A program made the position numbers and the translations under genes. A stretch of 64,000 nucleotides of DNA from Sphaerisporangium sp. TRM90804. Lineage in GTDB: Bacteria > Actinomycetota > Actinomycetes > Streptosporangiales > Streptosporangiaceae. The stretch lies in contig NZ_JARWAC010000004.1 of the NCBI RefSeq assembly GCF_029846175.1, forward strand, positions 310,001 to 374,000. Direction: 5' to 3'. This document shows positions 1 to 64,000 of this stretch, one piece after another. The notes under the pieces were generated by a model. It had not been told where the DNA came from, made no database searches, and was given only the letters and a program-made list of their open reading frames with translations. How positions within the stretch are numbered: position 1 is the stretch's first letter; every line of letters starts with the position of its first letter.

Positions 1-408
1 TTCCGGACCCAGGCAAGGTTCCCCGCGCTGATTACCGACGCGCAGCCGGCGACCGAGACAGCCACAGAGGCGCCGGTCGGAGCGAAAAGTCCCGCATGGT
101 TCACCAGCGAGGCGAACCGGCGTGGGCTGAACATTGATCTGCTTACCGTCGACCAGCTCCGGAGCTTGGCGGCCCACTTTGGCTACACGCTGGGCGAGCT
201 GCTGCTGAACGCTGGTCTGGCCACTGAAAGCGAGCTGAAAATTGGCGAGCGCCCTGCATCCCAGAGCAGGGCGCTCGCCGAGTTCGATGCTGCGATCAAG
301 GAGATCGTTTCGTCTCCGCTGCTGTCCAAGCGGGATCGGGAAGCGGTGCAAAAGTCCGCCGACAAGACCCGTCAGGAAATCGTGGAGACCTACCTCGGAG
401 GACAGTGA
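1..408 (+). CDS. Hypothetical protein, 5' end outside window
   Basis: The frame is open from base 1, so the start lies upstream; 135 codons are visible, ending in TGA. I do not recognise the family. The visible part opens with an Ala/Pro/Thr-rich stretch, followed by a helical segment containing DQLRSLAAHFGYTLGELL, which could be the end of a helix-turn-helix-like or three-helix domain, and closes with a charged helical tail. Its place upstream of a recombinase and a tRNA suggests it is cargo of an integrated element (inference). There are no membrane segments or cysteine motifs. Confidence 0.55.
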   Translation, partial: FRTQARFPALITDAQPATETATEAPVGAKSPAWFTSEANRRGLNIDLLTVDQLRSLAAHFGYTLGELLLNAGLATESELKIGERPASQSRALAEFDAAIKEIVSSPLLSKRDREAVQKSADKTRQEIVETYLGGQ

Positions 409-417
409 TCCCCCACC

Positions 418-717
418 TCAGGCGACGCCGTTGATGCGGTCCGTGAAGGGATGGCTACGCATCCGCCGTCCTTCCGACTCCTCGATCAGGGCAGCCTTGA
501 GGCGGGCCGTCTCGATCTGGGTACGCCTGCTCGCCAAGGCTCCGTGATCTCCTCGGGTGAACCAGAGCACGAGGGTCCACAGACTGACCAACAGCGTGGC
601 CAGCCAGACAACGAGGTACATCTTCAAGTGAAGATCTGTCATGGCGGCTCCGATCGTGCCGGCCCAGAGCAGGCCAGTGGCGCCCCCCAGCGCCACACGG
701 ATGCGTCGTGCGGTCAT
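418..717 (-). CDS. Small two-helix membrane protein
   Basis: 99 residues from an ATG. Two hydrophobic helices are visible, roughly residues 8-27 and 31-53 (LVVWLATLLVSLWTLVLWF), followed by a basic cytoplasmic-looking tail of about 45 residues rich in Arg and Glu. It is convergent with the preceding truncated gene, whose stop lies only 10 bp away. No family is recognised. The layout (short hairpin membrane anchor plus charged tail) resembles small proteins often carried on actinomycete integrative elements, but no function can be assigned. Confidence 0.5.
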   Translation of the reverse strand: MTARRIRVALGGATGLLWAGTIGAAMTDLHLKMYLVVWLATLLVSLWTLVLWFTRGDHGALASRRTQIETARLKAALIEESEGRRMRSHPFTDRINGVA

Positions 718-1001
718 CGTTCCCCTCCATCAGCCGCGGGCGGCGCGGCTACTGCGGTGAATGCGTTCCCAGGCGTTCGCGGCAGTCCGGCTACTGTAAA
801 CGAAGTGGGCTGGCAATGGAACGGTGCAAATTCATACTTTTGATTGAGGCTTAATAGGCACTGCTCCCTGCACGTGCAGCATCACACGGGGTAATTGAAC
901 CCTTAACCACTTGCCCCTTTAGCTCCGTATGCCGGTTACGCCCCGCAAGCTTAGGTAAGCCATCCGTAACCCTCGGGACAGTGTCCCCGGTGGACTTCCA
1001 G

Positions 1002-2081
1002 CTAGATACGGTCACCAGGCGACAACCGGGCATGCGCCTGCCATGCGCGACGATCAGCGGCGGAGCGCCCATACCGGCGGATCATCTCCCATGACGCCCA
1101 ACCGGCGATTCTCATGAGATCACCCTCGTTTCCCCCCGATTCCAACCATTTGTGTGCAAAATCATGGCGGAACCGATGCGCGTGCACATTGGCCACGCCG
1201 GCTTGCTTGCCACGGCGCTTCAACATCTGGTGTATGCCGGAGTTCTTCAACTGCCCCTTAGGGCCAAGCCACAGCCACCCGCTTTCGGCCAATGGATGGC
1301 GGGCCCGGGCTCGAATGTAACGATCCAAGTCCCGGGCCGCTTTGTTACCGACGGGTACGAACATCGTGTCGCCCCCCTTCTTGCGGATCCGCAGCAGCTT
1401 GCGTGACAGCAGGACGTCGCTGGCGTCCTGGTCGGCCGAGTAGCGCAAGCCGGCCAACGAGTCCAGGCGCATACCGGTGTCGACGAGAAGGCGGAGCAGG
1501 GCTGTGTCCCGCCGGTCGACGAACGACGTGCCCGAGGCAGCTTTGAACAGCTTGATCAGATCTTCGTCGTCGAACGTCTCAGTGGGGTGGTCGGGGACCT
1601 TAGGTTGATCTACGTTGGCCATGGGGTTGGCGCTGTGGCGTTCGCCTTCGGCCACCAACCAGCGGAACATCACCCGGAGGTTGCGGAAGTGCTTGGCGGT
1701 GTCCCCAGGGCTGGACTGGGCGATGGAGCAGCCGCAGGGCTCCGGTTCGTCGTCCGGTTCGGCGCCGGGGATCCAGCACCCGTTCAATTTGACGCTGAGA
1801 TAGCTGCGTAGATGCTCGGCCTGGACTCCCTCGACGGTGTTGGGCATGTCATGCTCGTCGAGGTAGTCACAGAACTGGCGGCCCGTGAGGAGGTACGAGG
1901 TGATCGTCCCTTTGGAGCGGTTGGCCGCGGTGAGTGCCAGATCCCAGGAGTCGAGCAAAGTTCGCAACTCCGGTGATCTATCCTTAGTCTTGCGCCGGGG
2001 GGTCACGAGGCGAATACTATGCTTTCGCCTGGGTGTGCACAGGGGTCTTGCTCCTAGAGACTCGGGATAGACGCAGGTCAA
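1002..2081 (-). CDS. Tyrosine recombinase / site-specific integrase
   Basis: 359 residues as drawn. It has an N-terminal core-binding (SAM-like) domain at about residues 35-165 and a C-terminal catalytic domain. Visible catalytic elements are the first Arg in DTGMRLDSL, a Lys in RKKGGD, the HxxR box in [16 protein letters not shown], where Trp takes the usual second-His position (His/Trp is accepted in the family), and the nucleophilic Tyr in RRYGRS near residue 336. The gene reads away from a tRNA that starts 14 bp beyond its 5' end, the usual setting of an element that recombines at a tRNA. The first 25 codons are unlikely coding (Arg/Pro-rich, close to the tRNA); an internal GTG giving [11 protein letters not shown] near 2006 is a plausible true start, though neither has a good ribosome binding site. 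It encodes its own insertion/excision catalyst by family knowledge; the partner sites are not visible. Confidence 0.85.
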
Positions 2082-2094
2082 GTCTCAGTTTTGC

Positions 2095-2168
2095 GGGGCG
2101 GTAGCTCAGCCGGTCAGAGCAGCGGACTCATAATCCGTAGGTCGTGGGTTCAAGTCCCACCCGCCCTA
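2095..2168 (+). tRNA. tRNA with anticodon CAT, probably elongator Met
   Basis: A full cloverleaf can be folded: acceptor GGGGCGG/CCGCCCT (G1-U72 wobble), D arm GCTC/GAGC, anticodon stem GCGGA/TCCGT with loop CTCATAA, T arm GTGGG/CCCAC with TTCAAGT loop, and discriminator A. No CCA is encoded. The initiator-type unpaired first base is absent, so elongator tRNA-Met is likelier than fMet. A CAT anticodon could also be tRNA-Ile2 after lysidine modification, which sequence alone cannot exclude. The integrase beginning 14 bp upstream suggests this tRNA is, or borders, the attachment site. Confidence 0.92.
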
Positions 2169-2186
2169 CGACCCTGATCACGAGAT

Positions 2187-2223
2187 AGAGCCCCTGGCCG
2201 GCAGCCATGCCGCCAGGGGCTCT
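2187..2223 (+). terminator. Hairpin terminator after the tRNA
   Basis: Perfect 11-bp inverted repeat AGAGCCCCTGG / CCAGGGGCTCT around a 15-base loop, 18 bp after the tRNA. There is no T-run, which is usual for high-GC actinomycete terminators. It also faces the 3' end of the convergent phospholipase D gene. Confidence 0.65.
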
Positions 2224-2405
2224 CTCGTCTCGTCCGACCGTCCACGGCTGACGGTGGCCGTCTACGGCCGGTCTTCCCTGATGCTCACCCGGTGGCCGCT
2301 CCTGGAGCGTGAGTCATCTCGGGGGTTGAGGGTCGGATCGATCGCGGAAGCGTACCGCCGCTCCGGCGTGCTTGCGTGACGGTGCGAGCCTTGACGGGTG
2401 GCGGC

Positions 2406-3995
2406 TCACCATTGGTAGTCGCAGATCGCGGCGTTCTTGGAGTAGAACCATTGCTTGTCGAGGAACTCCGTATTGAGTTGCGCGGCCGCCGCGGTGTTCT
2501 CGATGAAGAATCCGTGATCCTGGGTCGTGTCGGGATAGACGTTCCTGGAACCGACGTAGAACGCGGTGTCGTCCACGCAGACCAGTTTGGTGTGCAGGCG
2601 GTACTTGTAGCCGTCCGGCCAGGTCTGCTGATTCGACGCGCGGAACGGTGCCAGTTGCAGGTTTCTTCTCAGTATCTGATGCGCCTGCGCGTCGTAGGTG
2701 GTGGTGAGCCGGACGCGATCGAAAAGCGACTTGTAGGCCACGTCAAGGCTGCCGATGTTGGAGTAGTCCGGCCGCCCGGGATTGCTGATGACGATGCGGA
2801 CCTTGACGCCGGAGGACATCTTCGCGGCGAGGACGTCGAGGAACCTGACGTCGAACAAGGCGTGCCCCAATGGGGAGCCCGTGAATCCGTTGATGTCCTG
2901 CTGGGACAGTACGATCTTCGCCTTGGCGTGGGCGACCAATGCCCGCAGGGCGTTGGCGTCGGGATTGACCGTCATGAAGTCGCGGTCGGTGTTGGTCTCG
3001 TTGTTCGAGCCGGTCGCGGCCTGCTCTATCCGCACGACGGGCGACGGCACGTAACGGGAGGTCTCATCGCGGACCTGGATTCCGTAGCCGAGGCTGCCGA
3101 CGGAGATGACTTCCAGGTTCCCGGCGTCGGCCGGCGTGAGGTTTTTGTACAAGGCCCAGTCCTTGGGCTTGTCGGACGCGCCGACCGCGACCCAGGCCTG
3201 GCTACCCGGGGCGTTGTGCACCCATTTCCATAACTCGTCCAGGAACCTGCCGGCTGAGGCGGCCACCGGGCCGCGCAGGGCTATGTCGAGGTCGGTCACC
3301 GGAGCCGAGTCCCCGAACCCCCTGCTGAAGAAGGGCCCGGTCTCGATGTAGTAGTTCGTCATCCAGTTGACGCCGCCGTGGATGACCGACTCGCCGTCGA
3401 CGATGACCAATTTGGTGTGGTTGTACGATGACATGCCGCGGGTCGTCATCGACGCGACCCTGAAGTCGATCACTTCCGCGGCGGCCGGGCCGACCTTCTC
3501 TATCAGCGCACGACGAAATCCCAGCGGACCGGCCGTCACATCCACCCCCACCACGCCGGTCAGAACCCGCACGGTCAGCCGAGTGCGGTCCTTGGCGGCG
3601 CCGACGGCCGCGAGCTTGAGGCCGGTGCACATGGCGTCGAAGAAGTTGCCGTCCGGGAACGGCCCGGCCGGAGAACCTATCACGTCCGGCGGCCCGAAAC
3701 CGCTGATGTCGACGGTTCTCTTCGCCTTGGCGATATTGTTCTGGATCTTGACGAGCAGGGCCTTGACGCCGGGCTTTTCCTCACCCTTCGGAATGTCCGT
3801 CGGGGAGGCCCAGCCCCAAACGCCGGGAACCTGCAGTATCCAGGATGCGCTCCCGCCTCCAGTCGTGTCGAGCGCATTCCCAGAAGTGCGCTCCCACAGT
3901 TTTCCTCGCATTCCGGGCGAAACGGAATTCAGTTCGTGTTCTACCGCGTCCAGATACTCCATATTCGCATCGTTGCATCCAGAAGCCGAGACCAC
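2406..3995 (-). CDS. Phospholipase D, Streptomyces type, without a visible signal peptide
   Basis: 529 residues from a GTG. It carries two HKD motifs of the PLD superfamily: YNHTKLVIVDGESVIHGGVNW-type motif 1 (H193, K195, D200) and LHTKLVCVDDTAFYVGSRN near residue 468. The N-terminal LDAVEHELNSVSPG and WERTSGN segments match the mature start of secreted actinomycete PLDs, which hydrolyse or transphosphatidylate phospholipids outside the cell. Those enzymes carry an export signal. Here the in-frame codons upstream (to a stop at 4089-4091) encode a charged stretch with only a short hydrophobic WYLVVSA, so no Sec or Tat signal can be seen. Either the 5' end is damaged or frameshifted, or the enzyme stays inside. 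The gene stands alone between the tRNA and a non-coding stretch. Confidence 0.88.
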   Translation of the reverse strand: MVSASGCNDANMEYLDAVEHELNSVSPGMRGKLWERTSGNALDTTGGGSASWILQVPGVWGWASPTDIPKGEEKPGVKALLVKIQNNIAKAKRTVDISGFGPPDVIGSPAGPFPDGNFFDAMCTGLKLAAVGAAKDRTRLTVRVLTGVVGVDVTAGPLGFRRALIEKVGPAAAEVIDFRVASMTTRGMSSYNHTKLVIVDGESVIHGGVNWMTNYYIETGPFFSRGFGDSAPVTDLDIALRGPVAASAGRFLDELWKWVHNAPGSQAWVAVGASDKPKDWALYKNLTPADAGNLEVISVGSLGYGIQVRDETSRYVPSPVVRIEQAATGSNNETNTDRDFMTVNPDANALRALVAHAKAKIVLSQQDINGFTGSPLGHALFDVRFLDVLAAKMSSGVKVRIVISNPGRPDYSNIGSLDVAYKSLFDRVRLTTTYDAQAHQILRRNLQLAPFRASNQQTWPDGYKYRLHTKLVCVDDTAFYVGSRNVYPDTTQDHGFFIENTAAAAQLNTEFLDKQWFYSKNAAICDYQW

Positions 3996-4091
3996 CAGAT
4001 ACCAATGCCATTCACCTCGAACCTTCGTGAGGCGGTCGGGTCGTGTAGCGACTCGACCGAGTGGCGTTTCCAGCGGCGGGTCAACCGTTTA

Positions 4092-4423
4092 GCCCGGCTT
4101 TCGCGTCGAGTGGGCGATATTCCATGGTTCCGGGTGTGGTGTCCTTCCTGGCCGTCGGGATCGTCGGGGCTTACAGGGCGCTGCCGTGGACGTGGAAAGC
4201 CTCATCATCGCCGGACGGTTACGGTCCCCGTCCACGCCCCGCCGGGTCCGCGCCGTGCTCAACCCGCTCGACCTGCCTCGCTACGGCCGCTACCGGCACA
4301 CCTACGCCGGCCTCCCGGCCGCGCACGCCGAGCTGATCCCGCGTCGATGCCGTCGACCGGCAGGTCATGGTCACGGCCGCCCCGCGACAAGGGGGCCGAG
4401 GGTTTCCTGGTCAGCCCGTGGTC
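4092..4423. other. Non-coding stretch, possible decayed coding sequence
   Basis: 330 bp between the phospholipase D gene and a CPBP protease. One frame (plus strand, from about 4186) reads a protein-like Arg/Pro/Leu-rich stretch containing LDLPRYGRYRHTYAGLP, but it has no clear start, no ribosome binding site and runs antisense into the next gene. It may be the remnant of a lost gene. No promoter-like or repeat structure was recognised. Confidence 0.3.
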
Positions 4424-5407
4424 TCAGTGAGACGAGCTCCACGGTCGTGGGTGCTTCGCGGAAGCGAACTGTCCCGTGGCGATCAGGATCACGACGAGCG
4501 CGAGCGGCGCGATCCACCCGCTCCAGCCGAGGATCGTCGCCTGCGTGGTGTCGACGTGCTCGCCGGCCTTGGCGAAGAGGAGGTAGGTCCCGCCCGCCCC
4601 GTTGAACGCGGCATGCGCGAGGGCCACGGGCCACACGGACCCCGATCGGAGCCGCAGCCAGCCGAAGACCGCGCCGACCAGGATGCACATGCCGACCATC
4701 GCGGTCACGCCGAGCCAGCCCGGCGCATCCGGGTAGTTGTACCCCAGGAGAATGAGCGGAGCGTGCCAAAGGCCCCAGATCACGCCCGAGATCAGGAGGG
4801 CTGGGAGTGTACCGAGCGGCATCAGTCTCGGCAGCAGCCACCCTCGCCACCCGAGTTCCTCCCCCAGCGCCGGGATGAGGTTGATGAACGCCGCCAAGGG
4901 GAGCGCGGCGAGCTGGATGACGACGAGCGCGCCGATCGGCATCGGGATCTCGGCCACTCCCGCCGCGCCCGTTTGCTCGTCGAGGACCCGCTGGTACGCG
5001 GAGAAGTTCACGAAATCGGCCGGGTAGACCCCCAGCAGCGCGCCGACCGGAAGCGCCACCAGGACGAGCGCGATGGACACGATGATCCCCAGCGCCGCGT
5101 AGCCGAGCAGGCTCCGGACCGGTCGCAACGGCCACAGTCCGAGCGTCCGCGTCTTCCGCTGCGGCCGCTCGACGAAGAACACGACGACGAGGGCGGCGAT
5201 CGCGGGGGTCGTCATCGTGGCGGCGGCCACGAGGGTGAACCAGGGGCCGGCGAGTCCGTCACCGAACCAGAGCGGGAGCGCGAGGAGCCAGGCGAGCGCG
5301 AACGCCAGGGTGGTGAACACACCGATGGATCGCAGATCGCGACTGCTCATGCGGGGGCCGCCTCGGGGCGCGGCCGCCTTCGATCCGACCGGAGCTTCGA
5401 TGGTCAC
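4424..5407 (-). CDS. CPBP family intramembrane glutamic endopeptidase
   Basis: 327 residues, GTG start, with about eight predicted membrane helices. It shows the three Abi/CPBP motifs in order: EELGWRG (E183/E184), the His in WGLWHAPL (H215), and HAAFN (H265, N269). The family are membrane-embedded proteases; bacterial members are tied to processing of membrane proteins, peptide maturation or self-immunity, but the substrate here is unknown. Its start overlaps the stop of the upstream regulator gene in a GTGA, so the two are translationally coupled and the regulator probably controls or accompanies it. A second CPBP gene, not closely similar, lies at 15948-16889. Confidence 0.88.
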   Translation of the reverse strand: MTIEAPVGSKAAAPRGGPRMSSRDLRSIGVFTTLAFALAWLLALPLWFGDGLAGPWFTLVAAATMTTPAIAALVVVFFVERPQRKTRTLGLWPLRPVRSLLGYAALGIIVSIALVLVALPVGALLGVYPADFVNFSAYQRVLDEQTGAAGVAEIPMPIGALVVIQLAALPLAAFINLIPALGEELGWRGWLLPRLMPLGTLPALLISGVIWGLWHAPLILLGYNYPDAPGWLGVTAMVGMCILVGAVFGWLRLRSGSVWPVALAHAAFNGAGGTYLLFAKAGEHVDTTQATILGWSGWIAPLALVVILIATGQFASAKHPRPWSSSH

Positions 5408-6012
5408 GACGTCTGCCTTTCGAGGATGTGCAGACCGGCGATGGTGCGGTCGTCGCGGAACGCGATCCGCGCCGTGTAGTCGCCCGCCTCCAACGCAAGC
5501 GGCGTGTTCGTGATCGTCACGTCGCCGGCCCGGGCGACCTCAGGCTCTCCATGCCCCTCGAAAGCTCCCGACAGGCCGACGATCTGCGCCCACGCGGCCG
5601 CGAGCGCGTCCTCCGACAGGCCATCGCGCATGCTCGGATCGAACCGCTCGGTGACACGCGACCATCGCCCGGACGCGAGGTCCTCGATCACCGAGGCGGC
5701 CAGTTCGGCGACGCCGGGCAGGGGCGTGGTGTTCATGGGTTCTCCTGTTCTCGGATCGGTCGGCTTGCCGTAGCGCTGAAACGCCGCTTGCCGGCTCACG
5801 CCGAGCGCATCACCGATGACCTGCCACGTGGCGCCGTTCTGGCGCGCCTGCTGCACGACGGCACGCACGACGTCATCGGCGGCCGCCTGCATGCTCACGG
5901 CGCGCCCGATCGAGTCGGCCCAGTCGTCGCTTCTCGTCAGGACCCGTGAGGCGAGGAACGCCTCCATGCGCGCCTTCAAGGCCCGCAGCGCCTCTGTCAA
6001 CGTCTCTTGCAC
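5404..6012 (-). CDS. HTH regulator with C-terminal DUF3887-like domain
   Basis: 202 residues from a GTG. The N-terminal half is helical with a helix-turn-helix at about residues 60-83 (WQVIGDALGVSRQAAFQRYG); the C-terminal half (about 95-200) resembles the DUF3887/NTF2-like fold, likely a ligand or partner-binding module. It is first gene of a two-gene operon with the CPBP protease (GTGA overlap). Its promoter appears leaderless and is covered by a 21-bp inverted repeat, which suggests autoregulation. The domain calls rest on pattern recognition only. Confidence 0.75.
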   Translation of the reverse strand: MQETLTEALRALKARMEAFLASRVLTRSDDWADSIGRAVSMQAAADDVVRAVVQQARQNGATWQVIGDALGVSRQAAFQRYGKPTDPRTGEPMNTTPLPGVAELAASVIEDLASGRWSRVTERFDPSMRDGLSEDALAAAWAQIVGLSGAFEGHGEPEVARAGDVTITNTPLALEAGDYTARIAFRDDRTIAGLHILERQTS

Positions 6013-6049
6013 TTGTAAATCATAGCTTTACAAATGGCCTGTGCGTCAA
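6013..6049 (-). promoter_or_regulatory. Leaderless promoter with inverted-repeat operator
   Basis: Read on the minus strand: TTGACG, 19 bp, TATGAT, then six bases and the GTG start of the HTH/DUF3887 gene, so transcription would begin at or next to the start codon. An inverted repeat, arms TTGTAAA / TTTACAA with a 7-base spacer (6013-6033), covers the -10 box and start point, where a bound repressor would block initiation. The downstream HTH protein is the natural candidate (inference). Confidence 0.6.
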
Positions 6050-6224
6050 GAGGGATTGCTGGGACCATCTGGTTGGAATCGAACGCTAGCGACACGTTTT
6101 CGCAGCTCGGAGCCTTGACTTAACGATGCCCGGCCCGCGGCGACTCTCGACGGGGCTCAACCGGCACGCCGGTCGTCCACCTCGACGGACAGCCATCGCC
6201 ACGGCGCCGGGGAACACCGGTGTG

Positions 6225-7151
6225 TCAGGCCGCGGGCCGCAGATGTTCGCGCGCCCACTGCTCGAAGGTCGTGAGCGGGATCCCGAAGGCCCGCGCGTAC
6301 TCGGGGCGGGCGGGTTGCCCGACCACCTTGACGAACTCGTGTGAGGCCACGCCCGGCCCCGGCATCCCCGCGGCGACCGCCTCCTCCATGGTCATGTCGG
6401 GCGCGGCCAGCTCGGTGCCCAGCGCGCGGGAGAGAACCCCGGCGATGTCCGCCATCGTCAGATAATCGCTCGCCAGCTCCAGTTCGACCTTGTGGAACCG
6501 CTCAGGGGCGGCGAAGGCCGCGGCGGCCGCCGCGCCGATGTCGTCGACCGCGGCGAGGGAGAGCCGGGTGTCGGGCTTCAGCACCGTCACCAGGCCGCCC
6601 TCGACCCCGCGGGGAAGCAGGTATGCCACGGACGGCAGGAAGTTCTCCATGAAGAAGCCCGGCTTGATGATCGTCCAGTGCGTGAAGCCGGCCTCACGCA
6701 CACGGTCCTGGGCGGCGGCCTTGGCGCCGAGGCTGGGCCCCAGCGATGCCCAGCGGCCTTCGGCCCAGCCGGGGGCCTCGGTGTGCTGCCCCGCGCCGGA
6801 GACGGACGTGTGCACGAACTGCGGCACGCCCGCGGCCAGCGCCCCCTCGATCAGGTTGACGGCCTGGGCCAGCTCGCCGTCGAAGTCGAAGGCGCCTTCC
6901 CTCAGCGCGGGCATCTGCACCGAGAAGACGGCTCGGGCTCCCTCGGCGGCCCTGATGACGGAGTCGCGGTCGCGCAGGTCGCCGGTGACCAGTTCGGCGC
7001 CGAGCGCCTTGACCGCCTTCGCCCGGTCGGTGGAGGGATCGCGGACCAGCGCCCGGACGGGCACGCCGGTCGCGAGCAGGGCGCGGGCGGTGGCGCCACC
7101 CTGCTGTCCGGTGGCACCGGTGACGAGGACGGGTGCGGGATCGGTGGACAT
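6225..7151 (-). CDS. NmrA-like NAD(P)-binding reductase
   Basis: 308 residues starting at ATG 7151, chosen because GGAGGAGAAG lies at the right distance upstream; a longer in-frame extension exists but lacks such a site. The Rossmann signature VTGATGQQGG sits at the N terminus, followed by VRALVRDPS, and the body matches the NmrA/atypical SDR family (NAD(P)-sensing or quinone/azo reductases). It diverges from a TetR gene across 104 bp containing two copies of a palindrome, so it is very probably the target of that regulator. The substrate is unknown; TetR-controlled NmrA genes often handle electrophiles or quinones. Confidence 0.85.
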   Translation of the reverse strand: MSTDPAPVLVTGATGQQGGATARALLATGVPVRALVRDPSTDRAKAVKALGAELVTGDLRDRDSVIRAAEGARAVFSVQMPALREGAFDFDGELAQAVNLIEGALAAGVPQFVHTSVSGAGQHTEAPGWAEGRWASLGPSLGAKAAAQDRVREAGFTHWTIIKPGFFMENFLPSVAYLLPRGVEGGLVTVLKPDTRLSLAAVDDIGAAAAAAFAAPERFHKVELELASDYLTMADIAGVLSRALGTELAAPDMTMEEAVAAGMPGPGVASHEFVKVVGQPARPEYARAFGIPLTTFEQWAREHLRPAA

Positions 7152-7179
7152 GAGGCTTCTCCTCCGATGGGCGGGCAAG

Positions 7180-7200
7180 AAACGGCGGGGCCCGCCGTTT
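7180..7200. promoter_or_regulatory. Palindromic operator 1 (TetR type)
   Basis: Perfect inverted repeat with 10-bp arms AAACGGCGGG / CCCGCCGTTT about one central G, in the intergenic region between the NmrA-like gene and the TetR gene. It shares its core with operator 2. Confidence 0.75.
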
Positions 7201-7210
7201 CCTGTTCCGG

Positions 7211-7232
7211 TAAGATACGGCGGGCCCCGCCA
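7211..7232. promoter_or_regulatory. Palindromic operator 2 with -10-like box (TetR type)
   Basis: The core GGCGGGCCCCGCC (7219-7231) is the inverted form of the core in operator 1, whose centre lies about 35 bp away (roughly three helical turns). A TAAGAT box at 7211-7216 directly precedes it on the tetR side. Two matching sites between divergent genes fit control of both by the TetR protein. Confidence 0.65.
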
Positions 7233-7255
7233 CTTAGCAAATGTGAGGTGACGAC

Positions 7256-7822
7256 ATGCCCGTCCAGCGTGCGGACGCCCGGCGCAACTACGCGCGCCTG
7301 CTCGCCGTGGCCGCGGAGGCGATCGCCGCGCAGGGCGCCGACGCGTCCCTGGAGCAGATCGCCCGCACGGCGGGAGTCGGATCCGCCACCGTGCGCCGGC
7401 ACTTCCCCACCCGTCACGCCCTGCTGGAGGCGGTCTTCCGCGAACGGGTCGAGACCCTGTGCGCCCATGCCCGCGACCTGACCGCCCGGGCCGACACCCG
7501 GGCCGCCCTGCTGGAGTGGCTGAGTGCCGTCACCGCGGACGCCGCGACCATCCGGGGCCTGGCCATCGCCCTGACCCGCGACCAGGCCGACCCCGGCGTT
7601 GCGCACGAGCACTGCAGCACGGCGCGGCTCACCGAGGCGGGCGCCCCCCTGGTCCGCCGCGCCGCCGACGCCGGCGCCCTCACCCCGGGCGTCACCATCA
7701 CCGACCTGCTCAACCTGATCACCGGCATCGCCCTGGCCACGGAACACCACCCCGACCCCGCCGCCGAGGCGAACCGGCTGCTCACCCTGACCGTGGCAGG
7801 TGTGAGCCCCCACCGGAGATGA
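7256..7822 (+). CDS. TetR family transcriptional regulator
   Basis: 188 residues; ATG preceded by GAGGTGA. The N-terminal HTH is at about residues 29-55 (LEQIARTAGVGSATVRRHFP) and a C-terminal helical ligand domain ends in the SBP/TetR_C-like segment typical of actinomycete members. By family it is a ligand-released repressor. It diverges from the NmrA-like reductase with two palindromes between, the classic arrangement for a regulator that represses both itself and its neighbour. Confidence 0.9.
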   Translation: MPVQRADARRNYARLLAVAAEAIAAQGADASLEQIARTAGVGSATVRRHFPTRHALLEAVFRERVETLCAHARDLTARADTRAALLEWLSAVTADAATIRGLAIALTRDQADPGVAHEHCSTARLTEAGAPLVRRAADAGALTPGVTITDLLNLITGIALATEHHPDPAAEANRLLTLTVAGVSPHRR

Positions 7823-7880
7823 GCGGACGGGAGCACGTTCGGCGTCGCGCCGTCGGCGACGGAGCCGTCAGCGGGCGGGC

Positions 7881-8918
7881 TCAGAAGCCCTGTGGGGTCT
7901 GCCCGAGGGTCTGGCGGGTGTGGAGGAGGCGGGTGCCGAGTTCGGTGGTGTGGTGGAGCATGAGGTTGGCGTGTCTGACGCTGGCTATGAGCTTGGCCTG
8001 GCGCAGGACGTGGGCGTGTCTGCTGGCGCTGGACAGGGAGACCCCGGCGTCGCGGGCCAGTTCGCTGGTGCTGCAGCCTGAGGTCAGGGCGATGCAGCGC
8101 AGGATCTCGGCCCGGGTCTGGCCAAGCAGCGCCACCAGCGGGTCGCTCGCGGGGGTGCCAAGGGCGGGGCGGCGCGGGACGGGGTAGGCGAGCACGGGGG
8201 GAAGTCGCGGGTCCACCAGGGCGATCGGGTTCATCCGGCAGAAGTAGGACGGGATCAGCGTCAGGCCCCGGCCTCTGAGGTGGATCTCGCGGTCGAGGCC
8301 GGGCGGGTAGTCCACCTCCAGAACGGGAGGTCGCCAGCGCATCGCGGGCCCGAGGTTGGCGAGGACCTGCTCGGGGCCGCCGGTGACGAGGTGACGCAGC
8401 ATGAAGGCGCGTTCCTCGGTCAGCGCGTGGTCGGCGTCGGGCAGGTGGGGGGTGACGACGGCCCGGCAGTAGCCGGCCACGACGTCCCCGAGCCGCCTCA
8501 TGGTCTGCTGGTCGCCGCGTGCGAGGTCCTCCAGGTCGGCGGAGGGAAGGCCGGTGGCGCGGCGCAGGAGGTCCACCTCCTCCCGGACGCGGGTCCGCGG
8601 AGTGTCCTGGAAAGCCTGGATGCCGGGCTCGTCTCCCAGCTGCGCCTCGATCGGGGTGAGGAAGTCGGGGAAGTACGGCCCTCGGGGAGCGAGGGGAAGC
8701 AGGAGGGAACGCACGGAGGGCAGCAGGCCGCGTTCGCTCAGCCGGGCGTGGGCCTGACACCGCCACGCGGCCATCGCCCTGTCGCCGTCACGCGTCTGGA
8801 GCCGGTGCAGGCTGCCGATCATCTCCCACATGAGATCGGTGCGCGTCGCCGTGCGGGTGAGCACGAGGTCCTCGGCGGTGAAGACGATCCTCAGGGTGCC
8901 TTTGGAACGGTGGCTCAT
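7881..8918 (-). CDS. ArsR-like winged-helix regulator (DUF5937 type)
   Basis: 345 residues from ATG 8918, chosen for the AAGGAAAGG site just upstream. A long N-terminal domain starting LRIVFTAEDL is followed by a C-terminal ArsR-type winged helix at about residues 270-335 (CSTSELARDAGVSLSSASRHAHVLRQAKLI uses the usual recognition-helix pattern). This is the layout of the actinomycete ArsR/DUF5937 regulators, whose ligands are mostly unknown. It is convergent with the TetR gene and has no obvious partner gene. Confidence 0.82.
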   Translation of the reverse strand: MSHRSKGTLRIVFTAEDLVLTRTATRTDLMWEMIGSLHRLQTRDGDRAMAAWRCQAHARLSERGLLPSVRSLLLPLAPRGPYFPDFLTPIEAQLGDEPGIQAFQDTPRTRVREEVDLLRRATGLPSADLEDLARGDQQTMRRLGDVVAGYCRAVVTPHLPDADHALTEERAFMLRHLVTGGPEQVLANLGPAMRWRPPVLEVDYPPGLDREIHLRGRGLTLIPSYFCRMNPIALVDPRLPPVLAYPVPRRPALGTPASDPLVALLGQTRAEILRCIALTSGCSTSELARDAGVSLSSASRHAHVLRQAKLIASVRHANLMLHHTTELGTRLLHTRQTLGQTPQGF

Positions 8919-9018
8919 GCCTTTCCTTCGCGAGCTGCTCGACGACGACGTCCCTGACCAGCACCAGGCCGACGCCACACCGAGCACCCGGCCCGCGCGA
9001 TCCCCGCACGCTCCACGC

Positions 9019-9365
9019 TAACCTCCGCCGCGCGCGTCCGCGACGTCGTCGGCGCCCCGGGGCCGGCCGCCGTCCGGCGTGACGCGCCGTGCCGTCCGGC
9101 CGACCGTCCGCGCCGGACGGGTGGTGCACGCACCGTCATCAGGATGTTTGCCGCCGAAGTCAAACCTCTTGCACTCGACGTTGTCACCGTCGACCATGAG
9201 CACGACTTGGGCGATATGCGGCACATGGCCGTCTGCACCGCGTGGGCGCGGCCAGAGCACTGATGAACGGACGCCTGTATCCGCGGCCGGCCTCTGAGGG
9301 GAGAGCCGGCGGCACGGGAGGAACCGGCGTCTTCGGGGAGCCTTGCGTCTACGGGGAGATGGCTG
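9019..9365. other. Intergenic region upstream of the araC-type gene
   Basis: About 350 bp between two divergent regulators. It is GC-rich with a slightly AT-richer centre (9140-9200). No convincing gene, palindrome or promoter was recognised. Confidence 0.4.
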
Positions 9366-10391
9366 ATGGGCGAATGTGTGGTGCGACTCGACGATGTGCC
9401 GGTCAGGCACCGGTTCGGCTACTGGTGGGAGCTGGTCGCCAAGTCGGTGGTCTCGGTGGACGCCTCCAGCCGGCACGCGACCGACTTCTGGGCCGAGATG
9501 CGTTCGGTCGACCTCGGCGCGGTGCACCTGTCGAGGGTGAGATGCGTCGACTTCACGGCGAACAGGACCGCCAGGCACATCCGCGGCTCCGACCCGGAGG
9601 CCTACCAGCTCTCCGTCACCGTCCGCGGCCGATCGGGGATACGGCAGGGAGACGGTGAGGCACTGCTGGCGCCCACCGATCTGGTGCTCTACGACACCTC
9701 GCGGCCGTTCAACGCCTGGAGCTCGCCCGATGCTCTCAGCGCCTGGAACGGCTCACGCGGGAACATGGCCGACGGCGTGATCGTGCACATCCCCCACGAC
9801 GTGCTGAGGATCTCGGCGGCCGCGGTTAAACCGATGCTGGCCAGGCGAATCCCGGGACGTGGCGGCGTCGCCGCGGTGTTCGGCAACCTGCTCCACCACC
9901 TGCTGTCGCAGGCCGACCGCCTGTCGCCGACCGACCGCGATCGGCTCTCCGTCGTGGTCATCGACCTCGTCACGGCCCTGCTCGCACACGAACTGGAGAT
10001 CGATCCGGCCTCGTTCACGGCGGATCCCGGAAGGGTGCTCGTCCTTCGCATCCAGGAGTTCATCGAGAGGCGCCTTGACGACCTGAGCCTGACGCCGGCC
10101 GACATCGCCGCCGCCCACCACATCTCGCTCCGCCAGATGCAACGGCTCTTCCACCAGGAAGGGCACACCGTCAGCGGCTGGGTACAGCATCGGCGGCTCG
10201 AACGGTGCCGTCACGCACTGGCCGACTCCCTGATGGAGGACGTCCCGATCAACGCCATCGCGGCCCGGCTGGGCTTCGCCAGCGACGCGCACTTCAACCG
10301 CCTCTTCCGCCGGACCTACGGGCTCCCGCCGGCGAGCTACCGCCGCCGCCTGCGCGACAGCCGGTTACAGCCCGCCCGGGAAGCCGGATAG
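9366..10391 (+). CDS. AraC family transcriptional regulator
   Basis: 341 residues from an ATG. The N-terminal half (about 10-195) matches the AraC-binding-like domain of the family with AdpA/NitR-like regulators (YQLSVTVRGRSGIRQ, DLVLYDTSRPF), and the C-terminal AraC HTH pair is at about 225-325, with IAAAHHISLRQMQRLFHQEG and the second helix pair IAARLGFASDAHFNRLFRRTYG. It would act as an activator or repressor; no regulated gene is obvious next to it, since the downstream TIR gene has its own ribosome site after 135 bp. Confidence 0.9.
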   Translation: MGECVVRLDDVPVRHRFGYWWELVAKSVVSVDASSRHATDFWAEMRSVDLGAVHLSRVRCVDFTANRTARHIRGSDPEAYQLSVTVRGRSGIRQGDGEALLAPTDLVLYDTSRPFNAWSSPDALSAWNGSRGNMADGVIVHIPHDVLRISAAAVKPMLARRIPGRGGVAAVFGNLLHHLLSQADRLSPTDRDRLSVVVIDLVTALLAHELEIDPASFTADPGRVLVLRIQEFIERRLDDLSLTPADIAAAHHISLRQMQRLFHQEGHTVSGWVQHRRLERCRHALADSLMEDVPINAIAARLGFASDAHFNRLFRRTYGLPPASYRRRLRDSRLQPAREAG

Positions 10392-10526
10392 GACTCCGCG
10401 AACAGCACGGCGGCGCCGGGCGCCTCGTTCTCCGGCGCCGCCCGGGAGAGGCCGGGGGCGGGTTGCCGCCTCGGCGGCGGGGGCGGATAGTCGAGGGGAG
10501 ACGCCTTCCGGGAAGGAAGGTCCGCT

Positions 10527-11399
10527 GTGACACGGGTCTTCGTCAGCTACCGGCGCCGTGACGCCGGCGACCTGGTGGACGGGCTGGATCACGCCCTCAG
10601 CCGGGCCTTCGGGCGGGAGAACGTCTACCGGGACGTCGTCTCCATCCCGGCCGGGCGCGACTGGCTCAAGTCCCTCACCCATGCCATCAGGGCCTGCGAC
10701 GTCGTGCTGGCCGTCATGGGCCCGGACTGGGCGGGCGGCACGGGCGGGGACGGGAGCCGGCGGATCGACGACCGGCGGGACGTCGTCCGCGTGGAGATCG
10801 CGACCGCGCTTTCGGAGAGGGTGCCGGTGATCCCGGTTCTGACCGACCGGGCCGTCATGCCGCGCCCGGAGGAGCTCCCGCTCAACGTGGCCGGGCTGAC
10901 GCGTCTCAACGCGCTCTCCCTCAGGCGAGCCCATCTCCAGGCGGACATCGCGCACGTGGTCGAGGCGGCGAGGGCCCAGCCGGCGAGGCGCGGGGAGACC
11001 TTCCTCAGCCGGCTCGACGAGGCCAGGCGCCCGGGTGACCTGGTCGGCACGTGGGTCAGCCGGAATCCGGGCGACGCGCTGCTGGAGTTCACCTTCCATC
11101 CCGACGGGACGTACGAGTCGACGGGCGCGCTGCGTCAGGAACGGCGCTCCGGCTCCATGCTCTTCGAGTCCTACCAGGCGGGCGAGTACACCGTCACCGG
11201 CGGGCGGATAGGGCTCACCCCGTTCCGATCGAGCACCAGCCGCCGCGACCCCGACTTTCCGGAGGAGGACTATGTGAACCGTCCCGAGCGCGCGGCGGAC
11301 AGCGAATACTCCTACACCATTTCCGGGGCGGCGCCGGACGAAGTCCTCGTACTGGTCGACCAGCGGGGCAGGCGAATCCCCTATCGCCGCCTCGGCTGA
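10527..11399 (+). CDS. TIR-domain protein with C-terminal beta-rich domain
   Basis: 290 residues from a GTG with GGAAGGAAGG upstream. Residues 1-135 form a TIR domain: RVFVSYRRRDAGD, NVYRDVVSIPAGRDW, VVLAVMGPDW and DVVRVEIATAL, whose Glu aligns with the catalytic position of TIR NADases. Residues 175-290 look like a single beta-rich domain (GTWVSRNPGDALLEFTFHPDGTYESTG), reminiscent of small lipocalin-like sensor folds. Bacterial TIR proteins cleave NAD or make signals in defence, or act as scaffolds. No partner Thoeris, STAND or CBASS gene is next to it. The NADase role is an inference from the Glu. Confidence 0.8.
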   Translation: MTRVFVSYRRRDAGDLVDGLDHALSRAFGRENVYRDVVSIPAGRDWLKSLTHAIRACDVVLAVMGPDWAGGTGGDGSRRIDDRRDVVRVEIATALSERVPVIPVLTDRAVMPRPEELPLNVAGLTRLNALSLRRAHLQADIAHVVEAARAQPARRGETFLSRLDEARRPGDLVGTWVSRNPGDALLEFTFHPDGTYESTGALRQERRSGSMLFESYQAGEYTVTGGRIGLTPFRSSTSRRDPDFPEEDYVNRPERAADSEYSYTISGAAPDEVLVLVDQRGRRIPYRRLG

Positions 11400-11446
11400 A
11401 CTCCGGCGCGACGCCCGCCGCGCGAGATCCGCCCTCGCCGGGCGCC

Positions 11447-12211
11447 TCAGCCTGCGGCGGGGGTGCGGCGCAGCAGGTAGGTGTCCATGATCCAGCCCTT
11501 GCGGGCGCGGGCCTCGGCGCGCAGCTCGCGGATCCGGTCGCCGACCTCGGCCACCGGGCCGGAGACCAGGATCTCGTCGGGCGTGCCGAGGTAGGCGCCC
11601 CAGTAGATGTGGAAGTCGTCGCCGACGCCGGCGAACGAGCAGTGGGCGTCGAGCATGACGAGCACGTCGTCGGCGGTGGCGCCCTCCTCCGCCAGGCGGC
11701 GGCCCGTGGTGATGTGCACGGGCCGCGCCACCCGGGTGAGGCTGGTGGCGTGCCGGGCGGTCAGCGCCGAGACGCTGCTGATGCCGGGGATCACCTCGTA
11801 CTCGAAGGTGAGGAGCTCGGCGACCTCCTCCAGGATGGCGAGCGTGCTGTCGTACACGCCCGGGTCGCCCCACACCAGGAAGGCGCCGGTCTGGCCGTCC
11901 GCCAGCTCCTCGCGCACCAGCGCCTCGTACACCCGCGCCCGGCGCGAGCGCCAGTCGCGCACGGCGTCGGCGTAGGCGGGCGTGGTGCGGTCGCGGTCGG
12001 GGTCGCGGGCCTCCACCACCCGGTACGGCGGGCGGCCGTGCGCCTCGATCAGGTCGTGCCTCAGCCCGGTCAGGTCGTGTTTGACCTCGCCCTTGTCCAG
12101 CAGGAAGAACACGTCCGCGGCGGCGATCGCCTTGACCCCCTGCAGGGTCAGGTGGTCAGGGTCGCCCGCGCCGATGCCGATGATGAGTAGCCGCTTCACC
12201 CGCAAAAGCAT
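11447..12211 (-). CDS. cobF: Precorrin-6A synthase (deacetylating), CobF
   Basis: 254 residues from ATG 12211; an in-frame GTG four codons on is an alternative. It is a SAM-dependent corrin methyltransferase with the N-terminal GIGAGDPDHLT loop and the WGDPGVYDST motif. CobF methylates C1 of precorrin-5 with loss of the C2-unit as acetic acid, a step specific to the aerobic cobalamin pathway. It diverges from cobL over only 50 bp and is convergent with the TIR gene. Length and motifs agree with the family. Confidence 0.92.
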   Translation of the reverse strand: MLLRVKRLLIIGIGAGDPDHLTLQGVKAIAAADVFFLLDKGEVKHDLTGLRHDLIEAHGRPPYRVVEARDPDRDRTTPAYADAVRDWRSRRARVYEALVREELADGQTGAFLVWGDPGVYDSTLAILEEVAELLTFEYEVIPGISSVSALTARHATSLTRVARPVHITTGRRLAEEGATADDVLVMLDAHCSFAGVGDDFHIYWGAYLGTPDEILVSGPVAEVGDRIRELRAEARARKGWIMDTYLLRRTPAAG

Positions 12212-12262
12212 GCCAGAAGGGCTGCTATACGATATCCCTCGCAAATCACCCCAAGGAGGCAC

Positions 12263-13477
12263 GTGGCCGCGATCACGGTCGTCGGCGTCGGCGCCGACGG
12301 ATGGGACGGCCTCGCCGCCGGCTCCCGCCGGGCCGTGCAGGACGCCGAGGTGCTGATGGGCGGTCGCAGGCAGCTCGGCCTCGTGCCGCCGAGCGCCGCC
12401 GAACGGGTCGCCTGGCCCTCTCCCCTGCTCCCCGCGCTGCCCGAGCTGATCCGGGCGCACGACGGCCGCCGCGTCTGCGTGCTGGCCAGCGGCGACCCGA
12501 TGTTCTACGGCATCGGCTCCACGCTGGTGCGGCTGCTCGGCCCCGGCCGGGTGGAGGTGCTGCCGCACCCGTCGTCGCTGTCGCTGGCCTGCGCCCGGCT
12601 CGGCTGGCCGGTGGAGGGCGTGGAGGTGGTCAGCCTGGTGGGCCGTCCCCCGGCCGCGCTGAACGCCGCCGTCCAGCCCGGCCGCCGCCTGGTCGTGCTC
12701 GGCGCCGACCGCGGGTCGCCCGCGCTGGTCGCCGCGCTGCTCACCGCCCGCGGCCACGGGCCCAGCCCGATGACCGTGCTCTGCGACCTCGGCGGGCCCG
12801 GCGAGTCCGTCGAGCGGGGCACGGCCGAGGCGTGGACGGCCCCGGCCGCGTCCGCGCTGAACGTGATCGCCGTCGAGTGCGCGCCGGGCCCCGGCGCCGA
12901 GCCGCTCGCCAGGGTGCCCGGCCTGCCCGACTCCGCGTTCGAGCACGACGGGCAGCTCACCAAGCGCGAGGTCCGCGCGGTGAGCCTGTCGCGGCTCGCC
13001 CCGCTCCCCGGCGAGCTGCTGTGGGACGTCGGCGCGGGCGCGGGCAGCGTCGCCGTCGAGTGGATGCGCGCCCACCCGTCGTGCGCCGCCGTCGCGATCG
13101 AGAGCAGGGCCGCCCGCGCCGCCGCGATCCGGCGCAACGCCGACGCGCTGGGCGTCCCCGCGCTGCGGGTCGCCGAGGGCGAGGCGCCCGCCGCGCTGGA
13201 GGGCCTGCCGGCGCCGGACGCCGTGTTCGTCGGCGGCGGCGCGACCGCCCCCGGCCTGCTGGAGACCTGCTGGGCGGCGCTGCGGCCCGGCGGACGGCTG
13301 GTGGTCAACGCCGTCACACTCGAATCCGAGGCCGTCCTGGCCCGGTGGTACGGCCGGCTCGGCGGCGACCTGGTGCGGCTCTCCGTCCAGCGCGCCTCGC
13401 CGGTCGGCGGCTTCACCGGATGGCGGGCCGCGATGCCGGTGACCGTATGGTCGGTCACCAGGAAGGACGCGCCATGA
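12263..13477 (+). CDS. cobL: Precorrin-6Y C5,15-methyltransferase (decarboxylating), CobL
   Basis: 404 residues; GTG start behind AAGGAGG. It is a fusion of a CbiE-like methyltransferase (residues 1-200, VGVGADGWDGL, ASGDPMFYGI) and a CbiT-like Rossmann methyltransferase (about 215-400, LLWDVGAGAGSVAVEW). It methylates C5 and C15 and decarboxylates the C12 side chain. Its TGA overlaps the ATG of cobM (ATGA), the first of a chain of coupled genes. Confidence 0.94.
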   Translation: MAAITVVGVGADGWDGLAAGSRRAVQDAEVLMGGRRQLGLVPPSAAERVAWPSPLLPALPELIRAHDGRRVCVLASGDPMFYGIGSTLVRLLGPGRVEVLPHPSSLSLACARLGWPVEGVEVVSLVGRPPAALNAAVQPGRRLVVLGADRGSPALVAALLTARGHGPSPMTVLCDLGGPGESVERGTAEAWTAPAASALNVIAVECAPGPGAEPLARVPGLPDSAFEHDGQLTKREVRAVSLSRLAPLPGELLWDVGAGAGSVAVEWMRAHPSCAAVAIESRAARAAAIRRNADALGVPALRVAEGEAPAALEGLPAPDAVFVGGGATAPGLLETCWAALRPGGRLVVNAVTLESEAVLARWYGRLGGDLVRLSVQRASPVGGFTGWRAAMPVTVWSVTRKDAP

Positions 13478-14217
13478 CCGTGTACTTCATCGGAGCCGGC
13501 CCCGGGGCCGCCGACCTGATCACCGTGCGGGGGCTGCGGCTGCTGGAGTCCGCGCGGGTCTGCCTGTACGCGGGCTCGCTGGTGCCGCGCGAGCTGCTGG
13601 ACGCCTGCCCCGAGGGCGCGCGGCTGGTCGACACCGCGAACCTGACCCTCGCCGAGATCGTCGAGGAGCTGGCCGGCGCGCACCGGGCCGGGCTCGACGT
13701 GGCCCGGCTGCACTCGGGCGACCCGTCGGTGTTCAGCGCCGTGGCCGAGCAGATGCGCCGGCTGGACGCGCTGGACGTGCCGTACGAGGTGGTGCCCGGG
13801 GTGCCGGCGTTCGCCGCCGCGGCCGCCTCGCTCGGCCGGGAGCTGACCATTCCCGGGGTCGGGCAGACCATCATCCTGACGCGCACCTCGGCACGCGCCA
13901 CTCCGATGCCCCCGGGCGAGGACCTGGCGACGCTGGGCGCTAGCGGCGCCACGATGGTGCTGCACCTGGCCGTGCAGCGCATCGACGCGGTGGTCGAGGA
14001 ACTGCTGCCGTCCTACGGGCCCGGCTGCCCGGTGGCCGTGGTGGCGCGGGCGAGCCGGCAGGACGAGGAGATCCTGCGCGGCACGCTGGCCGACATCGCC
14101 CCCCGGGTGCGCGCGGCGGGGATCCGGCGCACCGCCGTCATCGTCGTCGGGCCGGTGCTGACGGCGTCGGAGTTCCCCGACAGCCACCTCTACAGCGCCG
14201 CGCGCGTCCGGTCGTGA
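13474..14217 (+). CDS. cobM: Precorrin-4 C11-methyltransferase, CobM
   Basis: 247 residues; ATG with GGAAGGA upstream and an ATGA overlap with cobL. SAM-binding motifs GAGPGAADLIT and HSGDPSVFSA are present. It methylates C11 of precorrin-4. The stop codon overlaps a GTG (GTGA at 14214-14217) that opens a 30-codon mini-ORF instead of cobK itself, because a short duplication separates the two genes. Confidence 0.94.
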   Translation: MTVYFIGAGPGAADLITVRGLRLLESARVCLYAGSLVPRELLDACPEGARLVDTANLTLAEIVEELAGAHRAGLDVARLHSGDPSVFSAVAEQMRRLDALDVPYEVVPGVPAFAAAAASLGRELTIPGVGQTIILTRTSARATPMPPGEDLATLGASGATMVLHLAVQRIDAVVEELLPSYGPGCPVAVVARASRQDEEILRGTLADIAPRVRAAGIRRTAVIVVGPVLTASEFPDSHLYSAARVRS

Positions 14218-14251
14218 GACGCGTCCTGATCCTCGGCGGCACCGCCGAGGC
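14212..14251 (+). repeat. 40-bp direct repeat, copy 1 (5' end of cobK)
   Basis: Identical over 40 bases to 14301-14340, which holds the first codons of cobK. The offset between copies is 89 bp. The copy begins at the last bases of cobM. Confidence 0.95.
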
Positions 14252-14306
14252 ACCCGTCCTCGTCGCCGGGCCGCCCGGCCCGCGCGCTGAGTGCGCACGT
14301 TCGTGA
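14214..14306 (+). CDS. 30-codon mini-ORF between cobM and cobK
   Basis: It starts GTG inside the cobM stop (GTGA, 14214-14217) and ends TGA inside the first codon of cobK (GTGA, 14303-14306). The first 13 residues, VRRVLILGGTAEA, equal the N terminus of CobK; the remainder is a Pro/Gly/Arg tail ending ECARS. It arose from duplication of the cobK start. The peptide itself is probably without function, but its frame keeps translation coupled from cobM through to cobK, which may explain why it survives. Confidence 0.6.
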   Translation: MRRVLILGGTAEAPVLVAGPPGPRAECARS

Positions 14307-14340
14307 GACGCGTCCTGATCCTCGGCGGCACCGCCGAGGC
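14301..14340 (+). repeat. 40-bp direct repeat, copy 2 (native cobK start)
   Basis: Second copy of the repeat at 14212-14251; it continues into the intact cobK reading frame. Confidence 0.95.
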
Positions 14341-15037
14341 GCGTGCGTTGGCCGCCGAGCTGGCCGGGCCGGGCGTCCACGTCGTCTCGTCGCTGGCCGG
14401 GCGCGTGAGCGACCCGCGGCTGCCCGTCGGCGAGGTGCGCGAGGGCGGCTTCGGCGGGCCGGACGGCCTGGCCGCCTGGCTGACGGCGCGTCGCGTCGAC
14501 GCGCTGGTCGACGCGACCCACCCGTTCGCGTCCCGCATGACCGCCTCGGCCGCCGAGGCCGCGCGGCGCACCGGCGTGCCGCTGCTGGTGCTGCGCCGGC
14601 CCGGCTGGCGGGAGGGGCCGGGCGACGAGTGGCGGCGGGTCCCCTCGCTGGAGGCCGCCGCCGAGCTGCTCACCGCGCCCGCCCGGGTGTTCCTCACCAC
14701 CGGGCGCAGGAGCCTGCAGGTCTTCGCCGGGCGACCGGGCGTGTGGCTGCTGGCCAGGTCGGTCGACCCGCCCGAGCCGCCGGTCCCGGCCGGCGTCCAC
14801 GTGCTGCTGGACCGCGGGCCGTACACGGTCGAGGGCGAGCGCGCCCTGATCCGCGAGTACCGGCTCGACGTGCTGGTCACCAAGGACAGCGGCGGCGCCA
14901 TGACCACCGCCAAGCTCGTCGCCGCCCGCGAGCTGGGCCTCCCGGTGATCATGGTCGACCGGCCGCCCCTGCCCGAGGGCCTAGGCCTGGTCGGCGACGT
15001 CTCCACCGCCGCCGCCTGGGCCCGCGGGCGGGCCTGA
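14303..15037 (+). CDS. cobK: Precorrin-6A reductase, CobK
   Basis: 244 residues from GTG 14303, chosen because this codon overlaps the stop of the preceding mini-ORF and corresponds to the duplicated start at 14214; an in-frame GTG at 14291 would add four residues. NADPH-binding LILGGTAEARALA lies at the N terminus, and the central DALVDATHPFA and C-terminal LVTKDSGG motifs are typical of CobK/CbiJ. It reduces precorrin-6A to precorrin-6B. It is last of the coupled cobL-cobM-(mini-ORF)-cobK set. Confidence 0.92.
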   Translation: MRRVLILGGTAEARALAAELAGPGVHVVSSLAGRVSDPRLPVGEVREGGFGGPDGLAAWLTARRVDALVDATHPFASRMTASAAEAARRTGVPLLVLRRPGWREGPGDEWRRVPSLEAAAELLTAPARVFLTTGRRSLQVFAGRPGVWLLARSVDPPEPPVPAGVHVLLDRGPYTVEGERALIREYRLDVLVTKDSGGAMTTAKLVAARELGLPVIMVDRPPLPEGLGLVGDVSTAAAWARGRA

Positions 15038-15153
15038 CGCCCGGCGCCCGGCCTGGCGCTCCAGCCGTACCTCGTGAGGCCGGGCGAGACCGTGCGGGTG
15101 AACCCGTGGGGGACGAGTGCCACAAGCGCACGAGACGGCCGCCGCCGTGATCG

Positions 15154-15897
15154 TCAGGCCGGGTCCGCCTTGTGTGCGTCCCCGTCGGCTTGGCTGATCA
15201 GGTGCGCTCGGCGCAGCACGTCGAGCTGAGCAGGGTTGTAAAGAGCCTGGAGGGCGTGGCCGGCGGCGCTCAGGGCCGCCCGGGCCCGGCCCGGTGTGGC
15301 GGCCTTGGGCTCCAGCGTGACCGAGTGATCGGTGGCCGCGTCGATGAGCGGTGCTATCCGTTCGGCGAGGGCCTGCCGGGTGGCCTCGTCGGCGTCCTCG
15401 GGAAGGTCGCGGAACTCCTCGTCGAGTGCGGGGTTGGGACGTGCCTCAAGGGTCTGCCGCACCGCATCCATCGACTCGTCCGAGAACAGCTCGGCATAGA
15501 TCGTGAGCAGTGCGCGATCGTTGTCACGCAGCGACTCCGCGACGCCGCTGAACCCGGCCGGCACATCCGGCGACGCGCCGGGCTGGGACAGCACGGCCAG
15601 CTCTCGCCGGATGTTCTGGAGCCGCTCCACCGTCGCCTCCAGCTCGGCGTCGATTGCCTGGAAGACCGAGGCGCGGCCGTCGGGGTCCGTTCCCATCGCC
15701 GCCACCTGTGCGAGCGGCACACCCAGTGCGGTCAGTCGCTTGATCTGCAGAAGCCGCGTCAGGTGGCGGACCTCGTACCGCTTGTAGCCGTTGGGCTCAC
15801 GCTCGGGCTCGTCGAGCAGGCCGATCTCGTGGTAGTAGCGCACCGTCTTCACCGTGCATCCCGCCAGCTCGGCCAGCTCGCGTGTGCTCCACGCCAT
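15154..15897 (-). CDS. MerR family transcriptional regulator
   Basis: 247 residues; ATG with GAGGTGAGGA upstream. The MerR winged helix is at residues 1-70 (TVKTVRYYHEIGLLDEPER), a coiled-coil dimerisation helix follows, and a large Glu/Asp-rich helical effector domain lacks the metal-binding Cys of classical MerR, so an organic ligand or none is likely. It lies 50 bp downstream of a CPBP membrane protease gene on the same strand, probably one operon. The pair interrupts the cobalamin locus and has no evident role in it. Confidence 0.88.
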   Translation of the reverse strand: MAWSTRELAELAGCTVKTVRYYHEIGLLDEPEREPNGYKRYEVRHLTRLLQIKRLTALGVPLAQVAAMGTDPDGRASVFQAIDAELEATVERLQNIRRELAVLSQPGASPDVPAGFSGVAESLRDNDRALLTIYAELFSDESMDAVRQTLEARPNPALDEEFRDLPEDADEATRQALAERIAPLIDAATDHSVTLEPKAATPGRARAALSAAGHALQALYNPAQLDVLRRAHLISQADGDAHKADPA

Positions 15898-15947
15898 GGG
15901 TCCTCACCTCCTCACGCGGTACCGCACGTCCGGCGCCGGCGGCGGCG

Positions 15948-16889
15948 CTAGCTCGTGGCCCCCGCCCGCCGCTCGCGCAGCCAGACGAACAGGACCATGC
16001 CGATGTCGACGGCGGCGATGATCAGCAGGGACGCGTCGCCGGTGTCGGTGGACCGGTCGAGCGGGAAGGCCTCGCCATCGGCCATCAACGTGTTGACCGT
16101 CGTCGCCAGGACGTTGTTCGCGATGTGGAACGCGACCGGTGCCTCGATGCCGCGGCTGATGATCGCCATCAGCCCGGCACAGACGCCGAACACGACATAG
16201 TATCCAAAAAGCCATGGGTCGGTTGACCCGTGGACCACGGCGAAGGCCAGGCTGGAGACCACGAGCCCGACGACCAGCGCCGGGCGGACCGCACGCACCC
16301 AGGACGCGGCGGCGGGCAGCGCGGCGCTTCGGAACATCAGCTCCTCACCGGCGGACTGTACCGGGGTCGTCAGAAGCATGATCACCAGTATGGCGATCGT
16401 CGTGCCGGTGACGCCGAAGGCGGTCCAGCCCGGAGCGTCGGGTGCGACCAGCGCCCCGAGACCGATCCCGGCGCCCACCAGCAGAGCCGCGCCCGTCAGG
16501 TACCGCGCCAGACGGCGTGCGTCGAACGCTCGCGGCGAACTGATCAGGCTTCGCCACGGCACCCCGGCCGTCCACGCCAGGAGCAGGATCGCCAGCACGC
16601 CCGCCGCGCCGATGCTCAGGTTGACCGCCAGGAACTTCAACGGCGTGATGGTGGCCGACATCGGGTCGTCACTGCCCTCGATGACGCCGACGACCTGGTA
16701 GAAGAGAACCTGCAGGACCAACATCGCCAGCGGCGGCACGATGATGACCACGAGCGGCTTCCACCAGCTCATGCGCAGGTGGGCACCGAACGGCCGGGAC
16801 TCGTCGACGGCCGGGTGAGACCGCCCCGGCGCCAGGGTGCTCGGGTGGGACGTCGCGTCCCGGGGGTCGCCGGAACCGGGTGTTTCCAT
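15948..16889 (-). CDS. CPBP family intramembrane metalloprotease-like protein
   Basis: 313 residues from ATG 16889 (GAGGAA upstream). A Pro/Ser-rich hydrophilic N terminus of about 45 residues precedes seven or eight membrane helices. CPBP motifs are visible: SAGEELMFRSA (paired Glu), the His in AFAVVHGS and FHIANN near the end. By family it is a membrane-embedded glutamic protease or CAAX-like enzyme of unknown substrate. It is transcribed ahead of the merR gene. Confidence 0.85.
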   Translation of the reverse strand: METPGSGDPRDATSHPSTLAPGRSHPAVDESRPFGAHLRMSWWKPLVVIIVPPLAMLVLQVLFYQVVGVIEGSDDPMSATITPLKFLAVNLSIGAAGVLAILLLAWTAGVPWRSLISSPRAFDARRLARYLTGAALLVGAGIGLGALVAPDAPGWTAFGVTGTTIAILVIMLLTTPVQSAGEELMFRSAALPAAASWVRAVRPALVVGLVVSSLAFAVVHGSTDPWLFGYYVVFGVCAGLMAIISRGIEAPVAFHIANNVLATTVNTLMADGEAFPLDRSTDTGDASLLIIAAVDIGMVLFVWLRERRAGATS

Positions 16890-16986
16890 CGTTGATTTCC
16901 TCGTGGGCTCGAATCTCCATCTTCGCTCACGAGCCAACACCCTGCCCTGGGGGCACACTCAAGTCGCCGGGTGGACGCGATCCTCG

Positions 16987-17080
16987 CTCGGGGTCAGGGG
17001 CGGCGGCGCGGGGTGTGGACGGTGCCGGTCACGCGGGTGGTCGAGGAACCGGCGATCAGCAGGCAGCGCGTGGCCATCCG
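16987..17080 (-). pseudogene. Relic copy of the cobIJ 3' end
   Basis: Aligned with 17081-17180 (the native cobIJ terminus) this 94-bp stretch differs by about ten substitutions and one 6-base in-frame gap. On the minus strand it still encodes a CobJ-like tail (RCLLIAGSSTTRVTGTVHTP) and the same TGA. Because the differences respect the reading frame, it looks like the tail of a formerly functional, diverged cobJ rather than a fresh copying error. CTCGGGGTC is found at 16987, 17081 and 17181, bounding both copies. Confidence 0.8.
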
Positions 17081-17087
17081 CTCGGGG

Positions 17088-18566
17088 TCAGGGGTAGCGG
17101 CGCGGGGTGTAGACGGTGCCGCTCTCGGTCACGCGGGTGGTCGAGGAGCCGACGATCAGCAGGCAGCGCATGTCGACCCGCTCGGGGTCCAGCTCGCCGA
17201 GCGTGGTGACGGTGACGCTCTCCCCGGGGCCGCCGACGTCCCTGCCCACCACCACCGGCGTGGCCGGGTCGCGGTGCTCCAGCAGCAGGTCGCGGGCCGC
17301 CGCGAGCTGCCACGTGCGGCTGCGGGAGGCGGGGTTGTAGAGCGCCAGCACCAGGTCGGCGCGTGCGGCCGCCGTCAGGCGTTCGGCGACGACCTCCCAC
17401 GGCTTGAGCAGGTCCGACAGCGACAGCACGCAGTAGTCGTGGCCGAGCGGCGCGCCCACCCTGCTCGCCACGGCCTGCGCCGCGGTCAGGCCGGGCACCA
17501 CCCGCACCGGCACGTCCGGGAAGCCGGCCGCGGCCTCCAGCACGGCGCTGGCCATGGCGAACACGCCGGGGTCGCCGGAGGACACGACGGCCACCCGCGC
17601 CCCCTGCCCGGCCAGTTCGAGGGCGTGCCGGGCGCGCTCGGCCTCGACGCGGTTGTCGGTGCGGTGGCGGCGCTGGCGCGGGTTCGGCGCCACCCGGTCG
17701 ACGTACGGCCCGTATCCGACCAGGTCGGTGGCCGCGGCGAGCGCGTCCTGCGCCTCGGGGGTGAGCCACGGCCGCCCGGCCGGGCCGAGGCCCACCACGA
17801 CCACCTCCCCCGGCCCGCCGGACGGCTCGCGCTCCGGCACGAAGGTGCGCTCGGCCGGGCTGGCGAGCAGGGCCAGCGAGAAGTACGGCACCCCGTCGGG
17901 GTCGACGTCCTTCAGCGGCGCGACCCGCTCTGCCCCCATGGTGGCCCGTTCCACGTACCAGGCGTCGTCGAGGCGGCCGGCGTCGGCGAACGCGTCGCGC
18001 ACCTTCTCGAACGTCCGGCCCAGCTTGAGCACCGCGGCCGAGCCGGTGCCGCGCAGGTGCTCCGTCAGCACCTCGCCGGGCAGCGTGCCCGGCAGTACGG
18101 TGAGGATCTCGTCCCGCTCCACCAGCGGCCGCCCCAGCACCGCCGACGCCGCGCTGACCGAGGTGACGCCGGGCACCACCTCGGTGGGGTAACGGTGCGC
18201 GAGCCGCTTGTGCATGTGCATGTAGGAGCCGTAGAACAGCGGGTCGCCCTCGCTCAGCACCACCACGGTCCGGCCGGCGTCCAGATGCGCGGCCAGCCGT
18301 TCGGCGCAGTCGGCGTAGAAGTCGTCGAGGGCGCCCTGGTAGCCGCCCGGGTGGTCGGTGGTCTCGGTGGTCAGCGGGTAGAGCAGCAGCTCCTCGACCT
18401 GCCCCTCGCGCATGTACGGCAGCGCGATCGACCGGGCGATGCTGCGGCCGTGCCGGGCCGCGTGGTAGGCGATCACGTCGGCGGCGCCGATCAGCCGGGC
18501 GGTCTTGACCGTGACCAGCTCGGGGTCGCCGGGGCCGAGGCCCACTCCGTACAGCCGTCCCGTCAT
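17088..18566 (-). CDS. cobIJ: Bifunctional precorrin-2 C20- / precorrin-3B C17-methyltransferase, CobIJ
   Basis: 492 residues in two methyltransferase halves. CobI part, about 1-240: GVGLGPGDPELVT and LSEGDPLFYGS. CobJ part, about 250-490: VVGLGPAGRPWLT, SSGDPGVFAM and ALYNPASRSRTWQ. It performs the C20 methylation before, and the C17 methylation with ring contraction after, the CobG step. The fusion is common in actinomycetes. It follows cobH with a 3-bp gap and ends the cobG-cobH-cobIJ operon; a relic copy of its tail lies directly beyond. Confidence 0.94.
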   Translation of the reverse strand: MTGRLYGVGLGPGDPELVTVKTARLIGAADVIAYHAARHGRSIARSIALPYMREGQVEELLLYPLTTETTDHPGGYQGALDDFYADCAERLAAHLDAGRTVVVLSEGDPLFYGSYMHMHKRLAHRYPTEVVPGVTSVSAASAVLGRPLVERDEILTVLPGTLPGEVLTEHLRGTGSAAVLKLGRTFEKVRDAFADAGRLDDAWYVERATMGAERVAPLKDVDPDGVPYFSLALLASPAERTFVPEREPSGGPGEVVVVGLGPAGRPWLTPEAQDALAAATDLVGYGPYVDRVAPNPRQRRHRTDNRVEAERARHALELAGQGARVAVVSSGDPGVFAMASAVLEAAAGFPDVPVRVVPGLTAAQAVASRVGAPLGHDYCVLSLSDLLKPWEVVAERLTAAARADLVLALYNPASRSRTWQLAAARDLLLEHRDPATPVVVGRDVGGPGESVTVTTLGELDPERVDMRCLLIVGSSTTRVTESGTVYTPRRYP

Positions 18567-18569
18567 CGC

Positions 18570-19190
18570 TCACTCCACTTCGCTGGCGATGGCGTTGACC
18601 GCCGCCGCCGTCATCGCACTGCCGCCGCGGCGGCCGTGCACCACCAGATGGTCGAGGCCGCTCGCGGCGAGCGCCCGCTTGGACTCGGCGGCGCCGATGA
18701 AGCCGACCGGGATGCCGAGCACCGCCGCCGGGCGGCCCGCCCCCTCGGCGACCAGCTCCAGCAGCCGGAACAGCGCGGTGGGCGCGTTGCCGATGGCCAC
18801 CACCGAGCCCGCCAGGCGGTCGCGCCACAGTTCGAGCGCCGCCGCGCTGCGGGTGGTGCCGAGCCGCTCGGCCAGCGCGGGCACCTCGGGCGCGCCGAGC
18901 GTGCAGATCACCTCGTTGTCGGCGGGCAGCCTGCTCCGGGTCACGCCGGAGGCGACCATCATGGCGTCGCACAGCACCGGCGCGCCCGCCCGCAGCGCGG
19001 CGCGGGCGCCGACCACCACCCCGGGCGACCAGCCGAGGTCGGCCACCAGGTCGGTCATGCCGCAGGCGTGGATCATGCGGACGGCGACCTGTGCCACCTC
19101 GGGCGGCATGCCCGACAGGTCGCTCTCGGCGCGGATGGTGGCGAACGACCGCCGGTAGATCTCGGCGCCGTCGCGGATGTAGTCGGTCAC
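18570..19190 (-). CDS. cobH: Precorrin-8X methylmutase, CobH
   Basis: 206 residues from GTG 19190, which overlaps the TAG of cobG (TAGTG), with GGAAAGG upstream. Family segments are [37 protein letters not shown] and [12 protein letters not shown], the last containing the active-site His. It moves the methyl group from C11 to C12, giving hydrogenobyrinic acid. Second gene of the cobG operon. Confidence 0.93.
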
Positions 19191-20419
19191 TACTGCCTTT
19201 CCTCGTATCCCTCGCCGGTGGCGACCATCTGCGTCACCCGGCCGCGCGGCAGGCCGCAGCGCCGCTCGCATCCCGCCCAGTGCACCGGCACCGCGGGCGC
19301 CCGGTCCCGCCCGGCGGCCCAGCGTGCCGCGTCGGCCTGGACGTCGGCCAGGGACTTCGCGCAGCCGGGACGCCCGGTGCAGGCGGTCACGCCCACCCAG
19401 GGCGAGGCCGGGTCGGTGACCAGGCCCGCGTCCTCCAGCGGGCCGGCGAGGGCTTCTACCGCGCGCGCGTCCACGTCGAGCAGCACGACCGTGCGCCACG
19501 GCGTCAGCCGCACGGGCCGGGCCGTGCCGGCGAGCGCGCGCGCCTGGGCGGGTGAGAGCCGGCCCAGCGGCACGACCGCCTCCAGCGCCACGCGGCCGTC
19601 CCGCTGCCCGACGGGCCCGGCCCGCCGCGGCGCCGGGCCGGGCGCGGGCTCGCCGGTCGTCGCCCCGCCCAGGCGGGCGGCGATCCGGGCCGGGCCGCCG
19701 GTCAGCTCGGCGATCCGCCACGCGCCGTCGTCGCCCCGTTCGGCGAGGAACGCCTCGGCCGCGGCGATCATGAGCGTGACCGGGTCACCGGTGGGTGTCG
19801 GGCGCCCGGCGGGGTGCGGCGGGCCCGCCGTCCCGGCCCCGGGGCGCGGAACGGCCGAGCCGGCCGTGAGACCCTCGGCCGGGAATGGACCGCCGGCGGC
19901 GAACCCGACGCCGGTGCCGGCCAGCAGCAGGCCGCCGGCGCCGAAGGTCACGTCGGCGCCGAGCCCGGCGGCGTCGCCGGTGCCGTCGTCCAGGGCGAAC
20001 AGGAACCGTCCGGGCAGCCCGGCCAGGCCCGGGGTCGCGCACAGGGCGGTGTCCAGGGCCGCGACCAGCGGTTCGGTGGCCAGCGCGCCCGACGGGCCGC
20101 GCCCGCCGAGCGGGGAGGCGACGATGTTGCGCACCCGTTCGTGGGCGGGCGAGGGCAGCAGCCCGGCGGCGGCGATCCGCGCGGCGAAGGCGGCGGGCGA
20201 CCGCAGGCCGCGCACCTGGACGTTCGCCCTGGACGTCAGCTCGATGACGCCGGAGCCCAGCTCGTCGGCGGCGGCGGCCAGCTCGCGAAGCTGGGCGGCG
20301 GAGACCACGCCGCCGGGCACGCGGACCCGCGCCAGCGGGCCGTCGGCGGCCTCGTGCACCTGTAGCGCTCCCGGACAGGCGTCGGGACGCGCCCGTCCGG
20401 AAAAGTCAGCTATGGACAC
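19190..20419 (-). CDS. cobG: Precorrin-3B synthase, CobG
   Basis: 409 residues from GTG 20419; no strong ribosome site is visible there, so a short or leaderless leader is possible. It resembles half of a sulfite/nitrite reductase. Cys motifs CTGRPGC and CERRC near the C terminus bind the 4Fe-4S cluster and siroheme in the family. CobG uses oxygen to form the C20-hydroxy gamma-lactone needed for ring contraction, so it marks the aerobic pathway. A variable Gly/Pro/Ala-rich insert sits in the middle (about residues 180-225). It diverges from cobN. Confidence 0.92.
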
Positions 20420-20454
20420 GAAGAGGATGGTAACGCCAGTTTTACGGTGAGCCG

Positions 20455-20625
20455 AGCTGCCGTAGTCTTCCCGTAGACGAAGGCAATGGGAGGAAGCCGG
20501 TGCGAATCCGGCGCGGTCCCGCCACTGTGACCGGGGAGCGAACCCCACCGAAGGCCACGGCCCGGAGACGGGCGGGAAGGCCGGGGTGAGCGTCGATCCG
20601 GAAGCCAGGACACTTCCGCCGTCGT
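20455..20625 (+). ncRNA. Cobalamin riboswitch upstream of cobN
   Basis: It contains the conserved elements in order: GGAAGCCGGTGCGAATCCGG, GCGGTCCCGCCACTGTGA, a CGGGG/CCCC helix and the B12 box GAAGCCAGGACAC. It lies in the leader of cobN. A small hairpin CGGGG-CGAGGA-CCCCG (20639-20654) just before the cobN ribosome site may be the switching element, implying translational control (inference). Coenzyme B12 binding would turn cobN off. Confidence 0.93.
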
Positions 20626-20669
20626 GACACCCGCGGCCCGGGGCGAGGACCCCGAGGGAGGATCTCTTC

Positions 20670-23600
20670 GTGCCTGGCGACAGCCATACCGTCCTGCTGC
20701 TCTCCACCTCCGACACCGACCTGCTGAGCGCCCGCGCCGGCGGCGCGGCCTACCGCCTGGGCAACCCGGCGAGGCTGCTCCCCGAGGACCTGCCCGCGCT
20801 GGTGGACGGCACCGACCTGGTGGTGGTGCGCCTGCTCGGCGGGCGCAGGGCCTGGGAGGACGGCCTGGACGCGCTGCTCGCCGGACCGCGCCCGGTCGTG
20901 GTGCTGGGCGGCGAGCAGGCGCCGGACGCCGAGCTGATGGAGCTGTCCACCGTCAGCGGCGGCGTCTGCGCCGAGGCGCACGCCTACCTCGCGCACGGCG
21001 GCCCCGCCAACCTCGCCGAGCTGCACGCCTTCCTGTCCGACACCGTCCTGCTGACCGGCCGCGGCTTCGCGCCGCCCGAGCCGGCGCCGTCCTGGGGCCG
21101 GCTGGAGCGCGAGTCCCGGGGCGGGCCTGGGCCGGTGGTCGGGGTGCTCTACTACCGCGCGCACCACATGGCCGGGAACACCGCGTTCGTCGAGTCGCTG
21201 TGCCGGGCCGTCGAGGACGCCGGCGGCCGGGCGCTGCCCGTGTTCTGCTCCTCCCTGCGGACCGCCGAGCCCGAGCTGCTCGAAACGCTGCGTCAGGCGG
21301 ACGCGCTGGTGGTGACCGTGCTGGCCGCCGGCGGCTCGCGGCCGGCCACGGCCGGGGCGGGCGGCGACGACGGCGCGTGGGACGTGGGGGCGCTCGCCCA
21401 GCTCGACGTGCCGATCCTGCAGGGGCTGTGCCTGACCTCCAGCCGGCAGGCGTGGGAGGAGAACGACGACGGCCTGTCGCCGCTGGACGCCGCCTCCCAG
21501 GTGGCGATCCCCGAGTTCGACGGCCGCATCATCACCGTGCCGTTCTCCTTCAAGGAGGTCGACGAGGACGGGCTGACCGTCTACGTCGCCGACCCCGAGC
21601 GGGCCGCCCGGGTGGCCGGCATCGCCGTGCGGCACGGCCTGCTGCGGCACACCCCGCCCGCCGAGCGCCGCCTGGTGGTCATGCTGTCGGCCTACCCCAC
21701 CAAGCACTCCCGGATCGGCAACGCGGTCGGCCTGGACACCCCCGCCAGCACGGTCGCCCTGCTCGCCAGGCTCGCCGCCGCCGGGTACGACCTGGGCGAC
21801 GGCTTCCCGGGCGTGGCCGGGCAGGACGGCGACGCGCTGATCCACGCGCTGATCGCCGCCGGCGGGCAGGACGCCGACTGGCTCTCCGAGGAGCAGCTCG
21901 CCGGCAACCCCGTGCGCATCCCCGCCGCCACCTACGAGGGCTGGTACCGGACGCTGCCGGACGACCTGCGCGCCCGCATGGAGCGCCACTGGGGGCCGCC
22001 GCCCGGCGAGCTGTTCGTGCACGAGGGCGACATCGTGCTCGCCGCCCTGCGCGCCGGGAACGTCGTGGTGATGGTGCAGCCGCCGCGCGGCTTCGGGGAG
22101 AACCCGATCGCCATCTACCACGACCCCGACCTGCCGCCCAGCCACCACTACCTGGCCGCCTACCGCTGGCTGTCGGCGGAGTTCGGCGCGCACGCCATGG
22201 TGCACGTCGGCAAGCACGGCAACCTGGAGTGGCTGCCCGGCAAGTCGGCCGGCATGTCGGCCTCGTGCGGGACGGACGCGGCGCTCGGCGACCTGCCGCT
22301 GGTGTACCCGTTCCTGGTCAACGACCCGGGCGAGGGCACGCAGGCCAAGCGGCGCGCGCACGCCGTCCTGGTGGACCACCTGGTGCCGCCGATGGCGCGC
22401 GCCGAGAGCTACGGCGACATCGCCCGCCTGGAGCAGCTCCTGGACGAGCACGCGTCGATCGCCGCGATGGACCCGGCCAAGCTGCCCGCGATCAGGGCGC
22501 AGATCTGGACGCTGATCCAGGCCGCCAGGCTCGACCACGACCTCGGGCTGGCCGACCGGCCGCACGACACCGAGTTCGACGACTTCCTGCTGCACGTGGA
22601 CGGCTGGCTGTGCGAGGTGAAGGACGCGCAGATCCGCGACGGCCTGCACGTCCTCGGCCAGGCCCCCGAGGGCCCGGCGCGCGTCGGCCTGGTGCTGGCG
22701 ATGCTGCGCGCCCGGCAGATGTGGGCCGGCACCGAGGCCCTGCCCGGCCTGCGCGAGGCCCTCGGCCTGGCCGAGGACGGCACCGCCGGCCTGGCCGGCG
22801 TCGACCACGCGGAGGCGACCGCGCGCGCCCTGGTGGAGGCGATGGAGTCCGCCGCCTGGTCCCCCACCGCGGTACCCGCCGTCGTCGACTCGATTCTCAC
22901 CGATCCCGCCCACCACGAACCCGCCGACCTCCCCGAACCGGCCGAACCGGCTGCCGGGGAGCGGCGGGTCACGGAGCCCTCCATTCCGGCCGGACGCGCA
23001 TCGGCGCTCCCGGAACCGCACGCGCCCGCCGACGCGGCCCGGCGTGAGCTGGTGGCGCGGGTGCTCACGTTCGCCGCCACCGAGATGGTGCCGCGGCTCG
23101 CGCGCACCACCGACGAGCTGGACCACGTCCTGCACGCCCTGGACGGCGGATACGTGCCCGCCGGGCCCAGCGGCTCGCCGCTGCGCGGGCTGGTCAACGT
23201 GCTGCCGACCGGGCGCAACTTCTACTCCGTCGACCCGCGGGCGGTGCCGAGCAGGCTCGCCTGGGAGACCGGTCAGGCCATGGCCGAGTCGCTGCTCGCG
23301 CGCTACCGCGCCGACACCGGCGCCTGGCCGAGGTCGGTCGGCCTGTCGGTGTGGGGCACCAGCGCCATGCGCACGGCCGGGGACGACGTGGCGGAGGTGC
23401 TCGCGCTGCTCGGCGTCCGGCCGGTGTGGGACGAGGCCTCGCGCCGCGTCACCGGCCTGGAGCCGGTCGCGCTCGCCGAGCTGGGCCGCCCCAGGATCGA
23501 CGTGACCGTGCGGATCAGCGGCTTCTTCCGCGACGCGTTCCCGCACGTCGTCGCCATGCTGGACGACGCCGTGCTGCTGGCAGCCGGCCAGGACGAGCCC

Positions 23601-24401
23601 GGGGAGGACAACTACGTCCGCGCCCACGTCGCCGCCGACACCGATGCCCACGGCGACGCGCGGCGGGCCACCATGCGTGTCTTCGGCTCGGCCCCCGGCG
23701 CCTACGGAGCCGGGCTGCTGCCGCTCATCGACAGCCGCAACTGGCGCGACGACGCCGACCTCGCCGAGGTGTACGCCGTGTGGGGCGGCTTCGCCTACGG
23801 CCGCGACCTGGACGGCGTGCCCGCCCGCCCGGACATGGAGCGCGCCTACCGCCGCATCGCCGTCGCCGCGAAGAACATCGACACCCGCGAGCACGACATC
23901 GCCGACAGCGACGACTACTTCCAGTACCACGGCGGCATGGTGGCGACCGTCCGCGCCCTCACCGGCAAGGCCCCGGCCGCCTACGTCGGCGACAGCACCC
24001 GCCCCGACGCCGTGCGCACCCGCACCCTGTCGGAGGAGACCTCGCGGATCTTCCGCGCCCGGGTGGTGAACCCGCAGTGGCTGGCCGCCATGCGCCGCCA
24101 CGGTTACAAGGGCGCCTTCGAGCTGGCGGCCACCGTCGACTACCTGTTCGGCTACGACGCCACCACCGGCGTCATGGCCGACTGGATGTACGACCGGCTG
24201 ACCGAGGCCTACGTGCTCGACCCGGAGAACCGGGCGTTCATGACGAAGTCCAACCCGTGGGCCCTGCACGGCATCGCCGAACGCCTGCTGGAGGCGGCCG
24301 ACCGCGGCATGTGGCAGCGCCCCGACCCGGATATCCTGGCCCGCCTGCGCGAGGTCTACCTCAAGACCGAGGGCGACCTGGAAGACGACACCCCCCGCTG
24401 A
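20670..24401 (+). CDS. cobN: Cobaltochelatase large subunit, CobN
   Basis: 1243 residues; GTG start with GGGAGG upstream. It belongs to the CobN/magnesium-chelatase H family, with the signature HVGKHGNLEWLPGKS near residue 515. It binds hydrogenobyrinic acid a,c-diamide and receives cobalt, driven by an ATPase partner, here probably the ChlID protein encoded at 26925-29087. A low-complexity Pro/Glu/Ala segment at about residues 750-790 separates two conserved parts. Expression is controlled by the riboswitch in its leader. Confidence 0.95.
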   Translation: MPGDSHTVLLLSTSDTDLLSARAGGAAYRLGNPARLLPEDLPALVDGTDLVVVRLLGGRRAWEDGLDALLAGPRPVVVLGGEQAPDAELMELSTVSGGVCAEAHAYLAHGGPANLAELHAFLSDTVLLTGRGFAPPEPAPSWGRLERESRGGPGPVVGVLYYRAHHMAGNTAFVESLCRAVEDAGGRALPVFCSSLRTAEPELLETLRQADALVVTVLAAGGSRPATAGAGGDDGAWDVGALAQLDVPILQGLCLTSSRQAWEENDDGLSPLDAASQVAIPEFDGRIITVPFSFKEVDEDGLTVYVADPERAARVAGIAVRHGLLRHTPPAERRLVVMLSAYPTKHSRIGNAVGLDTPASTVALLARLAAAGYDLGDGFPGVAGQDGDALIHALIAAGGQDADWLSEEQLAGNPVRIPAATYEGWYRTLPDDLRARMERHWGPPPGELFVHEGDIVLAALRAGNVVVMVQPPRGFGENPIAIYHDPDLPPSHHYLAAYRWLSAEFGAHAMVHVGKHGNLEWLPGKSAGMSASCGTDAALGDLPLVYPFLVNDPGEGTQAKRRAHAVLVDHLVPPMARAESYGDIARLEQLLDEHASIAAMDPAKLPAIRAQIWTLIQAARLDHDLGLADRPHDTEFDDFLLHVDGWLCEVKDAQIRDGLHVLGQAPEGPARVGLVLAMLRARQMWAGTEALPGLREALGLAEDGTAGLAGVDHAEATARALVEAMESAAWSPTAVPAVVDSILTDPAHHEPADLPEPAEPAAGERRVTEPSIPAGRASALPEPHAPADAARRELVARVLTFAATEMVPRLARTTDELDHVLHALDGGYVPAGPSGSPLRGLVNVLPTGRNFYSVDPRAVPSRLAWETGQAMAESLLARYRADTGAWPRSVGLSVWGTSAMRTAGDDVAEVLALLGVRPVWDEASRRVTGLEPVALAELGRPRIDVTVRISGFFRDAFPHVVAMLDDAVLLAAGQDEPGEDNYVRAHVAADTDAHGDARRATMRVFGSAPGAYGAGLLPLIDSRNWRDDADLAEVYAVWGGFAYGRDLDGVPARPDMERAYRRIAVAAKNIDTREHDIADSDDYFQYHGGMVATVRALTGKAPAAYVGDSTRPDAVRTRTLSEETSRIFRARVVNPQWLAAMRRHGYKGAFELAATVDYLFGYDATTGVMADWMYDRLTEAYVLDPENRAFMTKSNPWALHGIAERLLEAADRGMWQRPDPDILARLREVYLKTEGDLEDDTPR

Positions 24402-24419
24402 CCGCCGCAGGACCGCCGC

Positions 24420-24484
24420 AGGCTCCGGCCGTGCGCCGCCGCTGACCGGCGCCGGGACGGCGCGGAAGGCTCCGGCCGTGCGCC
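24420..24484 (+). repeat. Short direct repeat in the cobN/cobB convergent gap
   Basis: An 18-bp sequence AGGCTCCGGCCGTGCGCC occurs at 24420-24437 and again at 24467-24484. The 183-bp gap between the two stop codons is otherwise GC-rich with many CGG/CCG inverted segments that could end transcription, but no single dominant hairpin. Confidence 0.6.
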
Positions 24485-24584
24485 TCGCGTTGCCTGGGCG
24501 GCCCCGCATCGAGCCAAGGCGGAGGCCGGCCGGGACCGCGCCGCCCGGCCGATGCGGCGTCGAGCCGGGCGGCCCGCGTGGGAC

Positions 24585-26327
24585 CTACCGCAGGCCCGAG
24601 GGGGCCTTGGCGGACGCCACCAGGCGGTGGGCCAGCCAGGGGGTGGCGGTCCAGTGCAGGTGCAGGTAGGAGGCGGTGAGCAGGGCGTCGCCGAAGCCGT
24701 CGGCGCCGTCCTGCCAGCGGAACAGCGGGTCGGCCGCGGCCTCGACGGCGGTGCGGTGGAACTCGTGGCCGTGGAAGCGCTCGCCCGCGACGGTGAGCAG
24801 CGAGTCGCGGGTGGCGACGGCGTCGCGGTAGCCGAGCGCGAGCCGGCCGGTCATGCTCGCCCTGCCGGGCACCCGGCCGCACATGCGCCGGCCGTCCAGC
24901 TCCTCGCACAGGTAGAGCAGCCCGGCGCACTCGGCCGCGATCGGCCCGCCGAAGCCGGCCACCTGCTCGCGCAGCGGCCGGTTGGCGGCCAGCTCGGCGG
25001 CGTACATCTCGGGGAACCCGCCGCCGATGACCAGCGCGCCCGTGCCCTCCGGCAGCGCCTCGTCCTTGAGCGGGTCGAACACCGCGACGTCCGCCCCGGC
25101 CGCGCGCACCAGCTCGACGTGCTCGGCGTACCCGAAGGTGAACGCCCTCCCCCCGGCGACGGCCACCACCGGCCGCCCCCCGCCCGCCCGGGCCGACCAG
25201 GCCGGGCCGGGCGCGTACGGAGCGGCCGAGGACGACCAGGCCGCGCCATGCGGGCGCGAAGCGGCGGACAGCTCCCCGGCCCCCGCGCGGGACGGGGACC
25301 GGGGGAACCGGGCCGAGTCGGGAGCGGGCGGACCGGCGGTGGATCGGCCCTCATCCCGTTCCCGGTCCGGGTCGCCGGATCGGGAGGACCGGGCCGAGTC
25401 GGGTTCGTGCGGAGCGGCGGTGGGTCGTTCCTCCACCCGTTCTCCTTCCAGGTCGCCGGATCGGGGCAAGCGGGCTGAATCGGGAGCGGGGGTGGATCGG
25501 CCCTCATCCCGTTCCCCATCCGGGGCGCCGGGCCGGAGGGGCCGGGCCGGGCCGGGAGTGGGGGTGAGGCGGCCGCCGTCCCGTTGCCCGGCCGGGGCGC
25601 CGGGGCGGGGGGACCAGGGTGGGCCGGGGAGGGGCGGGGCGGTGGCGGCGAGGCGGACGAGGGCGTCCAGGTCGCAGGAGCGGGCGACGAGGGCGGCGAG
25701 CCGGTCGACGGCGGCCACGGCCTCGGACTCGCGCTCGGCGGCGGGCACCAGGCCTAGGTGGCGGGAGGGGGTGGAGACGGCGTCGTCGCGGTGGATCGCG
25801 CCCAGCACCGGCACGCCCGCGGCCGCGAGCGCGGCGCGGCAGAGCTGCTCGTGGCGGTCCGAGCCCACCCGGTTGAGCACGACGCCCCCGACCCGCACCC
25901 GCGGGTCGAACGTGGCGAACCCGTGCACCAGGGCCGCGACCGACCTGCTCTGCCTGGCCGCGTCCACGACCAGCACCACCGGCGCGTCCAGCAGCCGGGC
26001 GACGTGCGCGGTGGAGGCGAAGTCGGTCTGACCCCTGCCGTCGAACAGGCCCATCACGCCCTCGACCACCGCGAGGTCGCACCCGGCCGCGCCGTGCAGG
26101 AACAGCGGGCCGATCAGCTCCTCCCCCTGCAGCCAGGGGTCCAGGTTGCGGCCGGGGCGCCCGCTCGCCAGGGCGTGGTAGCCGGGATCGATGTAGTCGG
26201 GCCCCACCTTGTGCGGCGAGACCCGCAGCCCGCGTGCGCGCAGCGCCGCCATCAGGCCGGTGGCGACCGTCGTCTTGCCGCTGCCGGACGACGGCGCGGC
26301 GATGACGAGGCGCGGGGGCCCTACCAC
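24585..26327 (-). CDS. cobB: Hydrogenobyrinic acid a,c-diamide synthase, CobB, with repetitive linker
   Basis: 580 residues, about 120 longer than usual. GTG 26327 overlaps the cobO stop by seven bases. N-terminal domain: P-loop APSSGSGKTT at 11-20 and PDYIDPGYH. C-terminal class I glutamine amidotransferase-like domain with the nucleophile Cys in AAECAGLL (C467) and GHEFH. Between them, residues 232-385 form a Pro/Ser/Arg/Glu-rich linker with repeats of 24-27 residues that other CobB proteins lack. CobB amidates the a and c side chains using glutamine and ATP. Last gene of the cbtB operon. Confidence 0.92.
   Translation of the reverse strand: MVGPPRLVIAAPSSGSGKTTVATGLMAALRARGLRVSPHKVGPDYIDPGYHALASGRPGRNLDPWLQGEELIGPLFLHGAAGCDLAVVEGVMGLFDGRGQTDFASTAHVARLLDAPVVLVVDAARQSRSVAALVHGFATFDPRVRVGGVVLNRVGSDRHEQLCRAALAAAGVPVLGAIHRDDAVSTPSRHLGLVPAAERESEAVAAVDRLAALVARSCDLDALVRLAATAPPLPGPPWSPRPGAPAGQRDGGRLTPTPGPARPLRPGAPDGERDEGRSTPAPDSARLPRSGDLEGERVEERPTAAPHEPDSARSSRSGDPDRERDEGRSTAGPPAPDSARFPRSPSRAGAGELSAASRPHGAAWSSSAAPYAPGPAWSARAGGGRPVVAVAGGRAFTFGYAEHVELVRAAGADVAVFDPLKDEALPEGTGALVIGGGFPEMYAAELAANRPLREQVAGFGGPIAAECAGLLYLCEELDGRRMCGRVPGRASMTGRLALGYRDAVATRDSLLTVAGERFHGHEFHRTAVEAAADPLFRWQDGADGFGDALLTASYLHLHWTATPWLAHRLVASAKAPSGLR
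25287..25583 (-). repeat. Tandem repeats in the CobB linker
   Basis: Four imperfect in-frame units of 72, 72, 81 and 72 bp, encoding variants of RDEGRSTPAPDSARLPRSGD. The period is always a multiple of three, so the frame is kept. Confidence 0.8.
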
Positions 26328-26923
26328 TCGATGCCTTTCTGTCCCTTCTGCCCGGCGTCCATGGGATGGCGGACCTTGCCCATCTCGGTCACCAGGTCGG
26401 CCACCGCGAGCAGCCGCTCGGGCGCGTCCCTGCCGGTGATCACGACGTGCTGGTCGCCGGGGCGGGCGGCGAGCGTCGCGAGGACGTCGTCCAGGTCGAG
26501 CCAGCCCCACTTCAGCGGGTAGGTGAACTCGTCCAGCACGTAGAAGCGGTAGGTCTCGGCGGCCAGGTCGCGCCTGATCTGCTCCCAGCCCTCGCGGGCG
26601 TCGCCCGCGTGGTCCTCCTCGGTGCCGGGCCGCTGGATCCACGACCAGCCCTCGCCCATCTTGTGCCAGGTCACCGTGCCGCCCTCGCCGGAGGCGCCCA
26701 GCACGGTGAGCGCCCGCTCCTCGCCGACGCGCCACTTGGCCGACTTCACGAACTGGAACACCCCGACCGGCCAGCCCTGGTTCCAGGCGCGCAGCGCCAT
26801 CCCGAACGCGGCCGTCGACTTGCCCTTGCCCGGCCCGGTGTGGACCATCAGCAACGGCCTGTTCCTGCGCTGCCGCGTGGTCAGCCCGTCCTCGGGCACC
26901 GTCTCCGGCTTTCCCTGCGGCAT
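26321..26923 (-). CDS. cobO: Cob(I)yrinic acid a,c-diamide adenosyltransferase, CobO
   Basis: 200 residues. P-loop HTGPGKGKSTAAFG at about 28-41, with WIQRP and DEFTYPLKWGWLD as in CobO/BtuR/CobA-type corrinoid adenosyltransferases. It transfers the adenosyl group of ATP to the reduced cobalt. The ATG lies one base beyond the chlID stop, and its 3' end overlaps cobB, so it is tightly coupled in the operon. Confidence 0.95.
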   Translation of the reverse strand: MPQGKPETVPEDGLTTRQRRNRPLLMVHTGPGKGKSTAAFGMALRAWNQGWPVGVFQFVKSAKWRVGEERALTVLGASGEGGTVTWHKMGEGWSWIQRPGTEEDHAGDAREGWEQIRRDLAAETYRFYVLDEFTYPLKWGWLDLDDVLATLAARPGDQHVVITGRDAPERLLAVADLVTEMGKVRHPMDAGQKGQKGIEW

Positions 26924-26924
26924 G

Positions 26925-29087
26925 TCAACCGGCCCTTCTGTGATCGCGGACCACCGAGCCGAGGTCCGACAGCGTGTCGAGCGGGACGAGGCGCGCGCCG
27001 AGGCGGGCGGCCAGCCGGACGGCGAGGCCGAGGCGGACGGGGCCGCTCTCGCAGTCGACGACCACGCTCGCGACGCCGCGCAGCAGGGCCGCGGCGCGGT
27101 CGACGTCGCCGCCGGCCGTGGCGCGGCCGTCGGTGACCACCACCAGGAGCGGGCGGCGGGACGGGTCGCGCAGGCGTTCGACGCGCAGCACCTCGGCCGT
27201 CCTGACCAGGCCCGCGGCCAGCGGGGTGCGCCCGCCGGTGGGCAGCGAGCGCAGCCGGGCCGCGCCCGCCTCCACCGAGGAGGTGGGCGGCAGCACCAGC
27301 TCGGCGGTGGCGCCGCGGAAGGTGACCAGGCCGACCTTGTCGCGCCGCTGGTAGGCGTCCAGCAGCAGGCTCAGCACCGCGGTCTTCACCGCGGTCATCC
27401 GCTTCCGGGCTGCCATCGAGCCGCTGGCGTCCACCGCGAACAGCACCAGGTTGCCCTCCCTGCCCTCGCGCACGACCTCGCGTAGGTCGTCCCGGCGCAG
27501 CAGCAGGCCGGGGCCGGCGCGCCCGCGCCGCCTCTGGTGCGGGGCGGCGGCCAGCAGGGTCGCCGTCACGTGTAGGTCGTGGACGGTCCCGCCGGGGCGG
27601 CGGGAGCCCGCGGCGCGGCCGTGCGGGGTGCGCGCCCGCGAGCGACGGCCGGCCGCCCCCTCGCCGAGGCCGGGCACCTGGAGCAGCGGCACCCGGTGCG
27701 GCGCCGCCGCGAGGGCGACCCGCCCGGGGCCGTCATCCGGGCCGCCGGCCCGGTCGTCATGCCGGTCGCCGGCCTGGTCACGCCGGTCGTCGGCCGCGTC
27801 GTGGCGGTCGCCGGTCCGGCCGTCACCGCGGGCGTCGCCCTCGCCGTCGCGCGGGGCGTCGGTCGTGTCAGGCCCGTCGCCGTTCCGGGCCCGGTCGTGT
27901 GCGGGCCCGCCGGCGGGGTCTCGCCGGTGCTCGCCGGGATCGGCGGCGTCCGAGCCGTCCGCCGGGTCCCGCGTGTCCCCGGCCGCGCCGTCCGGGCCGG
28001 CGCCGGGGTCGTCGCCCGCGCCGGGATCGCGCCCGCCGGGTCCGCCCGGCGGGTCGCCGGGGTCGTCGTCGTCGCCCGATGTGCGGTCCAGCAGCTCGTC
28101 CAGCAGCGACTCGTCCAGGCCCGGCGCGTCGAACGGGTCGCGGCGGCGTCGGTGCGGCAGGGACAGCCGGGCCGCCGCCCGCACGTCCTCGGTGGTCACC
28201 GCGTCCCTGCCCTGCCAGGCGGCGTGCGCGATCGCCGCGTTGGCGGTGACCAGGTCGGCGCGCAGGCCGTCCACCTCGAACGCCGCGCACACCGTGGCGA
28301 TCTGCCTGAGCCGCGCGTCCGGCAGCCGCACCGACGGCACCCGGGCCCGGGCGTGCGCGATCCGCTCCGCGAGCGCCGCCTCCTCGGCGGTCCACCGGGC
28401 GGCGAACGCGCCGGGCTCGGCGTCGAACGCGAGCCGCCGGCGGACCACCTCGACCCGCTCCGCCGGATCCCGGGACGCCCGCACCTCGACCGTCAGCCCG
28501 AACCGGTCGAGCAGCTGCGGCCGCAGCTCCCCCTCCTCGGGGTTCATCGTGCCCACCAGCAGGAACCGGGCCGCGTGCCGCACCGACACCGACTCGCGCT
28601 CCACGTAGCAGGTGCCCAGCGCGGCCGCGTCCAGCAGCAGGTCCACCAGGTGGTCGTGCAGCAGGTTGACCTCGTCCACGTACAGCACGCCGCGGTGCGC
28701 GGCGGCGAGCAGTCCGGGCTCGAACGCCTTCACCCCCTCGGTGAGCGCCCGCTCCACGTCGAGGGAGCCGACCAGCCGGTCCTCCGACGCGCCCACCGGC
28801 AGCTCCACGAGCGCGGCCGGACGGCGGACGCCGCGGGCGCCGGGCTCGTGCGGGCCGTCCGGGCACTCGGGGTCGGGCGCGGCGGGGTCGCAGGCGAACC
28901 GGCAGCCCGCGACGGCGTCCACGGGCGGAAGCTGGGCGGCGAGCGCGCGGACGATGGTGGACTTGGCCGTGCCCTTCTCCCCGCGCACGAGGACGCCGCC
29001 GACGCGGGGCGAGACGGCGTTGAGCACCAGCGCCAGCTTCAGGTCGCCGAGTCCGACGACGGCGCTGAACGGGTAGGTGGCGACCAA
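26925..29087 (-). CDS. ChlID-type cobaltochelatase motor subunit (AAA+ plus vWA)
   Basis: 720 residues. TTG start with GGAAGG at good spacing, overlapping the phosphatase gene by 49 bp. AAA+ domain about 1-340 with Walker A RGEKGTAKST and Walker B VLYVDEVNLL; an Asp/Gly/Arg-rich disordered linker about 345-470; and a C-terminal von Willebrand A domain with the MIDAS motif DASGSM. It resembles fused magnesium chelatase I and D subunits. In actinomycetes such proteins accompany CobN where CobS and CobT are missing, so it is the likely ATP-driven partner for cobalt insertion (context inference). Confidence 0.88.
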   Translation of the reverse strand: MVATYPFSAVVGLGDLKLALVLNAVSPRVGGVLVRGEKGTAKSTIVRALAAQLPPVDAVAGCRFACDPAAPDPECPDGPHEPGARGVRRPAALVELPVGASEDRLVGSLDVERALTEGVKAFEPGLLAAAHRGVLYVDEVNLLHDHLVDLLLDAAALGTCYVERESVSVRHAARFLLVGTMNPEEGELRPQLLDRFGLTVEVRASRDPAERVEVVRRRLAFDAEPGAFAARWTAEEAALAERIAHARARVPSVRLPDARLRQIATVCAAFEVDGLRADLVTANAAIAHAAWQGRDAVTTEDVRAAARLSLPHRRRRDPFDAPGLDESLLDELLDRTSGDDDDPGDPPGGPGGRDPGAGDDPGAGPDGAAGDTRDPADGSDAADPGEHRRDPAGGPAHDRARNGDGPDTTDAPRDGEGDARGDGRTGDRHDAADDRRDQAGDRHDDRAGGPDDGPGRVALAAAPHRVPLLQVPGLGEGAAGRRSRARTPHGRAAGSRRPGGTVHDLHVTATLLAAAPHQRRRGRAGPGLLLRRDDLREVVREGREGNLVLFAVDASGSMAARKRMTAVKTAVLSLLLDAYQRRDKVGLVTFRGATAELVLPPTSSVEAGAARLRSLPTGGRTPLAAGLVRTAEVLRVERLRDPSRRPLLVVVTDGRATAGGDVDRAAALLRGVASVVVDCESGPVRLGLAVRLAARLGARLVPLDTLSDLGSVVRDHRRAG

Positions 29088-29716
29088 GGGATGACCTTCC
29101 GGTTGACGTGGGCGACCCGCCAGCCGTCCCGCGTGACGGTCAGCTCAGTGGTCGAGAGCGGCGCGATGTCGAAGCGGGCGGCCGTGCGCGGGTCCAGGCC
29201 GAGCGCGTGGCCGAGCGCGGCCCTGATGGCGCCCGCGTCGCAGACGGCGACCGCGGCCGGCTCGTCGCGGACCGACTCCAGCCAGGCGCCGACGCGGACG
29301 GCCAGCGCGGCGAGGCTCTCGCCGCCGTGCGGCGCCGCCTCCGGGTCGGCGAGCCAGCGTGCCAGCTCCTCCGGCTCCCGCCGCGCGACCCTGTCGTACG
29401 GCAGGCCGCGCCACCGCCCGGCGTCGGCCTCGCCCAGCGCCGGCGCCGCACGCGGGACGAGCCCCATGGCCTCGGCGGTCTCCGTGGCCGCCCGCACCGG
29501 CGCCACCCAGGCCGCCTGGGCCCGGGTGGCCTCGTCAGGGCCGCCGATCACCTCGGCGCTCCCGGCGGGCGCGGCGGCGTGGACGGGCGCGGCGCCGGTC
29601 GTCAGCAGGCCGGTCAGGGTGGCGGCCCTGGCCAGGCTCGCGGGGTCGGCCCGCTCGTCGGCGGGGAAACGGGCCGAGCGCATGCCGGGGGTGGTGGCGT
29701 GCCGGATGAACAGCAC
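29039..29716 (-). CDS. Histidine phosphatase, probably CobC-like
   Basis: 225 residues from a GTG, six bases after cbtA. The phosphatase signature FIRHATTP is at the N terminus, and further catalytic positions appear as DAGRWRG, HGGESLAAL and VAVCDAGAIRAAL; the last has Asp-Ala in place of the canonical second His (usually a His-Gly), so activity may be altered. In cobalamin operons such proteins serve as alpha-ribazole or adenosylcobalamin phosphate phosphatases, but the altered residue leaves this open. It overlaps chlID. Confidence 0.75.
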   Translation of the reverse strand: MLFIRHATTPGMRSARFPADERADPASLARAATLTGLLTTGAAPVHAAAPAGSAEVIGGPDEATRAQAAWVAPVRAATETAEAMGLVPRAAPALGEADAGRWRGLPYDRVARREPEELARWLADPEAAPHGGESLAALAVRVGAWLESVRDEPAAVAVCDAGAIRAALGHALGLDPRTAARFDIAPLSTTELTVTRDGWRVAHVNRKVIPWSPPTRSAPSSDSAT

Positions 29717-29721
29717 TCCGC

Positions 29722-30483
29722 TCAGCTACGGGAGAGGGCGGGCGCGGCGAACGCCGGGCGGCGGGCCGCGCGGTCGCTCACCCAGCCGAACAGCGCGCCG
29801 AAGGCGGCCCAGAAGACGAGCTGGGTGCCCAGCGACGCCAGCCTGAACTCCCACAGCAACCCGGCGGGGAAGCCCTCGGGGACCTCGTCGACGGCGGGCA
29901 GCAGCAGCCAGGCCGCCACCACCGGGACGAGGAACGCGGCCACGGCGGCGGTCCACCGCGGCCACGGCCCGCTGTGGACGTGGCGCGCGGTCGCCACCGC
30001 GATCGCCACGGCCGCCAGGCCGACCAGGACCATCACCACGTAGAGCACGGTGCGGCCGTTGATGGTCTCCGGGTCGCCCACCGCCGGCGGGTTGGCCGGG
30101 TACTTCAGGAAGGGCACCAGGATGACCGCGCCGAAGGCCGTCGCTGCGGCGGCGAGGGCGAGCCCGCCGTCCGAGCGCGGCCCGACCCGGCCGCGCAGCC
30201 CGGCGTAGACGAGCGCGAACACGCCGCCCACGGCCAGGCCGTACAGCCCGGTGGCCAGGAACAGGCCCGCCTTCTGCACCGGCCGGCTGACCGCGGCGTC
30301 CTCGCCGTGGTCGTGCCCGGCCTCCTCGGCCGGCCCGGCGGCGGGCGCGTGGGCGGCCGCAGCCTCCTCCAGGGCGATCGCGCTGTCCACGTGCGGCTCG
30401 CCGAAGAGGAAGGCGAACCCGCCCGCGGCGAACCCGGCCAGCAGGCCCAGAAGCAGGCCCCTGACCAGCAGGGTGCGGATCAC
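29722..30483 (-). CDS. cbtA: Cobalt transporter subunit CbtA
   Basis: 253 residues from GTG 30483, eight bases after the cbtB stop. About six membrane helices; a His/Glu/Ala-rich loop with HAPAAGPAEEAGHDHGED after the first helix may bind metal. This is the CbtA family, a B12-controlled secondary cobalt uptake system always paired with CbtB. It feeds cobalt to the chelatase encoded downstream. Confidence 0.9.
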   Translation of the reverse strand: MIRTLLVRGLLLGLLAGFAAGGFAFLFGEPHVDSAIALEEAAAAHAPAAGPAEEAGHDHGEDAAVSRPVQKAGLFLATGLYGLAVGGVFALVYAGLRGRVGPRSDGGLALAAAATAFGAVILVPFLKYPANPPAVGDPETINGRTVLYVVMVLVGLAAVAIAVATARHVHSGPWPRWTAAVAAFLVPVVAAWLLLPAVDEVPEGFPAGLLWEFRLASLGTQLVFWAAFGALFGWVSDRAARRPAFAAPALSRS

Positions 30484-30491
30484 GCCCGCCC

Positions 30492-30680
30492 CTAGTGGCA
30501 CGGCACGCCGAGCAGATGCCGCCCGTCGTGCATGAGTTCGTGGAGGTAGGTCCCGGTCTGGGAGATGGCGCCGTTGTCCATCAGCACCAGATAGGCGACG
30601 AGGAGCAGCACCGGTACGGCCAGCAGCCACGGGCCCAGGCGGGGAAACGGAATGACGGAAGGAGCGGACATGCCACTCAT
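30492..30680 (-). CDS. cbtB: Cobalt transporter subunit CbtB
   Basis: 62 residues; ATG with GAGGAGG upstream. One membrane helix (WLLAVPVLLLVAYLVLMD) followed by the family's His-rich C terminus HELMHDGRHLLGVPCH, which probably ligates cobalt. First gene of the cbtB-cbtA-phosphatase-chlID-cobO-cobB operon, behind a cobalamin riboswitch. Confidence 0.92.
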   Translation of the reverse strand: MSGMSAPSVIPFPRLGPWLLAVPVLLLVAYLVLMDNGAISQTGTYLHELMHDGRHLLGVPCH

Positions 30681-30694
30681 GAAGCCTCCTCAGG

Positions 30695-30845
30695 GATGAC
30701 GCGTCCCGAACATCGAGGTCACGGCCACCCAAGCGACCTGGCTCCCGGGATCAACGTCCCGGATACAGTGGCGCGTCCGCACCGGCATCTCACCGGATTT
30801 CCCTTGGACAACCGTGAAATCTACCGAAACGTATCCCTTCCTCCC
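30695..30845 (-). ncRNA. Cobalamin riboswitch upstream of cbtB
   Basis: On the minus strand it shows AAATCCGGTGAGATGCCGGT, GCGCCACTGT and the B12-box variant GAGCCAGGTCGCTTGGGTGG before the cbtB start. It should shut off cobalt import and the late pathway genes together when coenzyme B12 is abundant. Confidence 0.9.
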
Positions 30846-30910
30846 GTTCGCGTCAACGCCGGAGGCGCCCCCCGGCCGGCGAGCCGCCGCCCACGCGAGG
30901 CGCGCCCGGG

Positions 30911-30980
30911 GCGCTCGCGGGGACGTTCGCAGGGGCGCTCGCGGGACGTTCCCGGGTCGTTCGCTGGTCGTTCGCGGGGC
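30911..30980 (+). repeat. Tandem repeat of 11-12 bp
   Basis: About six imperfect units of the form GCGCTCGCGGGG / ACGTTCGCAGGG / ACGTTCCCGGG / TCGTTCGCTGG / TCGTTCGCGGG between the cbtB riboswitch and the NmrA-like gene. The unit length is close to one helical turn. Confidence 0.75.
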
Positions 30981-31037
30981 GGCGGGTGGCGCCGCGGGTA
31001 GGTCTCCCGGTGAGCGCCTTCCGGGGGGAGAGAGCCG

Positions 31038-31967
31038 ATGTCCGACGAACGTCCGATCCTGGTGACCGGGGCGGCCGGGAGCGTGGGAAGGGTCGGGCGG
31101 AGCGTCGTCGGCCTGCTGCGGCGCGACGGCCTGCCGGTCCGCGCGCTCGTCCGCCGGGAGGACGAGCGCGCCGAGGCGCTGCGCGCGATCGGCGCGGAGG
31201 TGGTGGCCGGCGATCTCGCCCGCGCCCCCGACGTGGCGCGCGCGCTGGACGGGTGCCGGAGCATGTACTTCGGCATGAGCGTGTCGTCGTCGTACCTGGA
31301 GGCCGCGCTCACCACCACGGCCGTGGCGCGCCGCTACGGGGGCCTGGACGCGTTCGTCGCCATCTCGCAGATGACCGTCTCGCAGATGGACGTGACCAGC
31401 ACCGAGGAGTCGGCGCACCAGCGCTGGCACTGGCTGGCCGAGCAGGCCCTCGCCTGGTCGGGGGTGCCGGCCGTGTACGTCCGGCCGACCGTCTTCCTGG
31501 AGAACCCGCTGTTCACGACCTTCGCGGCGGCGTCGATACGCCAGGACGGCACGATCCGGCTGCCGTTCGGGGCGGGCCGCACGTCTCCGGTCGCGGCCGG
31601 GGACGTGGCCGAGTCGGTCGCGGCGATCCTGCGCGACCCCCGCCGGCACGTCGGGAAGGTCTACGAGCTGACCGGCCCCCGCTCCCGCGACCTGACCGCC
31701 ATGGCGGAGGAGTTCTCCCGCGCGCTCGGCCGCACCGTCACCTACGTCGACGAGCCGGCCGAGCGGTGGCTGGACCGCGACCTGCGCGGCGCGCACCTGC
31801 CCCCGCACCTCGCCGGCCACCTCGCCGCCATGGCCCGCCTGCACGCCGCCAACCGGTACGACCGGGCGACCCGCGACGTCGAACTGCTCACCGGACGGCC
31901 CGCGTCCACCCTGGAGGACTTCGTCCGGGCCCACCCGGAGCTCTACCGGGGCGCCTCACCCGCGTGA
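31038..31967 (+). CDS. NmrA-like NAD(P)-dependent oxidoreductase
   Basis: 309 residues; ATG behind GGGGGGAGAG. Rossmann motif VTGAAGSVGR and VRALVRRED at the N terminus, with the middle FVAISQMTVSQMDVTS and VRPTVFLENPLF typical of atypical SDR/NmrA quinone oxidoreductase-like proteins. It is only distantly similar to the one at 6225-7151. Probable reductase or redox sensor; substrate unknown. It is divergent from the cobalt operon and has no apparent tie to it. Confidence 0.85.
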   Translation: MSDERPILVTGAAGSVGRVGRSVVGLLRRDGLPVRALVRREDERAEALRAIGAEVVAGDLARAPDVARALDGCRSMYFGMSVSSSYLEAALTTTAVARRYGGLDAFVAISQMTVSQMDVTSTEESAHQRWHWLAEQALAWSGVPAVYVRPTVFLENPLFTTFAAASIRQDGTIRLPFGAGRTSPVAAGDVAESVAAILRDPRRHVGKVYELTGPRSRDLTAMAEEFSRALGRTVTYVDEPAERWLDRDLRGAHLPPHLAGHLAAMARLHAANRYDRATRDVELLTGRPASTLEDFVRAHPELYRGASPA

Positions 31968-32061
31968 CCGGCGGGCCGCGGGCCGCGGGCCGCGTCTACG
32001 ATGAGGCGGTCTCCCCCGTTCCCGGCAGGCGCCCCCCACCGTGGGAGCGAAACGGAGCAGC

Positions 32062-32868
32062 ATGACCGACGACGCACGAGCACTCATGCCCATCGCCCTG
32101 GAAGCCGTGGCCGTCGCCCGCGAGCTGGTCACCACCAGCCTGCCCGGCGTCGTCACCTCCAAGGGCGACCGCGACATGGCGACCGAGGTCGACTTCGCCG
32201 TCGAGCGGGCCGTCCGCGAGCACCTCGCGCGGCACACCCCGGCCATCGGGGTGCTCGGCGAGGAGGAGGGCACCGACGGCCGCGTGCACAACGGCCTGCA
32301 GTGGGTGCTCGACCCGGTCGACGGCACCGTCAACTTCGTGCACGGCCTGCCGCTGTGCGGCGTCTCGCTCGCCCTCGTACGCGACGACACGGCGATCCTT
32401 GGCGTCATCGACCTGCCCTTCCTCGGCTCCCGCTACGCCGCCGCCGAGGGCGGCGGCGCCACGGCCGACGACGAGCCCATCAAGTGCAGCACCACCGCCA
32501 CGCTCGACGCCGCCCTGGTGTCCATGGGCGACTACGCGGTCGGCGACGACGCCGGGCGGCTCAACCGCGACCGCCTGGCCATCACCCGCCTGCTGGCCGC
32601 CCGGGCCCAGCGGGTGCGCATGTTCGGCTCGGCCGCCATCGACCTGGTCTGGGTCGCCGAAGGCCGGACGGACGCCTGCGTCATGCTCGCCAACAAGCCC
32701 TGGGACACCGCCGCCGGGGTCCTCATCGCCAAGGAGGCCGGCGCGCTGGTCACCGACGCCGACGGCACCCCGCACACCACCGCCTCCGGCGCGACCCTCG
32801 CGGCCGCCCCGGGCGTCCTGCCCGAGCTCGTCGCCCTCGTCGGCGAGGCGCGCTCCGGACAGCCGTAG
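32062..32868 (+). CDS. Inositol monophosphatase family protein
   Basis: 268 residues from ATG 32062 (GGAGCAG upstream; an earlier in-frame codon lacks one). Metal-binding motifs of the Li-sensitive phosphatase fold are all visible: GEEEG, DPVDGTVNF and WDTAAGVLIAKEAGA. Such enzymes dephosphorylate inositol phosphate, histidinol phosphate or sugar bisphosphates; the sequence does not tell which. It stands alone. Confidence 0.9.
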   Translation: MTDDARALMPIALEAVAVARELVTTSLPGVVTSKGDRDMATEVDFAVERAVREHLARHTPAIGVLGEEEGTDGRVHNGLQWVLDPVDGTVNFVHGLPLCGVSLALVRDDTAILGVIDLPFLGSRYAAAEGGGATADDEPIKCSTTATLDAALVSMGDYAVGDDAGRLNRDRLAITRLLAARAQRVRMFGSAAIDLVWVAEGRTDACVMLANKPWDTAAGVLIAKEAGALVTDADGTPHTTASGATLAAAPGVLPELVALVGEARSGQP

Positions 32869-32903
32869 AGGCCGGCGCCGGCGGCGTGCCGGCACCGGCC
32901 CCG

Positions 32904-32932
32904 CCCGCCCGGCAGGGGTGCGGCCGGGCGGG
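32904..32932. terminator. Bidirectional hairpin between convergent genes
   Basis: Nine-base perfect arms CCCGCCCGG / CCGGGCGGG with an 11-base loop, placed between the stops of the phosphatase and the protease genes. No T-run. Confidence 0.5.
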
Positions 32933-32944
32933 GGCGTGCGCGGG

Positions 32945-34318
32945 TCAGCCGTCGATGCGGCACCCGTCCACGGTTTTGCCGTTGTTGCAGTGGTTGAGCT
33001 GCCAGCTGTCGGTCAGGTAGGCGAAGTTCTGGCCCGAGGGGCTGACCACCGAGAGCTGCACGGTCGCCGTGCCGGAGGGCGCGATCGCCGAGACGTTGTA
33101 CTCCTGCCAGTCGGACGTCAGCGCGTACAGCGAGCTGTCGCTGGTGGAGATCAGGCTGTTGGAGCCGTTGTACCAGGACAGGCGGAGCTTGACGTCGCCG
33201 GAGGCGCCGGTCGTCAGGCGGGTGAAGAACTTGTACCGCTGCCCCGCGGTCACCGCCGGCCTGCGGGTGATCGACAGGAACCCTTCGGCGTGGGCCTGGA
33301 CGTTCATGGTCAGCGACCGGCGCCCGTCGTAGTACCGGGCCGAGACCTGGTTGTCGGCACCGGGCGGGGTGATCTGCATCCAGCCGCCGCCGGAGACGCT
33401 GAACCCCGTGGGGAACGAGTAGGGCGCCTGGGCCTCGATCGTGCGTTCCTGCGCGGTCAGCAGGTCGTTGCTGTAGCCCACGTCACAGCAGATCGGCGTG
33501 GTGAACTGCGGGTACGCCGCCAGGTTGACCTTGTTGGTGCTCGGGTGGTTGGAGGTGTAGAACAGCGCCGAGACCTCGCTGGGGTCGTAGTAGTTGTTGA
33601 ACTCCTGGTCGACCTGCCAGTCGTTGTACTGGCTGCTCATGACGTCGTTGACCGCGAGGGTGTCGGGCACCTCGGTGACCTTCGCGTGATCCACGTTGTG
33701 CAGGTGGATCAGCTCGTGCATCATCGTCCCGCTGTCCCATTCGTCCGCGGTCGCCACGCAGACCGGGCCGCAGTGCGCGGTTCCCGTGCCGTCGAAGTCC
33801 TCGAACACCACGTACTTGCGGTTGGCGTCGTCGTACCCCGCCGCGGCCAGGTCGTCGGCCATGACCTCCGGCGGGTTCTCGGCCGCCGGGTCGGCGAGCT
33901 CGATCTTCTCGGGGATCACCAGCGCGTGGGCGTAACCGGAGTAGGTGCTGGTGTCGTACCCGGTACGGCAGCTGGTCTTGATGTGCTGGTCGTAGTTGGT
34001 GGACTCGTCGAGCAACCAGTCCATCCGATCGACGATCTTGGCGATCCGCTCGACGTAGGCCTCGTAGTTGTTCCCGTTGCCGTCGTGCCAGGCGTAGATC
34101 ACCTGGACCGCCGGCGTGCTGCCGGTCGTGTTCTTGGGGTCCGCGGGCGTGGTGGTGCAGCCCCGCTTGGGGACGCTTGCGTCCACCGGCTGGGCGTACG
34201 GCGCGACGGGTTCGGTGGCGATGGGGTCGAAGACGGCTCCCGCCGGAGTCGCCATCGTCAGAACGACGAGGGCTCCCGCGGCCATCACTAAAATGAACCG
34301 GTTCAGCTGCGCTGACAA
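32945..34318 (-). CDS. Secreted zinc metalloprotease with C-terminal carbohydrate-binding-like domain
   Basis: 457 residues. Signal peptide residues 1-28 (FILVMAAGALVVLTMATPAGA). Zinc site MMHELIHLHNVDH has the HExxHxxxxxH spacing of metzincins, but Asn stands where the family has Gly. Paired Cys (CGPVC, ICCDVG) suggest disulfides in the secreted enzyme. The last 150 residues look like a jelly-roll module of the CBM4/9 kind (QRYKFFTRLTTG, WQEYNVSAIAPSG). It probably degrades extracellular protein, held on a polymer. Its upstream region is unusually AT-rich with overlapping inverted repeats. Confidence 0.82.
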   Translation of the reverse strand: MSAQLNRFILVMAAGALVVLTMATPAGAVFDPIATEPVAPYAQPVDASVPKRGCTTTPADPKNTTGSTPAVQVIYAWHDGNGNNYEAYVERIAKIVDRMDWLLDESTNYDQHIKTSCRTGYDTSTYSGYAHALVIPEKIELADPAAENPPEVMADDLAAAGYDDANRKYVVFEDFDGTGTAHCGPVCVATADEWDSGTMMHELIHLHNVDHAKVTEVPDTLAVNDVMSSQYNDWQVDQEFNNYYDPSEVSALFYTSNHPSTNKVNLAAYPQFTTPICCDVGYSNDLLTAQERTIEAQAPYSFPTGFSVSGGGWMQITPPGADNQVSARYYDGRRSLTMNVQAHAEGFLSITRRPAVTAGQRYKFFTRLTTGASGDVKLRLSWYNGSNSLISTSDSSLYALTSDWQEYNVSAIAPSGTATVQLSVVSPSGQNFAYLTDSWQLNHCNNGKTVDGCRIDG

Positions 34319-34352
34319 AACATTCCTCCCGTGGATGAACTAACGAGAGTAA

Positions 34353-34382
34353 GACTAATCGCCTCTTAGTCGACAAATTAGT
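34353..34382. promoter_or_regulatory. Overlapping inverted repeats upstream of the metalloprotease
   Basis: GACTAA / TTAGTC (34353-34358, 34366-34371) and ACTAAT / ATTAGT (34354-34359, 34377-34382) share their left arm within an AT-rich island (about 34330-34500). They lie 35-65 bp before the start of the secreted protease, where a repressor could act. Confidence 0.5.
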
Positions 34383-34563
34383 TACGACGTGTTAATTCTG
34401 TGGAATGCCGTGATATCAAGCGGCTTAACGGGAGGTTGAACCCGTCAATTCCTCACACCTACCGCTATATGCCGTTTTCCATGCGAACTACCGCTTATCC
34501 CGGCACAGAGTCGCTTGCCACCGCAGACCTCTGGTTGCGGGAGGAAACACCACCGCCGGTCCG

Positions 34564-35421
34564 TCAGGACAGCTTGTTCCGGGCCTCGTCGGCTCGGCGG
34601 CGGGTCTCCTCGGCTCGGCGGGTGGCGCGGTTGCGTTCGCGCTCGGACATCCTGAAGCGTTTGAGCAGGGCGTCCTGGCGGTCGAGGACGGCGTTGAGCT
34701 CGCGGCGGAGCCGGGACTCCTCCTCGGCGATCTCCGTGCACGCCTGCTCGGCGGCGTCCACCTCCGCCTGCCACTCGGCGAGCGCCTCCTCGGCCTCGCG
34801 GGCCTCGGCGGCGGCGGCTTCGGCCTGTTCGGTCAGGCGGCGACGCCGCTCCTCCTCCTCGCGCCTCTTCTCCTCCTCGCTCTGCTGCTTGTCGGCGCGC
34901 TTCTTGGGGGTGGGGCGCCTGGGCGTGGTCTGGGCGCGCGGGGCGCCCTCCCCGACGGGGGCGAAGCCGGCGTAGGCGCGGGGCTGCGCGAGGCGGCCCT
35001 CGGCGACCTCGTCGGCGACCTCGGGGTCCATCGTCGCCGCGTGCAGCGTCTCCTGGACCTCGCGGACGGCGGGCTCGCGCAGCGGCCGTTCCGCCTCGGT
35101 GGCGAGCCGCTCGACGGTGCGGACCAGACGGGTGATCAGCTCGCCCCGCCGCTGGTCGAGCTCGGCGACGTGCTCGCCGGCCGCCCAGGCCGCGCGAAGC
35201 TCGGTGCCGACCTCCAGCAGCCCGTCGAGCTCGTCGGGGGCGGAGCGGGCGAGCTGGTTGACAGCCCAGGCCGAGACGGTGGGACGGCGCAGCGCGCCGA
35301 TCTGCTTGGCCAGGGCGGGGTCGCCGCCCTTCTTCACCCGGGCCGCCAGGTTCGCGCGCGCGAGCACGAAGTCCTCGGGGGCGTGGCCGTAGAGCTCGTT
35401 CACCGCGGCAGACAGATCCAC
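34564..35421 (-). CDS. Coiled-coil protein of unknown function
   Basis: 285 residues, ATG start. The N-terminal 135 residues are helical with a conserved-looking opening (AAVNELYGHAPEDFVLARAN), and residues about 165-285 form a long charged Glu/Arg/Ala coiled coil. No membrane segments or enzyme motifs are visible. The N-terminal pattern is one I associate with conserved actinomycete hypothetical proteins. It may serve as a scaffold or DNA-associated protein, but nothing in the sequence decides this. Confidence 0.75.
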   Translation of the reverse strand: MDLSAAVNELYGHAPEDFVLARANLAARVKKGGDPALAKQIGALRRPTVSAWAVNQLARSAPDELDGLLEVGTELRAAWAAGEHVAELDQRRGELITRLVRTVERLATEAERPLREPAVREVQETLHAATMDPEVADEVAEGRLAQPRAYAGFAPVGEGAPRAQTTPRRPTPKKRADKQQSEEEKRREEEERRRRLTEQAEAAAAEAREAEEALAEWQAEVDAAEQACTEIAEEESRLRRELNAVLDRQDALLKRFRMSERERNRATRRAEETRRRADEARNKLS

Positions 35422-35544
35422 ACCAACCGCTTACCCGAACCGGCGCCCCGGCGCCAGCCCCAACGTCCAGATCAGGCCGCCTGATTGCCGAGGACAGGGG
35501 ATTTATAGGCATTCGCCCGGTTTGGAGTGGGGTAGGTCCCGCGT

Positions 35545-35769
35545 ATGACCAAGAGACCGAAGGACGAGCCCGGCGTGGGCGACGAGGTCACCTGGAAGAG
35601 CCACGGGGTGACGGTGCCGGGCGAGGTGAAGAAGAAGGTCACCGAGCGGACGGAGGAGGCCGGGCGGGCCGTGGCGGCCTCGCCGGAGGAGCCGCAGTAC
35701 GTGGTCGAGAGCGAGAAGAGCGGCAAGCGGGCGGTGCACAAGCCCTCGGCTCTGCGTAAGAAGGGGTGA
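35545..35769 (+). CDS. DUF2945 / hypervirulence-associated Tudor-like protein
   Basis: 74 residues beginning MTKRPKDEPGVGDEVTWKSH, with VPGEVKKKVTER and YVVESEKSGKRAVHKPSAL, the full-length pattern of DUF2945 (a small beta-barrel). Function unknown. It sits four bases ahead of a DUF3140 gene, a pairing frequent in actinomycetes, so the two probably work together. Confidence 0.85.
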   Translation: MTKRPKDEPGVGDEVTWKSHGVTVPGEVKKKVTERTEEAGRAVAASPEEPQYVVESEKSGKRAVHKPSALRKKG

Positions 35770-35773
35770 GCCG

Positions 35774-36103
35774 ATGCCCGGGGACAGGGACCGGACCACC
35801 TCGGACTTCGCCGAGGCGGTCAACATGACCGCCTCGGAGCTGGAGCGCTGGCTGGAGACCGAGGAGTCGAAGGCCGTCGGCGACCGGCCGGGGGACGGCG
35901 AGTCGACCGGGCACGCGTCCGGGCGCAGGATCGTGACGCTTCTGCGCGGGCGCGAGGGCGACCGGTCCGACGACGACTACGCGCACATGCGCAAGGTCAC
36001 GGGTTATGTGCGCCGCCACCTCGCCCAGCGGCCCGAGGGGGACGTCGAGCGGACCCGTTGGCGGTACTCCCTGATGAACTGGGGCCACGACCCGCTGAAG
36101 TGA
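35774..36103 (+). CDS. DUF3140 protein
   Basis: 109 residues. MTASELERWLETEESKAVG, RRIVTLLRGRE and HMRKVTGYVRRHLAQRP are the typical DUF3140 segments, ending RYSLMNWGHDPLK. It is helical and charged, resembling small DNA-binding proteins, though no role is established. Second gene of the two-gene operon with DUF2945. Confidence 0.87.
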   Translation: MPGDRDRTTSDFAEAVNMTASELERWLETEESKAVGDRPGDGESTGHASGRRIVTLLRGREGDRSDDDYAHMRKVTGYVRRHLAQRPEGDVERTRWRYSLMNWGHDPLK

Positions 36104-36106
36104 CCT

Positions 36107-36221
36107 CGGGCGGTCACGGTCCGCCGGGGCCGGGGGTGACGCGGGGGTGACACGAGCGGGACCGACGCGGGCGGGACCGACGCGGGGTGACGCGGGCGGT
36201 CACGGTCCGCCGGGGCCGGGG
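36107..36221 (+). repeat. Direct repeats in a convergent intergenic gap
   Basis: A 29-bp sequence beginning CGGGCGGTCACGGTCCGCC occurs at 36107 and 36193 (86-bp period); between and after them, short GTGACACGAGCGGGAC and GACGCGGG units recur up to about 36240. The stretch lies between the DUF3140 and PH-domain genes. Confidence 0.8.
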
Positions 36222-36263
36222 TGACACGAGCGGGACGACGCGAGCGGGGCCGTCCGGCGTGGG

Positions 36264-36680
36264 TCAGCGCCAGCGGAACTGGAAGAGCTCGTCGGCGACG
36301 GTGTCGCAGGGGACGCCCAGCTCGTGGGAGGAGAAGAGGTGGAGGCCGTCCTTGGTCTCCACCTCCAGCATGTCCCAGCGCAGGCCGTAGCGGGCGTGGC
36401 GGGCCACGCGGATGTGGGTGATCTGCGTCCAGGGCACCTGAAGGCGGCTCGCCAGGCCGGTGACCACGGTGACGCCGTGGTCGTCGGCGGCCAGGCGGAC
36501 GGGGGCCAGGGTGTCGCGCAGGGCGAAGCCCGCGAAGAGCAGCGCGCCGCCCGCGCACAGCAGCATCCCGCGGACGTCCTCACGAAGCACGGCGGCGAAG
36601 ACGGCGAACCCGGCCGCCACCGCCCACTTGAGGACCGTCGCCTCACGCCGAACCCGCCACTGCCGGGAAATGCCGGTCAT
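36264..36680 (-). CDS. PH-domain membrane protein
   Basis: 138 residues. Two membrane helices at about 15-52, then a bacterial PH-like domain (VRLAADDHGVTVVTGL, VPWTQITHIRVARHARYG, LEVETKDGLHLFSS). Such proteins are common and mostly uncharacterised in actinomycetes; the PH fold may bind a protein or lipid at the membrane face. No operon partner. Confidence 0.8.
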   Translation of the reverse strand: MTGISRQWRVRREATVLKWAVAAGFAVFAAVLREDVRGMLLCAGGALLFAGFALRDTLAPVRLAADDHGVTVVTGLASRLQVPWTQITHIRVARHARYGLRWDMLEVETKDGLHLFSSHELGVPCDTVADELFQFRWR

Positions 36681-36727
36681 GGGGGAACGCTACCCTCCCC
36701 GGCCGCCCCCCACCGCCACGGGGCGGA

Positions 36728-39121
36728 TCAGTCGGCGAGGTCGAGGGCGGCGGCGACGATGCTGTCGGTGTCCAGGCCGTGGTGGCGGTAGACGTCGTCG
36801 AGGCTCCCCGACTGCCCGAAGCGGGTGACGCCCAGGTGGGTGCCGGGGACCTCGTTCACCCCGGCCAGGAAGGCCAGCGTGTGCGGGTGGCCGTCCAGCA
36901 CGGTGACGACGGGCGCCGCGCGGTTCGCTGGGAACACGCTGTCCAGGATCCATGTGGGGGCGTCGTCGTGGCCGCGGCGGGCGCGCAGGCTCTGGAAGAG
37001 CAGGCCGGGGCTGGTCACGCAGACGACGTCCGCGCCGATGCCCAGCGCGTCGAGCCGCGCCGCGGCCTCCAGCGCCTCGGGCGTGACCGCGCCCATCGCG
37101 GCGATCGTGACCGACGGGCGCTCGTGGCGGCGCAGCGGGTACGCGCCCGCGACGACCTGGCGGCGGCGCAGCTCACGCGCGGCCGGGTCTGTGGGCACGT
37201 CCGCGAGGGCCTGGTTCACCGGACGCGTGGAGAGCCGCAGGTACGCCGACCGGCCGCCGGGCCTGCCGAGCTGGGCGAGCGCGGCCAGGAGGCACCATTC
37301 CAGGTCGACGGCGAACGCGGGCTCGTAGCTGGTGCAGCCGGGCTGCTCCATGCCGATCGACGGCGTCTTGATCGACTGGTGGGCGCCGCCCTCGGGGCCG
37401 AGGGTCACGCCGGACGGCGTGCCGACGAGGATCGACTGGCCGCCGGCGTAGATGCCGAAGGACCACGGCTCCAGCGCGCGCTCGACGAACGGGTCGTACA
37501 GCACGCCGATCGGCAGCAGCGGCTGCCCCCAGCGCGACCAGGTGGCGCCCAGCTCGCCGAGCACGCCGACCAGGTTGGTCTCGGCGATCCCCAGCTCGAT
37601 GTGCCGCCCGGTGGGCCGCTCGCGCCAGTGCAGGATGGTCTCGGCGTCGTCGTCGAACCAGTTGCGCCGCTCGTCGGGGGCCCACACGCCCACCTTGTTG
37701 AGCCAGCCGCCCAGGTTGGTGCTGGAGGAGACGTCCGGGCTGACGGTCACGACGCGGGCCCCGGCGTCGGGCGCCTGGCGGGTGAGGTCGAACAGGGTGC
37801 GCCCGAGCGCCGCCTGCGTGGTGCCCGTGCCGTGCGGGGTGCGGCCGAAGTCGGCCGGCACGTCGGGCGGGGCCACCTCGGGGGCGGGCGTCCTGCGCAG
37901 CCGCCGGGCGGTGTCCTCGCAGTGCCGCGCGGCCGGGGTCTGGCCGGGGAGGCGGGTCCACGGACGCCCGGGGTCGACGCCGGTCCGCCGCGCGAGCGCG
38001 CCGAGCTGGTCGGAGGTGAGCAGGGACGAGTGGTTCTGCGGGTGCCCCTCTGTCGCCAGGCCGTAACCCTTCACCGTGTACGCGAAGATCACGGTGGGAC
38101 GGCTGTCGTCGATCGCGGCGAAGGCGTCGCGCAGTGCCGCCAGGTCGTGCCCGCCGAGGTTGCGGATCGCGGCGTGCAGCGTGGCGTCGTCCACGCCGGC
38201 GAGCAGGCGGCCGATGCCCTCGGCGTCCTGGCCGTCGCCCGCGGCCAGGCGGGTGCGCAGCTCGGCGGCGTCGCAGCGCAGCAGGCGCTGGTACTCGGGG
38301 TTGGACATCCCGTCGATGCGCCGGCGCAGCTCCTGGCCGCCGGGGCGGGTGAACAGCTCCTCCAGCAGGCCGCCGTACTTGACGGTGATGACCTGCCAGC
38401 CGGCGGCGGCGAACATTCCCTGCAGCCGGGTGCCGCCCATGTTGGGCACGACGCGGTCGAGCGACTGCCGGTTGAAGTCGACGATCCAGACGACCTCCCC
38501 CAGCTCCGACACCTGCGGGTCGAGGATGGCCTCCCAGCAGGCGCCCTCGTCCAGCTCGGCGTCGCCGACCAGCGAGTACTGCCGCCCGGTGCCGGCCCCG
38601 CCGAAGTGCGCCTCGACGTAGCGGCGGGCCAGCGCGCCCCAGATGGGGGCGGTGGCGCCGATGCCCACCGAGCCGGTCGAGTAGTCGGCCGGGTCGGGGT
38701 CCTTGGTGCGGCTCGGGTAGCTCTGGAGGCCGCCGAACTGGCGCAGCGTGGTGAGGTAGGACTCGTCCAGCTCGCCGAGCAGGTAGTTGATGGCGTGCAG
38801 GACCGGCGAGGCGTGCGGCTTCACCGAGACCCGGTCCTCGGCGCGCAGCGCCTCGAACCACAGCAGCGTCATGATCGACACCATGGAGGCGCTGGACGCC
38901 TGGTGCCCGCCGACCTTGAGCCCGGTGGGGTTGGGACGGACGCGGTTCGCGTGGTCGATCATCGCTGTGGAGAGCCACAGCACCCGCCGCTCGATCTCGC
39001 GTAGCACCTCCAGCTCGGCGACCGGCGCGGCACCGGCCGTCGCGGGCCGGGGCGGGGCGGGGGTGCCCGCGGGAAGGCCGGGGGCCACGGAGCGACCCGG
39101 GATGTCCGCCAGGTGGTTCAT
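36728..39121 (-). CDS. Transketolase-family pyruvate dehydrogenase E1-like protein
   Basis: 797 residues from ATG 39121 (GAGAGG upstream). It matches the homodimeric AceE/transketolase layout: ThDP-binding half with DHANRVRPNPTGLKVGGHQ and GDAELDEGACWEAI...VWIVDFNRQSLD, pyrimidine-binding half with GIAETNLVG and a transketolase C-terminal part. The ThDP loop reads GDAE where AceE has GDGE, and it is about 100 residues shorter than AceE. No E2 or E3 gene is near. It may oxidatively or non-oxidatively decarboxylate a 2-oxoacid; the true substrate is open. Confidence 0.82.
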   Translation of the reverse strand: MNHLADIPGRSVAPGLPAGTPAPPRPATAGAAPVAELEVLREIERRVLWLSTAMIDHANRVRPNPTGLKVGGHQASSASMVSIMTLLWFEALRAEDRVSVKPHASPVLHAINYLLGELDESYLTTLRQFGGLQSYPSRTKDPDPADYSTGSVGIGATAPIWGALARRYVEAHFGGAGTGRQYSLVGDAELDEGACWEAILDPQVSELGEVVWIVDFNRQSLDRVVPNMGGTRLQGMFAAAGWQVITVKYGGLLEELFTRPGGQELRRRIDGMSNPEYQRLLRCDAAELRTRLAAGDGQDAEGIGRLLAGVDDATLHAAIRNLGGHDLAALRDAFAAIDDSRPTVIFAYTVKGYGLATEGHPQNHSSLLTSDQLGALARRTGVDPGRPWTRLPGQTPAARHCEDTARRLRRTPAPEVAPPDVPADFGRTPHGTGTTQAALGRTLFDLTRQAPDAGARVVTVSPDVSSSTNLGGWLNKVGVWAPDERRNWFDDDAETILHWRERPTGRHIELGIAETNLVGVLGELGATWSRWGQPLLPIGVLYDPFVERALEPWSFGIYAGGQSILVGTPSGVTLGPEGGAHQSIKTPSIGMEQPGCTSYEPAFAVDLEWCLLAALAQLGRPGGRSAYLRLSTRPVNQALADVPTDPAARELRRRQVVAGAYPLRRHERPSVTIAAMGAVTPEALEAAARLDALGIGADVVCVTSPGLLFQSLRARRGHDDAPTWILDSVFPANRAAPVVTVLDGHPHTLAFLAGVNEVPGTHLGVTRFGQSGSLDDVYRHHGLDTDSIVAAALDLAD

Positions 39122-39310
39122 CGATGCAACGCCTCTCGAGCAGTACGCCGTTCCGAACGTTCCATCCGCCCGGCTCGACCGACAACAGGAGATTATGCGC
39201 AATCGCCCCAGATCACCCGCCCGCGCCCCCTCCCTAGGGGGTCCACCTCCCCCCGGCGGGGGCCCACCGCACCCACCCGGCGACAGCCCGTAAACCAGCA
39301 AGACCGCCCA

Positions 39311-39327
39311 AAAACGGCGCCTTCGGC
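39311..39327 (-). repeat. GCCGAAGGCGCCGTTTT element, copy 1 (inverted)
   Basis: The minus strand reads GCCGAAGGCGCCGTTTT. It matches copy 3 exactly over its first 16 bases, in opposite orientation, about 700 bp away. The element itself contains the self-complementary GGCGCC. Confidence 0.8.
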
Positions 39328-39902
39328 ACAGCCCCAAAACGGCCCGTCCGACCCCCACCCGGCCGCCCCCACGACCCCCGACCGGACATCCACCCGCCCT
39401 GTCCACCGGCCGAGCGACTCCACCGCTCCTCAACCAGGCCGCCGCCCCCACGACCTCCAACCGACCGGCCAACCGGCCGACCCCACGCCACTCAGCCAGG
39501 CGGCTCTCCCCCCCGCCCGCCAACTGCCACTTCCGGCGCCGGGTCGGCGGGGAGTGTTACGGCGAACTCGGCGCAGTCTTACGGCGGTTCACCCGGCGAA
39601 CCACGGGCCGCCCCATCGCCCCCTCGTGTCAGCCGATCGCCGTCCCGAGATGGTGCCTGCGGCGCGCCTTCTCAACGGGCCCCCTCGCCCGGCCCGCCGA
39701 TCCAGCGTCGCGCGGGCGAGCGCGCCGGGTATCCCGAAGGACGACGGTCATCGACACCCGTGCCGGTCCACCGGCCGGACGCGGGTGAGGAGTCTTGACG
39801 CCCGGTCGCGCGACTCCCGCTCCCCCGGTCTTTCGACGGTCGAAGCCGGCTGCTCGCGCCGCCGTGGAGTGGACCGCGTGGAGGGCCGCCCTTCATCAAG
39901 CG

Positions 39903-39918
39903 CGCCGAAGGCACCGTT
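39903..39918 (+). repeat. GCCGAAGGCACCGTT element, copy 2
   Basis: GCGCCGAAGGCACCGTT followed by CCCGAGGGG; it differs from copies 1 and 3 at one core base. Confidence 0.7.
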
Positions 39919-40017
39919 CCCGAGGGGCGACGGGTGGCCGCGGGCGTCGAGGGGGTGCTACGGCCACTCGCGTGACGGCGGGCGACGGGGCTGGGTGAGA
40001 CCCGCCTTGTGAGACTG

Positions 40018-40034
40018 CGCCGAAGGCGCCGTTT
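40018..40034 (+). repeat. GCCGAAGGCGCCGTTT element, copy 3
   Basis: GCGCCGAAGGCGCCGTTT followed by CGGGGG, about 100 bp before the catalase stop codon. Confidence 0.8.
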
Positions 40035-40140
40035 CGGGGGCCGACGAACGTCGTGGCAGGCGAGTACGCCCACCGGCCCCCGGGCGGCGGCTCGGGGCCG
40101 TCGCGCGGGGGCCGGTGGGCGTGGGTGGTGGTGTGGGGGG

Positions 40141-41793
40141 TCAGGCCACGTGGTGTTCGTTGGGGACGCAGTGGGTCATCTGGAGGCCGGTGACGTCCCT
40201 GGGGCCGTTCTTGCCGAGGTTGGAGAGGCGCTCGCGGTCCTCCTCGCTCAGGTCCTGGCTGGCCAGGGGCTCCAGGTGGGCGACGTCCTCGGGGCCGATG
40301 CCGAGGCCCTGGCCGACGCGCAGGCCGAGGTCGTCCTCGACCAGGAGCAGGTGCCAGACCATGCGCTCCTGGACCGCGCGGACGGTCTGGGACAGCAGCG
40401 TGGTGAAGTTGAGCACCAGGTCGTCGCGCTCCCACTGCTCCATCAGCAGGTAACGCTGGCCGGCCTGCTTGTAGTCGTTGGTGCGCGGGATCCGCTTGCG
40501 CGTGACCCGGCCGGAGATGAGCGGGCCCTGCTCGTCGTGCGTCGGGTACTGCGCCTCGCGCAGGCCGCCGGTGATGGACGGCTCGTAGTTGACGTGCGGG
40601 TTCTCCCCCTGGCCGTCGACGTGGTACGTCATCTGGCCGTCGCGCTGGTTGGTGCGCACCTCGGCGTTCTTGGCCTGGTTCACCGGAAGCTGCAGGTAGT
40701 TCGGGCCGACCCGGTAGCGCTGGGTGTCGCTGTAGGAGAACGTCCGCCCGACGAGCATCTTGTCGTCGGAGAAGTCCAGCCCGTCCACCAGCACGCCGGT
40801 GCCGAACGAGATCTGCTCGTTCTCGGCGAAGAAGTTGCGCACGTTGCTGTTCAGCACCATCCGGCCGACCAGGCGCGGCGGGAAGTCGTTCTCCGGCCAG
40901 ACCTTGGTGTCGTCCAGCGGGTCGAAGTCCAGCTCGGGGTGCTCCTCGTCGGTCATGATCTGGACGAACAGCTCCCACTCGGGGTAGTCGCCGCGGTCGA
41001 TCGCGTCCATGAGGTCCCTGGTGGCGTGGCCGAGGTCCTGCCCCTGCACCTTCGCCGCGTCGGCCTCGGTCATGCTCCTGACGCCCTGCTTGGGTATCCA
41101 GTGGTACTTCACCAGGTGCGTCTCGCCCTGCTCGTTCACCCACTTGTAGGTGTTCACCCCGAAGCCCTGCATGTGCCGGTAGTCGGCCGGGATGCCACGC
41201 GGGCTGAACAGGTTGACGAGCATGTGCATGCTCTCGGGGGTCTGCGACATGAAGTCGAAGATGCGGTTGGGCTCCTGCCGGAACGTCACGGGGTCGGGCT
41301 TGAGCGAGTGGATCACGTCGGGGAACTTGATGGCGTCGCGGATGAAGAACACCGCGAGGTTGTTGCCGACCAGGTCCCAGTTGCCGTCCTCGGTGTAGAA
41401 CTTCACGGCGAACCCGCGGGGGTCGCGGGCGGCCTCGGAGGAGTCGCGCCCGCCGATCACGGTCGAGAAGCGCACGGCGAGGTCGGTGCGCTTGCCGGGC
41501 TCGGCGAACAGCTTGGCGCGGGTGTACCGGCTGATCGGCTCGTCGCCGAGCTTGCCGGTGGCCTCGAAGTACCCGTACGAAGTGGTGCCGCGAGCGTGCA
41601 CGACCCTCTCGGGGATGCGCTCGCGGTCGAAGTGGCTGATCTTCTCCAGGAACTGGTAGTTCTCCAGCGTGGCAGGACCACGCGCCCCTACCGTGCGCTG
41701 GTTCTGGTTGTCGTAGACCGGGTGTCCCTGGCGGTTGGTCAGCACTTCGCGCTCGTCACCCGGCCGGGGTCCGGTGCTCGACACGTCCGTCAT
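40141..41793 (-). CDS. katA: Heme catalase (monofunctional)
   Basis: 550 residues, ATG start. Catalytic His in [17 protein letters not shown], distal Asn region [17 protein letters not shown], and proximal heme Tyr in [17 protein letters not shown], as in clade 1/3 catalases. It converts hydrogen peroxide to water and oxygen in the cytoplasm. It is longer than the small-subunit type by a C-terminal stretch of about 60 residues. No adjacent OxyR or Fur gene is seen. Confidence 0.95.
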
Positions 41794-41916
41794 GACGACG
41801 GCTCCCTCCTATGGCGGTCACGGTCGTCAACCCATATCCGTTTTCGAGCCTGATAAGCCCATCGAATGGTTCAAAACCGTGAGGTAGGTAGATTTTTGCC
41901 TCGGGGATCGTGAAGA

Positions 41917-42459
41917 TCACATGTCCAGGCATTCGGCCGCCGTGGTGATCCCCGCGCGCATGTTGCGCTCCATCATGCGCACCGCGGCGTCCGCCAGGTC
42001 GGCGTGGATGTGGGCCACGCAGTCCTCCGGCACGCGGATGTCGTAGTGCCGCACGTAGGCGTCCAGAGCGGTGTACAGGATGCACTGCTCGGTGACCTGC
42101 CCGGTCAGCACCACGGTGTCGATCTCCCGGTGGTTGAGCAGGTACTCCAGCGAGGTGCCGAAGAAGGCGCTGTGACGCACCTTCGACAGGAACGCGCAGT
42201 CGTGCGGCGGCAGCAGCGGCTCCACCAGATCGGGCCGCCGTCCCTTACGCGCGCGGTCCTCGATCTCCTCCCGTGAGGCCGTGAAGTCCCCGTGGTTGTC
42301 GTTCACGTAGATCAGCTCGACGTCGTCGCGCCGATGGGCGCGGCGCACGAGCTCCGACAGCCGCGGCACGACCTGCTCGGCGCTGCGCTCCAGCGGCTCG
42401 ACGTCCTCGTGGTCGTACGGGCTCAGCATGTCGATGACGATCACTGCGGTCGCTGCCAT
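41917..42459 (-). CDS. Isochorismatase-family cysteine hydrolase
   Basis: 180 residues, ATG start. The catalytic triad is visible: Asp in VIVIDMLSPYD (D10), Lys in FLSKVRHSAF and the nucleophile Cys in GQVTEQCILYTALDAY, with a preceding cis-peptide-type Val-Thr. Family members hydrolyse isochorismate, nicotinamide or related amides; the substrate cannot be read from the sequence. It diverges from the XRE regulator gene across a region with a perfect 20-bp palindrome, so it may be a target of that regulator. Confidence 0.9.
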   Translation of the reverse strand: MAATAVIVIDMLSPYDHEDVEPLERSAEQVVPRLSELVRRAHRRDDVELIYVNDNHGDFTASREEIEDRARKGRRPDLVEPLLPPHDCAFLSKVRHSAFFGTSLEYLLNHREIDTVVLTGQVTEQCILYTALDAYVRHYDIRVPEDCVAHIHADLADAAVRMMERNMRAGITTAAECLDM

Positions 42460-42535
42460 GCCCGGATCCCTTCCCCGCCGGCGCCGGACGATTCAACCGG
42501 ACGGTGGTCCGATCTCGTCGTACCAACTGGACGAT

Positions 42536-42555
42536 ATGTAGTACATGTACTACAT
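42536..42555. promoter_or_regulatory. Perfect 20-bp palindromic operator
   Basis: ATGTAGTACATGTACTACAT is fully self-complementary and AT-rich in a GC-rich setting. It lies 76 bp from the isochorismatase start and 58 bp before the XRE regulator start. This is the size and symmetry expected for an XRE dimer site. Confidence 0.8.
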
Positions 42556-42613
42556 TTCATTCTATGAGTGCTGCGATCAACGTGGCGGGCTCTCCCCTCG
42601 AACGGGGGCCGTG

Positions 42614-42856
42614 ATGTCCGCCGAAGAGGTCTACAACCGCATCACGATGCTCAGGGCCGAGCGCGGCGTCTCCCGCAAGGAACTGGCCGCCGCGCTGGGC
42701 GTCCACTACCAGACGATCGGCTACCTGGAGCGCGGGGAGTACAGCCCGAGCCTCCACCTGGCCCTGCGCATCGCCGAGTACTTCGGCGTGCCCATGGATG
42801 TCGTGTTCTCCCTCAAGCCGTTCCCCCGGCTCGGAAGTGAAGTGGTGAAGTCATGA
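42614..42856 (+). CDS. XRE-family HTH regulator
   Basis: 80 residues from ATG 42614. A longer in-frame reading from 42545 would start inside the palindrome and encodes an unlikely Cys/Tyr-rich leader, so the later start is preferred. HTH: MLRAERGVSRKELAAALGVHYQTIGYLERG, with the typical PSLHLALRIAEYFGVPMDVVF end. It resembles the short YozG-type regulators that pair with a membrane protein. Its stop overlaps the next start (ATGA). Confidence 0.88.
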   Translation: MSAEEVYNRITMLRAERGVSRKELAAALGVHYQTIGYLERGEYSPSLHLALRIAEYFGVPMDVVFSLKPFPRLGSEVVKS

Positions 42857-43374
42857 GTCAGCTGACGGGCAAGCAGATCGAGGAGCTCCGCGAGGGCCTG
42901 CGCCCCACCTGGTACGCCACCCGGCGCGGACGCCGCAGGGCGGTGGCGCTGGGAGCCGCGGCGCTGGGCTGCCTGTGGGTCAGCGCCGCGGTGTGCTGGT
43001 TCCTCGCGCCCAGCGACACGGCGATGTGGACCACCTTCACGCTGGCGGCGATCGGCCTGGTGACGTACGCGTTCGTCTTCCGGGTGCTGGTGGCGGCCAC
43101 GCAGGGGGTGGTCGGGCTGGCCGACCACGATCTGGACGAGCGCCAGCTCGCCCAGCGCCGGCACGTCTACGCGCTCGCGCACCGGGTCAGTCTGTGGATG
43201 CTGCTGGTCGCCGCCGTGCTGGCCGGCCTCCTCCCCGACCGCGGCGACCACTTCCTGGAGGTGCCGTCGGCCGCGGTGGTCCTGTTCATGGGCTCGATCC
43301 TGACCAGCCACCTCATCGCGCCGCACCTGGTCGCCGGCTGGGTCATGCCGGACTCTCCCCAGGACGACGACTGA
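42853..43374 (+). CDS. Four-helix membrane protein coupled to the XRE regulator
   Basis: 173 residues, ATGA overlap with the regulator gene. Helices at about 30-50, 58-82, 112-130 and 140-160; a basic N terminus and a cytoplasmic DLDERQLAQRRHVYALAHR loop. I do not recognise a defined family beyond the general XRE-plus-membrane-protein pairs, where the membrane protein may sense or sequester the regulator (inference). Confidence 0.75.
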   Translation: MSQLTGKQIEELREGLRPTWYATRRGRRRAVALGAAALGCLWVSAAVCWFLAPSDTAMWTTFTLAAIGLVTYAFVFRVLVAATQGVVGLADHDLDERQLAQRRHVYALAHRVSLWMLLVAAVLAGLLPDRGDHFLEVPSAAVVLFMGSILTSHLIAPHLVAGWVMPDSPQDDD

Positions 43375-44302
43375 GCGCCCGTGCCCGGCGGGCGGGGCGC
43401 CAGGTGGCCACCAGCGCGAACGCCAGCAGCAGCTCGGCGACGTCGCCGCCGTAGTACATGATCGTCGCCGCGCCGCGGAGCTGCTCGCCGGGAACGGGGA
43501 CGTCGACGAGCAGCCCGGCGTACATGAGCTGCGACAGCGAGGCGTGCACGGCCACCGCCACCCCGAGCACGACCAGCCGCCGCGGCACCGACGGGCGCCG
43601 CGGCGCCGGGTCGGGCCCGGCGATCACCCAGGTGAACAGGCAGCCGGCCAGCAGGAAGTGCGCGTGGACGAGGTGGTGCGCCATCGGGTCGGCCGAGGCC
43701 ACCCGGTACAGCGGCGTCAGGTACAGCACCACCAGGCCGCCGGCGCTCAGCGCCAGCGCGAGCCACGGGTTCGCCAGCACGTGAGCGGCCCGGCCGCGCA
43801 GCACCGCCGCGGCCACGCGCCGGCCGCGCGGGGACGCCGAGCGCAGCGCCAGCGTGATCGGCGCGCCGAGCACCAGGCCCAGCGGGGCGAGCATCCCGGC
43901 CAGCAGGTGCTGGAGCATGTGCCCGCGGAAGTCGTGCGCCGCCAGGGACGCCACGGGAGGCAGCAGGGCCGCCGCCAGCAGCAGGATCCCGGTGACGAAG
44001 CTCGCCGTCCGCGCGTGGCTCCACCCCCGGGGCTCGCGGCGGCGCCGGGCGGCGAGCACGACGTACCCGGCCGCCGGCACGGCCAGCGCGACGAGGATCA
44101 CGACGGTCGCCGCCGCGCCCGCGCCCCCGTGGTCGTGGACGGCGGGCGGCACGGACGTGGCCCAGACACCGGTTTCCGGCGGCGCGACGGGGGCGGCCAC
44201 GATCTCGGGGCCCGCCAAGTGAGCGGGCGGGGCGATCAGCTCGGGGCCCGGCGGGCGGGCGGGCGCGATGATCATCTCGGCCACCGGCGGCGCGGCGGTC
44301 AC
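43343..44302 (-). CDS. CtaG-like cytochrome c oxidase assembly membrane protein
   Basis: 319 residues from GTG 44302, overlapping the upstream DUF2243 stop (GTGA). A Pro/Ala-rich N terminus of about 50 residues precedes about seven helices with HDFRGHMLQHLLAGMLAPLGLVL, HHLVHAHFLLAGCLFTWV and YYGGDVAELLLAF, the His-containing motifs of the Caa3_CtaG family, which helps load copper into oxidase. It is convergent with the preceding membrane protein gene with a 32-bp tail overlap. Confidence 0.85.
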   Translation of the reverse strand: MTAAPPVAEMIIAPARPPGPELIAPPAHLAGPEIVAAPVAPPETGVWATSVPPAVHDHGGAGAAATVVILVALAVPAAGYVVLAARRRREPRGWSHARTASFVTGILLLAAALLPPVASLAAHDFRGHMLQHLLAGMLAPLGLVLGAPITLALRSASPRGRRVAAAVLRGRAAHVLANPWLALALSAGGLVVLYLTPLYRVASADPMAHHLVHAHFLLAGCLFTWVIAGPDPAPRRPSVPRRLVVLGVAVAVHASLSQLMYAGLLVDVPVPGEQLRGAATIMYYGGDVAELLLAFALVATWRPARRARALSRRPGESPA

Positions 44303-44841
44303 GGTGACGACGCCCGTTCCCGGCACAGGTCGACGGCGGGCGCCCCCCGCTGGAGCAACCAGCCCCCCACGACCAGCAGGGCGCCCAGCAGCAGGAAGCC
44401 CAGGTCCCACCAGGTCTGGTAGCGGTCGGCGCGCACGTGGTGAATGGCGAGCAGGTGGTGGTCGACGACCCCCTCGACGAGGTTGAACAGCCCCCAGCCG
44501 ACCAGCCCCCAGCCCCACAGCGCCCGCGACCGCCACACCCGGCCGCGCGAGTGGGTGACCCGCGAATAGAGCAGGCTCAGCCCGATCAGGACGGCGAGCC
44601 AGGTGACCACGTGGAACAGGCCGTCCCACAGCGTGTTCATCCGCAGGCCCGGCACGGTCGCCGGTGAGTAGTACCGCACCCCGATGTTGTCGCTGTCGGT
44701 GCTGCTCAGCATGTGGTGCCACTGGAGCACCTGGTGGAGCAGGATGCCGTCCACGAACCCGCCCAGCCCCACCCCGAGCACGATGCCGGGCGGCGCGAGC
44801 CCTCGCGCCGAGACGGATGTCCCGGCCGTTCCGACCGCCAT
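44299..44841 (-). CDS. DUF2243 membrane protein
   Basis: 180 residues; ATG 44841 with GGGAGGGAG upstream. Four helices, with family motifs GFVDGILLHQVLQWHHMLS, WDGLFHVVTW and NLVEGVVDHHLLAIHHVR. The conserved His pairs hint at metal or heme association. The DUF2243-CtaG pair is recurrent in actinomycetes, suggesting a joint role in oxidase biogenesis or copper handling (inference). Confidence 0.85.
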   Translation of the reverse strand: MAVGTAGTSVSARGLAPPGIVLGVGLGGFVDGILLHQVLQWHHMLSSTDSDNIGVRYYSPATVPGLRMNTLWDGLFHVVTWLAVLIGLSLLYSRVTHSRGRVWRSRALWGWGLVGWGLFNLVEGVVDHHLLAIHHVRADRYQTWWDLGFLLLGALLVVGGWLLQRGAPAVDLCRERASSP

Positions 44842-44979
44842 GACGGCTCCCTCCCGGCCCGGCGGCGCGCCGGGCGGCGCGGACCCGGGTCCAGACGTGT
44901 GACCTCGGTGATCACCGCCTCTCTGCCCCGTGCCACGCGGGGTAAGCCGTTCTTGGTCACTCCTTGTGCGGAACGATGA

Positions 44980-45040
44980 CCCCGCCCGCCCGGGGGCCGG
45001 CGGGGAAGGCCGTCCCCCGCCCGGGAGGGCGCGGGCGGGG
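44980..45040 (-). terminator. Large stem-loop after the GH95 gene
   Basis: Outer arms CCCCGCCCGC / GCGGGCGGGG (10 bp, perfect) enclose a second inverted segment GGCGGGG...CCCCCGCC. It lies 44 bp beyond the GH95 stop in its direction of transcription. Confidence 0.6.
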
Positions 45041-45083
45041 AACGGCGTGGCGGTCCGGGGCGGCGGTGCGGCGGTGCGGGGGA

Positions 45084-48000
45084 TCAGCCTTGGCCGAAGA
45101 CCGCCGCCTGCCAGTCGGGCACCTCGGCCGCCGTCAGCGCCCGGGGGAGGATCGCGATGCGGTCCACCGCGCCCGAGAGGCGCTGGCCGCCGCCCTGGTC
45201 GGCGGCGAAGAGCAGCGGCCGTGAGGTGCAGCCGGTGATGCCGTCGGTGGTGACGTTCCCGCCGCCCGCGCGGGCGCCGTCGACGTAGACGGTGACCCGG
45301 CCGGTGGTCTCCATGGTGACCACCAGGTCGACGTAGCGCCCGGTGGGCACGACGGCGTCGGTGGTGATGTTCACCCCGGCGCCGATGAAGCGCAGGTTGT
45401 TCGACGGCGTCAGGTCGAGGATCACGCCGTCGTCGCCGGGGTTGCCCGACGGCTGCGCGTCGAACAGCCGCCGGTAGCCGCTGCCGTCCACCTTCACCTC
45501 GGCGGCGAAGGTGGCCTGCCGCAGGTACCCCAGCAGGGTCGAGCCGGTCGCCAGGTGGGACTCGCCGTCCAGCACCAGGCCGCTGCCGGTCGGCGCCGCG
45601 GCGTCGTAGGCGGCGTCGTAGGCGGCGGCGCCGGCGACGGTCGCGTGCCGGCCGCTGCCGGAAACGTCGTCCACCGTCGCGCCGGAGGACGGGTCCCAGG
45701 CCACGACCGGCCGGTCGGCGGGCGGCACGGCGCACGGGCTGAGCCCGACGCCGGCCGACCCGGACGCCGTCCAGCCGTCGCCGGTGACCACCGCCGTGAG
45801 TCGCGCGCCCCGGCTGCCGTCGGCCGGCCCCGGCGTGACCGTGAACGTGCCCGACCACGACCGGCCCGCGCGCACCGAGGGCACGGCGATGGAGGCCGGC
45901 GTGCCGGTCCACCCGGTGGGCAGCCGCAGCGTCGCCGTCGAGGCGGGCACCGAGCGCCCGCCGGTCGCCGAGACGGTGACCGCGACCGGGAACGAGGTGC
46001 CGGGAACGGCGTCCGCCGGGGCGGAGATCGCGACGGAGACCTCGTTGACCAGCTTGTACGTCCGTCCCGCCTTGGCTTTCCAGGTCAGGGTGTCGCCGTC
46101 GCGGGTGGCGGAGACGTCGGCACCCCGGTCGTCGGTGAAGCGGTAGCGCCCGGTGATCAGGCTGGAGCGCACCTTCAGCGTGCCGGTGCGCGCCGCCCGC
46201 AGCGTGACGGTGTCGGCGGCGGCGTTCCTCCAGGTGGCGCCGACCGTCACCCCTCCCCTGGCCCGCAGGCCGGAGACCGAGCCGGTCGGCCAGGCCGACG
46301 GCAGCGCGGGCAGCACGTGGACGACGTCGTGCTGGCTCTGCAGCAGCATCTCCGACACGCCCGACGTCGCGCCGAAGTTGCCGTCGATCTGGAAGGGCGG
46401 GTGGGTGTCCCACAGGTTGTCGAGCGTGGACGACTTGAGCTGCTCGCTCAGCATCTTGTGCGAGTGGTCGCCGTCGAGCAGCCGGGCCCAGAAGTTGATC
46501 TTCCAGGCCTTGCTCCACCCGGTGCCGCCGTCGCCGCGCGCGGTGAGCGACACCTTGGCCGCCTCCGCCTGCGGGGTGCCGGCCGCGATCTGGTGCCCGG
46601 GGTGCAGCGCGTACAGGTGGGAGACGTGCCGGTGGTCGTTGTTCGGGTCGTCCCAGTCGCTCTTCCACTCCTGGAGCTGACCCCAGGAGCCGACGCGGAT
46701 GCCGGGGTCGAGCTTGGACAGCGCGGTCCGCAGCTCCGCGCGCAGGGCCGGGTCGACGTCGAGCTCGCCGGCGGCCTCCAGCGTGTGGGTGAGCACCTCC
46801 CAGACGATCTGCTGGGACATCGAGGCGCCGGCGGAGAAGTCGCCCTGCTCGGGCGAGTAGCTCGGGGTGACCACCAGCTTGCCGTCGCGCGGGTCGGGAC
46901 GCAGGTTGTCCAGCCAGAACTCGGCGGCGCCCTTCATCACGGGGTAGGCGGTGTCACGCAGGTAGCGGACGTCGCCGTTGAAACGGTAGTGGTCGTACAT
47001 CTGCTGGGTGAGCCACGCGGCGGCCTCGGGGAACCAGAACGAGGTGGCCCAGTCGTGCACGCCGGTGAAGCCGAACGGGTTGGTCTCGTTCTGCACGACC
47101 CAGCCGCGCGAGCCGAACATCTCCCGCGCGGTCTCGCGCCCCGGGGCGACCATGGAGGTCACGTAGCGGTCGTAGGGGCCGGTGGTCTCGGCGAGGTTGG
47201 TCTGCTCGGCGAGCCAGTAGTTCATCTGCAGGTTGATGTTGACGTGGTAGTCCGCCGACCAGGGCGGGTTCACCACGTTGTTCCACACGCCCTGCAGGTT
47301 CGCCGGCAGCGACCCGGCCCGCGAGGAGGAGATGAGCAGGTAGCGGCCGTAGGCGAAGAACATGGCCTCCAGCGCGCGGTCGTCGGGGGAGGCTCCCCCG
47401 GTGTAGGCGGCGCGGAGCCGGTCGGTCGGGACGGCGGGGGCGCGCTGCCCGATGTCGAGCTTCACCCGGTCGAACAGGGCGCGGTAGTCGGCCTGGTGCG
47501 CCGCCTTGAGCCGCTCGAAGCCGCGGCGCGCGGCCTTGTCGACCGCCGCGGTGACCTTGGCGTGCGGGTCGGCGCCGCGGTAGGAGGGGTAGGTGTCGGC
47601 GTAGTCCGTGCCGGCCGACAGGACGAACACGGCGCTGTCGGCGCCGGTGACGGTGATCCGGTCGCCGGCGTCGGCGCGGCTGCCGCCCTTGGTCAGCACC
47701 TGCACCTGCGACTCGAACCGCATGCCGTTGTCGGCCAGCGCGCCCTTGATCGTCAGCCGTCCGCCGGAGACGGAGACCTGCCGGTCCTGGCGGGGCGAGG
47801 TGGTGCGCAGCGTGAAGGAGACCTTGCCGGGGCGGTCGGCGGACACCCGCCCGACGACGACGTCGCCGGGGTGGCTGGCGAAGTACTCGCGGGAGTACCG
47901 CACGCCGTCGGCGGTGTAGCCCACGCGGGCCACGGCCTCGCGCAGGCTCAGCTCCCTGCGGTAGTCCGACGGGGTCGCCGGGGCGTCCTTGAAGTCCAGG

Positions 48001-48491
48001 AACAGGTCGCCGAAGGTCTGGTAGGCGCCGAAGCCGGTCTTGCGCTGGCCCAGCTTGGCGGCCACCGCCTCGGGGGTCATCCTGCCGTCGCGGTCGATCT
48101 GGGCCTGCACCTCGGCGATGGCGTTCGGCCGTGGGGTGGTCCAGTTGCCGAAGTCGTACCCCGGCGAGCCCGGCCCGCCGGTCCACAGCGACTTCTCGTT
48201 GAACTGGATCTGCTCGCTCGCCACACCGCCGAACACCATGGCACCCAGCGCGCCGTTGCCGATCGGCAGTGCCTGCGTCTCCCAGTCGGCGGCCGGCTTG
48301 TCGTACCAGAGCGTCAGGTCATCGGGTGTCTGGGGGGCTGCGGTGGACGCGGGGGCTGCGGTGCCGGACGACACCGCACCGGCTCCCTCGACGCCGGCGA
48401 GGGAACCGACGAGGGCCAGTAGCGCCACGAGGAGGACTTTCGGCCGGTCAAGCGCGCTTTGTGCACGGGGGGCGGGCAACTCATCCTCCAC
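45084..48491 (-). CDS. Secreted glycoside hydrolase family 95 protein (alpha-L-fucosidase-like)
   Basis: 1135 residues as drawn. Signal segment KVLLVALLALVGSLAGVEGAGA at about 19-40. N-terminal beta domain opens LWYDKPAADWETQALPIGNGALGAMVFG; the (alpha/alpha) barrel carries YHVNINLQMNYWLAE, whose Asn residues belong to the GH95 active site, and GGTGWSKAWKINFWARL. After about residue 790 follow an immunoglobulin-like/NEW3 segment and a LamG-type concanavalin domain (about 930-1135), likely substrate binding. An in-frame TTG at 48479 sits five bases after GGAGG and may be the real start. It probably releases fucose or galactose from glycans for the neighbouring ABC importer. Confidence 0.9.
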   Translation of the reverse strand: MEDELPAPRAQSALDRPKVLLVALLALVGSLAGVEGAGAVSSGTAAPASTAAPQTPDDLTLWYDKPAADWETQALPIGNGALGAMVFGGVASEQIQFNEKSLWTGGPGSPGYDFGNWTTPRPNAIAEVQAQIDRDGRMTPEAVAAKLGQRKTGFGAYQTFGDLFLDFKDAPATPSDYRRELSLREAVARVGYTADGVRYSREYFASHPGDVVVGRVSADRPGKVSFTLRTTSPRQDRQVSVSGGRLTIKGALADNGMRFESQVQVLTKGGSRADAGDRITVTGADSAVFVLSAGTDYADTYPSYRGADPHAKVTAAVDKAARRGFERLKAAHQADYRALFDRVKLDIGQRAPAVPTDRLRAAYTGGASPDDRALEAMFFAYGRYLLISSSRAGSLPANLQGVWNNVVNPPWSADYHVNINLQMNYWLAEQTNLAETTGPYDRYVTSMVAPGRETAREMFGSRGWVVQNETNPFGFTGVHDWATSFWFPEAAAWLTQQMYDHYRFNGDVRYLRDTAYPVMKGAAEFWLDNLRPDPRDGKLVVTPSYSPEQGDFSAGASMSQQIVWEVLTHTLEAAGELDVDPALRAELRTALSKLDPGIRVGSWGQLQEWKSDWDDPNNDHRHVSHLYALHPGHQIAAGTPQAEAAKVSLTARGDGGTGWSKAWKINFWARLLDGDHSHKMLSEQLKSSTLDNLWDTHPPFQIDGNFGATSGVSEMLLQSQHDVVHVLPALPSAWPTGSVSGLRARGGVTVGATWRNAAADTVTLRAARTGTLKVRSSLITGRYRFTDDRGADVSATRDGDTLTWKAKAGRTYKLVNEVSVAISAPADAVPGTSFPVAVTVSATGGRSVPASTATLRLPTGWTGTPASIAVPSVRAGRSWSGTFTVTPGPADGSRGARLTAVVTGDGWTASGSAGVGLSPCAVPPADRPVVAWDPSSGATVDDVSGSGRHATVAGAAAYDAAYDAAAPTGSGLVLDGESHLATGSTLLGYLRQATFAAEVKVDGSGYRRLFDAQPSGNPGDDGVILDLTPSNNLRFIGAGVNITTDAVVPTGRYVDLVVTMETTGRVTVYVDGARAGGGNVTTDGITGCTSRPLLFAADQGGGQRLSGAVDRIAILPRALTAAEVPDWQAAVFGQG

Positions 48492-48498
48492 AAGTCAT

Positions 48499-48523
48499 GA
48501 TGTTTGCCTAAAGGCATAACATC
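48499..48523. promoter_or_regulatory. Inverted-repeat operator before the GH95 gene
   Basis: Arms GATGTTTGCCT / AGGCATAACATC about a two-base centre (one unpaired base). It lies immediately upstream of the GH95 start, inside the divergent region with the LacI gene, where binding would block transcription or translation initiation. Confidence 0.65.
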
Positions 48524-48882
48524 GAAACAGTCCCGTAACAAGACCCGGTCATCCGATCTCTCGCCCTCCGGGGCCGAGCCGCAGGCGAATCCGGCCCTCT
48601 ACCTGGGCGGGGGCCGGTAGATCGCGAATCGGTCTCGCCGTCGTCCCGTGCGGCGCCTTTCACGACCGGGACGGGCCCGCCGGCGAAGGCGCGGCACCGC
48701 CTCACGACGGCGTCCCTCGCCGGCGCCCCGTGGGAGTACGATCCCGGGGTGACCGTGCGCCCAGCCCGGCCTCGGCGCGGCCGGCACCGTCCCGGCGTGC
48801 CGTACGCCGGGGCCCGGCGACCGGCACTGGCATGACGGCGAGCGCCGGCCCTCGTGGGCACGGAGCCGGTGAAGGAGGTCAG
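48524..48882. other. Divergent intergenic region GH95 / lacI-type gene
   Basis: About 360 bp. Beyond the operator at its left end I recognise no further palindrome. An in-frame extension of the LacI gene covers the last 150 bp but is Arg/Pro/Gly-rich and lacks a ribosome site. Confidence 0.4.
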
Positions 48883-49893
48883 GTGCCCTCTCACGGCCGC
48901 CGGCCGAGCATCGGCAGGGTCGCCGAGCTGGCCGGGGTGAGCCCGACGACGGTGTCCCACACGCTGAACGGCAGGCGCCCGGTCTCGGCGGCGACGCGCA
49001 AGCGCGTGCTGGAGGCGATCGAGCTGCTCGGCTACCGGCCGAACGCCCTGGCCCGCGGCCTGCGCACCAGCCGCAGCGAGTCGATCGGGCTGATCATCCC
49101 CGACATCACCAACCCCTTCTACCCGATGCTCGCCCGCGGCCTGCAGGACGTCCTCGGCCCCGCCGGGTATCACGAGATCATCAGCAACACCGACGGCGAC
49201 CGCGCGTTGGAGCGGTCCGCGGTGGAGCAGATGATCGTCCGCCAGGTCGACGGCATCGCCTTCGCGGTGTTCCACACCCACGCCGAAGACCTGCTGCCCG
49301 CCATCGACGTCGGCGTCCCGGTGGTGCGGCTGGGCGGCAGGCTCGTCCAGGAGGGCGTCGACCTGGTGCACAGCGACGACGAAGGCGGGGCCGCCGAGGC
49401 CACCCGCTACCTGCTCGACCAGGGCTACGACCGCATCGGCTTCGTCTGCGGCCCCCGCGCCGAGGGGCCGGCCGCCGAGCGTGTCGCCGGGTACCTCTCC
49501 GCGCTGGCCGAGCGGGGCGTCGCGGCCGATCCCGAGTTGATCGCGCACACCCGGTTCAGCCGCGCGGGCGGCGACGACGGCACCGAGCGCCTGCTCGCTC
49601 TCCCCCGGCCGCCGCGCGCGGTCGTGTGCGCCAACGACGTGATGGCGATCGGCGCGCTCGACGCCGCCAGGCGTCGCGGCCTCGACGTCCCGGGCGAGCT
49701 GGCGATCATGGGCTTCGACGACATCGAGGCCGCGACGCTCGTCTCCCCCCGGCTCACCACGATGGCCAACCCCGCCCGGAAGATCGGCCAGGCGTGCGGC
49801 CGGCTCCTGCTCGACCGCCTGTCGGGCGCGCTCACCGGCCCGGCCACCGAGACGGTCGTCCCGGCCCGCCTGGTCCGCCGCCAGTCGGCCTGA
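48883..49893 (+). CDS. LacI family transcriptional regulator
   Basis: 336 residues from GTG 48883, chosen for the near-perfect AAGGAGGTCAG just before it. The LacI HTH and hinge are at residues 7-60 (IGRVAELAGVSPTTVSHTLNG, RPNALARGLRTSRS), then a periplasmic-binding-like sugar-sensing domain (LIIPDITNPFYPMLARGL, VVCANDVMAIGALDAARRRG, GFDDIEAATLVSPRLTT). Next to GH95 and a sugar importer, it is the likely repressor of both, released by the imported sugar. Confidence 0.92.
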   Translation: MPSHGRRPSIGRVAELAGVSPTTVSHTLNGRRPVSAATRKRVLEAIELLGYRPNALARGLRTSRSESIGLIIPDITNPFYPMLARGLQDVLGPAGYHEIISNTDGDRALERSAVEQMIVRQVDGIAFAVFHTHAEDLLPAIDVGVPVVRLGGRLVQEGVDLVHSDDEGGAAEATRYLLDQGYDRIGFVCGPRAEGPAAERVAGYLSALAERGVAADPELIAHTRFSRAGGDDGTERLLALPRPPRAVVCANDVMAIGALDAARRRGLDVPGELAIMGFDDIEAATLVSPRLTTMANPARKIGQACGRLLLDRLSGALTGPATETVVPARLVRRQSA

Positions 49894-49943
49894 TCCCCCG
49901 CCCCGCCGCCCGTTCCTCATGTCGGGACGGTTACGGGGGCCCA

Positions 49944-49997
49944 TTGACATCGATCACGGAGCGCGTATTTTCATGGTCAGTCTTAACGTTTTGCAAG
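49944..49997 (+). promoter_or_regulatory. Promoter and operator of the ABC operon
   Basis: TTGACA (49944-49949), 16 bp, TATTTT (49966-49971), then an imperfect palindrome CAGTCTTAACG / TTTTGCAAG around a central CG, the size and centre expected of a LacI-family site. It lies about 70 bp before the binding-protein gene. The site is not clearly similar to the one before GH95. Confidence 0.55.
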
Positions 49998-50067
49998 GCC
50001 GTGTCCTGCGCCTTCGACCGCGCCGCACGCCTCACGTGTCCACGCACCGCCGGAGCCGGAGGTATCG

Positions 50068-51459
50068 ATGACAGGCGCACGACCGTTGTCCAGCCACCGC
50101 CGGGCGGTCGCCGCCGTCACGGCCGTCCTGCTCGCCCTGGTGTGCGCCGCCTGCTCCTCGGGCGGCGGCGGCGCGACCTCGGCGGGCGGCGGCGCGGCGC
50201 TGGAGATGTGGACCTTCAAGCGCACCCACCTCGACGCGCTGAAACAGGCCGCGCGGGAGTTCCAGCGGCAGACCGGCGTCGCGGTCGACGTCCAGGCCGT
50301 CACGCCGGACGACGCCTTCACCGCCAAGGTCCAGAGCGCGGCGCAGACCAGGAGCCTGCCCGACGTGCTGGAGGTGCACGCCGGCGGCGAGGACTTCCGG
50401 ATCGGCGGCGCCGGCCTGCTGGCGGACCTCGCCGGCGACTTCCCCGCCGCCGCGCTCGGCCGGTTCCTCGGCGACACCCCGCGCGCCGGCCTGGTCACCG
50501 AGGAGCGCAAGCGGCAGGTGAAGGAGCTGAAGGACGCCGAGATGGGCAGCCTGTTCAGCATCCCCTTCACCGCCGGCACCTTCGGCATCGTCTACGCCCA
50601 CCGCGAGAAACTGGAGGCGGCCGGCCTCGACCCGGCCGTCCCGCCGAAGACCTGGCAGGAGTTCATCCGCTACCTGAAGGCCACCACCGGCGCCGACCCG
50701 CGGCGCGGCGGCCTGGCGCTCGGGCTGAAGGTGAGCCAGGTCGGGTTCAACTGGATCTACTCCCAGCTCGCGTTCGCCCACCTCGGCAAGGAGCGCTACC
50801 AGCGGTTGTTCGCCAGGGGGGCGGCACAGGGATTCGCCTCCCCGGACGGCGCCGAGACGCTGGCGCTGTACGGCGAGCTGACGCCGTACTGGATGCCGGG
50901 CACGACCGCGCTCGGCATCGACGAGGCCGACGTGGCCTTCGCGCAGGGCAAGGCCGCGTTCAACGTCGGCGGCACGTTCACCCTGGCCTTCCTCGCGCAG
51001 AACGGCGTCAAGCCCGGCGACCTGATCAGCTTCCCCATCCCGCCGCCGGACGGCGCGAAGGTGGCGGACCTGCGCCTGGCCCCGCTCGCGCTCACCGGCC
51101 TGTCGGTCACCTCGACCAGCGGCGACCGTGCCGCGGCCGTGAAGTGGGTGGACTTCCTCACCTCGCCGGCGGGCGCGGGCATCTTCGCCAAGGCCGCGCT
51201 CGACCTGCCCGCCACCGACCTCGGCGCGGACGCCGAGAAGCTCGTCGGCGCCGACCTCGCCGCACTGCAGCGCTACTTCACCGGCCCCGCGGACAGCACG
51301 TTCGACGCGGCTGACGGCACGTTCCGCCCGCCGGGATACGACGAGGCCAAGATCGGCCCGGTGCTGCTGAAGCTGTCGCCGCTGCGCGAGACCGATCCCG
51401 TCCGCACCGGGGCCCAGCTCGACGCCGTACTCGGGGACATGTGGAAATCGACGTCGTAG
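50068..51459 (+). CDS. ABC sugar transporter substrate-binding lipoprotein
   Basis: 463 residues; ATG with CGGAGG upstream. Lipoprotein signal with the lipobox LVCAACSS, Cys at about position 29, then a Gly/Ser spacer. Family 1 solute-binding fold with LEMWTFKRTHLDALKQAA and VSQVGFNWIYSQLAF. It captures a sugar or oligosaccharide outside the cell for the two permeases that follow, with the first permease start inside its last codons. Confidence 0.92.
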   Translation: MTGARPLSSHRRAVAAVTAVLLALVCAACSSGGGGATSAGGGAALEMWTFKRTHLDALKQAAREFQRQTGVAVDVQAVTPDDAFTAKVQSAAQTRSLPDVLEVHAGGEDFRIGGAGLLADLAGDFPAAALGRFLGDTPRAGLVTEERKRQVKELKDAEMGSLFSIPFTAGTFGIVYAHREKLEAAGLDPAVPPKTWQEFIRYLKATTGADPRRGGLALGLKVSQVGFNWIYSQLAFAHLGKERYQRLFARGAAQGFASPDGAETLALYGELTPYWMPGTTALGIDEADVAFAQGKAAFNVGGTFTLAFLAQNGVKPGDLISFPIPPPDGAKVADLRLAPLALTGLSVTSTSGDRAAAVKWVDFLTSPAGAGIFAKAALDLPATDLGADAEKLVGADLAALQRYFTGPADSTFDAADGTFRPPGYDEAKIGPVLLKLSPLRETDPVRTGAQLDAVLGDMWKSTS

Positions 51460-52418
51460 GGCGCGCGGCCCCGGTCCGCGACGTCCTGGCGCCCGCGCCG
51501 CAGCCCGCCGCGCCCGGCCGGTCGCGGTGGCGCGGATGGCTGACCGGCTACGCGTTCGTCGCGCCCGCCGTGGCCCTCTTCCTGCTGATGGGGCTGTACA
51601 CCATCGGCTACGGCGTCTCGCTCAGCTTCGCGGAGTGGAACGGCTTCACCCCGACCTGGGAGTGGGTCGGCCTCGACAACTACCTCGACCTGCTGTACCG
51701 CGACCCGGGCCTGGCCCCCGGCCTGCACCGGGCGGCGCTGAACACGGCCGTCGTCATGGTGGTGGTCCCGCTGGGCACCATCGTCCTGGCGCTGCCGCTG
51801 GCCGTCCTGCTCAACCGGGTCACCCGGCTGCGCGGCCTGCTGCGCTCGGTGTTCTTCCTGCCTTACGTGACCTCCGGCATCGCCGTCTACTACGCCTGGC
51901 GCTACCTGCTGGAGCCGGAGGGGCCGATCAACTTCCTGCTGCGGTCGCTGGGCCTGGGCGGCCTGGCCCGGCCGCAGGGCTTCCTCGCCGACCCCGCCAC
52001 CGCGCTGCCCACGCTCATCGTGATCATGATCTGGAGCGCCGTGCCGGTGGCGATGCTGCTCTACCTGGCCGGGCTCCAGTCGATCAACCCGAACGTCGTC
52101 GAGGCGGCACAGATGGACGGCGCGAGCCCCGCCCGCGTCGTCCGGCACATCGTCTGGCCGCTGCTGCGGCCCATCACCGCGGCGATCGTGCTGCTGGGGC
52201 TGCGCGACTCGATGCAGGGCTTCCAGATCTTCCTGGTGATGACCGACGGCGGCCCCGCCGGCCACACCGACGTCCTCGGCCTGCAGGCGTACCACCTGGC
52301 GTTCTTCAAGGGCCTGTCCTCGACGCTCGGCCTGGCCAGCGCGCTCGGCTGGATGATCTTCCTCGCCGCGCTGGCGCTCACCCTGCTCAACGCCCGCACG
52401 CTGAGGAGCGGCCGATGA
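51441..52418 (+). CDS. ABC sugar transporter permease (MalF type)
   Basis: 325 residues; ATG lies 19 bases inside the binding-protein gene. Six or more membrane helices, with the ATPase-contacting EAA loop EAAQMDGASPARVVRHIVWPLL. It forms the translocation channel with the next gene product. ATGA overlap at its end. Confidence 0.93.
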   Translation: MEIDVVGRAAPVRDVLAPAPQPAAPGRSRWRGWLTGYAFVAPAVALFLLMGLYTIGYGVSLSFAEWNGFTPTWEWVGLDNYLDLLYRDPGLAPGLHRAALNTAVVMVVVPLGTIVLALPLAVLLNRVTRLRGLLRSVFFLPYVTSGIAVYYAWRYLLEPEGPINFLLRSLGLGGLARPQGFLADPATALPTLIVIMIWSAVPVAMLLYLAGLQSINPNVVEAAQMDGASPARVVRHIVWPLLRPITAAIVLLGLRDSMQGFQIFLVMTDGGPAGHTDVLGLQAYHLAFFKGLSSTLGLASALGWMIFLAALALTLLNARTLRSGR

Positions 52419-53290
52419 GCGCCGCCACGACGGCCGCTCCCCCGGCGGCACGCGGGCGGGCGCCGGGCGCGCGGGCCGGCGCGGTGCGGCTGGTGGGGCT
52501 GGCGGCCCTGGCGCTGTACGCGGCCGTCAGCCTCTACCCGTTCCTGTGGATGGTCTCGGGCGCCTTCAAGGACCGCTTCGAGATCCTCGCCGGCGGTCAC
52601 CTCATCCCCGTGCGGCCCACCCTGGACACGCTGCTGCAGACGTGGAGCGAGCTGCGCTTCCTCGACTACTTCCTGAACAGCCTGCGGGTCACCGGGTTCA
52701 CCGTGCTCGGCGTGCTGGCCGTCTACAGCCTGGCGTCCTACGCCTTCGCCGTGCTGGACTTCCCCGGCCGCCGGGCGCTGTTCTGGTTCTTCGTCGGCCT
52801 GCTGTTCGTCCCGGGGATCACCGTGCTGCTGCCCGTGGTCATCCTGGAGAACCGGCTGGGCATCCTCGGTACGCATCTCGGGCTCGTGCTGCCGTTCGTG
52901 AACGGGACGGCGCCGCTGACGGTGCTCATGCTGACCAACGCCTTCAGGTCGGTGCCGCGCGAGCTGCACGACGCGGCCCGGGTCGACGGCGCGGGCGAGG
53001 CGCGCATCTTCTGGCGGGTCTACCTGCCGCTGAGCCGCCCGACGATGATCACCGTGGCCGTGCTCGTCGCCGTGCCCACCTGGAACGAGTACGTGCTCAC
53101 GCGGGTCTCGCTCACCGAGGAGTCGCGGTACACCCTCCCGCTGGCCCTGGAGTCGCTCGCCACCGGCAACGTGCCGCAGTACAACGAGATCATGGCCGGC
53201 TCCCTGATCATCGTGGTGCCGGTGATCGTGCTGTTCCTCGCGCTGCAGCGCTACTTCGTCAGCGGCCTCGCCGGCGCCGTCAAGGACTGA
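52415..53290 (+). CDS. ABC sugar transporter permease (MalG type)
   Basis: 291 residues, ATGA overlap with the first permease. Six helices and the EAA-type loop ELHDAARVDGAGEARIFWRVYLPL. No ATPase gene follows; actinomycete CUT1 importers often share a distant MsiK-type ATPase, which must then be encoded elsewhere. Confidence 0.93.
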   Translation: MSAATTAAPPAARGRAPGARAGAVRLVGLAALALYAAVSLYPFLWMVSGAFKDRFEILAGGHLIPVRPTLDTLLQTWSELRFLDYFLNSLRVTGFTVLGVLAVYSLASYAFAVLDFPGRRALFWFFVGLLFVPGITVLLPVVILENRLGILGTHLGLVLPFVNGTAPLTVLMLTNAFRSVPRELHDAARVDGAGEARIFWRVYLPLSRPTMITVAVLVAVPTWNEYVLTRVSLTEESRYTLPLALESLATGNVPQYNEIMAGSLIIVVPVIVLFLALQRYFVSGLAGAVKD

Positions 53291-53319
53291 ACGGCGCGCG
53301 GAGGTCACGCCCCGCCCGG

Positions 53320-53364
53320 CCTCGCCCGGGGCCCGGTCCGGGCCGGCGTGCCGGCCCGGCGAGG
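53320..53364 (+). terminator. Terminator of the sugar-import operon
   Basis: Inner hairpin GGGCCGGC-GT-GCCGGCCC, with outer arms CCTCGCC / GGCGAGG, 30 bp after the last permease stop. Very stable; no T-run. Confidence 0.7.
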
Positions 53365-53526
53365 GCCCCCGAGAGGGCCGGGACCGCGTCCGCGGACCCC
53401 CGCATCGAAGGCCGCTTCCCCCCGGCGGCCAGACCCCATGTGGAGGGCGGAGCTTCAACGGGTCCGCGGAACTGGTAGGAAGGAGGCACGCCTGCCCTGA
53501 AACTCGCAGGTCCGAAGGAGCCGATC

Positions 53527-53958
53527 ATGCAGTATGGGGCCGATCCCCAGTTGGAGTTCACCGTGGCCGCAGACCGGCGAGATAGCGTCGTCGTCGTCCA
53601 GGCCCGGGGAGAGCTCGACTACACCTCCGCGCCGATCCTGCGCGGACGACTGGCCGAAGTGTGGGCCTCTCCCGGCGTCGCGTCGCTCGTGCTCGATCTC
53701 ACCGAGGTCAGCTTCTGCGACTCCGTCGGGCTCAGCGAGCTGATCAGCACGCTGCGGCGGAGCGAGGCCGAAGGGGTGCGCCTGGCGGTGGCGGGCGTCC
53801 AGGGCACCGTGCTGCGCGTGCTCACGATCACGGGCCTGCGCCACGCCTTCGACATGTGCCCCACGGTCGAGGACGCCTTACCCGCCGAGGCCGTGTCCGC
53901 CGCGGGCGCCGATCCCCCTGTCGCCGGCAGGGACGCCGACCCTCTGGCGAACCACTGA
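53527..53958 (+). CDS. STAS-domain anti-sigma factor antagonist
   Basis: 143 residues; ATG with GAAGGAG upstream. STAS fold with VVVQARGELDYTSAPIL and the phospho-acceptor segment FCDSVGLSELI, whose Ser would be phosphorylated by an RsbW-like kinase. It frees a sigma factor when unphosphorylated. A disordered Ala/Asp/Pro tail covers the last 30 residues. No kinase or sigma gene is adjacent, so its partner lies elsewhere. Confidence 0.9.
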   Translation: MQYGADPQLEFTVAADRRDSVVVVQARGELDYTSAPILRGRLAEVWASPGVASLVLDLTEVSFCDSVGLSELISTLRRSEAEGVRLAVAGVQGTVLRVLTITGLRHAFDMCPTVEDALPAEAVSAAGADPPVAGRDADPLANH

Positions 53959-54012
53959 CGAACCACTGACGGGTGCCTGACCGCCGCCGGTCCCGGCGCG
54001 GGCCGGCCGGCC

Positions 54013-54756
54013 TCACATCAGCCGGCCGCCGCCGACCTCCAGCACCGCGCCGGTCATGTAGCTCGACAGGTCCGAGGCGAGGAACAGCACGGCCCCGGCC
54101 ACCTCGTGCGGCTCCCCCGCGCGCCGCATCGGGATGTCGGCCTCCCGGGCGGCGAAGACGTCCGGCGGCATGGCGGCCGTCATGGCGGTGCGTATGAGGC
54201 CGGGCTGCACCGCGTTCACGCGCACGTTGCGCGAGGCGAGCTCCTTGGCGGCCGCCTTGGTGAGGCCGACGATGCCCGCCTTGGCGGCGCTGTAGTTGGT
54301 CTGCCCGAAGTTGCCGGACTTGCCGGACAGCGAGGAGATGTTGACGATCGAGCCCGCGCCCGCCGGGCGCATCACCGCCGCCGCCGCGCGCACGCCGAGC
54401 CACGTGCCCTTGAGGTGCACGTCGACGACCGCCTCGAAGTCGGCCAGCGCCATCTTGCCGAGCGTGGCGTCCCGGGTGATCCCCGCGTTGTTCACGAAGA
54501 CGTCCAGGGCGCCGTAGCGGTCGACCGCGTGCGCCACGACCGCGGCCACCGCGTCCTCGTCGGTGACGTCGCATGCGAGCGCCGAGACGCCGTCGCCCAG
54601 CGCTTTCGCCGCCTCGGCCGCCTGCCCCCCGTCCCGGTCGGTCAGCACGACGCGGGCGCCGTGCTCGTGCAGGAGGCGGGCGATGGCCAGCCCGATGCCC
54701 TGCGCCGCCCCGGTCACCACGGCCGTGCGCCCGGCCACCAGCCCCGTGCCGCTCAC
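54013..54756 (-). CDS. SDR oxidoreductase, FabG-like
   Basis: 247 residues, GTG start. Cofactor motif [15 protein letters not shown], the catalytic Ser in VNISSLSG and YSAAK, i.e. a complete Ser-Tyr-Lys set. It matches 3-oxoacyl-ACP reductase-type SDRs and probably reduces a 3-oxoacyl or related ketone with NADPH. It is an isolated gene, so primary fatty-acid synthesis is unlikely to be its main role. Confidence 0.88.
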
Positions 54757-54807
54757 CCGTCCCGCCCTTCCACGCGCCTTCCCCTCACCGCGTCCCCCCG
54801 CCTTCGC

Positions 54808-55218
54808 TCAGAGCCGCACCTCGTACGCGGGCGAGCGCCGGCGCCCGGGCTTGCCAGGCTCCTCCGAGGGGTCCACCTTGCGGATGTACCCCGCCGCCTC
54901 CAGCAGGTCGAGCGCGGGGACCATCGCCGCGACGGTCTTGAAGCGGCGGGCCATGCGGCGGAACACGTCGCGCCGCCGGAACCGCTGCACGCCGATGCGC
55001 CGGATGCATTCGAGCAGCGCCCGCGCGTCGTCGGGCAGGGCCTCGTCGGAGCGCGCGGGCGGCGCGACCGAGATGATCTGCATGCGCGAGGCGCTCTCGT
55101 TGCGGATGCGGGAGATCTCCAGGATGAGGTCGTCCAGGTCGACCAGCAGCCGGGTGGCGGCCCGGAAGCGCTCGAAGTCATCCTGGATCATCAGTAGCCG
55201 CTCGGCTTCCTCTCGCAT
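54808..55218 (-). CDS. Hypothetical protein with C-terminal winged-helix-like segment
   Basis: 136 residues. The N-terminal helix pair (ERFRAATRLLVDLDDLILEISRI) is followed by a segment resembling a winged helix (RFRRRDVFRRMARRFKTVAAMVPALDLLEAAGYI) and a basic tail ending SPAYEVRL. I do not recognise the family; the C-terminal pattern resembles DNA-binding tails of some primase/helicase-like proteins. It has a leaderless-type promoter. Confidence 0.65.
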   Translation of the reverse strand: MREEAERLLMIQDDFERFRAATRLLVDLDDLILEISRIRNESASRMQIISVAPPARSDEALPDDARALLECIRRIGVQRFRRRDVFRRMARRFKTVAAMVPALDLLEAAGYIRKVDPSEEPGKPGRRRSPAYEVRL

Positions 55219-55252
55219 GGCTGAATAATGTCATTTTTGGCACTAATGTCAA
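55219..55252 (-). promoter_or_regulatory. Leaderless promoter with direct repeats
   Basis: On the minus strand: TTGACA, 16 bp, CATTAT, six bases, ATG. The -10 to ATG distance places the transcription start on the start codon. TGACATTA occurs twice, at a 19-bp period, covering both promoter boxes, and could bind a tandem-acting regulator. Confidence 0.65.
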
Positions 55253-55279
55253 CAGTCCCCACCGGCTATCGCCCGGACG

Positions 55280-57520
55280 TCAGCGGGCGGCCCGGGACGG
55301 GCCGGGATCTCCGGTCAGGGCGTAGGAGACGGCGGTCTCCAGGTCCAGGTGGCGGCCCTCCCCGAACGCCGCGGCGAAGCCCGGGCCGCCGATCGCCGTC
55401 CGCACCCGCCTCTCGGTTCGCACCCGGACCCCGTCGGGGCCGGACATCCACAGCCGCAGGCCGAAGCTCTGCTCGACGAGCTCCCCGACACCGAGCAGCC
55501 GCGCCGCCCGGACCATGTCGCCGAGCCGCGCGGCGGCCTCGGCGAGGGTGAGCACGGCCATGGCCATGCCCAGGGTGTCGTGCAGGAGGCGCTTGTCGCG
55601 CAGCGACGCGCGGGCGAAGCGGTCGCCCGCCAGGACGTCGCCCATGCCGAGCTCGATGACGCTGCGCACCCAGTCTCCCGACGACAGCATCCACATGTCG
55701 CCCGAGGAGTCGCACAGGCGGCGTTGGCGGCGCAGGCACGACAGGGCCTCCTCCCAGCGGCCGAGGCGAGCCAGCGCGTACGCCTGGCCGGTCAGCGCGG
55801 ACGCCAGACCGGCGCCGGGGTCGCCGCCGTCCGCGTGGACGCGCTCGGCGCGCTCGTACAGCGCCAGCGACTCCGAGACGTAGCCGTGGTGCAGGCCGTT
55901 GGTGGCACAGCAGGTCGCCGCCCAGCCGGCCGCCGCCCGGTCGCGCTGCGAGAACGACTCCGCCAGGCACTCGGTGGCCAGGTCGTTGGCCTCGCGCAGG
56001 TCGCCCTGGAAGTCGGCGAGCCATGAGGACACCCACAGGGCGCGCGCGCGGCCCGGGGCCGTGACGAGGGTCATGGACAGCGCCCGCCGCAGGTGGCGGC
56101 GGCCCTCGGCGGCGTAGCCGCAGGCCATCCAGAAGTACGCGAGCCGGCCGGCGAGCTCGACGCCCGCGACGCGCTCGGCCGCGTTCGAGAGGCTGAAGCC
56201 GAGCGCCGCGCGCAGGTTGGGCAGCTCCAGGCGTATGCGGGCGTGCCACGCCACCTGGTCGGGGCCGAACCATCCCGCGTCGAAGCGGCGGGCCAGGTCG
56301 AGGTAGTGGTCGCGGTGGCGGCGGCGGGTCGGCACGTGCTGGGCGAGCTCGCGCAGCCAGGCCGCGCCGTACTCGCGCACGGTGTCCAGGATCTCGAACC
56401 GCACCGTGCCGTCGGCGTCGAACCGGCGCACGATCGACTTGTCGGCCAGGCCGCGCAGCAGCCCTTCGACGTCCTCGCGGCGCAGGTCGGCGCCGGTGCC
56501 CACGTCCGCGCACACGGCGTGGGCGGCGTCCAGGTCGAAGTCGCCGGCGAAGACCGACAGGCGCGCCCAGAGCAGGCGCTCCAGCGGCTCGCACAGCTCG
56601 TGGCTCCACCCGATCGCCGTCCGCAAGGTGCGGTGGCGGGGCGCTTCGGTGGGGGTGCCGGCCGACAGCAGGCCGAAGCGGTCGTCGACCCGGCCCACCA
56701 ACTCCTCGACCGTCAGCGTGCGCAGCCGGGACGCGGCCAGCTCGATGGCCAGCGGGATGCCGTCCAGCCGCCGGCACAGCGTCGCGACCTCGGGGGTGGG
56801 GACGAAGCCGGGAAGCAGCGAGGCCGCGCGGTCGGCGAACAGCGCGACCGCCCCCTCCCTGCCCTCGTCGGCGCCCGCCGGGCCGACTCGGGCGCCCGCG
56901 CGGCCGTCGGCCTCCTGGCCCTCGGCGAAGCAGTCGGCCACGGCGACCGGCTCCGCGCCCCGGTGGCGCCCCTCGACGGGCAGCGGCTCCACCAGCACGC
57001 GCGTCTCTCCGCGCAGGCCGAGCGCGCGCCTGCTCGTCACCAGGACCCACAGCCCGGGCACGGCGCGCAGCAGCGTGTCGACCGTCTCTGCGCACCCGTC
57101 GACCAGGTGCTCGAACGTGTCCAGCACGACCAGCGAGCGCCGCCGGGCGAGGCGCTCGGCGGCCACCGCGATCGAGGCGCGCCCGGGCTGCCGGACCACC
57201 CCCATCGCGGCGCACAGGGCGTCTCCCAGCATCTCCGGCGCCCGCACCGGCCACAGCTCGACGAACCACACGCCGTCGGGGTAGCTCGGCTGAAGATCGC
57301 GCGCGACCCGCACGGCCAGGCGGGTCTTGCCCACCCCGCCGACGCCGGTCAGCGTGACGATGCGCGACTCCGCCAAGGCGCGGACGACCTCCGCGACCTC
57401 GCGCTCACGCCCGAAGAACCTCGTCACCTCCGCAGGCAGGTTGCCCGCGCGTGCCTCAGCAGGCACACCCCTCGCCGCCCCACGTCGCCCTGCCCCGATG
57501 ACTACGTAATCGTAAGCCAC
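55280..57520 (-). CDS. AfsR/LuxR-like NB-ARC ATPase without DNA-binding domain
   Basis: 746 residues from GTG 57520 (AAAAGG upstream; two in-frame GTG codons just before are alternatives). NPAEVTRFFGRE-type opening, then an ATPase with P-loop TLTGVGGVGKTRLA and Walker B-like SLVVLDTFEHLVDG, winged-helix/ARC region, and C-terminal TPR-like helices from about residue 470. The layout is that of the large actinomycete LuxR or SARP regulators, but neither DNA-binding domain is present. It may work as a signalling ATPase with a separate partner. Confidence 0.82.
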   Translation of the reverse strand: MAYDYVVIGAGRRGAARGVPAEARAGNLPAEVTRFFGREREVAEVVRALAESRIVTLTGVGGVGKTRLAVRVARDLQPSYPDGVWFVELWPVRAPEMLGDALCAAMGVVRQPGRASIAVAAERLARRRSLVVLDTFEHLVDGCAETVDTLLRAVPGLWVLVTSRRALGLRGETRVLVEPLPVEGRHRGAEPVAVADCFAEGQEADGRAGARVGPAGADEGREGAVALFADRAASLLPGFVPTPEVATLCRRLDGIPLAIELAASRLRTLTVEELVGRVDDRFGLLSAGTPTEAPRHRTLRTAIGWSHELCEPLERLLWARLSVFAGDFDLDAAHAVCADVGTGADLRREDVEGLLRGLADKSIVRRFDADGTVRFEILDTVREYGAAWLRELAQHVPTRRRHRDHYLDLARRFDAGWFGPDQVAWHARIRLELPNLRAALGFSLSNAAERVAGVELAGRLAYFWMACGYAAEGRRHLRRALSMTLVTAPGRARALWVSSWLADFQGDLREANDLATECLAESFSQRDRAAAGWAATCCATNGLHHGYVSESLALYERAERVHADGGDPGAGLASALTGQAYALARLGRWEEALSCLRRQRRLCDSSGDMWMLSSGDWVRSVIELGMGDVLAGDRFARASLRDKRLLHDTLGMAMAVLTLAEAAARLGDMVRAARLLGVGELVEQSFGLRLWMSGPDGVRVRTERRVRTAIGGPGFAAAFGEGRHLDLETAVSYALTGDPGPSRAAR

Positions 57521-57580
57521 CACCACCCTTTTGGACAGAATTCCCAATAGGTCCCACGCCCGCCCCGACCACACCGATCC

Positions 57581-57745
57581 GACGCCCGAACCACACCACC
57601 ACGACGCTCGGGCCCACACAAGGACGACGCCCGAGCGCCACATCCACCGCGACGCTCGGATCACGCGGAGGCAGACAAGGACGACGCCCGGACCACACCG
57701 GCGCGACGCCTGGGCCACGCGCGGACCGGCACCAGGGCGACGCCT
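57581..57745. repeat. GACGCCCGG repeat tract upstream of the NB-ARC gene
   Basis: Seven occurrences of GACGC(C/T)(C/T)GG-like units followed by CCACAC or CACGCG, at 57581, 57603, 57626, 57651, 57683, 57705 and 57739; spacings of 22, 23, 25, 32, 22 and 34 bp. The rest of the gap up to 57857 is GC-rich without gene. Confidence 0.65.
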
Positions 57746-57857
57746 CCGCCACCCGTGCGAGCCAGACCGGGACGGCGAGGACGAAGGCGGGGCGGCGGCG
57801 CGGTCCGTCACGTGTCCGTCCCTGTTCCCAGGGCGGAAACGGCGGCAGAATCGGCTG

Positions 57858-58394
57858 ATGAGGCTGTCACGACGGGTGCTGCGCCGGGTCGCGCTCCCCC
57901 TCGCCGGGCTGGCCCTGGTGGGGGCGGGAACCTACTTCGCGATCATCGGGCTCGACCGCGCCGACAAGCTCGCCAGCGTGCTGAGCGCCTTCGCCGGAGT
58001 CGCCGGCCTGGCCCTCTCCGCCTACGGCCTCGTACTCGCCCACCGAACCACGCGCCCTCCGGCGCACGCGCCGCCCCCCGGCGCCGCTCCGGGCGGCACC
58101 ACGCCCCCCGGCCTCTCTCCGTCGGGCGCCACGCTCCCGAGCACTCCTCCGGCGGACGCGGCACCCCCGGGCGCGCCTCCGTCGGGCACGGCACGCCCGG
58201 GCACACCTCCTGCGGCCGGCGCGGCACCCGATGGCCGTCCCTCCGAGCCGCCGGGCAACGTGCGCAACACCGTCAGCGGCTCCGTCCACGGCCCCGTCGT
58301 CCAGGGCAGAGACTTCTCCGGCCCCCTGACCTTCGACTCCACGCCCGCCCCCGCCCCGCTGGACGACTCCGACGCCGACGACTCCCGTAAATAG
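57858..58394 (+). CDS. Small membrane protein with Pro-rich tail and HGPVVQG motif
   Basis: 178 residues from ATG 57858. A basic N terminus and two helices (about 10-32 and 38-62), then a Pro/Ala/Gly/Thr-rich disordered tail of about 85 residues, and a final motif NTVSGSVHGPVVQGRDFSG. Similar N-x-(V/I)-x-G-x-V-x-G-x-VVQ stretches occur in actinomycete proteins linked to NB-ARC or TPR signalling proteins, so a tie to the adjacent NB-ARC gene is possible (inference). The stop overlaps a palindromic operator of the next gene. Confidence 0.7.
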   Translation: MRLSRRVLRRVALPLAGLALVGAGTYFAIIGLDRADKLASVLSAFAGVAGLALSAYGLVLAHRTTRPPAHAPPPGAAPGGTTPPGLSPSGATLPSTPPADAAPPGAPPSGTARPGTPPAAGAAPDGRPSEPPGNVRNTVSGSVHGPVVQGRDFSGPLTFDSTPAPAPLDDSDADDSRK

Positions 58395-58408
58395 CATTGC
58401 AATGCTAT
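58391..58408. promoter_or_regulatory. Perfect 18-bp palindrome before ridA
   Basis: ATAGCATTGCAATGCTAT, fully self-complementary, 48 bp before the RidA start and overlapping the stop codon of the preceding gene. It fits a dimeric MarR/HxlR/TetR-type operator, though no such regulator gene is adjacent. Confidence 0.75.
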
Positions 58409-58455
58409 GTTAAAAGCGGAACCAGCCCGAGTCCTCTGACGTCACAGGAGCAGCG

Positions 58456-58863
58456 ATGGCCGTCACACTGATCAACCCGGACGGGCTGCCCAAGCCCGAG
58501 GTGTACCGGCAGATGTCCGTCGCCACCGGCTCCAAGCTGGTGTTCCTCGCCGGCCAGGTCGCCCGCGACGCCGATGGGCGCAAGGTCGGCGAGGGCGACC
58601 TCGCCGCCCAGGTGGAGCAGGCCTACCTCAACATCGCCACCGCGCTGGCCGCGATCGACGCCTCCTTCGACGACGTGGCCAAGCTGACCGTCTACGTCGT
58701 CGACTGGACCCCCGACAAGATGCCCCGGTTGGGCGAGGGGGTCGCCCGGGCCGCCGAGAAGCTGGGCGTCGACCCGGTCAAGCCGATCACACTCCTCGGC
58801 GTCTCCGCACTGGGCGAACCCGATCTCCTGGTCGAGGTAGAGGCCACCGCGATCATCGACTGA
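58456..58863 (+). CDS. RidA family protein
   Basis: 135 residues; ATG with AGGAG upstream. YjgF/RidA fold with GSKLVFLAGQVARDADG, QVEQAYLNIATALAA and KPITLLGVSALGEPDLLVEVEATAI. The usual catalytic Arg of active RidA deaminases (in an RxxxxV-type segment) is not present; the corresponding place reads KPITLLGVSAL, so it may be one of the non-deaminase relatives. Trimeric cytosolic protein by family. Confidence 0.88.
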   Translation: MAVTLINPDGLPKPEVYRQMSVATGSKLVFLAGQVARDADGRKVGEGDLAAQVEQAYLNIATALAAIDASFDDVAKLTVYVVDWTPDKMPRLGEGVARAAEKLGVDPVKPITLLGVSALGEPDLLVEVEATAIID

Positions 58864-58894
58864 GCGTCGGCGGCCTCCAGGACGGTCATCGGCG

Positions 58895-61800
58895 TCAGGG
58901 CGCTTCCCCGTCCAGATCCCGTAGCCGTGCCCGGACCATCTCTGCTTCGGGCAGGTCGAGCTGCTCGAACAGGGCGTAAGCCTGGCGCCACGAGATGCGG
59001 GCGGCGTCGGCGGCGTCCAGATAGAGGAAGGTGTCTGCCATGCTCGCGTGGATCCGCGCCTCCTGGTACGGGTCGCCGATCGCCCGCGCCATGGTGATCC
59101 CCTTGTGGAATGCCTCAAGGGCGAGCGTGCAACGGCCCGCGGCGCGGTGCACGTCGCCGACGCCCGCCACAGCGCGCACGTGCTGGTAGCTGTCGGAGAT
59201 CCGCTCGGCGATGCCCACGGCCTTCTCGAAGTGGATGAGGGCCTCGTCGGCCCGGCGCATGAGCAGGTAGGTGGTGCCGATGCTGGTGAGGATGTCGGCC
59301 TGGTTCCTGCGGTCGCCGGTCTCCTGGAACGTCGCCATGGCCGTCCGGTAGCACTCCAGCGCGGCGTCGTACCGGCTCTCGTACTGGTGGATGTCGCCGA
59401 GGTTGCTGTTCAGGATCGCGTGGTTCTGCCGCCCGGCGATCTCCTTGAAGATCTCCAGCGAGTCCTGGTAGAGCCGGATCGCGTCCCGGTGGTAGCCGCG
59501 GCGCTTGTGGACGTCGCCCATGTTGTTGAGGGCCTTGGCCTCCCCACGCCGGTCGCCGGCCTTCTGGTAGAGCGCCAGGGCACGGGAGAGCAGGTCGAGC
59601 GACTCCTGGTAGCGGCCGAGGTGCCAGTACACGATTCCGGTGTGTCCCAGGGCGTCCGCCTCGCCCTTGGCGTCCCCCAGGGAGCTGAAGATCGCTCCAG
59701 CCTCCTCGTAGTGTGCCAGGGCCTCCCGGTAGTGCGCGGACGCCCAGCAGATGACACCGATCTGGTCCCAGCACGTCGCCTCCGCGCCCCGGTCGGCGAC
59801 CGTCCGGTACAGCATGAGAGCTTCATGGGTGTGTCGCAGGGCGTCCTTGTGCCGGCCGGTCCTGAACCGCATGAACCCCAGGTCGAGCGACGCCCGGGCT
59901 ATCCCCCGGCCGTCGCCCAGCTCCCGGCAGGCGTGCAGGGCCAGGGCGTGGCCAGCGGCGGCGTCCTCCCAGTACCCCTCGGTGTCGAGGTACTCGGCCA
60001 TCTCGCGCATGAGCCGGACGCCGTGCTCCTTCCACCCGTGCTCGACCGCGTACTGGACGAGCTGCAGAACGGTCCCCCACTCCTCGCCCAGCCACGCGCG
60101 CGCCTCCGGGACGCTGGCGGACCGGCCTTCGGTGCCGCCCTCCGGGCCGGCCTTCTCCTGGGCCCTGCGCAGGGCGTCGGCGGCGCTCTCGACCCTGGCC
60201 AGGTAGTGGTCGAGGAGCCGGGTGACGGCGCGGTCGTTCTCGGACGCGGGGTCCTCCCGCCGCGCGCGGTCGTGTGCGTAGCCCCGCACCAGGTCGTGGA
60301 ACCGGTATCCGCCCGCTCCGGTCTCCTGCAGCAGGCAGTGCCGCACGAGCACGTCGATGGCCGCTTGGGCGCGACCGGGCGTGACATCGCACAACGCGGC
60401 GGCGACCGCGGCCGTGACGCGCCCGCAGGGGTACAGCCCGAGCCGGCGGAAGACGAGTTGCTGCCACTCCCCCAGATCCCGGTACGAGAGCTCGAAGGCC
60501 GCCTCGATCTTGCGGTAGTCGTCCCCGACGGCGTCCCGGACGCCCGAGATCCCGTGCGCCTGTCCCGCTCCCAGCCACTCGATGCCTGTGCGACCGGCCA
60601 TGAGTGTGATCATGAGCGGGAGGCCGCCACAGAGCCGTACCACCGTGTCGATGCCCGCCGGATCGGCCCGGTCGCCGGCCAGCCGGGTGGCCAGTTCGGT
60701 GGCCTCTCCGGTGGGCATCTCGCCGAGCGAGATGCACCTGACGCCCGGGACATCGTCGAAGCGGGCACGGCTGGTGACCAGCACGAGCGCGGGAGACGCC
60801 CCGCCGAGCAGCGGCCTGACCTGTTCCACCCCCGCGGCGTCTTCGAGGATCACGATCGCGCGCCGGTAGGCCAGTTCGGCCTGCCACATCGCCGCCCGCT
60901 CCGGGAGCGAGCCGGGAATCGAGGCGGGCGGCACGCCGAGCATGCGCAGGAGCATGAGCAGCGCGGTCGACGCGTCCAGGGGAGGGCGCAGGTGGTCGTG
61001 CGCTCGCAGGTCCAGGTAGAGGCGGGCGTCGGGGTAGCGGGACCTGAGCCGGTGGGCGATGTGGATGGCGAGCGCCGACTTGCCGACACCGGCCATCCCC
61101 TGGACGGCGACGACGAGTGGACCGTCCTTCCCCGCCCGCATGGCCCGGACGGCGTCGATCTGCTCGCGTCGGCCGGTGAAGTGCGGGATGTCACTCGGCA
61201 CGGTGTCCGGTTGCGGTTCCCGCTCCCCCCGGCGGTAGATCGGGGTCACCGCCAGGTCGGGATCCTGCCGGAGGATCTGGCGGTGCAGCGCGCGCAGGCC
61301 GTTGCCGGGCTCGGTGCCCAGCGTCTCGCGCAGGTGGGCGCTCACCCGGCCGTAGACCTCAAGGGCCTCGCCCTGCCGGTCGCCGCGGTACAGCGCGGTC
61401 ATGAGCTGGGCGGCGACCGACTCGTCCGAGGGGTGCAGCACCTCCAGCTCGTACAGCTCGTTCAGCACCTCGACGTGCCGGCCGAGGCGCAGTTCCAGGT
61501 CGATGCGCTCCCGGCGGCCGTCCGCGCGCTCCTGGGCCAGGGCCTGTCCCATGCGCCGTGCCCACTCCCCCGGAAGCCCCGCCAGCGCCTCCCCCGGCCA
61601 CAGCCCTTCGGCCTGTTTGAGCAGGCGCAGGGCATGCCCGGGGTCGCCGCTCTTCGCCACGGCGGCGGCCTGGCGGCGCAGGAAACGGTAGCGGTCGAGG
61701 TCGAGGCCGCAGCCGTCCAGCATCACCCCGTAGGTGACCCCCCTGCCCTCGATGCGGGCGGCCTCCCCGACGACTTCGCGAAGACGTCGGCGCAGCCGGG

Positions 61801-62041
61801 AGATGTGAATCGTCAGCGCTTCGCGCACCTTTGGCGGCGGCCTCTCCCCCCACACCCGGGTGACGATGACGTCCACCGCGAGGGGCCGGCCGGCCGAGAG
61901 CAGCAGGATTGCCAGAATGAGCTGTTCCTTGGGGGGACCGAGCGAAATTACCCGTTCTCCGACGCGCAAGGTGACCCCTACCTCGGGACTTAACAGCCCG
62001 AAGTCCGCCCGTTCTGGCGTGATTCCATACGAATCAGCCAC
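58895..62041 (-). CDS. SARP-family regulator with NB-ARC and TPR domains
   Basis: 1048 residues, GTG start. OmpR-like winged helix at about 15-105 (RLRRRLREV), bacterial transcriptional activation domain about 110-260, NB-ARC ATPase with P-loop VQGMAGVGKSALAIHIA from about 290, and at least seven TPR units after residue 680 (ALAHYEEAGAIFSSLGDAKGEADALGH and relatives). This is the AfsR architecture. SARPs activate secondary-metabolite genes by binding direct heptamer repeats at promoters. It is divergent from the small peptide gene at 62280, the nearest candidate target. Confidence 0.93.
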   Translation of the reverse strand: MADSYGITPERADFGLLSPEVGVTLRVGERVISLGPPKEQLILAILLLSAGRPLAVDVIVTRVWGERPPPKVREALTIHISRLRRRLREVVGEAARIEGRGVTYGVMLDGCGLDLDRYRFLRRQAAAVAKSGDPGHALRLLKQAEGLWPGEALAGLPGEWARRMGQALAQERADGRRERIDLELRLGRHVEVLNELYELEVLHPSDESVAAQLMTALYRGDRQGEALEVYGRVSAHLRETLGTEPGNGLRALHRQILRQDPDLAVTPIYRRGEREPQPDTVPSDIPHFTGRREQIDAVRAMRAGKDGPLVVAVQGMAGVGKSALAIHIAHRLRSRYPDARLYLDLRAHDHLRPPLDASTALLMLLRMLGVPPASIPGSLPERAAMWQAELAYRRAIVILEDAAGVEQVRPLLGGASPALVLVTSRARFDDVPGVRCISLGEMPTGEATELATRLAGDRADPAGIDTVVRLCGGLPLMITLMAGRTGIEWLGAGQAHGISGVRDAVGDDYRKIEAAFELSYRDLGEWQQLVFRRLGLYPCGRVTAAVAAALCDVTPGRAQAAIDVLVRHCLLQETGAGGYRFHDLVRGYAHDRARREDPASENDRAVTRLLDHYLARVESAADALRRAQEKAGPEGGTEGRSASVPEARAWLGEEWGTVLQLVQYAVEHGWKEHGVRLMREMAEYLDTEGYWEDAAAGHALALHACRELGDGRGIARASLDLGFMRFRTGRHKDALRHTHEALMLYRTVADRGAEATCWDQIGVICWASAHYREALAHYEEAGAIFSSLGDAKGEADALGHTGIVYWHLGRYQESLDLLSRALALYQKAGDRRGEAKALNNMGDVHKRRGYHRDAIRLYQDSLEIFKEIAGRQNHAILNSNLGDIHQYESRYDAALECYRTAMATFQETGDRRNQADILTSIGTTYLLMRRADEALIHFEKAVGIAERISDSYQHVRAVAGVGDVHRAAGRCTLALEAFHKGITMARAIGDPYQEARIHASMADTFLYLDAADAARISWRQAYALFEQLDLPEAEMVRARLRDLDGEAP

Positions 62042-62279
62042 CTCTCCACGATGGCACGTTCCAAGCGATTTTTACCTTTCTTTACAGTCACACATGACTC
62101 TTGGGTGCTTTGGTAGTTAATGACGGTATTGTCCACTTAGGGGGCATAAGGTGTTTTTGGGACAGCAAAAGTGCCCACTAGAAGCATCACCAAAAAGGGG
62201 GCTATGATCCACTCGGCCCTCCGATACCCGGGCATTCGGGGGAAATATCAGTCAGTAATCCGAGGGAGACTCATCCCCA
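62042..62279. promoter_or_regulatory. AT-rich divergent promoter region of SARP / small peptide locus
   Basis: Markedly AT-richer than its surroundings (about 62060-62260). It must hold both divergent promoters. I could not identify a clean pair of SARP heptamer repeats by eye. Confidence 0.45.
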
Positions 62280-62471
62280 ATGATCGTGCTATCCGCAGCG
62301 TTGGTTGGTGCCGCCATGTCACTACCGACCACGTTCGCCGACTCCGCCTACGCCGAGCGGCGGTTCCCCGCCGCCCACGTCGTCTCCGACGACGTTCAGG
62401 GTGATAAAAGGATCTTCATGATCAACTTCGACAACCAGAGCGCGGCCTCCAGCGCTGACCTGGAGACATAG
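62280..62471 (+). CDS. Small putative exported peptide
   Basis: 63 residues; ATG with GGGAG eleven bases upstream. Residues 1-25 (VLSAALVGAAMSLPTTFADS then AYA) look like a signal peptide with an AYA cleavage site, though without N-terminal Lys or Arg. The remaining 38 residues are hydrophilic and end FDNQSAASSADLET. An internal ATG (62418) with AAAAGG upstream could give a 17-residue peptide. A strong hairpin follows at once, so the transcript looks monocistronic. Unknown family; a secreted signal or modified-peptide precursor are possibilities. Confidence 0.55.
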   Translation: MIVLSAALVGAAMSLPTTFADSAYAERRFPAAHVVSDDVQGDKRIFMINFDNQSAASSADLET

Positions 62472-62475
62472 ACGG

Positions 62476-62513
62476 CGCGGGTGGTGGCCGTCCGACGACG
62501 GCCGCCACCCGCG
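62476..62513 (+). terminator. 16-bp hairpin terminator after the small peptide gene
   Basis: Arms CGCGGGTGGTGGCCGT / ACGGCCGCCACCCGCG pair over 16 bp with one G-T wobble and a 6-base loop, starting five bases after the stop codon. It is the most stable hairpin noticed in the window. Confidence 0.8.
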
Positions 62514-62625
62514 GCGCGTGCAGGCGGGACGTCAAGCCGTCTGCAACCTCGACGCCCAGTGCGCGGGGGCACGCTCGCCGCCTGGCGGTCCGGCAGGGAC
62601 CGCGCCGCGAGCGAGGAGTCGAGGC

Positions 62626-63858
62626 ATGAACTACACAGAACAGCCCGTCAGGGGGCCGTTCTCGCCGGGGGTCACGGTGGCCGAGACGCACGGGGTGGAG
62701 CGGACGGTGCTCGCCGTGGTGCACCACGGCGCCGCCGCCGGGCGGCTGGGCGACGTCGTCCCGCTGGTCGAGCGCGACCGGCGCGTGCAGGTCGTCTACA
62801 CGGTCCCGCCTTCGTCGCTCTACGTCGGCGGCGCCCACGACTTCCTGCGGGACGCGCGGGCGCTGGTGATGCCCTGGCCCCAAGCCACGCACACCCGGTT
62901 CGACCTGGCCGTGGCGGCCGGGCAAGGCCTCCTGGACCGGGTGCACGCCCCCGTGATGACCCTCTCCCACGGCGCCGGCCCGAACGCCTACGTGCGGCGC
63001 CGCGACGGGGACGGGCCACCCGCCGCCCGGGCCGTTACCGGGCTCGCCCCGCAGTGCCTGACCACGCACGGGCGGGTGATCCCCGCCGCGATCATGCTGG
63101 GCCACGAGGACCATCGCCGCCTGCTGGCCGGCCAGTGCCCCGAAGCCGTGCCGTCGGCCGTCGTCGCCGGAGACCCGTGTTTCGACCGGATGCTCGCCGG
63201 CCGCCACCTGCGCGCGGCGTACCGCGCCGCGCTGGGCGCCGGGCCGGGCCACACGGTGGTCGTGGTCTCCTCGCACTACGCCCCCGGCTCGCTGCTCGGG
63301 CCACCCTGCCTGCTGAGCCGCCTGGCCGCGGAGCTGGATCCCGCGCACCACCTGACCGTCGTCATCCTGCACCCTGCCGTGTGGGCCCTTCACGGACACA
63401 GGCAGATAGTCGCCTGGTTCGAGCCCCTGGCGCGGACCGGCGCCGTCCTCCTGCCGCCCGAGGAGGGCTGGCGGGCCGCGCTGGTGGCGGCGGACGTCCT
63501 GCTGGCCGACCGCGGCTCGCCCGCCTGCTACGGCGCCGCGCTTGGGCTCCCCGTCCTGCTGGCGCCCTACGACCCCGGCGACGTGATCCCCGGCTCGCAG
63601 TTCGCCGCGCTCGGCGAGATCGCACCCCGGTTGACGGGGGCGCCGCTCGCGCGCCAGCTCGAGGCCGCCCGGCGAGGGTGGCCATCCGGGGCGGCGGCGG
63701 TGATGCGCGAGCGCCTGACATCCCTGCCCGGCGGCGCCGCCCGTGTCATCCGGCAGACCATGTACCGCCTGCTGAGGCTGGCCGAACCACCGGGCTCACC
63801 GCTCACCGAGCCGGTTCCCGCGCCCGAGCCGCTCCGGTTCAGCCGGCCGGTCACGTGA
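62626..63858 (+). CDS. GT-B / CDP-glycerol transferase-like protein
   Basis: 410 residues from ATG 62626 (GAGGAG upstream). Motifs in order: LSHGAGPN, VVAGDPCFDRML, VVVVSSHYAPGSLL, LHPAVWALHG and ADRGSPACYGAALGLPVLL, which follow the HG / GDP / HP / D-S pattern of CDP-glycerol glycerophosphotransferases and UDP-sugar 2-epimerase-like GT-B enzymes. It probably transfers a glycerol-phosphate or sugar, or is an inactive relative. The next gene overlaps its stop (GTGA). Confidence 0.72.
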   Translation: MNYTEQPVRGPFSPGVTVAETHGVERTVLAVVHHGAAAGRLGDVVPLVERDRRVQVVYTVPPSSLYVGGAHDFLRDARALVMPWPQATHTRFDLAVAAGQGLLDRVHAPVMTLSHGAGPNAYVRRRDGDGPPAARAVTGLAPQCLTTHGRVIPAAIMLGHEDHRRLLAGQCPEAVPSAVVAGDPCFDRMLAGRHLRAAYRAALGAGPGHTVVVVSSHYAPGSLLGPPCLLSRLAAELDPAHHLTVVILHPAVWALHGHRQIVAWFEPLARTGAVLLPPEEGWRAALVAADVLLADRGSPACYGAALGLPVLLAPYDPGDVIPGSQFAALGEIAPRLTGAPLARQLEAARRGWPSGAAAVMRERLTSLPGGAARVIRQTMYRLLRLAEPPGSPLTEPVPAPEPLRFSRPVT

Positions 63859-64000
63859 ACGTCGTCCGCGTGCTCGTCCCCCGCGCGACGGGCGACGGGC
63901 GCCGCGAGTGGGTGCTCGTGGACGAGCACGTGCGCGCCGAGTGCGACGAACCGGCGTGGTCCTCCATCGCCGACGTGGTCGTCTGCCGCCACCCCTCGCC
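63855..64000 (+). CDS. Hypothetical protein, 3' end outside window
   Basis: Starts with GTG overlapping the preceding TGA (GTGA), so it is translated together with the GT-B-like gene. 48 codons are visible, opening MNVVRVLVPRATGDGRREWV, with a Cys in AECDEPAW. No family is recognised from this fragment; it runs off the right edge. Confidence 0.65.
   Translation, partial: MNVVRVLVPRATGDGRREWVLVDEHVRAECDEPAWSSIADVVVCRHPS

Follow-up and report, generated by a model that had tools for sequence, protein, structure and literature searches.

Termination-reinitiation coupling is described, in the excerpts cited here, for overlapping gene pairs with 4-nt NTGA overlaps (PMC6728339, PMC10666635). In E. 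coli reporters, according to an excerpt of one of these papers, two gene pairs lost 80-90% of reinitiation when a 38-nt gap was present, and a third pair lost all of it (PMC10666635). Excerpts of a 2025 review present mycobacterial interspersed repetitive units (MIRUs) as apparently mobile mycobacterial repeats that insert at start codons and whose ORF is coupled by a 4-nt overlap to the downstream gene, with a likely minimal effect of the insertion on expression; the same excerpts describe short ORFs that serve only to deliver ribosomes (PMC12548453). The nfORF, as outlined in part of its source, is a synthetic short upstream ORF that boosts translation (PMC13255528).

The open-licence literature, represented mostly by titles and the openings of abstracts, yielded no report of recurrent relay ORFs born of tandem duplication, nor of the cobM-cobK junction of Nonomuraea. 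The need for coupled translation in natural operons, and the crossing of intergenic gaps by ribosomes, have been argued mainly from reporters. Here we analyze a mini-ORF that lies between cobM and cobK in Sphaerisporangium sp. TRM90804 and that, judging from sequence comparison, is probably a translational relay kept for the continuity of translation and not for its peptide.

The cbiET-cobM-cobK Locus

The 64-kb stretch of DNA that was analyzed (the window) contains cbiET, cobM, and cobK, in this order on the + strand. The features of the locus are the following.

12263-13477, + strand: fused cbiE-cbiT (cobL-type) gene, cbiET; TIGR02467 and TIGR02469 above cut-off
13474-14217, + strand: cobM, precorrin-4 C11-methyltransferase; TIGR01465 at 298.6 bits (cut-off 259.65); TGA stop at 14215-14217
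14195-14283, + strand: 89-nt tandem unit 1; 79% identical, ungapped, to 14284-14372
14212-14251, + strand: copy 1 of an exact 40-nt repeat of the cobK start, superimposed on the stop of cobM
14214-14306, + strand: putative relay mini-ORF, GTG start, 30 codons; GTGA shared with the cobM stop, TGA inside the GTGA of the cobK start
14284-14372, + strand: 89-nt tandem unit 2; ungapped pair with 14195-14283
14301-14340, + strand: copy 2 of the exact 40-nt repeat, at the real cobK start
14303-15037, + strand: cobK, precorrin-6A reductase; NF005968 at 332.3 bits (cut-off 231)

In the window, cbiET and cobM meet in a plain overlap, the stop of the former and the start of the latter sharing ATGA at 13474-13477. 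Two cobalamin riboswitches are present, at 20466-20615 (+ strand, RF00174, 80.1 bits) and 30682-30829 (- strand, RF01482, 50.3 bits), neither of them directly upstream of cbiET-cobM-cobK.

The first-pass annotation had placed a 40-bp exact repeat of the cobK start on the end of cobM, opening a 30-codon frame coupled by GTGA to both genes. Repeat and frame are both there: the copies lie 89 nt apart, the second ending at 14340, and the mini-ORF has stop/start overlaps of 4 nt at its two ends (14214-14217 and 14303-14306). The self-alignment score of the region was reached by none of 60 single-letter shuffles, so the repeat is not due to chance. Between the 89-nt units, 40 nt are identical and the other 49 positions are about 60% alike, as calculated from the 79% overall. 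The insert looks like a local tandem duplication. Copying may have taken in 40 nt along with filler of unrelated sequence, or an earlier duplication of 89 nt may have been homogenized in the middle of the unit. A search of the 8.3-Mb genome for other copies of 14100-14500 (E ≤ 0.001) gave only five short matches, of 36-76 nt and 72-86% identity.

The same annotation noted that the offset of 89 is not a multiple of three and that coupling is nevertheless kept on both sides; such an offset is in fact no threat to coupling. Because 89 is 2 modulo 3, the second TGA necessarily falls in frame, and this is the class that makes a relay; class 0 modulo 3 would give a longer CobK and class 1 a broken link. 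Were cobK to start at a further in-frame GTG, at 14291, its overlap with the mini-ORF would be 16 nt. As a 16-nt overlap of cobM and cobK is common in relatives, cobK may start at 14303 or at 14291, and both starts are coupled.

In the scheme that we favor, ribosomes that end cobM would restart at 14214, make a throw-away peptide of 30 residues, terminate at 14306, and begin again on cobK (at 14303 or 14291). Through local duplication at the cobM-cobK overlap, the real cobK start now lies 89 nt further downstream of cobM, and the copy of this start begins a frame that is free of stops up to the real one. Translation of cobK would thereby stay dependent on cobM, with no long untranslated gap in between. 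More generally, inserts would be retained mainly if translation is unbroken by any route (mini-ORF, cobM tail, or cobK head), the peptide itself being presumably irrelevant.

The cobM-cobK Junction in Related Genomes

Eleven genomes of the genus were available, including that of the window. In seven of the ten others (G001-G005, G009, and G010; loci L037-L043) cobK is on the opposite strand from cobM, about 2.5-3.5 kb away, and the remaining three have weak matches only; hence, other genera of the family were used for the comparison. Matches to cobM at E 1e-60 or better occur in 168 of 341 family genomes, and outside the genus cobM and cobK are often adjacent. The 311 loci, including a scan of named genomes, gave 176 junctions with the two genes at most 450 nt apart, of which 85 are distinct. 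The loci left out comprise 58 without a same-strand cobK in the DNA read (many of these stretches end 900 nt past cobM), 42 with cobK more than 450 nt off, 30 without cobM, and 5 with a partial cobM. The cobM DNA of the window is closer to that of Nonomuraea (up to 88% identity) than to that of its own genus (76-80%), which may reflect replacement or transfer. At E 1e-20, no match to cobK is present in 20 of the 54 Nonomuraea genomes, and synthesis of B12 may have been lost repeatedly.

The gap is smaller than 20 nt in 63 of the 85 distinct junctions, and all 63 have a start/stop overlap under the overlap-set rule, the commonest arrangement being a direct overlap of 4, 13, or 16 nt. Another 19 junctions of the family carry 21-341 nt of extra DNA. 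Many of these are from Nonomuraea, some of them assigned, through a junction identical to that of a named record, to N. basaltis, N. maritima, N. terrae, and N. aurantiaca. Three more inserts are found in Frankia (70, 96, and 141 nt); they belong to another family and were kept out of the 19.

Clear tandem repeats are found by self-alignment in 10 of the 19 inserts. The junction itself is copied in the window (shift 89), L073 (53), L075 (32), L080 (47, in two copies), and, less clearly, L079 (89), whereas L078 (42), L091 (30/60), L140 (18), L059 (24), and L074 (35) have their repeats within the insert or at its edge. For the other nine, the best self-alignment shift is no better than in shuffles. 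Within four long relay inserts the repeat periods are 24, 18, 30/60, and 42 nt, all multiples of three; those of L080 (47) and L074 (35) are not, and this was counted against the relay.

Two near-sisters catch such a change: L094 has a direct ATGA overlap, and L075 has almost the same sequence plus a 32-nt duplication that makes an 11-codon relay. On the cobM tree, built from the 69 of 85 junctions whose cobM is full-length and more than 70% identical, the insert state requires 14 changes, 9 of them forced by well supported branches; the inserts on this tree number 19, namely the 3 from Frankia and 16 of those from the family. Unrelated sequences have come to fill the cobM-cobK junction and its neighbor on several occasions, the chain of frames being nearly always unbroken.

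Continuity of the Chain of Frames

A junction was scored as a chain when each ORF begins on the stop of the previous one, from cobM into the cobK frame. By this rule, which was picked after the first junction had been seen and whose overlap set was widened along the way, the chain is unbroken in 18 of the 19 family inserts of at least 20 nt. The count is again 18 with a loose window, 17 with strict overlaps of 1, 4, or 16 nt, and 20 of 22 when Frankia is included. Bridging is by a mini-ORF of 11-110 codons in 11 inserts, by a longer CobK start in 4, and by a longer CobM tail in 3; the chain is absent from L053 (51 nt) and from the Frankia locus L149. The reading of the first-pass annotation, a relay ORF after insertion between two coupled genes, is consistent with both the direct overlaps of the relatives and the persistence of the chain, and the comparison of junctions that it had suggested speaks in its favor.

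The best surviving alternative is that the mini-ORF is a neutral by-product: in GC-rich DNA, frames would stay open simply through tandem duplication where a start and a stop overlap, and cobK would start alone, or at a lower but tolerated rate. The nulls bear directly on this. Under the loose rule, shuffled inserts are expected to give 7.9 chains in 19 (P = 1.2e-6 for the 18 observed), and random genomic segments taken from the window 6.7 (P = 4.4e-8). The fairest of the nulls is tandem duplication simulated on gapless junctions, which yields 12.3-12.4 of 19 (P of at least 18 = 0.0025-0.003). With plain duplication and no selection, about two thirds of cases thus retain the chain, which counts for neutrality and against the relay, but the observed number exceeds this null too. 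Inserts also differ in how much their chain can tell: that of the window survives 9% of random one-base indels, but in seven others it survives at least 70%, so that these seven say little, as neutrality would have it. This indel null depends on the observed inserts, and its P values were therefore not used.

A Second Junction and Ordinary Gaps

The same rule was run at the cbiET-cobM junction of the same loci, as a replication with the rule fixed though not blind, the inserts having already been seen. Among 117 distinct junctions, 94 have a gap below 14 nt and 23 have more. The chain is kept in 21 of these 23, when shuffles give an expectation of 13.0 (P = 1.5e-4) or, with the loose rule, 14.3 (P = 0.001), again more than neutrality predicts. 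It is absent in L009/L038 (164 nt) and L164 (248 nt). Relay ORFs occur in 17 of the 23 insert-bearing relatives (among the relay relatives are L045/L232, L058, L060, L079/L207, L094, L211, and L212), some with two ORFs in a row; in L058 and L060 the relays reach 98 and 104 codons. That frames of 98, 104, and, at cobM-cobK, 110 codons remain open counts against neutrality.

Ordinary gaps served as control, taken with a simple gene caller from 453 kb made up of the window and eight N. gerenzanensis stretches; the cob region was masked in the window and in the one stretch that includes it. A chain is present in 8 of the 69 same-strand gaps that measure 14-350 nt (11 of 69 under the loose rule), compared with 39 of the 42 inserts of both cob junctions (Fisher P = 1.8e-18); since control starts are predicted and upstream stops are not start/stop overlaps from the outset, the shuffle and duplication nulls are given as well. 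This control, for which genes were also called more loosely, took the place of a smaller one of 154 kb, with the cob region unmasked, which gave 3 of 21, in the same direction. Length class 1 modulo 3 accounts for 4 of 42 cases at the cob junctions and for 30 of 69 controls (P = 1.2e-4), a depletion that also argues against neutrality; this class breaks a simple relay, yet the four cases (94, 45, 48, and 48 nt) are bridged in other ways.

Elsewhere in the window, a 33-codon ORF at 31964-32065, bounded by GTGA and ATGA, connects a gene whose end is at 31967 with a start near 32062; because 8 of 69 ordinary gaps pass the rule, it may be a relay or chance. A third coupled junction, between a DUF3887 gene and a CAAX-protease gene (window 5407), lacks a positive gap throughout the 27 loci (of 29) that have both genes, and is thus uninformative on relays. 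These two genes (4424-6012, - strand, GTGA overlap) have a match in 29 of 338 family genomes, a patchy distribution, and their DNA is 93% identical between the window and Nonomuraea G210 and G216, which suggests transfer.

Translation Signals and Other Explanations

The Shine-Dalgarno duplex before the cobK GTG at 14303 is, at -2.2 kcal/mol, the weakest of the 19 insert junctions. That the cobK of the window is almost devoid of a Shine-Dalgarno match fits poorly with a gene that starts on its own. The median at insert junctions is -6.0 (n = 19) versus -4.0 at gapless ones (n = 62). Hence, several relatives may start cobK independently, a point for neutrality and against the relay. Between coupled and all other cobK genes the difference is not significant (P = 0.09). 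Shine-Dalgarno strength was also tried as a divider of intact (21) and broken (2) chains at cbiET-cobM and gave no difference (P = 0.70). RNA structure at the cobK start was discarded as a candidate too, the predicted folding of both start regions being no better than in shuffles. Taking the nulls, the length classes, the long open frames, and the weak signal of the window together with the points on the other side, we consider the neutral explanation unlikely.

A second alternative, which seems less probable still, is that the frame is kept as a shield against Rho-dependent termination or decay (polarity), with reinitiation at the precise overlap being incidental. Such a shield would select for the same unbroken translation, including the fillers of 60-110 codons, and, as the start sequence itself contains TGA, a correct frame is enough to bring about the exact stop/start overlap. 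A shielding frame, however, need not end on the start, and the cobK of the window, without a good Shine-Dalgarno sequence, probably needs delivered ribosomes anyway. Shield and relay are compatible ideas and are inseparable by sequence alone.

One might also think of a functional or regulatory peptide (a leader or stalling peptide), as the short ORF precedes a biosynthetic gene. The first-pass annotation had named a functional peptide conserved in the same arrangement across many genera as the outcome that would speak against a relay. What is found instead is that the 11 mini-ORF peptides, compared by eye, have lengths of 11-110 residues and no common sequence beyond the copied gene start, so that the peptide is not the conserved element; that of the window has no NCBIfam match in a profile search. 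A functional peptide was therefore rejected and is very improbable. An assembly or sequencing artefact is hardly credible, for although the genome is a draft in 86 contigs, about 21% of positions differ between the 89-nt units and comparable duplications are present in the assemblies of relatives.

Discussion

The preferred reading remains that of a relay. At two neighboring junctions evolution seems to have repeated the coupling experiment several times, and the survivors are almost all unbroken, whatever the peptide. The inserts of the cob junctions thus offer a test of selection on coupling that is independent of the protein products, and their relay ORFs would give a plain reason for the existence of some functionless small ORFs. 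With rather less assurance, and as a proposal about which our doubts slightly outweigh our belief, relay ORFs born of tandem duplication might be a kind of small ORF that arises repeatedly in high-GC actinomycetes. Between coupled genes, mainly the versions with unbroken translation would survive, so that some of the small ORFs found in operons would be conveyors of ribosomes without peptide function, growing to 100 codons by in-frame expansion of repeats.

Among known systems, termination-reinitiation pairs have the same 4-nt NTGA overlaps, with a strong loss of coupling with distance, but they consist of two real genes, whereas in the window a nonconserved mini-ORF stands between the genes. 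The nfORF shares with the proposed relay an ORF for a meaningless short peptide that brings ribosomes to the next start. The nfORF, however, is a designed element whose short ORF contains a strong ribosome-binding site, while the window has no good site before cobK.

MIRUs, reportedly the subject of Supply et al. 1997, are closer. As with them, the window has short extra DNA at a start codon, with its own ORF in short stop/start overlap with a neighboring gene; in the window the overlap is GTGA at both ends. MIRUs are repeated in many mycobacteria, whereas the insert of the window has no other full copy in its genome. A dispersed repeat of the MIRU type is thus ruled out for the window, which lacks dispersed copies, and also for L079, whose insert has one match in its own genome (G204). 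Clear local tandem repeats, as in 10 of the 19 inserts, are a further difference. MIRUs are therefore the nearest precedent: as far as sequence can tell, the mini-ORF between cobM and cobK would work like a MIRU ORF, yet it is no MIRU.
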